From an uncultured Bacilli bacterium (GTDB lineage Bacteria > Bacillota_I > Bacilli_A > RFN20 > CAG-826): a stretch of DNA of 33,385 bases. Numbering within the stretch: position 1 is the stretch's first letter; every line of letters starts with the position of its first letter. The translations under genes were made by a program, and so were the position numbers. The stretch spans positions 1 through 33,385 of the forward strand of contig CAJOML010000020.1 in assembly GCA_905235705.1 (NCBI GenBank), in the 5' to 3' direction. Under the pieces are notes generated by a model. It searched no databases and was not told where the DNA came from. It saw only the letters and a list, made by a program, of their open reading frames with translations. Below are positions 1 to 33,385 of this stretch, in pieces.

Positions 1-1
1 A

Positions 2-661
2 GGCACTGTTGCTTTGGTCTTCCCCATCGTCTTATTTGTCTTCATCGCCTGCCTTGCCGCTTGCATTGTCTTCGCTGTGATTGCCACATTTAACCAATCC
101 ATTAATGTCGAATTCCATCATGAGCAAGAACCCGAAATCGAGGCCCAGCCCGAACCCGAGCCCGAACCGGAACCTGAACCAGAGCCTCAACCGGAACCCG
201 AGCCCGAACCGGAGCCAGAGCCCGAAGAGGAAGCCGAAGAAGAGGTTTCCGAAGATGAAGAAGGAGATATCTTCTCCTCCCTCGGTCAACGTCGCAAACG
301 CGTTCCATTCGAAAATAAGATGCGCCGTTCCGATAAAGAAACGCGCGAACGTTATAAAATGATCGTCGCCGCTTTACGAGAATATGATTTCAACGATCGT
401 AAATCGATTCCTGGCGAAACCTTCTCTTATAAGAGGGAAAAATTGATTTTCATCACTTTTGCAGGTAAGACATTGAAGGTCCACTTCCGCCTTGATCCTA
501 AGGATTTCGTCGACTCTCCGGTGCCCGTCAAAGACGCTTCTGACGTCAAGAAATTCGAAGAAACCCCGCTTTATCTCAAGGTCAAATCCGATCTTGCTGC
601 CAGACGCTGCATCAAGCTCGCCGAACAAATCATCGAGCAATACAACGTCCCTAAGAAATAA
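2..661 (+). CDS. Partial membrane protein with Pro-Glu repeat linker
   Basis: The frame is already open at base 2, so the gene probably starts left of the window and only its C-terminal about 219 residues are here. It begins with a hydrophobic segment (a transmembrane helix through residues like FPIVLFVFIACLAACIVF), followed by a long linker of alternating Glu-Pro pairs, an acidic stretch, and a basic globular C-terminal domain of about 110 residues (segments such as FAGKTLKVHFRLDPKDF and PLYLKVKSD). I recall similar C-terminal modules in uncharacterised Bacillota proteins but cannot name the family. The Glu-Pro linker probably acts as a stiff spacer holding the C-terminal domain off the membrane; this is inference. 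A strong terminator follows 20 bases after the stop. Function unknown. Confidence 0.7.
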   Translation, partial: GTVALVFPIVLFVFIACLAACIVFAVIATFNQSINVEFHHEQEPEIEAQPEPEPEPEPEPEPQPEPEPEPEPEPEEEAEEEVSEDEEGDIFSSLGQRRKRVPFENKMRRSDKETRERYKMIVAALREYDFNDRKSIPGETFSYKREKLIFITFAGKTLKVHFRLDPKDFVDSPVPVKDASDVKKFEETPLYLKVKSDLAARRCIKLAEQIIEQYNVPKK

Positions 662-680
662 TCGGGATACTACTGACGAA

Positions 681-707
681 AACGAGGGCTTCGGCTCTCG
701 TTTTTTT
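681..707 (+). terminator. Rho-independent terminator after the Pro-Glu protein
   Basis: A nine-pair stem (one G-T pair) closes a cTTCGg tetraloop and runs straight into a seven-T tract. It sits 20 bases past the stop codon at 661 and ends that transcript. Confidence 0.92.
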
Positions 708-807
708 ACACTTCCTTGTAGCTGTTTGGATTAGTCGCTTCTAGGATAGTCGGAAGGGGATAAACGGCAGGATAAAAGAATTGTATTAATGGGGTGGGTT
801 TACTTAC

Positions 808-830
808 AAAAAAGAGGCGCTTCTAGCACC
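808..830 (-). terminator. Terminator overlapping the end of the glutaredoxin-like gene
   Basis: On the minus strand GGTGCT pairs with AGCGCC around a three-base loop and is followed by TCTTTTTTG. The stem includes the last codons and the TAG stop of the gene at 823-1116. Confidence 0.7.
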
Positions 831-1116
831 CCTTGCCGTCCAGCCGGCAGGCTTTTGTCTCGCTAAGCGAATGGAGCCCCACTTCACTTGGCTCCAACGT
901 CACAGTCCCATCTTCTTTAACGAAGCAAGGGATACCGACATCTCCTTTCGCCTTATAGGGTTCAAATGCTGGATTGTGATCACGAAGATCTAAAAATACG
1001 GATAGGTCGTGAACGTTTTTGCCAATATCGATATAGACAAACTCGGGATTATTTTTGATTTGCTCCTCAACATATGCGCAATAGGGACAAGATGGCATGC
1101 CATAAATCTTAATCAT
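823..1116 (-). CDS. Glutaredoxin-like protein
   Basis: A 97-residue protein that opens with a beta strand followed by the redox motif CPYC (residues 10-13), the classical dithiol glutaredoxin active site, at the expected place at the start of helix 1. A conserved-type Gly-Ile-Pro (GIPCFV, around residue 62) matches the cis-proline loop that binds glutathione or substrate in the thioredoxin fold. The length is normal for this family. Two further cysteines lie near the C terminus (KACRLDGKGC). It should act in the cytoplasm as a thiol-disulfide oxidoreductase; the true reductant is not evident. The start is supported by GAGGT seven bases upstream. It appears to be a single-gene transcript, closed by a terminator that overlaps its stop. 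Confidence 0.8.
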   Translation of the reverse strand: MIKIYGMPSCPYCAYVEEQIKNNPEFVYIDIGKNVHDLSVFLDLRDHNPAFEPYKAKGDVGIPCFVKEDGTVTLEPSEVGLHSLSETKACRLDGKGC

Positions 1117-1306
1117 TTTTTTACCTCAGATGTTCCCTCCTAACGGGAAATCACTTTTTCATTTTAAAGTAGATGTTTAAAATGGTCACATGAAAAATGC
1201 TCTCCGCTTCATCGCCCCGCTTCTTGATTTGGCAATTTTAATTATGATGAAATCTGCGTTGGCATTTATTTTGCCCAAAGAGCCATCAACAAATTAAAGG
1301 ACTAAT

Positions 1307-2029
1307 ATGCTTAAAAATCGTTTTCGGAGGGGAATCTTAATCATCGCATTTATCATATGCGGAATTTTGTTCTTTGCTTTCGCTAGCGATGACTATTTCA
1401 ACTCCGGTTTGCCTTCAAATGAAATCAAAGCAACCTATATTTGCGCGATTTTTGCACTTATTTTGACGTTATTTCTATTCGATACTCTTTTTGATAAAAG
1501 CGGCGAATCTTTTCTCCCCAATCTCTTCTTAGTGTTGGCCACCGGATTAACCGTAGCCGCGGATATGTTCCTCATTTTCAATATTCATCCGATTATTGGG
1601 GTTATCATTTTTATTGTTGCTCAGGTTGCCCACACCACTCGTTTATTTATCCTCGCACATAAGGAATTCCGTTATTTGGTTTTCTCTATCGCAGCAAGGC
1701 TATTACTTGGCACCATCACATTGCTGATCTTGCATATTAACGGACAAAACGATCCAATCACCACACTAGCTGGTTATTATGCGGTTAATCTCATCATGAA
1801 TTTCATCGAGCCAACGATTTTGATCTTCTTTAACAAAGAAAAACGGCTTCAACTCATTCTTATCTCCGGCGCTTTCTTTTTATTTATCGGATGCGATCTC
1901 TTTGTCGGATTAAATTTCTTAGGCATTAGCAACGCTTATCGACCAATATGGTCATTCTACGCGCCCTGCCAGTTCTTATTCTTCTTATCGGCTTATTTCT
2001 CGTCTAGTTTAGAATCTAATAACGCTTAA
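1307..2029 (+). CDS. YhhN/TMEM86-like integral membrane protein
   Basis: A 240-residue, strongly hydrophobic protein with about seven to eight predicted membrane helices. The pattern AADMFLIF followed by a Gly-rich helix with an FIVAQVAHTTRLF segment, and near the C terminus GAFFLFIGCDLFVGL then a final helix, resembles the YhhN (TMEM86, lysoplasmalogenase-like) family, which carries conserved Asp residues in such helices. Lysoplasmalogenase activity is known for animal members; the bacterial role is mostly unproven, so the substrate is not claimed. The ATG is preceded by AAAGGA at a good distance. It is convergent with the next gene and the two overlap by 14 bases at their 3' ends. The family call is by motif memory only. 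Confidence 0.55.
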   Translation: MLKNRFRRGILIIAFIICGILFFAFASDDYFNSGLPSNEIKATYICAIFALILTLFLFDTLFDKSGESFLPNLFLVLATGLTVAADMFLIFNIHPIIGVIIFIVAQVAHTTRLFILAHKEFRYLVFSIAARLLLGTITLLILHINGQNDPITTLAGYYAVNLIMNFIEPTILIFFNKEKRLQLILISGAFFLFIGCDLFVGLNFLGISNAYRPIWSFYAPCQFLFFLSAYFSSSLESNNA

Positions 2030-2660
2030 TGACCATCGTCTTAATCGAAGGGTCGACTTTATTTGCGAATTCTTGGCCGCTATTTTCGTTTCCTGCCACT
2101 TGCCCATAATGGGTTGGAATGGCAATGGATGGATGGATGTGGTTAACCAAGAAGCTCGCTTCATCGGCATTCATCGTATATTTGCCTCCGCAGGGAACCA
2201 AAATAATATCTGTCTTCACCGCTTTGGCTTCCGCGGTGACGTCACTATCACCGACAACATAAATCTTTACCCCATCAACTTCGATGTTATAGCCAACCCA
2301 GCCGCGCTCTTTGGGGTGAAAAAGCTTAAATGGATTATATGCCGGCACCGCCTCAACCTTATATCCTTCGATAATGGCCTCTTCTCCCGGTTCCATAAAA
2401 ATAGAGTTCCCTAAAGAAGAGCCTTGGCTTTTCATCGATACAGGCATGATGAATTTGGTATTTTCTTTCCTGACTTTGGAAATATCCTCAATCGAAAAAT
2501 GGTCAAAATGTTCGTGGGTGAAAAACACTAAATCAGCATCGTGATAAGGTTTATCGACTTGGAATGGGTCGATGTAGATTATCTTTTTGTCGCAAATGCG
2601 GATGCTCGAATGCGTTAAGACTTCAATCTTCTTTGCCACTTCTTCAATGTGTTTTTCCAT
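2016..2660 (-). CDS. UPF0173/UlaG-like metal-dependent hydrolase
   Basis: A 214-residue metallo-beta-lactamase-fold protein. The metal-binding signature THEHFDHF lies at residues 48-55 after the hallmark IDPFQ strand, a GDSD segment (around 138-141) supplies the bridging aspartate, and a late PTHYG motif gives the last histidine. This short form without extra domains matches the UPF0173/UlaG-like group. Those proteins bind two metals, but the physiological substrate is known in few cases (UlaG: L-ascorbate 6-phosphate lactone); none can be inferred here. An AAGGTG SD precedes the ATG. No neighbours suggest a pathway. Confidence 0.85.
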   Translation of the reverse strand: MEKHIEEVAKKIEVLTHSSIRICDKKIIYIDPFQVDKPYHDADLVFFTHEHFDHFSIEDISKVRKENTKFIMPVSMKSQGSSLGNSIFMEPGEEAIIEGYKVEAVPAYNPFKLFHPKERGWVGYNIEVDGVKIYVVGDSDVTAEAKAVKTDIILVPCGGKYTMNADEASFLVNHIHPSIAIPTHYGQVAGNENSGQEFANKVDPSIKTMVIKRY

Positions 2661-2683
2661 TTTGCTTCACCTTACTTATTTGA

Positions 2684-3025
2684 ATGCATATTAACCTAGA
2701 AACAGAAAAAATCATAGAGAAGATGGTTGCGTCTATTCCGATTCTTTATTTCGTATTTGGGGCTCTTCTTAAAACCGATTTCGGCGGCCCTTTCTTTGCT
2801 TATATATTCAAACGCGATTTTGCTAAAAGCCTATTTAATAAACCGCCCCATGAATCCATATTTCATCTTTTTACCCCATTAGCCTTCTAGATAGGATTAA
2901 TTAAAGAGGAATTTGCCTTAAACGAAAATATAGCGTTTATTAAACTTAACCAAAATCTAATTAATAACTCCGCCTCTATTTCAGATGACGGAGTGATAAG
3001 CAACAATGTCTTTGACATACTGTAG
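2684..3025 (+). pseudogene. Possible broken small gene with an in-frame TAG
   Basis: From an ATG at 2684 a frame runs 68 codons to a TAG at 2888-2890, then stays open in the same frame for 44 more codons to a TAG at 3023-3025. The first part is partly hydrophobic (IPILYFVFGALL); the second is polar. No SD is visible before the ATG and I recognise no family. It may be the decayed remains of a gene next to the AT-rich block, or chance. Otherwise the interval 2661-3102 shows no gene and no clear promoter. Confidence 0.2.
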
Positions 3026-3073
3026 TAATCCCTATTTATTTTTTCAACAAATTATTCCGACTGTAATAATCCC
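3019..3073. repeat. Imperfect 14-base direct repeat at the island edge
   Basis: ACTGTAGTAATCCC at 3019-3032 and ACTGTAATAATCCC at 3060-3073 differ at one base and lie 41 bases apart, just outside the truncated end of purB. It may be chance in AT-rich DNA or a mark of the rearrangement that cut purB. Confidence 0.3.
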
Positions 3074-3102
3074 AACTATTGATTCAAAATATTAGAATTC
3101 CT

Positions 3103-4181
3103 CTACGAAAGAACACCACCAGAATAAGTCACGCCATAATGAAGAAGAATGTTTTCATTCATCTTTTCCGTGTTAACCACTAAATCTTTACAAATACCAG
3201 TGAATCTTTTAAGCATATAGTCTAAAAGCGTACAGGCATCAGGTAAGATAATACGTTCCGCGGAGCTATGAGAAATATCTCTTTCATGCCATAAGTTATT
3301 ATCTTCTAAAGCCACATCAACATAGCTTCTCATTAAGCGTGCACAACCACAGATGTTTTCACAACCAATTGGATTCTTCTTATGCGGCATAGCGCTGCTA
3401 CCTTTTTGACCTTTAGAGAATGGTTCTTGAACTTCACCAATTTCACTACGAGAAAGGTGTCTAATTTCAGTGGCCATCTTTTCTAAACAAGAAGCGATTT
3501 GGGCTAAAGAGAAGATATAACCAGCATGTCTATCTCTAGATAAGACTTGTGTGGAAATTTTAGCGTATTCCATCCCTAACTTTTTAGCGACATATTCTTC
3601 CACTGCCATTGGGATATTCGCATAATTACCTACCGCACCACTTAATTTAATGACTTCGATATTCTTTCTTTCGTTTAAGAATCTTTCTTTGCAACGATTT
3701 AATTCATCAAACCATAAGGCCCATTTAAGACCAAAAGAAGTAATCTCAGCGTGCATACCATGTGTACGACCCATGATTGGTTGTTTTTCGTACTTTTTAG
3801 CCATTTTTCTAGTGACATCGATTAAATTATCTAAATCTTCTAAAAGAAGGCTATTCGCGGATTTTAAGGTTAAAGATTGCGCACTATCAACCACATCAGT
3901 GGATGTTAATGAATAATGGAACCATTTCTTTTCTTCTCCAAGTTGAAGAGAGATTGATCTAGTGAAGGCAATCACATCATGTTTAGTAATGGCTTCAATT
4001 TCTTCAATAGAGGCTAAATCAACATGGGCTTTTTAACAATAGCCTCATAATCTTTTTCAGGAATTAAACCTAACTTAAAGTAAGCTTCAATAACGGCTTC
4101 TTCGATAATGAGATAGTTGTTGAATCGATTTTCATCAGAGAAGATTTGTTCAAATTCTTTATGAGAATATCTTTTAATCAT
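3103..4181 (-). pseudogene. purB: Adenylosuccinate lyase, frameshifted and C-terminally truncated
   Basis: PurB cleaves SAICAR to AICAR and adenylosuccinate to AMP, releasing fumarate. The reading frame starts at ATG 4181 (MIKRYSHKEFEQIF...) with AAAGGA upstream, but shifts at a run of five A on the coding strand (4030-4034): with six, the frame KKAHVDLASIEEIEAI would join the rest. The family signature is intact: SSAMPHKKNPIGCENI, plus TSTDVVDS and GRTHGMHAE segments. Only about 360 codons exist; homologues have about 430-475. The frame stops right after GVTYSGGVLS and none of the three frames downstream restores the missing last 100 or so residues. It is the last gene of the pyrG-guaA-glnN-purB run. 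Likely non-functional unless the frameshift is a sequencing error, and truncated even then. Confidence 0.85.
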
Positions 4182-4203
4182 AAGTTAGGTTTTCCTTTCT
4201 TTA

Positions 4204-6297
4204 TTAATGTTCAGAGAATAATAATTCTTCGTATGTTGGCATTGGCCAATAATGTTTTGGCATCAATGACTCACACTCATCGACGGTTTTTCTAAGCTTC
4301 GCCATAGATGGTAATAATGTGTCTTTAATAAAGAAGGCTCTTTTTTCGACATCTTCAATCTTGTTAGCGTCTTCATATTTCACTTCTAACCAATCAACAT
4401 CATCACTAATCTTGGTTAAGTTTTCGCTTAACTTATTGAGGACGGATACTTGATAGTCAGTGGAAATGTTCTTAGAAATGGCTTTGATTTCGTTGACGTT
4501 TCTCGCTAATTTACCAACGTATTTGTTAATAGCTGGCATGATGTCTCTTCTGGCCATATGTATCATTGTCTTAACTTCGATTTCTAAAGACTTGATATAG
4601 TTTTCATAGTCTGTTTCTTGTCTAGCTTTGAGTTCTTCTAAACCTAAGACTTTTTCTTGTTCGAATAACTTGATGTTCTTTTCATCTAATAAGTGGGCTA
4701 AAGCATCTGGGGTGGTTGGATAGTTACATAAACCACGTTTTTCCGCTTCTAATACCCAAACATCGTTATAGCCATTGCCAGAGAATAAGATGCGTTCATG
4801 TTTCTTGACGGTATCTTTGACTAAATCATAGATGGCTTTATCTAAATCCTTGGCGCCCTCTAAAACATCAGCGAATTCTTTTAAGGAATTAGCCACCGCG
4901 GTATTAAGGACCATATTGGCATCAGAAACCGTTTTGTTACTACCTGGCATTCTGAATTCAAATTTATTACCAGTATAGGCAAATGGGGATGTTCTATTTC
5001 TATCAGTATTGTCTTTATTAATACTTGGTAAGACATCACTACCTAAAAGAATCTTTTCTTTATGTGATTCATAAGTAAGTTCATCATTAACAATGGCTTT
5101 TAAAACTTTAGTTAATTCATCACCTAAGAAGATGGAGATAATAGCTGGTGGGGCTTCATTTTTACCTAAACGGTGATCGTTAGAGGCTGACGCTACGCTT
5201 ATTCTTAATAAGTCTTGATATTCATCAACCGCTTTGATGATCGCGGCTAAGAAAAGAAGGAAGACTCTATTTTTAAATGGCGTATCGCCTGGATGTAATA
5301 AGTTAATACCCGTATCAGTGGATATGCTCCAGTTATTATGTTTACCACTACCGTTTACACCATCAAATGGCTTTTCATGGAATAAGATAACAAAGTGATG
5401 TTTATCCGCAATCTTAGTCATGATTTCCATTACTAATTGGTTTTGGTCACACGCTAAGTTACATGTTGTATAAATATTAGCGAGTTCGTGCTGGGCTGGT
5501 GCCACTTCGTTATGTTCTGTTTTAGCGGATATACCTAATTTCCAAAGTTCTCTATCGACTTCTTCCATAAATTGAGTAACACGTGGCTTAATAACACCAA
5601 AATAATGGTCATCTAATTCTTGACCCTTTGGTGCGGGAGCGCCGAATAACGTTCTACCGGTAAGACATAAGTCCAACCTCTTTTCAAATAGACTCTTATC
5701 AACAAGGAAGTATTCTTGTTCTGGACCAACATTGGTGACGATATGTTTTACATCATTCATCTTCAAAGCCTTGAACACTCTTAAGGCTTCTTTATTTAAA
5801 GCATCAATACTTCTAAGTAATGGTGTCTTTTTGTCTAAAGCATAACCACCATAGGAGCAAAACGCTGTTGGAATACATAAGGTATGGTCTTTAATAAAGG
5901 CATAACTTGTTGGATCCCAAGCGGTATAACCTCTAGCTTCAAAGGTGCTTCTTAATCCACCTGATGGGAAAGAAGAAGCATCTGGTTCACCTTTAATTAA
6001 TTCTTTACCACTTAACTCTAAAACTGGATTACCACTTTCCACGTTAGTTAAGAAACTTTCATGTTTTTCAGCGGTAATACCTGTAAGTGGTTGGAACCAG
6101 TGAGTATAATGGGTAGCCCCATTAGCGATAGCCCAGTCTTTCATGGCTTCTGCGACTTTATGGGCTAATGATGAATCAAGTGATTCACCATTTTTAATTG
6201 TTTGTTCTAATTTATCAAAAACTTCTTTGCTCAAGGCTTTACGCATAGCGTTTTCATTGAACACAAGTTTTCCAAATTCTTCTGAAACGATTTTCAT
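4204..6297 (-). CDS. glnN: Glutamine synthetase, type III
   Basis: A 697-residue enzyme of the GSIII class (far longer than the about 450-residue GSI), which makes glutamine from glutamate, ammonia and ATP in the cytoplasm. Recognised from the GSIII-type sequence KTEHNEVAPAQHELANIY, the GVNGSGKHNNWSIST ATP/metal-binding segment, NRTSPFAYTGNKFEFRMPGS, and the long helical C-terminal tail that type III enzymes carry. I chose ATG 6297 (MKIVSEEFGKLVF): an earlier in-frame ATG would overlap guaA, and 6297 is seven bases past the guaA stop with a weak AGGAT behind it. It is the third gene of the operon and AT-rich like its partners. Apparently intact, unlike both neighbours. Supplies the amide donor that GuaA and PyrG use. 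Confidence 0.95.
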   Translation of the reverse strand: MKIVSEEFGKLVFNENAMRKALSKEVFDKLEQTIKNGESLDSSLAHKVAEAMKDWAIANGATHYTHWFQPLTGITAEKHESFLTNVESGNPVLELSGKELIKGEPDASSFPSGGLRSTFEARGYTAWDPTSYAFIKDHTLCIPTAFCSYGGYALDKKTPLLRSIDALNKEALRVFKALKMNDVKHIVTNVGPEQEYFLVDKSLFEKRLDLCLTGRTLFGAPAPKGQELDDHYFGVIKPRVTQFMEEVDRELWKLGISAKTEHNEVAPAQHELANIYTTCNLACDQNQLVMEIMTKIADKHHFVILFHEKPFDGVNGSGKHNNWSISTDTGINLLHPGDTPFKNRVFLLFLAAIIKAVDEYQDLLRISVASASNDHRLGKNEAPPAIISIFLGDELTKVLKAIVNDELTYESHKEKILLGSDVLPSINKDNTDRNRTSPFAYTGNKFEFRMPGSNKTVSDANMVLNTAVANSLKEFADVLEGAKDLDKAIYDLVKDTVKKHERILFSGNGYNDVWVLEAEKRGLCNYPTTPDALAHLLDEKNIKLFEQEKVLGLEELKARQETDYENYIKSLEIEVKTMIHMARRDIMPAINKYVGKLARNVNEIKAISKNISTDYQVSVLNKLSENLTKISDDVDWLEVKYEDANKIEDVEKRAFFIKDTLLPSMAKLRKTVDECESLMPKHYWPMPTYEELLFSEH

Positions 6298-6304
6298 AAT
6301 TATC

Positions 6305-7843
6305 CTATTCATATTCGATAGTCGCCGGTGGCTTACTAGTGATGTCATAGACCACTCTATTCACACCTTTGACTTCATTGACTATTCTTCTACTCGCCTC
6401 ATCTAATACTCGATAAGGAAGTCTCACATAATTTGCAGTCATAAAGTCGTCTGTACTAACAGCGCGTAACGCGATAGCGTATTGATAAGTTCTTTTATCC
6501 CCCATCACACCAACGCTTTGCATATTAGTTAACACAGCGAAATATTGACTAATCTTTCTTTGATATTTGTTTTTAGCGATCACTTCTCTAAAGATATAAT
6601 CAGCTTCTTTAAGAATATCTAATTTCTCATAAGTGATATCTCCGATAATACGAACCGCTAAACCTGGACCTGGGAAAGGTTGTCGGAACACTAATGCTTC
6701 ATCTATATCCATTTCTAAACCAAGCTCTCTCACTTCGTCTTTAAATAATTAAGAAAGAGGTTCAATAATCTTTTTAAATGGTAGGTTTTCTGGTAAACCA
6801 CCAACGTTATGATGGCTCTTAATGGTGTTACCATTGATTGAACCTGATTCTATAACATCTGGATAGATTGTGCCTTGGGCTAAATAATCAATGCCTTTAA
6901 GTTCATTAGCGACCTTACTAAAAACATCAATAAATGTTTTACCAATGATATGTCTTTTCTTTTCTGGCTCTTTAACGCCTTCTAGAGCAGACATAAAATC
7001 TTTACGAGCATCGACTTTAATAAAATTAAGGTCGTATTTAGAGAACCGCTCAACGATTTCTTCAGTTTCGTTTTTTCTCATAAAGCCATGGTCAACATAA
7101 ACACATGTTAAATTTTTACCAATAGCGTGACTTAATAAGACTGCGGCTACGGAAGAATCAACACCACCAGAAAGGGCTAATAATACTTTCTTATCCCCGA
7201 CTTCTTTTTTTATTTCTTCAACGGCTTGTTTATAGTAGTCTTTCATTGACCAATCCCCTTTCGCGTGACAAACACGTTCAAGGAAAGCTTTAATCATTTC
7301 TTTACCACATTGTGTATGTTCCACTTCTGGGTGAAATTGCACACCATAGAAGTTCTTTTCTTCATTATAGATAGCAGCGTACTCGCAGTTTTTCGTGGTG
7401 GCACTCACTTTAAAATCACTAGGAATCTTTTCGACATGGTCACCATGACTCATCCAAGCAATACTTCTATTTGGTAAGCGTTTAAATAAGGGGCAGTGTG
7501 TGTTGAAGTGGGCCACTGCTTTACCATATTCTCTACCCTTATCGTCTTGGGCGGGAGTAACTTTACCACCAAGTAAAGTGACCATTAATTGCATGCCGTA
7601 GCAAATGCCTAAAACAGGAATACCTAATTCAAAGATTGAAGGATCAATTTTTGGGGAGTTTTCTAAATAGACACTACTAGGACCACCAGAAAGAACAATG
7701 CCTATTGGATTCTTACCCCGAATGAAAGTTGTCGAAGTAGTCCAAGGTAATACCTCGCAATAGACATTGTTCTGTCTAATCCTACGCGCGATGACTTCTG
7801 AATACTGCGCACCGAAGTCAATAACTAAGACAATTTCATGCAT
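6305..7843 (-). pseudogene. guaA: GMP synthase with in-frame nonsense codon
   Basis: GuaA converts XMP to GMP using glutamine amide nitrogen. The order is normal: class I glutamine amidotransferase (GICYGMQ with the nucleophile Cys, GVQFHPE with the His-Glu pair), ATP pyrophosphatase P-loop LALSGGVDSS, then the C-terminal dimerisation domain ([22 protein letters not shown]). Total length is 512 codons, as expected. A TAA at 6749-6751 interrupts the frame in the conserved stretch between PFKKIIEPLS and [10 protein letters not shown]; a single TTA-to-TAA change (Leu to stop) explains it. The frame is otherwise unbroken. It starts two bases after pyrG stops and ends seven bases before glnN. As read, it would give a 364-residue protein lacking the dimerisation domain. 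Either a nonsense mutation or a one-base sequence error; UAA recoding is unlikely. Confidence 0.9.
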
Positions 7844-7845
7844 AA

Positions 7846-9447
7846 TTATTTGCCTTTTTTCTTATCAAGCGCGTTAGAGATTAAACCCACGAACAATGGG
7901 TGTGGTTTTGTTGGTCTAGATTTAAATTCTGGATGGAATTGTGAACCGATATGATATTTATTAGCGGGAGCTTCTACGATTTCTACAAGTGACTTATTTG
8001 GAGATAAACCACTGAGTTTTAAACCCTTATCGATAAAGTCTTGACGATAGATATTATTAAATTCATATCTATGTCTATGACGTTCATTAATCATGTCTTT
8101 GTTATAGAGGGATTTTGCTAAGGAATCTTTTTGTAATGAGCATGGATAGCTACCAAGTCTCATAGTGGCCCCTTTAGCAACGATATTAACTTGTTCAGGT
8201 AGCAAAGCGATAACTGGGTGAGTAGTGTTTTCATCAAATTCACTACTATTAGCGTCTTTATAACCTAAAACACTTCTTGCGTATTCAATGACCATCACTT
8301 GCATACCTAAACAAATACCTAAGCAAGGGATGTTATTTTCTCTAGCATATTTAGCGGATTCCACCATGCCTTCGATACCACGTGTACCAAAGCCACCTGG
8401 GATGATGACACCATCTGCTTCTTTTAATGTTTCTTTAACGTTCTTTTCTGTAATCTTTTCACTATCAATCCAAAGGATTTCCGCTTTAGCGTCTAATGCA
8501 CTAGCGGCGTGGAAGATTGATTCTTCAACGCTTAAATAAGCATCATGTAATTGGGTATATTTACCCACTAAAGCGATTTTAACTTTCTTATGGGCATTCT
8601 TAATCTTATCTACCATTAAAGTCCACTTTTCTAAATCTGGTTTAGTAATTGGTAAGTGTAACTTTTCACAAACAATATCAGTTAAACCTTGGTTTTCTAA
8701 AAGAAGTGGTACTTCATAAATACTAGAAGCTGTTAAGTTCTCTATAATCGCTCTTTTATCGATATCGCATAATAAAGCAATCTTATCTTTGATTTCTTGC
8801 GTTAATGGTTGTGTGCTTCTACAAACAAGAACATCTGGTTGGATACCTAAAGAGTTGAGTTCTCGTACACTATGTTGGACTGGTTTACTTTTAAGTTCAC
8901 CACTACCAGGTATTTCAACGATTAATGGGACATGGATATAAATAACGTTATCTCTACCTTTGTCTTGACCGACTTGTCTAATGGCTTCTAAGAACGGTAA
9001 AGATTCAATATCACCAACCGTACCACCGATTTCACAAATTGCGATATCAATGTTTTGTTGTTCAGATATATAAATCAATCTTTTGATTTCATCAATGACA
9101 TCAGGGATGATTTGAACTGTTCTGCCTAAATAGCCACCTGTTCTTTCTCTATTGATAACATTCCAGTAGACTTTACCAGAAGAAACAGAGCAAGAAGCAT
9201 CTAAAGGCACATTAGTGAATCTTTCATAGTGACCTAAGTCTAAATCTGTTTCCGCTCCATCATCAGTGACAAATACTTCACCATGTTGATAAGGAGACAT
9301 AGTACCTGGGTCAACATTTAAATAAGGATCAAACTTTTGATTCTTAACACTATATCCTCTTTGCTTTAATAAACGGGCTAAAGAAGCGGCGCATATTCCT
9401 TTCCCTAATCCTGAAACAACCCCGCCAGTCACAAAGATGTATTTCAT
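7846..9447 (-). CDS. pyrG: CTP synthase
   Basis: A full-length 533-residue CTP synthase, which aminates UTP to CTP with ATP and glutamine. The N-terminal synthetase domain opens with [20 protein letters not shown] and has [28 protein letters not shown]-type motifs; the C-terminal amidotransferase domain has GGFGTRG, the nucleophile in LGICLGMQ and the SQFHPE triad segment. The start is fixed by GGAG nine bases upstream. It is the first gene of a minus-strand operon, followed two bases later by guaA. The divergent lysR gene lies 111 bases away, so the shared AT-rich intergenic region is the likely control point. Intact; codon use is strongly AT-biased compared with genes after 11000. Confidence 0.97.
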
Positions 9448-9486
9448 ATTTCGACAACTCCATTAATATGGGAGTATGTTAACACA

Positions 9487-9515
9487 TTGATTTAATATAC
9501 TTAAATATATATAAT
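9487..9515 (+). promoter_or_regulatory. Sigma-A promoter of lysR
   Basis: TTGATT, a 17-base spacer and a perfect TATAAT at 9510-9515; the ATG of lysR is 43 bases downstream. Confidence 0.75.
9496..9509. promoter_or_regulatory. Candidate LysR binding box in the divergent region
   Basis: TATACTTAAATATA is a palindrome apart from one mismatched pair and fits the T-N11-A shape of LysR-family boxes. It fills the spacer of the lysR promoter, so binding there would both repress lysR and be placed to act on pyrG, as is usual for divergent LysR loci. In such AT-rich DNA a chance palindrome is possible. Confidence 0.4.
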
Positions 9516-9558
9516 GTTATAGTTATCATATCTTTTTTGTATGTAAAGGATTGTTTAT

Positions 9559-10440
9559 ATGGATTTAAAGACATTAAGATATTTCGTCGTTGTTGCTGAA
9601 GAATTAAACATTACTAGAGCTAGTAAGATTTTAATGATGAGTCAACCACCTCTATCTAACCAAATCAAGCATTTGGAAGAAGAATTAAATACGACCTTAT
9701 TTATTAGAGGTAAAAGACATTTAGAGTTAACTGATGAAGGTCGATACTTATATCAAAAAGCTAAAGACATCCTTTTATTAAACGATAAAACCATTAATGA
9801 AATCTTATTAATGAATAAAGGTTTAAGTGGCACGATTGGTATTGGTCTAGTTGAAGGTACTGCTCCTGATATTGCTGCGGAATGGATTAGTGAATTCTTA
9901 AAAATGCATCCACACGTGAAGTTTAGAATCTTAGATGGTAATAGCGATGATCTTATAAACAAAATGAGAGCGGGTTTAATCTCGCTTGCCGTTATTACTT
10001 CTCCATATGATCAAATACTTTTAAATAGCTTTAAAGTTGGTGAAGAAAAGATGGTCGCCTTAATGAATAAAGACCATCCATTAGCGAAATCCCCTAATGA
10101 GAAAATCACTATCGAACAATTAAAAGATGAAAAGATTATTGTTCCTAGTAGAAAAATACATGTAGACGCGATTGTTAAATGGTTTAAAAAAGGCCATTTT
10201 GAACCAAATATTGTCTGTGAAATGGATAACTACTTAGATGCCGCTGCTATGGCGGGTCGAGGAGTGGGTATATCTATCTTCCCTAAGACAGCTTATATTA
10301 TGAATAACTCCTTAATTTCTAAAGAGATTGAAGGCGAAGAGAAAAAAGTCGATTACCTCTTCGTCTGGCGTAAGGGTCATCAACTCTCTACACTCGAAGA
10401 AAACTTCATCGACTTTATTAAAGATAAGTATAGCAAGTAA
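9559..10440 (+). CDS. LysR-family transcriptional regulator
   Basis: A 293-residue protein of normal LysR length. The N-terminal winged helix-turn-helix (MDLKTLRYFVVVAEELNITR, then AS..L..SQPPLSNQIKHLEEEL) occupies residues 1-60 and is followed by a linker helix and a periplasmic-binding-fold effector domain (residues about 90-290). SD AAAGGA lies eight bases before ATG. Divergent transcription from pyrG-guaA-glnN-purB argues that it controls that operon, perhaps sensing a nitrogen or nucleotide metabolite, by analogy with other divergently placed LysR genes; the effector cannot be deduced. Composition is AT-rich like the operon, so both travelled together. It is intact, while two of its presumed targets are not. 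Confidence 0.92.
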   Translation: MDLKTLRYFVVVAEELNITRASKILMMSQPPLSNQIKHLEEELNTTLFIRGKRHLELTDEGRYLYQKAKDILLLNDKTINEILLMNKGLSGTIGIGLVEGTAPDIAAEWISEFLKMHPHVKFRILDGNSDDLINKMRAGLISLAVITSPYDQILLNSFKVGEEKMVALMNKDHPLAKSPNEKITIEQLKDEKIIVPSRKIHVDAIVKWFKKGHFEPNIVCEMDNYLDAAAMAGRGVGISIFPKTAYIMNNSLISKEIEGEEKKVDYLFVWRKGHQLSTLEENFIDFIKDKYSK

Positions 10441-10477
10441 GGCTATTCAATAGCATTTTGCAACGAGTAAACAAAAA

Positions 10478-10522
10478 GAGACAATTTTTGTTCAATAATA
10501 TTGTATATTATTGTATTGTCTC
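10478..10522. terminator. Nested hairpin between lysR and tRNA-Leu
   Basis: GAGACAAT (10478-10485) pairs with ATTGTCTC (10515-10522), enclosing a second hairpin CAATAATA/TATTATTG. It lies between convergent transcripts and could end both, but there is no long T tract on the plus strand; on the minus strand a short AAAAATTGTCTC context gives TTTTTG only after the stem. Confidence 0.45.
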
Positions 10523-10535
10523 AGTCTGTCTATTT

Positions 10536-10620
10536 TGGTGCGCCTGGCAGGATTTGAACCTGTACGCCGCAAAGCAATAGATCCTAAGTCTATCGTGTCT
10601 ACCAATTTCACCACAGGCGC
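10536..10620 (-). tRNA. tRNA-Leu (anticodon UAG)
   Basis: An 85-base class II tRNA with acceptor GCGCCTG/CAGGCGC, discriminator A, encoded CCA, a long variable arm, and an anticodon loop CTTAGGA on the stem ATAGA/TCTAT. The AT-rich block ends at the 3' end of this gene, a common integration point for mobile islands. Confidence 0.95.
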
Positions 10621-10641
10621 ATGCTGTTTCCAGCGGGCTCT

Positions 10642-10669
10642 ATTATAAATGCTTAAAAGACGTTTGTAA
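10642..10669 (-). promoter_or_regulatory. Promoter of tRNA-Leu
   Basis: On the minus strand TTACAA, 16 bases, TATAAT; the -10 ends 21 bases before the tRNA. Confidence 0.75.
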
Positions 10670-10681
10670 CCGAAAATTGAT

Positions 10682-10708
10682 AAAAGAAAACCCATCACGA
10701 GGATGGGT
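10682..10708 (-). terminator. Terminator of the 43-codon gene
   Basis: ACCCATC pairs with GATGGGT around a five-base loop and is followed by TTTTCTTTT on the minus strand, 27 bases past the small gene's stop. Confidence 0.8.
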
Positions 10709-10735
10709 GTAACTTTGAGGAATCCCTCTGGTTAA

Positions 10736-10867
10736 TTAGAAGGAGTCACCCGTATTAGAGAGCTCCGCGGTATTGATATAAAGGCACTCGACAAGATTAT
10801 CGGCAATTTTATATATAAGCGGAGCCGACTCGGTTTTGACTTCTTCTTTCTCGGACTTGTAATCCAT
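10736..10867 (-). CDS. 43-residue small protein, unknown function
   Basis: A short open frame with unusually complete expression signals: AAAGGAGGT seven bases before ATG 10867, a promoter at 10924-10951 and a terminator at 10682-10708. The peptide has a charged N-terminal third (MDYKSEKEEVKTES), a mixed hydrophobic middle (PLIYKIADNLVECLY, with its only Cys at residue 28) and a polar tail ending TGDSF. There is no signal peptide and no clear transmembrane helix. I recognise no family. It stands alone between tRNA-Leu and the downstream end of the hydrolase operon, which runs in the same direction. It could be a regulatory micro-protein or a leader-type peptide precursor; no modification or export gene is adjacent, so neither is claimed. 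Confidence 0.6.
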   Translation of the reverse strand: MDYKSEKEEVKTESAPLIYKIADNLVECLYINTAELSNTGDSF

Positions 10868-10898
10868 AGCAAGTACCTCCTTTCTAGCAATTTTTAAG

Positions 10899-10916
10899 CC
10901 TCAATAATTCTTGAGG
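10899..10916 (-). promoter_or_regulatory. Hairpin in the 5' leader of the 43-codon gene
   Basis: CCTCAA and TTGAGG form a perfect six-pair stem with a six-base loop, between the promoter and the SD. No T tract follows, so it is more likely a stabilising or regulatory leader structure than a terminator. Confidence 0.4.
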
Positions 10917-10923
10917 ACCGATA

Positions 10924-10951
10924 ACTATAGACCTTTTTTATTTTGTTGCAA
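10924..10951 (-). promoter_or_regulatory. Promoter of the 43-codon gene
   Basis: TTGCAA, 16-base spacer, TATAGT on the minus strand, giving a leader of about 50 bases. Confidence 0.65.
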
Positions 10952-11005
10952 GCGAAAACGTGAAAATATTTAAAAAGCTTCGATTAGAAATGGACTTTCC
11001 CCTTC

Positions 11006-12022
11006 TTATTCAGTCAAAAAGGAGGTGATTTTGGAAAAAACTTGATCAGAAAGCTGACTTGTTTTTTCTTTATCGATGGAGGCAAGGAAAACCTTTTTGT
11101 CTTCACTGCGTTCTTTAAGCTTAGATTCCACCACTTCTTTGACATAATCTAGCGAAACGCGGCTTCTCCATGGACCAGCATGGCCAACATTTGGCAAGGT
11201 TAAGGTTGTTACATTAGGCAAATCTTTAGCTCTTCGATAAAGGCTATTGCCATCGATTTTGACCGAATTATCTTCTTCGCCATGGATGACCAAGGCTTTG
11301 GTGTTGCTTACCTTTAATCCATCAAAAGCAGATAAAGAAGCGTCTTTCCCTTGAACAATATAGGAATCAAGAGCAAAGCTAGGATAAGAAAAATCGGCTA
11401 TCCCCCCAGCGTAAGACCTAGCATATTCCATCATCGTATCTAAAGGGATATCAAAAGCGGAAAACGTAATCACCTTATCCGCCTTTACCCCTAATTGAAG
11501 CGAAGCGGCAATCCCATACCCGCCCCAAGAATGGCCAACCATGATAAATTGGTCTTCCAGGAGGTTTTGGCTTGTTAAATAGTTGAAACATGATGCCACG
11601 TCATGCGCGCTTTGGGCCAAAGACTTAAAGGAAGAACCTCCGCTATTCCCACAACAAGTCAAATCCAAAGCGAAAACGTCATACCCTTGGTCAAGAAACC
11701 ATTGTTGATATTGAGCGTCGTCTGAATCCGAATTCGAGCCCATCCCATGGACGGCTAAAACGAGCCCTTTAGGTGAAAAGGCAGAATAGAGATAGCCTCT
11801 TAACGTATTATTCCCAGAAAGAAAGGAATGCTCGCTTCGAGTAGATAAAGAAGGATAGTCGCTTCTGACTTTATAAATATAGGCAATATCTTCGTTGACC
11901 TCACGCCGAGAAAATACAACCGCGCTTACCGCCCCATAAGCAATCGCGCCGCCACCAAAATAAAGGACGGTCAAAGCAAGCCCCGTAATCAAAATCGTTT
12001 TAACCAGGGACCTCGTTTTCAT
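11006..12022 (-). CDS. Membrane-anchored alpha/beta hydrolase
   Basis: A 338-residue protein with an N-terminal transmembrane anchor (about residues 10-33) and a serine-hydrolase fold outside it. HGMGSNSDSDD (around 92) gives the oxyanion hole, GHSWGGYG (around 163) the nucleophile elbow with the catalytic Ser, HGEEDNSV the acid region and GHAGPW the catalytic His. This arrangement is typical of extracellular-facing esterases or lipases related to the YqiK/BAAT-type hydrolases; the substrate is not predictable. It overlaps the stop of the acetyltransferase gene by four bases and is the last gene of the run that begins at trmL. No terminator is visible behind it, so readthrough into the 43-codon gene is possible. 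Confidence 0.85.
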   Translation of the reverse strand: MKTRSLVKTILITGLALTVLYFGGGAIAYGAVSAVVFSRREVNEDIAYIYKVRSDYPSLSTRSEHSFLSGNNTLRGYLYSAFSPKGLVLAVHGMGSNSDSDDAQYQQWFLDQGYDVFALDLTCCGNSGGSSFKSLAQSAHDVASCFNYLTSQNLLEDQFIMVGHSWGGYGIAASLQLGVKADKVITFSAFDIPLDTMMEYARSYAGGIADFSYPSFALDSYIVQGKDASLSAFDGLKVSNTKALVIHGEEDNSVKIDGNSLYRRAKDLPNVTTLTLPNVGHAGPWRSRVSLDYVKEVVESKLKERSEDKKVFLASIDKEKTSQLSDQVFSKITSFLTE

Positions 12023-12546
12023 TTGTATTGGTAATATTTGAAGTTCTCACCTAATAGATAGCGCATCAAATTCAGATGGTCTTCCCTTTTCACCTCACAG
12101 CCATGCGCAAGGAAAATATAGGTGACTCCATATTCGTTAATTTTCTCGCCACTAGGGATAAACCCGTGACGCTTATAAAAGCCGACTCGCCTTAACCTCA
12201 TTGGATAATCTTTATATTCGGGCGCAGGATCATCGGCGAGCAAATAACATCTTTGATGAGGATGATCGGCAAGAAAATCATCGACGATTTTTCCGCCATA
12301 ACCAAGATTACGTTTGCTAGGTCCGACGGCTAAAAAGAAAAGATAAGCAAGGTCATCTCGCTCCAAATCGATGCGAAGTCCAATGAATTCATTTCCCTCT
12401 TTAACCTCGCAAAACGCAGCTTTTTCTAGCGAAACCATCACTTCATAAGAAGGTCGTTCATCTTCGGTAAACGCGGTCAAAAACAGGTTTTTAACCTTAT
12501 CGATATCTTGGCTTTGAGGATTCAAAAGGCGATAGGTAAGAGACAT
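12019..12546 (-). CDS. GNAT-family N-acetyltransferase
   Basis: A 175-residue protein with the GNAT core: an AVGPSKRNLGYGGKIVDDFL segment supplies the R/Q-x-x-G-x-G/A acetyl-CoA-binding loop and its helix, preceded by the LAYLFFLAV strand. A later FYKRHGF motif is typical of the family's beta-bulge and helix region. It transfers an acetyl group from acetyl-CoA to an amine; the acceptor is unknown. It shares one base with the rarA stop (TAATG) and overlaps the hydrolase gene downstream by four bases, so these three genes are translationally coupled. Confidence 0.85.
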   Translation of the reverse strand: MSLTYRLLNPQSQDIDKVKNLFLTAFTEDERPSYEVMVSLEKAAFCEVKEGNEFIGLRIDLERDDLAYLFFLAVGPSKRNLGYGGKIVDDFLADHPHQRCYLLADDPAPEYKDYPMRLRRVGFYKRHGFIPSGEKINEYGVTYIFLAHGCEVKREDHLNLMRYLLGENFKYYQYK

Positions 12547-13811
12547 TATTTGCCTTTCTTTAATTTGGCTAGGTCGCTACTTCTGCCATTAGCCTTCATG
12601 CGATTATAGTTCTCGGTTAAGGCTTTCTCGTAAGTGGAAGAATTCCATGACTTAAAGAATTGGGTGTCTTTCCATTCGTCGGGTAGATATTGGATTTTCT
12701 CCCATAAGTCAGGGCGATCATAGGGGTATTTATCCGCTTCCTTCATATTTACAGGCGTGAGTTTCAAATAATCCTGGACAAGGAAAGGCTTCTTCGCGGC
12801 AAAAGCCATGGCTTCTTGGATAGCTAGGCACCCGGCTTTTGAATGAGGGGATAAACATAAATCGACGACCGCGTCGCCAAGGGGGATGACCGCCTCGGGA
12901 AAACCTACCTGCTCGGCCGCGGCAATGGCCAGTTGGGTACGCATGACGGCATTAGGATTGCCTAGACCGATATCTTCATAAGCGGTGACAAGCAACCGAC
13001 GCTTAATCGAATCCAAATCGCCGGCAATACATAAACGGGCCAAATAATATAAGGCGGCATCGACATCGCACCCACGAATCGATTTCTGCAAGGCGGAGAC
13101 GGAATCATAATGTTCTTCTTCGTCTTTATCCATCGCTAAATTCGGAACGGCTTCAATTGAGGAAATCATCGCCTCATCTACTTCGTCAGCATTATCAAAA
13201 GCAACCGAAGCAACTTCTAAAATGTTTAAAGCGAAGCGCATGTCCCCGCCAGAAAGCCTAGCGATGGTCGAATACGCTTTCTCGCTAACTTTCGGCGTCC
13301 CATTTAAGCCGCTAGAAGAATCGTGGGCACGGATTAAGCCTGTGACGATATCTTCTTCGCTTAAGGGTTTGACTTCTAATAAGCGGCAACGCGACCTTAT
13401 CGCGCGGTTTAAAGAAATATATGGATTCGTGGTGGTTGCCCCGATAAGGAAGAAAGTTCCGTTTTCGACATAAGGGAGCAAGAAATCTTGTTTGGCTTTA
13501 TCTAAACGATGGACTTCATCCATGATGAGGATGGTAGGTCGCCAAATCTTAGCTTCTTCGACCGCCCCTTCCATATCTTTTTTGCTGCACGTGACCGCGT
13601 TTAAGGACACGAAATGGATGCCTAAAGAGCGAGCATAGGCTTCACCAATTGTGGTTTTACCAGTCCCTGGAGGGCCAAAGAAAATCATCGAGAAGGGCGT
13701 TTTCTTTTCCACTGATTTGCGTAAAAAAGACCCTTCACCGACCAAATGGGTTTGCCCGATGACTTCATCTAAGGTTTTTGGGCGCATGCGGAATGCGAGC
13801 GGTTCTCTCAT
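12546..13811 (-). CDS. rarA: Replication-associated recombination AAA+ ATPase RarA
   Basis: A 421-residue AAA+ protein of the RarA/MgsA/WRNIP1 family, which acts at stalled replication forks. It begins with the family's RMRPKTLDEVIGQTHLVGEG segment, has Walker A GPPGTGKT (residues 46-53), Walker B ILIMDEVH (94-101), a sensor-1 GATTTNP and the C-terminal helical domain with the conserved GCDVDAALYYLARL and EDIGLGNPNA motifs and DRPDLW near the end. Full length. It starts three bases after the hydrogenase gene ends and overlaps the acetyltransferase start by one base. No link to hydrogen metabolism is known, so this is co-location in a housekeeping-type run. Confidence 0.95.
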   Translation of the reverse strand: MREPLAFRMRPKTLDEVIGQTHLVGEGSFLRKSVEKKTPFSMIFFGPPGTGKTTIGEAYARSLGIHFVSLNAVTCSKKDMEGAVEEAKIWRPTILIMDEVHRLDKAKQDFLLPYVENGTFFLIGATTTNPYISLNRAIRSRCRLLEVKPLSEEDIVTGLIRAHDSSSGLNGTPKVSEKAYSTIARLSGGDMRFALNILEVASVAFDNADEVDEAMISSIEAVPNLAMDKDEEEHYDSVSALQKSIRGCDVDAALYYLARLCIAGDLDSIKRRLLVTAYEDIGLGNPNAVMRTQLAIAAAEQVGFPEAVIPLGDAVVDLCLSPHSKAGCLAIQEAMAFAAKKPFLVQDYLKLTPVNMKEADKYPYDRPDLWEKIQYLPDEWKDTQFFKSWNSSTYEKALTENYNRMKANGRSSDLAKLKKGK

Positions 13812-13814
13812 AAC

Positions 13815-15245
13815 TTATTCCTGATAATCCTTAATGGCTTCTTGAATGGTACGTTCGCCGGCGGATTTGCCATATTTCTCGACTTCCATCTTGTCTTTGA
13901 ATTCGTGGGCAAGGGAACAAGGGCCACCGATGCAACCGCCATTACAAGCCATGCCTTCGATGAAATTGAATTCACGGGCAGGCGATTTTGCCTTTGCCAT
14001 CACCATGCGGAGGTTCTCCATACCATCGACCGAGATTGGCTTAGCTTCGAATGAAGAGCCTTGTTCTTTTAAGGCCTCTTTGACGGCCTCGGTAAGCCCG
14101 CCGGCGCGAGCAAAGATACGTCCATAATAGGAAGCGTCATCCAAAGGAGTCTCTTCAAGCGACTCAGGTTCGATTTCCCTTGCGGCAAGCATAGCCTGAA
14201 TCTCTTCGAAAGTCAGAGTGAAATTAACGATATGTTTTATCTCTTCTTTTTGGATTTCCTTCTTTTTGGCGATGCAAGGACCGACGAAGACGATCTTGGC
14301 TTCGGGGTTATGCTGTCGAATCCATTTGGCAATCGTCATCATCGGCGAAAGGTTATGGGAGATATTATCTTTCAACGTCGGGAATTGCTTTTGCACGAAA
14401 CTAACAAAAGCCGGGCAGCAAGAAGAGGTCAAGAAGCCTTTTTCGGCTAATTCTCGGGCTTCGTCATAGGCAACCATATCGGCCCCTAAAGCCGCTTCGA
14501 CGACATGGCTAAAACCAAGTTTGTGCAAGGCAGTGACTACCTGGCCGAGTTTAACATCTTTAAATTGGGAAGCAATGGCCGGAGCGACTATGGCATAAAC
14601 AGGATAATTCTTTCCGTTCTCCGACTTCTTTAAGTCTTCGATCACAGGTTTCATCCACGACTTGTCCATAATCGCGCCGAAGGGGCATTGATAAACGCAC
14701 GCCCCGCATTGAATACACTTTTCATCATCGATGACGGCGGCTTGGTCTTCATCCATGGAGATGGCTTTTAATTTACACGCCTCGACGCAGGGACGGAGGA
14801 AATTCTGAATGGCATTATATTGACAGGCTTTCGCACACATCCCGCAATTAACGCAAAGGTCCTTATCAATGATCGCGGAATGGGTCTTTTCGTCAAAATG
14901 AATCGCGTTTTTATGGCAAACATTTAAGCAACGCCTGGCAATGCAGCCACGGCAACGATTGGTAACTTCATAGCCACCTAAAGGACATTCATCGCAAGCG
15001 ACTTTGATGACTTCGATGACATTATCGATTTCTTTATTCCCGCCTAAAGCGAGTTTCATCCTCTCTTGAACGATGGCCCTTTCTTTATAGATGCAGCAAC
15101 GCATCGTTGGCTTTGGGCCAGAGACGATATCTTCAGGGATTTTCCAATATCTTTCAAGCAGGTTATCTTCAAAGCATCCTTTGGCAATCGCCTTAAGGAC
15201 TTCAAATTTTAGTTCCTGTACTCTCGTATCAAATTCAATTTTCAC
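13815..15245 (-). CDS. [FeFe] hydrogenase-like protein, group B type
   Basis: A 476-residue iron-sulfur protein. Two ferredoxin-type clusters are visible: CVNCGMCAKAC (131-141) and CIQCGACVYQCP (177-188), with additional Cys-rich motifs before them (CDECPLGGYEV, CRGCIARRCLNVC). The H-cluster domain has SSCCPAF (275-280), VGPCIAKKKE (322-330) and EGMACNGGC (430-438), the three signature loops of [FeFe] hydrogenases in variants I associate with group B. It would oxidise or evolve hydrogen using ferredoxin; the biochemistry of group B is less well known than that of group A. Start is GTG with GGAGGGG directly upstream. The maturation genes hydE, hydF and hydG are not in this window. Gap of 44 bases from the flavin reductase gene. 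Confidence 0.88.
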   Translation of the reverse strand: MKIEFDTRVQELKFEVLKAIAKGCFEDNLLERYWKIPEDIVSGPKPTMRCCIYKERAIVQERMKLALGGNKEIDNVIEVIKVACDECPLGGYEVTNRCRGCIARRCLNVCHKNAIHFDEKTHSAIIDKDLCVNCGMCAKACQYNAIQNFLRPCVEACKLKAISMDEDQAAVIDDEKCIQCGACVYQCPFGAIMDKSWMKPVIEDLKKSENGKNYPVYAIVAPAIASQFKDVKLGQVVTALHKLGFSHVVEAALGADMVAYDEARELAEKGFLTSSCCPAFVSFVQKQFPTLKDNISHNLSPMMTIAKWIRQHNPEAKIVFVGPCIAKKKEIQKEEIKHIVNFTLTFEEIQAMLAAREIEPESLEETPLDDASYYGRIFARAGGLTEAVKEALKEQGSSFEAKPISVDGMENLRMVMAKAKSPAREFNFIEGMACNGGCIGGPCSLAHEFKDKMEVEKYGKSAGERTIQEAIKDYQE

Positions 15246-15289
15246 GATATCCCCTCCGGTTTGTTTCGTTTTCAGTTTAGCTTTTATCC

Positions 15290-15790
15290 TTAGGATAGGG
15301 AAGCGTCTTCGACCATTTCCACCACTTCCCCGATATACATCCGATGAGGTGTTTCCTGGCTGTAATGATGGGCAATTTCTTCGGCTGGAATATTGTCTTT
15401 GACGAGATCGTTATGATAAATCTTGCGGCAGATAAGACTGATTTTGGCTTCTTTATAAAGGACGTGCCCATTATATTCAATTGGGGTTAAGCCGGCGACG
15501 ATTTCCTTATTTTCGTCGCGTCCGGATAAGCTTCCCATGATGCCCATTGCTTTACGGTAAGAAGGTTTAAATAGGCTTACCACGAAATATTCGTTTTCTT
15601 CCATGAAGGAATAGGTAAAACGAATTGGCTTGACGAAAACGGTGACAACGGGACGATGCCATAAAGTTCCCATCTGCCCCCAGGAAATGGTCATCGCGTT
15701 ATGGTGAGCAAGGTTGCCTGAACCAACCATCGCCAATCCCGAATCAAAACAAGTGAAGATTTCGGGGGCAAACTTTTTAATTTCCATCAT
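15290..15790 (-). CDS. Flavin reductase-like, FMN-binding protein
   Basis: About 166 residues of the flavin reductase-like (NtaB/DIM6, split-barrel FMN-binding) fold: an early AMVGSGNLAHHNAMTISWGQMGTLW segment, then RPVVTVFVKPIRFTY and EYFVVSL, as in that family. It probably binds FMN; whether it reduces free flavin or a partner protein is unknown. I place the start at ATG 15790 (a second ATG follows at once) because AAGGAGG lies six bases upstream; a longer frame to 15814 lacks such support. It overlaps the end of the HD gene by 14 bases. Being next to the hydrogenase it might receive or pass on electrons, which is inference. Confidence 0.8.
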   Translation of the reverse strand: MMEIKKFAPEIFTCFDSGLAMVGSGNLAHHNAMTISWGQMGTLWHRPVVTVFVKPIRFTYSFMEENEYFVVSLFKPSYRKAMGIMGSLSGRDENKEIVAGLTPIEYNGHVLYKEAKISLICRKIYHNDLVKDNIPAEEIAHHYSQETPHRMYIGEVVEMVEDASLS

Positions 15791-16364
15791 GAATTTCCTC
15801 CTTGAAACGAGCATAGAAGCTTTTTAGATAATCCATTCTTTCTTTCGCCATTTCCTTTGACGCATCGAGATGAAGATATTGGTCTAGATGCAATAATTTT
15901 TCCTCGAAATGGGCAAGCGTCGAATCTGAAGAGCCATACATTTTCCTGCCCTTGCTTCCCCCATAGGAAAATGCCCTTGCGACCCCTACCGCCCCAAGCG
16001 CATCAAGGCGATCTGCGTCCACGACGATTTTCCCTTCGATAGGGAAGTCCCCGGGAAGAGTTGGGTATTTATGGAAGGACATAAAGGGGAGAAGCGAAAG
16101 AATCTTTGTCTTAATCTCTTCTTCGATATCTAGGCGAGAAAGGAAATCGTCCACTTTCGAATGGGATGCGAATTTATCGTCTTCGACATCGTGAAGATAG
16201 GCTAGCATTTCAACCAAAAAAGTGTCGCAAAAATAAGAAGAAGCGATTTCTAAAGAAAGCCGTTTTACCCGCAAAAGATGGTCTTTATCGTGCCCTGGAT
16301 CAAAACTAGAACAAGAAGAAAAGGCGAATTCTGCGGTTTTTTCAAGGATTTCTTCCCGATTCAT
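15777..16364 (-). CDS. HD-domain phosphohydrolase (YedJ-like)
   Basis: A 195-residue HD-superfamily protein with the metal ligands in order: His in GHDKDH (residues 24-29), HD in YLHDVEDD (around 56-63) and the conserved DADRLDALGAVGVAR segment (around 115-129), which together resemble the YedJ-type HD hydrolases. Such proteins cleave nucleotide or other phosphoesters; the substrate is unknown. The start overlaps the trmL stop by four bases and the end overlaps the flavin reductase gene, so it is coupled to both. Confidence 0.85.
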   Translation of the reverse strand: MNREEILEKTAEFAFSSCSSFDPGHDKDHLLRVKRLSLEIASSYFCDTFLVEMLAYLHDVEDDKFASHSKVDDFLSRLDIEEEIKTKILSLLPFMSFHKYPTLPGDFPIEGKIVVDADRLDALGAVGVARAFSYGGSKGRKMYGSSDSTLAHFEEKLLHLDQYLHLDASKEMAKERMDYLKSFYARFKEEIHDGN

Positions 16365-16855
16365 TTCTTCTCCCCTAACTTCCCTTCAAGGGCAAGGTGT
16401 TCAAAATGATGTTGCCTTAATACCTCATAGGTTGCGATAGCGACGGCATTAGAAAGATTAAGCGATCTTAGACCTTCTTTCATCGGCATGCGGACGGTGT
16501 CTTTTTCGTGGGCTAATAAGATATCTTCGGGGATACCTTTCGTCTCTTTCCCAAACATCAAATAGACATCTTTTGGATAATTGACTTCGGTATAAACGTG
16601 ATGGGCTTTCTTGGAGAAATAATAAATCACCGCGTTAGGATTTGCTCGATAGAATTCCTCGATGTTTTCGTAGACGCGGACATCTAATAAATCCCAATAA
16701 TCTAATCCCGCCCTTTTCATATATTTATCATCAAGGGAAAAACCTAAGGGCTTGATTAGATGCAAAGAAGAACCTGTCGCTGCGCAGGTGCGGGCGATAT
16801 TCCCCGTGTTCTGGGGTATTTCGGGTTCATGTAAGACGATATGAATATGAGGCAT
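16361..16855 (-). CDS. trmL: tRNA (cytidine/uridine-34 2'-O)-methyltransferase
   Basis: A SPOUT-fold methyltransferase of about 164 residues that methylates the wobble ribose of leucine tRNAs with SAM. The family opening HIVLHEPEIPQNTGNIARTC, the mid motif FGKETKGIP and the C-terminal MRSLNLSNAVA-like segment (here GLRSLNLSNAVAIA) form the trefoil-knot SAM site. I choose ATG 16855 since family members start just before this strand; a longer frame from 16906 is open but adds residues unlike the family. No SD is seen; a TATCAT box ends six bases before the ATG, so this may be a leaderless start. First gene of the run to the alpha/beta hydrolase. Confidence 0.92.
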   Translation of the reverse strand: MPHIHIVLHEPEIPQNTGNIARTCAATGSSLHLIKPLGFSLDDKYMKRAGLDYWDLLDVRVYENIEEFYRANPNAVIYYFSKKAHHVYTEVNYPKDVYLMFGKETKGIPEDILLAHEKDTVRMPMKEGLRSLNLSNAVAIATYEVLRQHHFEHLALEGKLGEKK

Positions 16856-16861
16856 GGGGAA

Positions 16862-16867
16862 ATGATA
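16862..16867 (-). promoter_or_regulatory. Candidate -10 box directly before trmL
   Basis: TATCAT on the minus strand, with only six bases before the ATG; the -35 candidate TTTCAA at a 17-base spacing is weak. Confidence 0.35.
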
Positions 16868-16907
16868 ACGGAAAAAAGTGGCACTTGAAACAAAATCGCA
16901 TTCCAAT

Positions 16908-16926
16908 TTCTAAATAAAATTTAGAA
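16908..16926 (-). terminator. Hairpin behind the HipA-like gene
   Basis: TTCTAAAT and ATTTAGAA form a perfect eight-pair stem with a three-base loop directly after the stop at 16927. The stem is AT-rich and the T tract is poor, so termination would be weak. Confidence 0.45.
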
Positions 16927-17805
16927 CTATTTAACCTCTGGGTAAGCTTTGTCAAGAATCAATTCTTTTCTAAGCTTTATAATTTTCTTGAGAAAATCTT
17001 TTTGTAACTGAGTTAATTGTTCCACATCGTCAATCAGTGAATTGATTTCTTCTAAATTGACATGTGGGACAATTCTTTTAATAGCCTCATTGCATCCTTT
17101 ATATTCTAACGAGGTAATCATTTGATAATAATTGCCACGCTTTCCATTCACTAAAATAGCTGATGTTGGCATATCATAAACTCGTGCATTCATTTCGGCT
17201 TTAGAAGATATAACTTTTTTAATTAATTCATCATCTATCTGAGGAAATAAAGCGGAACCACAATCAAAAATTGGAGCAATCTTCATTTCGTCAGTTTCCT
17301 GGTTATATAAGAATCCCCAATTGCCATTATGTCTATCCCAGTTACCAATGAAAGCATCAGTAACAAACATGTTCCAAAAATGCTCTTCTAATTCTTTCGG
17401 ATCAACCGCAGTCTGTTTTTGAATTGTATCAAGAATGTCAGATAATTCAGTTCCATATCCGTTAGAAGCAGAATCAATAATTTGGTTTTTAACGGAGGCA
17501 AAATCAACGATTGTGGTATTCGGTGAAGTAAAATCTTTGCAAGCCACAACAGTTCTAACTTTGCCATGGTATTCTTATTCTCCTAATAATGTATCTTGAG
17601 CTTTTATTCCAAGCATATTAAAAATATGACATCCAAGATATTCGGAAGTACAACTATTTGTATATGAAAGATTTGGATTCTTTAAAGCGTGCATAGGGAG
17701 TTTAAGCATATAGAGTTCGTTATTGTAAACAACAGAAAGTTTACTTCCGTTTGCACCACCGTAAGCCTTTTTTCTAGTTGGTAAATTAGTAAAATCAATC
17801 ATCAT
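16927..17805 (-). pseudogene. HipA-like kinase (toxin) with in-frame TAA
   Basis: Two frames in the same register (76 codons from 17805 and 206 codons ending at 16927) are split by TAA at 17575-17577; the bases between code for EYHGKVRTVVACKDF, which continues the protein sensibly. The first part has the GGANGSKLSVVYNNELYMLKLP nucleotide-binding hairpin of HipA-type kinases; the second has the catalytic loop GNWDRHNGNWGFLYN and the metal site IFDCGSALF. HipA toxins phosphorylate glutamyl-tRNA synthetase or other targets to stop growth. The upstream HTH gene, nine bases away, is the expected antitoxin. As read the kinase core is cut in two, so the toxin should be inactive unless the second half starts again at GTG 17547 or the TAA is an error. 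AT-rich against its neighbours. Confidence 0.75.
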
Positions 17806-17813
17806 AAATCCTC

Positions 17814-18187
17814 CTAAAAATATCTCGCTCTTAATCTATCTGCTTGCTCTTTAGAAATAAGATGTTCTACTTCTGCAACGTTGATAGAACTATTCAATTG
17901 GTCGCTATAACAATCCACTAAAGTGCAATCTTTACGAATTGCTTTTCTATATTCAGTAATGGCATCCACCAAAAATTCTGGTAATGATGTTTTTGCCTCT
18001 TCTCTTTCTAGAGAAAGCAAATCTTCTATTGATACTCCCAAGCTCTTAGAAATTGCTAATAGTGTTTTACCAGAACATTCTAAAATATCAGCTTTTCCTG
18101 AAGAAATATCAGTTAAAGTTGTTTTAGGTACTCCGCTATCTCGAGACAAGGAATAAACTGTAGGGCAAGTAAATCTAAGAATGTCAT
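17814..18187 (-). pseudogene. HipB-like XRE antitoxin, apparently frameshifted near its start
   Basis: The frame ending at 17814 encodes an XRE-type helix-turn-helix (SRDSGVPKTTLTDISSGK) and a helical tail, as in antitoxins paired with short HipA-like kinases. Read upstream, the same frame continues ILRFTCPTVYSL, the natural first helix, but then meets no start codon and stops at TAA. The only ATG there (18185-18187) is one base out of frame: ATGACATT would join correctly if it were ATGACAATT. A TTG at 18147-18149 could start a shorter protein lacking helix 1, with no SD. Promoter and operator are directly upstream. I read this as a single-base loss, by mutation or by sequence error. Confidence 0.6.
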
Positions 18188-18193
18188 GCTTAA

Positions 18194-18222
18194 ATTATAT
18201 CGGTTAACCGACTTATTTCCAA
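18194..18222 (-). promoter_or_regulatory. hip operon promoter with palindromic operator
   Basis: TTGGAA, 17 bases, perfect TATAAT on the minus strand. The spacer starts at the -10 with a perfect 12-base palindrome TCGGTTAACCGA (18200-18211), the expected autorepression site for the antitoxin. Only six bases separate the -10 from the ATG. Confidence 0.8.
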
Positions 18223-18235
18223 TATCAAAGATATA

Positions 18236-18261
18236 AAAAGATTCGACACAAATGTATCGAA
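18236..18261 (-). terminator. Terminator of the tRNA-Val/Thr transcript
   Basis: TTCGATACA pairs with TGTGTCGAA (one G-T pair) and is followed by TCTTTTT on the minus strand, 16 bases past tRNA-Thr. Confidence 0.85.
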
Positions 18262-18276
18262 CCAATTCTACAGTTG

Positions 18277-18352
18277 TGGTGCCGCCTGCCGGAATCGAAC
18301 CAGCAACCTATCGCTTACAAGGCGATTGCTCTGCCAGTTGAGCTAAGGCGGC
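18277..18352 (-). tRNA. tRNA-Thr (anticodon UGU)
   Basis: Acceptor GCCGCCT/AGGCGGC, discriminator A, encoded CCA; anticodon loop CTTGTAA on the stem ATCGC/GCGAT. It follows tRNA-Val after two bases. Confidence 0.96.
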
Positions 18353-18354
18353 AC

Positions 18355-18429
18355 TGGTGGGTGTTGGGGGTTTCGAACCCTCGACCTCTTCCGTGTGAAG
18401 GAAACGCTCTCCCACTGAGCTAAACACCC
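18355..18429 (-). tRNA. tRNA-Val (anticodon CAC)
   Basis: Acceptor GGGTGTT/AACACCC, discriminator A, encoded CCA; anticodon loop TTCACAC on the stem TTTCC/GGAAG. CAC reads GUG. Confidence 0.92.
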
Positions 18430-18450
18430 ATTTTGCCTTACGGCTCGGTT

Positions 18451-18480
18451 ATTATCCTCTTTTTATCCTTATTTATTCAA
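18451..18480 (-). promoter_or_regulatory. Promoter of tRNA-Val/Thr
   Basis: TTGAAT, 18 bases, GATAAT on the minus strand, 21 bases before tRNA-Val. Confidence 0.6.
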
Positions 18481-18501
18481 GACTATCGTTTTAAAACGAT
18501 G

Positions 18502-18529
18502 AAAAAACCCGAACCTAATCGATCCGGGT
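18502..18529 (-). terminator. Terminator of tRNA-Ala(GGC)
   Basis: ACCCGGA/TTCGGGT stem (one G-T pair) followed by six T on the minus strand, 10 bases after the tRNA. A separate 16-base palindrome ATCGTTTTAAAACGAT lies just beyond at 18485-18500. Confidence 0.85.
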
Positions 18530-18539
18530 AATTGGCAAT

Positions 18540-18615
18540 TGGTGGACCTTGTCGGGCTCGAACCGATGACCTCCTCCATGCCATGGAGGCGCTCTCCCAA
18601 CTGAGCTAAAGGCCC
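18540..18615 (-). tRNA. tRNA-Ala (anticodon GGC)
   Basis: Acceptor GGGCCTT/AAGGTCC with the G3-U70 alanine identity pair, discriminator A, encoded CCA; anticodon loop ATGGCAT on CCTCC/GGAGG. Confidence 0.97.
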
Positions 18616-18640
18616 ATAGACGCGTTTTCCGCGCCTATTA

Positions 18641-18669
18641 AAGATAGTGAGAATGGCATTCTTTGTCAA
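18641..18669 (-). promoter_or_regulatory. Promoter of tRNA-Ala(GGC)
   Basis: Consensus TTGACA, 17 bases, TATCTT on the minus strand, directly past the end of the XRE gene. Confidence 0.7.
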
Positions 18670-18694
18670 ATGTTTTTTGAGGAAAGAAGCAACT

Positions 18695-19309
18695 CTACTT
18701 CGTTCTTTTGCCGTGGATGTGGGGAACGATCGAATAAAAAATAGGAACGGCAAACCACATAACCCAATAAGGATGCCAGAAATTTTGCCCGTAGAAGGAG
18801 CCGATAATCCCCATTCCGCAGAAGACCATCGTCACCAAAACGGCCATGTTAAATTCGACTAAGCGACGTTTTTTGATCGCCTTAGCAATGGACCTGGCGA
18901 GGACGGGAACGAGGAAAAGGATCCACATCGATGCCCAACCAACCGCTCCTCCTTCAGGGGTGCGCCACAAGAATCCAGCAATTAAATAAGCGACCAAGGC
19001 AAATAAGAACATGGCGGAGAAGACCCAATTCTTACTTTCTTCTTCCTCCACTTGATAAGCGGGGTCCACCACTTCGGATTCGACGACCTCGGCTTCTTCA
19101 TCCTCTTTTGCCGCGCGGATTAATTCATCCACGGAAATATTGTAGATACCCGCAAGAGCAATAATATTTTCGGTATCAGGCGTACTTTCCCCGTTTTCCC
19201 AACGCGAGACGGCTTGACGCGAGATACCGAGTTCATCGGCGAGCTGTTCTTGCGAGAAGCCATGTTTTTTTCTTAATCCGGCAAGGCGATTTCCTAATCT
19301 AATCGACAT
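18695..19309 (-). CDS. XRE-type DNA-binding domain fused to a membrane domain
   Basis: A 204-residue protein. Residues 5-60 are a Cro/C1-type helix-turn-helix (GFSQEQLADELGISRQAVSRWENGE). An acidic linker follows (about 68-92), then three to four hydrophobic helices to the C terminus (VFSAMFLFALVAYLIAGFLW and later segments). Such HTH-plus-transmembrane proteins are common in Bacillota and are thought to be membrane-tethered regulators; a signal is not known. AGGAGG lies eight bases before ATG. Its immediate neighbours are tRNA genes, so no target is suggested by context. Confidence 0.85.
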   Translation of the reverse strand: MSIRLGNRLAGLRKKHGFSQEQLADELGISRQAVSRWENGESTPDTENIIALAGIYNISVDELIRAAKEDEEAEVVESEVVDPAYQVEEEESKNWVFSAMFLFALVAYLIAGFLWRTPEGGAVGWASMWILFLVPVLARSIAKAIKKRRLVEFNMAVLVTMVFCGMGIIGSFYGQNFWHPYWVMWFAVPIFYSIVPHIHGKRTK

Positions 19310-19440
19310 AGTCTTGTCCTCCTAGCGATAATGATAATGCTTTTCTTTTTCCCTTCCACCGCTTTTTGTTGGCAGGCACAAAAATTGCGCAATTCTGGTT
19401 TACATTTCCTACAATATCCATGCAAAACCCAGGGAAAAAT

Positions 19441-19461
19441 AAGAAAACTGGGCAAGCCAGT
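19441..19461 (-). terminator. Terminator of tRNA-Pro/Arg
   Basis: ACTGG/CCAGT stem with a five-base loop followed by TTTTCTTATTTTT on the minus strand, 14 bases after tRNA-Arg. Confidence 0.65.
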
Positions 19462-19475
19462 ATCTTCTTGGTGAT

Positions 19476-19552
19476 TGGCGCGCTCGAGACGATTCGAACG
19501 TCCGACCCCTTCCTTAGGAGGGAAGTGCTCTGTCCAGCTGAGCTACGAGCGC
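19476..19552 (-). tRNA. tRNA-Arg (anticodon CCU)
   Basis: Acceptor GCGCTCG/CGAGCGC, discriminator G, encoded CCA; anticodon loop CTCCTAA on CTTCC/GGAAG. Confidence 0.96.
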
Positions 19553-19557
19553 AAGGA

Positions 19558-19634
19558 TGGTCGGAACGGCGGGACTTGAACCCGCGACCTCTTGGTCCCG
19601 AACCAAGCGCACTACCAAGCTGTGCTACGTCCCG
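19558..19634 (-). tRNA. tRNA-Pro (anticodon CGG)
   Basis: Acceptor CGGGACG/CGTTCCG (one G-T pair), discriminator A, encoded CCA; anticodon loop TTCGGGA on CTTGG/CCAAG. It is five bases before tRNA-Arg and likely shares its transcript. Confidence 0.96.
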
Positions 19635-19658
19635 ATCAGCGGCAAAACCGCGAAATGG

Positions 19659-19687
19659 ATTATATACTTCTCCTTATAGGAATTCAA
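19659..19687 (-). promoter_or_regulatory. tRNA-Pro/Arg promoter inside the polC 3' end
   Basis: TTGAAT, 17 bases, perfect TATAAT on the minus strand. The -35 lies within the last codons of polC. Confidence 0.65.
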
Positions 19688-22600
19688 ACAAAGACATTTG
19701 ATTTGTCTCGCCCAAACCATCAAGCACGCCGAACTCTTCAAGCTTCTTTAAGTTGGAACTATTGAGTTTGCTGGCGCGGGAAAGCAAATCCTCTTTCGAA
19801 AGGAAAGGCTTCTTATTGCCTTCGCTATCTTTTTCTTCGCGGGCTTCGATAATCGAATTGGCGGCACTTAAGCCAAGCCCATCGATGACATTGAAAGGCG
19901 GAATCAAAGATTTCTTTTCGTGATCGACGACAAACATCTTCGCGTCGGAGCGATACAAATCGAAATTCTCGAAATGATATCCTCTTTCTAACATCTCGAT
20001 GGCGACCTGAAGCGAATCCAGCATCGCCGCTTCCTTGTTGCTAAGCGGATTATCCCTTGAGCCAGCCCTGGCCGAAAGTTCGCGGATTCGTCCAATGACG
20101 GCATCTTCACCGGCAATCATAGCCTTGATATCCCAAGCATCGGAACGAATCGAGAAGAAGACGGCATAGAATTCAAGCGGGTAATAGAGTTTGAAATAAG
20201 CCACACGTACAGCCATCATGACGTAAGCGGTCGCGTGTCCACGAGGGAAGAGATATTTAATCTTCTTGCAGGAATCGATATAGAACTGGGGAACCTTATG
20301 GGCGAGCATGGCTTCTTCGTTTTCCGGTTTTAGGCCCCTACCTTTACGAACGTCTTCCATGATTTTGAAAGACATCGAGGGGTCTAAGCCCATCGAAATT
20401 AAGTAAGTCATGATATCGTCACGGCATCCGATGACTTCGTTTAAACTCTTGCCGGATTTGACAAGGTCTTCGGCGTTGCCGGCCCAAACATCGGTGCCGT
20501 GGGCTAAACCAGAAATAATGAGAAGGTCATTAAAACAATGCGGACGCGCAACATCTAACATCCTTTGGCAGGTGGCCGTGCCAAATTCTGGCAAAGCCGC
20601 CGCCCCGGTGGCAGGATGGAGGAAATCACGTTGGAGATTTAATTCTTTCGGTGAAAGGAACAAAGATAAAACCCTTTCGTCATTCATCGGGATATCTTCG
20701 ATTCTTACCCCTGTGAGATCACGGTAAAAACGCATCGCCATCGGGTCAACGTGGCCCAAGATATCGAGTTTTAAAACCTCATCATGCATAGAACGGAAGT
20801 CATAATGGGTGGTAAGCCATTCCGATTCAAGGTCATCGGCTGGATGCTGGACGGCGGTAAAGTCATAGACGGAATGCTCGGCAGGGATAACGACGATGCC
20901 GCCAGGGTGTTGCCCGGTGGTACGCTTAACGCCTTCGCATTTAGCCGCGATATAGGCGATGTAATTGGTGTTCATTTCATCCGGGTTCTTGCCGATGGAT
21001 TCGAAATATCCGCGGACATAGCCGAAAGCCGTCTTCTCGGCGACTTTTTCAATCGTCCCGGCGCGGAAGACGTTCTTTTCCCCTAGTAGGTCTTTGGTGT
21101 AGTTATGGGCCCTATGCTGAGATTCATCTTCGAAGTTAAGGTCGATATCAGGGACTTTATCCGCGTGGAAGCCAAGGAAGGTTTCAAACGGGATGTTTTG
21201 CCCGTTGGTATCAAGCTTATGACCGCATTTGGGGCAAGTCTTATCGGGCAAATCGAAGCCGGATTTATATTTCTCGGCATCGCCGAATTCGAAATAATGG
21301 CAATGCGGGCAATGATAATGCGGCGGAAGCGGATTGACCTCGGTGATTTCAGCCATCGTGGCGGCAAAGGAAGAACCAACCGAACCACGCGAACCGACGA
21401 TGAAGTGTTCAGGCTCTTCATTAGCGAGTTTAATCAAGCGATAGGCGATGTAATAGGTGACGGCATAACCATTGCCGATAATCCCTTCGAGTTCGCGGTC
21501 AAGACGGCCTTTTAATTTGGCGATATTTTCATGCACGACCGGATCATCATCGAAAGTATAGGCATAATTCTTTTCAAAATTGCCATAGCAAAGATCGCGG
21601 ATCTTTTCCTCGGAATTAGGGAGGTTACGGTTGGGGGCGAATAAGTCATCCGAAACAGGCGTGATGTCGTTATCGATAAGCGAAGAGATATAACGTGTGT
21701 TGGTGACGACGATCTCATAAGCGAGGTCTTTATCCAGCCACGCCTCAAACGAATCTAGCATTTCACGAGTTGAACGGAAATGCTGGTCAGGGTTTTCAAA
21801 ATGGGGCTTCCTTGCCCTTGCTGGCGGGTTCATCGGGTGAGCACCGCCGCCTTTGGCTTTGGCATTAATGTAGACATCCCTAAGGATTTTGTCCTCAGGA
21901 TTAACGTAATGGCAGTCCCCCGTTGCAACAACCGGCTTGCCAGCTTGTCTAGCCGCTTCGATGATGTCTTTCAAGACTTCGATCAAGTGTTCTTTGGATT
22001 GGACCCTGCCCATATTGAGCAAATAGGAATAATTCTCAATCGGCTGAATCTCGACATAGTCATAGAACTGCATGGCTTCGACCAAAGTGGAAAGGTCACG
22101 GGTTAAGGCCATCTCGAAAATCTCGCCATTAAAGCAAGCCGTGCCGATCAAGAAATTCTTACGGTAAGTTTGTAACAATGAACGCGGGGTCTTGGGGAAA
22201 CGCCCTTCAAAATAAGTTGTATGTCCCTCCGAAATGATGCGGTTAAGATCGGAAAGGCCTTCTTGGTTTTTGACTAAGACACAGGCATGGTATTCGCGTA
22301 AGTGACGGCAGAAAGCGTTGAATTTGGCTTCCTTTTTATCAAAGGTCTCAGGGTCATCTTTTTCTTTATCGCCACGGGCAACCATAAGGTGTTGCAAATC
22401 GCGATGGGTGATACCCGGGAATTCGTGATTAAGGCGGATGATGGCTTCTTGCCAGCCGTCATTTAATTTCTCTGAGTCATAATCGGCACGGTGAGCGTCT
22501 TTCTCATCATAAACGTTTAAGCCTAGGTTCCTTAGGAAGGCACCTTCGGTATGACGCCCGGCTTCGGGGAAGAGATAGTGAGAAATCGGAATGGTATCAA

Positions 22601-24647
22601 TGACGGGGTTGGTTAAAGGGGCAAGGCCTTCGCGTTGCAAGGCGGCGTTAATAAAACCGATATCGAACGAAGCGTTATGGGCGACTAAAATCAAATCCCC
22701 CATAAATTCGCGAATCTTGGGTAAAATCTCTCTAAAAGTCGGGGCTTTGCGGAGTTCTTCGGCACTTAATTTGTTGATGGCCAAAGCCTCGGCGGCATAT
22801 TCCAAATCGATTTCGGGATTGATCAATGTATCAAAACGGCGAATGACACGGCCCCTTTCGACGATGACCCCACCGAATTCAACGAGACGGTCATAACGGG
22901 CCGATAAGCCGGTGGTTTCGGTATCGAAGACGCAATAACGGGCTTCGGTAAGCTTTTGGTCACAAGGGTTTTGGATGTAATTTTGTTCAAGGTCGAACAT
23001 ATAAAGTTCGGCCCCGTAAATAATCTTTAACGGTTCACGTTGGCTCTTTCCCGATTTAAAGGCTTTCCGGTCTTCATCATGGCAAGCCTGGGCGGCGGGG
23101 AAGTTTTGGACGACGCCATGGTCGGTAATGGCAATCGCGTCCATGCCCATGCCCTTGGCCACGTCATAGTAGGACTTAAAATCGGGGACGGCATCCATGA
23201 CCGACATATTGGTATGGAGATGCAACTCAACGCGTTTAACATCTTCTGGATCTTCTCTTTTCTTCGGCGAAGCGATGGGATCAAGATAATGGGCGATAAT
23301 CACCTTTTGCCCGGTATAACGGTCTTTGTCGATCGCCCCACGAACACGGACAAAGCTTTTCTTCACAAATTTCTCAAGGGTGGTCTTGGGAAGATTTTTG
23401 GCCTCGAAAGCACGCACGTTAATCGCGTTTGACATATCACCAACCCCTAAGGTAAGGATGACCTTGCCTTTGGAGGAGTTACGGATATCGTTAGAAAAGA
23501 CTTCGCCAAAGAAATCGACATTGCCGACTTCAAGGGCGTAAATATCATCGATTTGGTTGATGATTTTATAGTCGCCTCTTTCCCAAACCCTCTTTCTCGC
23601 TCTTTCTTCGAGCATGATGGAGAGATTCCGCTCCGCCTCATCAAGAAGGCTTTCTTCCGCCTCGGCTTTGAATTTGGCTTCGTCTTTGGCGATGGCTTGC
23701 GCGCCATCGAGAGGGAGGTCGATGGAATCTTGTTTTGCTTCTTCTGCGGGGAGAGGTTCCTCGCTAGAGGGTTTTAAATCTTCCACCCCTTCAAGCAGTT
23801 CATCTTCTTCGCCTTTTTCTTCTTCGGGTAAGGGTTCATCGGAAAGAGATTCTTCGTTATCTTCAGGCATCTCTTCTAATACCATCTTAGGAGTTTCTTC
23901 CTCTAGGGTGAAATCTTCTTCCGGAATAAACCCATCGGATAAAATCTCGCTAGATTCTTCTGGCATATCCCCTAGATCCGTCTTGGGGGCTTCTTCGTTA
24001 AAGTCCGCTTCAGCAAGGGAAGATGTTTCTTCATTCTCAACTGGCTCTTCGGGCATTTCCTCTAAAGCCATCTTAGGAGTTTCTTCTTCTGTTTCTCCCT
24101 CGATGAAAGGTTCGCTTTCCCTAGCAGGGGTATCTCCAATTTCTTCAGGCATCTCTTCTAGGCCCATAGGAGGTTCTTCTTGGGGTTCTTCTTCCGCCTT
24201 AAAGGGTTTGACCTTAGAACTAAATTCAAATGGGTAATTGATGAATTTCATGAGGGAGAGGAAATCTTTTTCCCAATCCTTCCCCGCTTCTAGGGATTCT
24301 TCATCGGCATAGATAAAAGAAAGCTTTTCTTCCCCTTCTTCTTCAATGCCACACGGGGGAAGGGTGGAGAATCTAGCTAAATACCAATCAGCCAATAAAG
24401 AGACGACGTCATTGGCCTCAGGCATATTCAAATATGTGAAGCGGAGGGAATATGGGTAGTGGATATTCACACTCGCCGAAATGAAACGGTCCAATAAGGA
24501 ATATTCCCAAGGGACAACCTTGGAAACGACCATATCGACCCTTTCTTTTTGGTATGGGTTGCGCCCGACTAAAACGAAATCTAAGTCGAAGTCTTCACTT
24601 TCCTCTATCCCGATAGAACGGAGGAATCGATTCATTTTTTCTTGCAT
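19674..24647 (-). CDS. polC: DNA polymerase III alpha subunit, PolC type
   Basis: The replicative polymerase of low-GC Gram-positives, 1657 residues against the usual 1430-1470. Domains in order: N-terminal domain (1-150); an acidic repeat insert (about 150-320); OB-fold (about 360-460); PHP domain beginning VELHLHTNMSVMDA (473) and ending near 560; DnaQ-like proofreading exonuclease with DTETTG (575-580), AHNASFDIGF and HRADYDSE (split PHP is the PolC hallmark); then the polymerase core with a C-x2-C, C-x2-C zinc motif (CPHCHYF ... CPKCGH), PDIDLNFED carrying catalytic aspartates, and RPHCFNDLL plus FPRGHATAYVMMA. Start has AAGGAGG six bases upstream, 15 bases after rseP stops. Last gene of the uppS operon. 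Confidence 0.98.
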   Translation of the reverse strand: MQEKMNRFLRSIGIEESEDFDLDFVLVGRNPYQKERVDMVVSKVVPWEYSLLDRFISASVNIHYPYSLRFTYLNMPEANDVVSLLADWYLARFSTLPPCGIEEEGEEKLSFIYADEESLEAGKDWEKDFLSLMKFINYPFEFSSKVKPFKAEEEPQEEPPMGLEEMPEEIGDTPARESEPFIEGETEEETPKMALEEMPEEPVENEETSSLAEADFNEEAPKTDLGDMPEESSEILSDGFIPEEDFTLEEETPKMVLEEMPEDNEESLSDEPLPEEEKGEEDELLEGVEDLKPSSEEPLPAEEAKQDSIDLPLDGAQAIAKDEAKFKAEAEESLLDEAERNLSIMLEERARKRVWERGDYKIINQIDDIYALEVGNVDFFGEVFSNDIRNSSKGKVILTLGVGDMSNAINVRAFEAKNLPKTTLEKFVKKSFVRVRGAIDKDRYTGQKVIIAHYLDPIASPKKREDPEDVKRVELHLHTNMSVMDAVPDFKSYYDVAKGMGMDAIAITDHGVVQNFPAAQACHDEDRKAFKSGKSQREPLKIIYGAELYMFDLEQNYIQNPCDQKLTEARYCVFDTETTGLSARYDRLVEFGGVIVERGRVIRRFDTLINPEIDLEYAAEALAINKLSAEELRKAPTFREILPKIREFMGDLILVAHNASFDIGFINAALQREGLAPLTNPVIDTIPISHYLFPEAGRHTEGAFLRNLGLNVYDEKDAHRADYDSEKLNDGWQEAIIRLNHEFPGITHRDLQHLMVARGDKEKDDPETFDKKEAKFNAFCRHLREYHACVLVKNQEGLSDLNRIISEGHTTYFEGRFPKTPRSLLQTYRKNFLIGTACFNGEIFEMALTRDLSTLVEAMQFYDYVEIQPIENYSYLLNMGRVQSKEHLIEVLKDIIEAARQAGKPVVATGDCHYVNPEDKILRDVYINAKAKGGGAHPMNPPARARKPHFENPDQHFRSTREMLDSFEAWLDKDLAYEIVVTNTRYISSLIDNDITPVSDDLFAPNRNLPNSEEKIRDLCYGNFEKNYAYTFDDDPVVHENIAKLKGRLDRELEGIIGNGYAVTYYIAYRLIKLANEEPEHFIVGSRGSVGSSFAATMAEITEVNPLPPHYHCPHCHYFEFGDAEKYKSGFDLPDKTCPKCGHKLDTNGQNIPFETFLGFHADKVPDIDLNFEDESQHRAHNYTKDLLGEKNVFRAGTIEKVAEKTAFGYVRGYFESIGKNPDEMNTNYIAYIAAKCEGVKRTTGQHPGGIVVIPAEHSVYDFTAVQHPADDLESEWLTTHYDFRSMHDEVLKLDILGHVDPMAMRFYRDLTGVRIEDIPMNDERVLSLFLSPKELNLQRDFLHPATGAAALPEFGTATCQRMLDVARPHCFNDLLIISGLAHGTDVWAGNAEDLVKSGKSLNEVIGCRDDIMTYLISMGLDPSMSFKIMEDVRKGRGLKPENEEAMLAHKVPQFYIDSCKKIKYLFPRGHATAYVMMAVRVAYFKLYYPLEFYAVFFSIRSDAWDIKAMIAGEDAVIGRIRELSARAGSRDNPLSNKEAAMLDSLQVAIEMLERGYHFENFDLYRSDAKMFVVDHEKKSLIPPFNVIDGLGLSAANSIIEAREEKDSEGNKKPFLSKEDLLSRASKLNSSNLKKLEEFGVLDGLGETNQMSLFEFL
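23859..24167 (-). repeat. Acidic repeat insert in PolC
   Basis: Residues 161-263 contain four copies of a motif like EETPKMALEEMPEE (at about 161, 188, 218 and 250), separated by variable Ser/Glu-rich stretches. Two copies are also close at DNA level (around 23872-23905 and 24048-24091). The surrounding 150-320 is almost all acidic and probably disordered. Confidence 0.85.
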
Positions 24648-24662
24648 ATGTCCCTCCTTTCC

Positions 24663-26063
24663 TCAAATAAATAGGGCAATGACGTCCTTGACGGTGACGG
24701 CAACGGCTAAACCGATTAATAAGCCAAAGCCGATTATGGTGGCGATGGTTTTGGCTTTTTCGGGAACTTTCTTCTTCGTCGTCCCTTCGATGACGGTGAC
24801 AAGGATTTGCCATCCATCTAAACCTGGGAAGGGAAGAAGATTGAAGAAGGCGAGATTTACGGAAATCATGCCGGCATAGAAGAAGACCAGACGTGCTCCC
24901 CCGCTGGCGGTAATCTGCGGCATGGCGGCGGTTATGCCAACGATGCCCGAGAGGTTTTTAAACCCGCCTGGCTGGAACAAGGAGATAAAGCCTTTGACGA
25001 CTGCCCCACAGGCATTAGGGAAGTCGCTCGCCCACATTTGCCAGCCCTCAGTGAAACTATTATGGGCGGAAATGGTGAGGAGACGAATCGAGTTATTTTC
25101 GAATTTGCCGTTTTTGATGGAATAACGGAAGAATGATTCCCCGCTTCCAACGATGCGGTGCTCATTATATTGGGTTGCAATCGAATCCCCTTTTTTCAAA
25201 GGCACAAAGGTGATATCCAAATCGATATATTCGCCATCGCTATATCGTTTTAAATCCAATTTCAACGAATTATTCTCATCGTCGAGAAGTTTAGGCACGA
25301 CGTTAACTCCGACTTTTTGATACATGGGATCGGCGGCCTGTGTCGAAGCCGGATATAAATCGATGGAAGCAGCTAATTCGTGATCTTCCACTAAAGTGGA
25401 GGGGTTATAGACGGCGACATATCTCACATCGCCTTTTTTATAGGTGTCGCCATCTTTGACATAGAAATAAACGTCATCGTCGATGACAGGCAAAGTATAA
25501 TCGCCCAATTTTACAGGCACGACGTGCATATAATAATCGCTTGAGGTGTAACCTTCTAAGGCTTGCCCTTCGATATAAGAGGCTAAATCCTGCCCATAGA
25601 TAGAATCTAAGGTGACCGAAGCCATTTGGCTGGTCTCTGCATCTACAATCCCTGACCTCGCGTAGTAATACACCGGGAAGGCGGCATCACCGATATAAAC
25701 CAAAATCATGCCAAGGATGAAATTAAGGGTAACCCCAGCAACAAGAATGAGGATTTTCTTCCACATTGCCGCATTCGCCAAAGAACGCTCGGCAGGCGGG
25801 GCTTCCATTCCTTCTTCGGGGACCATTCCTTCTTCCCCGTACATCGAGACATACCCGCCTAAAGGAATCGCACGTAAGGTAAAATAAGTCTCCCCTTTCT
25901 TCCGCTTGACCTTCAAAACGGCAGGGCCGAAACCAATTGAATATTCAAAGCAATAGACCTTGAATAATTTGGCCATGCCCAAATGGCCCGCCTCGTGGAT
26001 GGAAATTAAGACGGCGAGCATCAAAATAACGATGAGGATATAAAGGAGGGTCTGATACCACAT
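24663..26063 (-). CDS. rseP: Site-2 protease family zinc metalloprotease RseP
   Basis: A 466-residue intramembrane M50 protease that cleaves membrane-bound regulators within the bilayer. The zinc site HEAGH is at residues 23-27 in the first helix, followed by the GFGPAVLK and AIPLGGYVSMYGE segments typical of RseP/RasP. The third metal ligand lies in NLLPFPGLDGWQ near the C terminus, between the last helices. The middle region (about 150-340), where the PDZ domain sits, is larger and more divergent than usual; no clear PDZ signature can be read by eye. ispC lies one base upstream and polC follows 15 bases later. The TGA stop confirms UGA is not read as Trp. Confidence 0.92.
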   Translation of the reverse strand: MWYQTLLYILIVILMLAVLISIHEAGHLGMAKLFKVYCFEYSIGFGPAVLKVKRKKGETYFTLRAIPLGGYVSMYGEEGMVPEEGMEAPPAERSLANAAMWKKILILVAGVTLNFILGMILVYIGDAAFPVYYYARSGIVDAETSQMASVTLDSIYGQDLASYIEGQALEGYTSSDYYMHVVPVKLGDYTLPVIDDDVYFYVKDGDTYKKGDVRYVAVYNPSTLVEDHELAASIDLYPASTQAADPMYQKVGVNVVPKLLDDENNSLKLDLKRYSDGEYIDLDITFVPLKKGDSIATQYNEHRIVGSGESFFRYSIKNGKFENNSIRLLTISAHNSFTEGWQMWASDFPNACGAVVKGFISLFQPGGFKNLSGIVGITAAMPQITASGGARLVFFYAGMISVNLAFFNLLPFPGLDGWQILVTVIEGTTKKKVPEKAKTIATIIGFGLLIGLAVAVTVKDVIALFI

Positions 26064-26064
26064 A

Positions 26065-33385: not shown

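Follow-up and report, generated by a model that had tools for sequence, protein, structure and literature searches.

Two small proteins of Bacillus subtilis, SR1P and SR7P, both of 39 amino acids, bind GapA and the glycolytic enzyme enolase, respectively (PMC8152036). SR1P is highly conserved and encoded on the short stand-alone transcript SR1, and CcpN and CcpA repress its gene when glycolytic conditions prevail; SR7P is encoded by an antisense dual-function RNA (PMC8152036). In the same bacterium, cre boxes located upstream of the -35 hexamer generally activate transcription, as for ackA, pta and ilvB, with the lev operon as a stated exception, and the action of CcpA depends on the face of the helix (PMC3463425). 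The site of these three genes, which encode metabolic enzymes, is a palindrome of the TGNAANCGNTTNCA type, placed at a fixed distance and on one helix face (PMC3463425).

Here, we analyzed a small-protein cassette in a 33,385-nucleotide stretch of DNA (the window) from an uncultured Bacilli bacterium. The cassette resembles SR1/SR1P in its predicted short stand-alone transcript, its peptide of about 40 residues, the putative catabolite-type control of most of its relatives and its fixed genomic place within one lineage. However, its peptides diverge fast, unlike SR1P, and the operator of most of its relatives lies in an activator position, whereas the gene of SR1P is repressed. The peptide is also similar in size to SR7P, although it is not encoded by an antisense RNA of the SR7P kind. 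The cassette protein would work like SR1P or SR7P at most by analogy. With ackA, pta and ilvB, the family shares the type and placement of the upstream site, but it encodes a small protein instead of a metabolic enzyme, the copy in the window lacks the site, and the role of CcpA is putative.

A preliminary description of the locus had placed a promoter, a leader hairpin, a strong Shine-Dalgarno (SD) sequence, an open frame and a terminator within 270 bases. All of these elements were indeed found where expected, on the minus strand (Table 1). The promoter hexamers are separated by a 16-nucleotide spacer, and the leader hairpin begins 4 nucleotides past the -10 box. Consensus scans only mildly exceeded shuffled sequences: they returned 7 promoter-like sites where 1.8 were expected, and 2 terminator-like sites where 0.8 were expected. 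An isolated consensus match counts for little, so the case rests on relatives, in which the arrangement is conserved as a whole; it is this that lifts the cassette above chance.

Table 1. Features of the cassette, its neighbors and other loci of the window.
Feature	Position	Strand	Basis or remark
Whole single-gene transcription unit	10951-10682	minus	
-35 hexamer TTGCAA	10946..10951	minus	Promoter scan; aligned promoters of relatives
-10 hexamer TATAGT	10924..10929	minus	Sequence reading; promoter scan; aligned promoters of relatives
Transcription start (expected)	near 10917		
5'-terminal leader hairpin GGTCCTCAAGAATTATTGAGGCT	10897..10919	minus	Fold; hairpin at same place in relatives
Shine-Dalgarno AAAGGAGGT	10875..10883	minus	Sequence reading; strong SD in relatives
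43-codon gene MDYKSEKEEVKTESAPLIYKIADNLVECLYINTAELSNTGDSF plus stop	10736..10867	minus	Frame (ATG at 10867, TAA at 10738-10736); homologues; dN/dS; residues 17-37 predicted helix
Intrinsic terminator ACCCATCCTCGTGATGGGT plus T-rich tail	10682..10708	minus	Terminator scan; stem 10708-10690, tail to about 10682
Promoter-like site of tRNA-Leu	10670-10642		
tRNA-Leu	10536..10620	minus	Neighbor; anticodon printed as tag
Alpha/beta hydrolase gene	11006-12022		Between rarA and cassette
GNAT gene	12019-12546		Between rarA and cassette
rarA (MgsA-type AAA ATPase)	12546..13811	minus	Positional anchor of cassette in relatives
guaA (GMP synthase), split	6305-7843	minus	Amidotransferase and ATP-pyrophosphatase part 7843-6749; C-terminal domain 6733-6305
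Adenylosuccinate-lyase-type frame	3103-3975	minus	Lyase_1 profile
Group II intron	29262-30983	minus	Reverse transcriptase with maturase domain; D1-D4 RNA matches
HipA-like C-terminal domain protein and small Cro/C1-type HTH protein	16927-18149	minus	Possible HipBA-like pair

Several other loci of the window were noted in passing. The gene for GMP synthase is split in two frames by an apparent frameshift near 6750, which reflects either an assembly error or a damaged gene. The match of the adenylosuccinate-lyase-type frame to Lyase_1 starts only at position 97, and its N-terminal part is therefore missing or in another frame. A group II intron and a HipA-like protein encoded near a small HTH protein are also present.

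To establish the coding status of the frame, we searched 96 genomes drawn from the window's genus, family and order and found homologous frames in four congeners. A profile of the five frames added five genomes, giving nine other genomes of the genus recovered by sequence, all in frame, while a ten-member profile returned nothing further in the family. The nearest relative of the window peptide, in genome G001, is 70% identical. Across a wider set, dN/dS or pN/pS was between 0 and 0.52 in 20 of 20 pairs, not all of them independent (for example, 0.24 for the window versus G001 and 0.12 for G008 versus G009). By these substitution patterns, the protein is under purifying selection. The frame, its start, the SD and the terminator are kept in relatives, and synonymous changes outnumber non-synonymous ones, in line with the earlier proposal of a stand-alone small-protein gene; the case that would have spoken against it, an RNA kept in relatives whose frame is not, does not hold. 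We are therefore nearly certain that the 43-residue frame encodes a small protein from a transcription unit of its own. That the frame is short and matches no family would also suit a fortuitous frame between genes or a non-coding RNA gene, but the conserved frame, start and SD and the ratios below 1 in each pair leave very little room for either. In a search for an RNA gene, Rfam gave no match at the gathering score, and a permissive search gave chance-level matches only.

Position revealed more members of the family than sequence did. Of the 23 genomes of the genus that were inspected, nearly all had a frame directly after rarA that was preceded by a strong SD and measured 41 to 53 codons. 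In a second genus of the family (g24), the cassette followed rarA in 17 of 18 loci, and with the same filter it followed rarA in none of 41 loci from other genera of the family. A 33-member profile run over the order re-found by sequence most of the positional members and added two loci of the genus, one in G025 and a second copy in G020. The two copies of G020 (L196 and L203) lie one next to tRNA-Leu and one at a contig end, neither of them beside rarA in the stretches seen. In profile searches over the order and a class sample, the sole further plausible member came from a different family (G095, E 0.0075), where an operator-like site, an SD and a terminator-like sequence accompany the frame and support it. 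Weak matches in G092 and G081 were rejected, being antisense inside larger frames. Position and profile searches combined, the cassette was found in 24 of the 31 genomes of the window's genus, in 17 genomes of g24 and in G095. Named records group the genus of the window with Candidatus Alloenteromonas pullicola and pullistercoris, and also with metagenome assemblies of Bacilli from rumen or gut. The cassettes of the two genera are very probably orthologous to one another, the orthology of the most distant members leaning more on position and cassette anatomy than on sequence.

Most related cassettes lie directly 3' of rarA, and in many of them the same tRNA-Leu, which has a promoter-like site of its own in the window, comes next. 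This place would be accounted for by a peptide acting on or with RarA, for instance through a C-terminal-Phe tail like that of SSB. SSB tails bind RarA, and 19 of 42 peptides end in Phe, but the other 23 do not. Furthermore, cassette and rarA are not adjacent in the window, G001, G025, G020 and G095, with other genes intervening in the window and G001, and G022 carries rarA directly followed by tRNA-Leu with no cassette between them, an apparent empty or lost site (L201). Together with the cassette's own promoter and terminator, this makes a role alongside RarA improbable.

The peptides themselves vary widely. Those of the window, G001 and G018 are 47 to 70% identical to one another, and the RarA of the window is 86 to 89% identical to those of G001 and G018. 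In the family, the peptides are 37 to 54 residues long and their net charge ranges from -12 to +6, the N-terminal half swinging from basic to acidic between members. A variable charged tail precedes a common C-terminal stretch, in which a motif of roughly F/L-x-D/E-x-L/I leads into small and aromatic residues. For the window peptide a single helix was predicted (Table 1), with a mean pLDDT of 87 in residues 21-30 and low confidence elsewhere. Only this predicted C-terminal helix after a charged tail seems to be common to the peptides. The protein diverges fast, but the regulatory anatomy stays frozen.

As the preliminary description had anticipated, the peptide matched no family: Pfam, NCBIfam, PHROG, PADLOC and the PDB gave nothing for the window peptide, and the 33 family members had no meaningful score against Pfam. 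Pfam contains an SR1P model, and membership in the SR1P family, characterized by GapA binding and modulation of RNase J1, was rejected on these Pfam and NCBIfam results. No phage match to the peptide was found, and a fold search with the predicted structure, a low-confidence model, returned no match. A type I toxin-antitoxin peptide was rejected as well, the peptides being hydrophilic and charged, unlike the hydrophobic membrane-spanning peptides of those systems, which are paired with an antisense RNA.

We then compared the untranslated elements. A strong SD was present in 39 of 39 cassettes and a terminator in 34 of 39. A leader hairpin, defined as at least 5 pairs and a start within about ten bases of the -10 box, was seen in 34 of the 39, whereas only 8.4% of leaders had one after shuffling. 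Hairpin sequences varied, the pairing ability being kept and the sequence not. In the leaders of 38 cassettes, pyrimidines nearly always prevail in the 5' arm and purines in the 3' arm; among 31 distinct 5' arms, 29 are more than 60% pyrimidine.

Such an arm could regulate translation in cis, by pairing either with its own 3' arm, leaving the SD free, or with the SD, which would then be hidden. Indeed, the 5' arm is paired to the SD region in several minimum-energy folds (e.g., G242, G053 and G244). However, only 5 of 38 cassettes showed more of this pairing than their shuffled arms did (5% level), and we rejected an SD-sequestering switch as not significant; only a slim likelihood is left for it. 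Alternatively, the transcript could be mainly a base-pairing small RNA that also encodes a peptide, as SR1 does in B. subtilis. Its short length, its own terminator, the catabolite-type operator of relatives and the pyrimidine-rich 5' arms, which could pair with the SDs of other mRNAs, would agree with such a dual function. Against this, no conserved base-pairing seed was seen, because the hairpin is conserved in pairing ability and not in sequence; there is no Rfam match, and the protein is under purifying selection. We regard a mainly RNA-based function as unlikely, though less so than the cis switch, and favor the reading of the transcript as an mRNA.

Upstream of the promoter, a CcpA-type operator palindrome with at least 9 of 10 defined bases was found in 30 of 37 cassettes, compared to 0.5% of shuffled upstream regions. 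Relative to the estimated start, 28 of these 30 cassettes have its center at -53.5 to -55.5, and the remaining 2 have it one helical turn closer, at -43.5. By comparison with the B. subtilis sites, an operator near -54 would have the geometry of an activator. Of the 31 genomes of the genus, 30 encode CcpA-like proteins, which all score below the TIGR01481 cut-off. HPr kinase was not found in the genus, but the search appears to be insensitive: it was positive in just 3 of the 14 control genomes, and B. subtilis was not one of these three. On balance, we consider transcriptional activation by the operator rather probable in those relatives that carry it.

The window copy differs in this respect. 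Its best operator match has 7 of 10 bases and that of G001 has 6 of 10, neither above chance, and G018 has only TGAAAAATTTTTCA, out of the usual position. These three form the closest group, and all are without an operator at the usual place; over the whole window, no site with one mismatch or fewer was found. Because the window copy has no operator, catabolite activation is a statement on the family and not on this copy.

Taken together, the 43-residue protein is most likely a small soluble regulator that is catabolite-activated in most relatives. A sigma-A-type promoter would yield a transcript of about 210 to 240 nucleotides with a 5' hairpin, a strong SD, the frame of the soluble protein and its own terminator. 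A hairpin at the extreme 5' end can stabilize mRNAs in Bacillota. Here it would shield the mRNA from 5'-end-dependent decay, and the peptide would therefore be abundant; high expression of the cassette is plausible from its signals. In most relatives, a LacI-family regulator, CcpA or CcpA-like, would bind about 54 bp upstream of the start and activate transcription when sugar is plentiful, whereas the site would have been lost or replaced in the window copy. The product may consist of a charged, disordered tail and a C-terminal helix that docks on a cellular partner. We would give this docking on a protein partner, suggested by analogy, somewhat less than even chances, and the explanation as a whole, from stable monocistronic mRNA through catabolite activation in most relatives to helix docking, about even ones.

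Genes of this kind escape annotation pipelines and sequence searches, being both too short and too divergent, and much of the cassette family came to light only because its location and its regulatory anatomy are fixed. The same approach, looking for a conserved cassette around a diverging product, could uncover other small proteins. Through the operator geometry, catabolite activation in uncultured Bacilli becomes directly testable. If abundant, the product would be a protein linked to carbon status that has been overlooked in common gut bacteria. We tentatively suggest that a frozen regulatory anatomy, around a protein rewritten down to its C-terminal helix, may mark an abundant carbon-status-dependent regulator of gut Bacilli.
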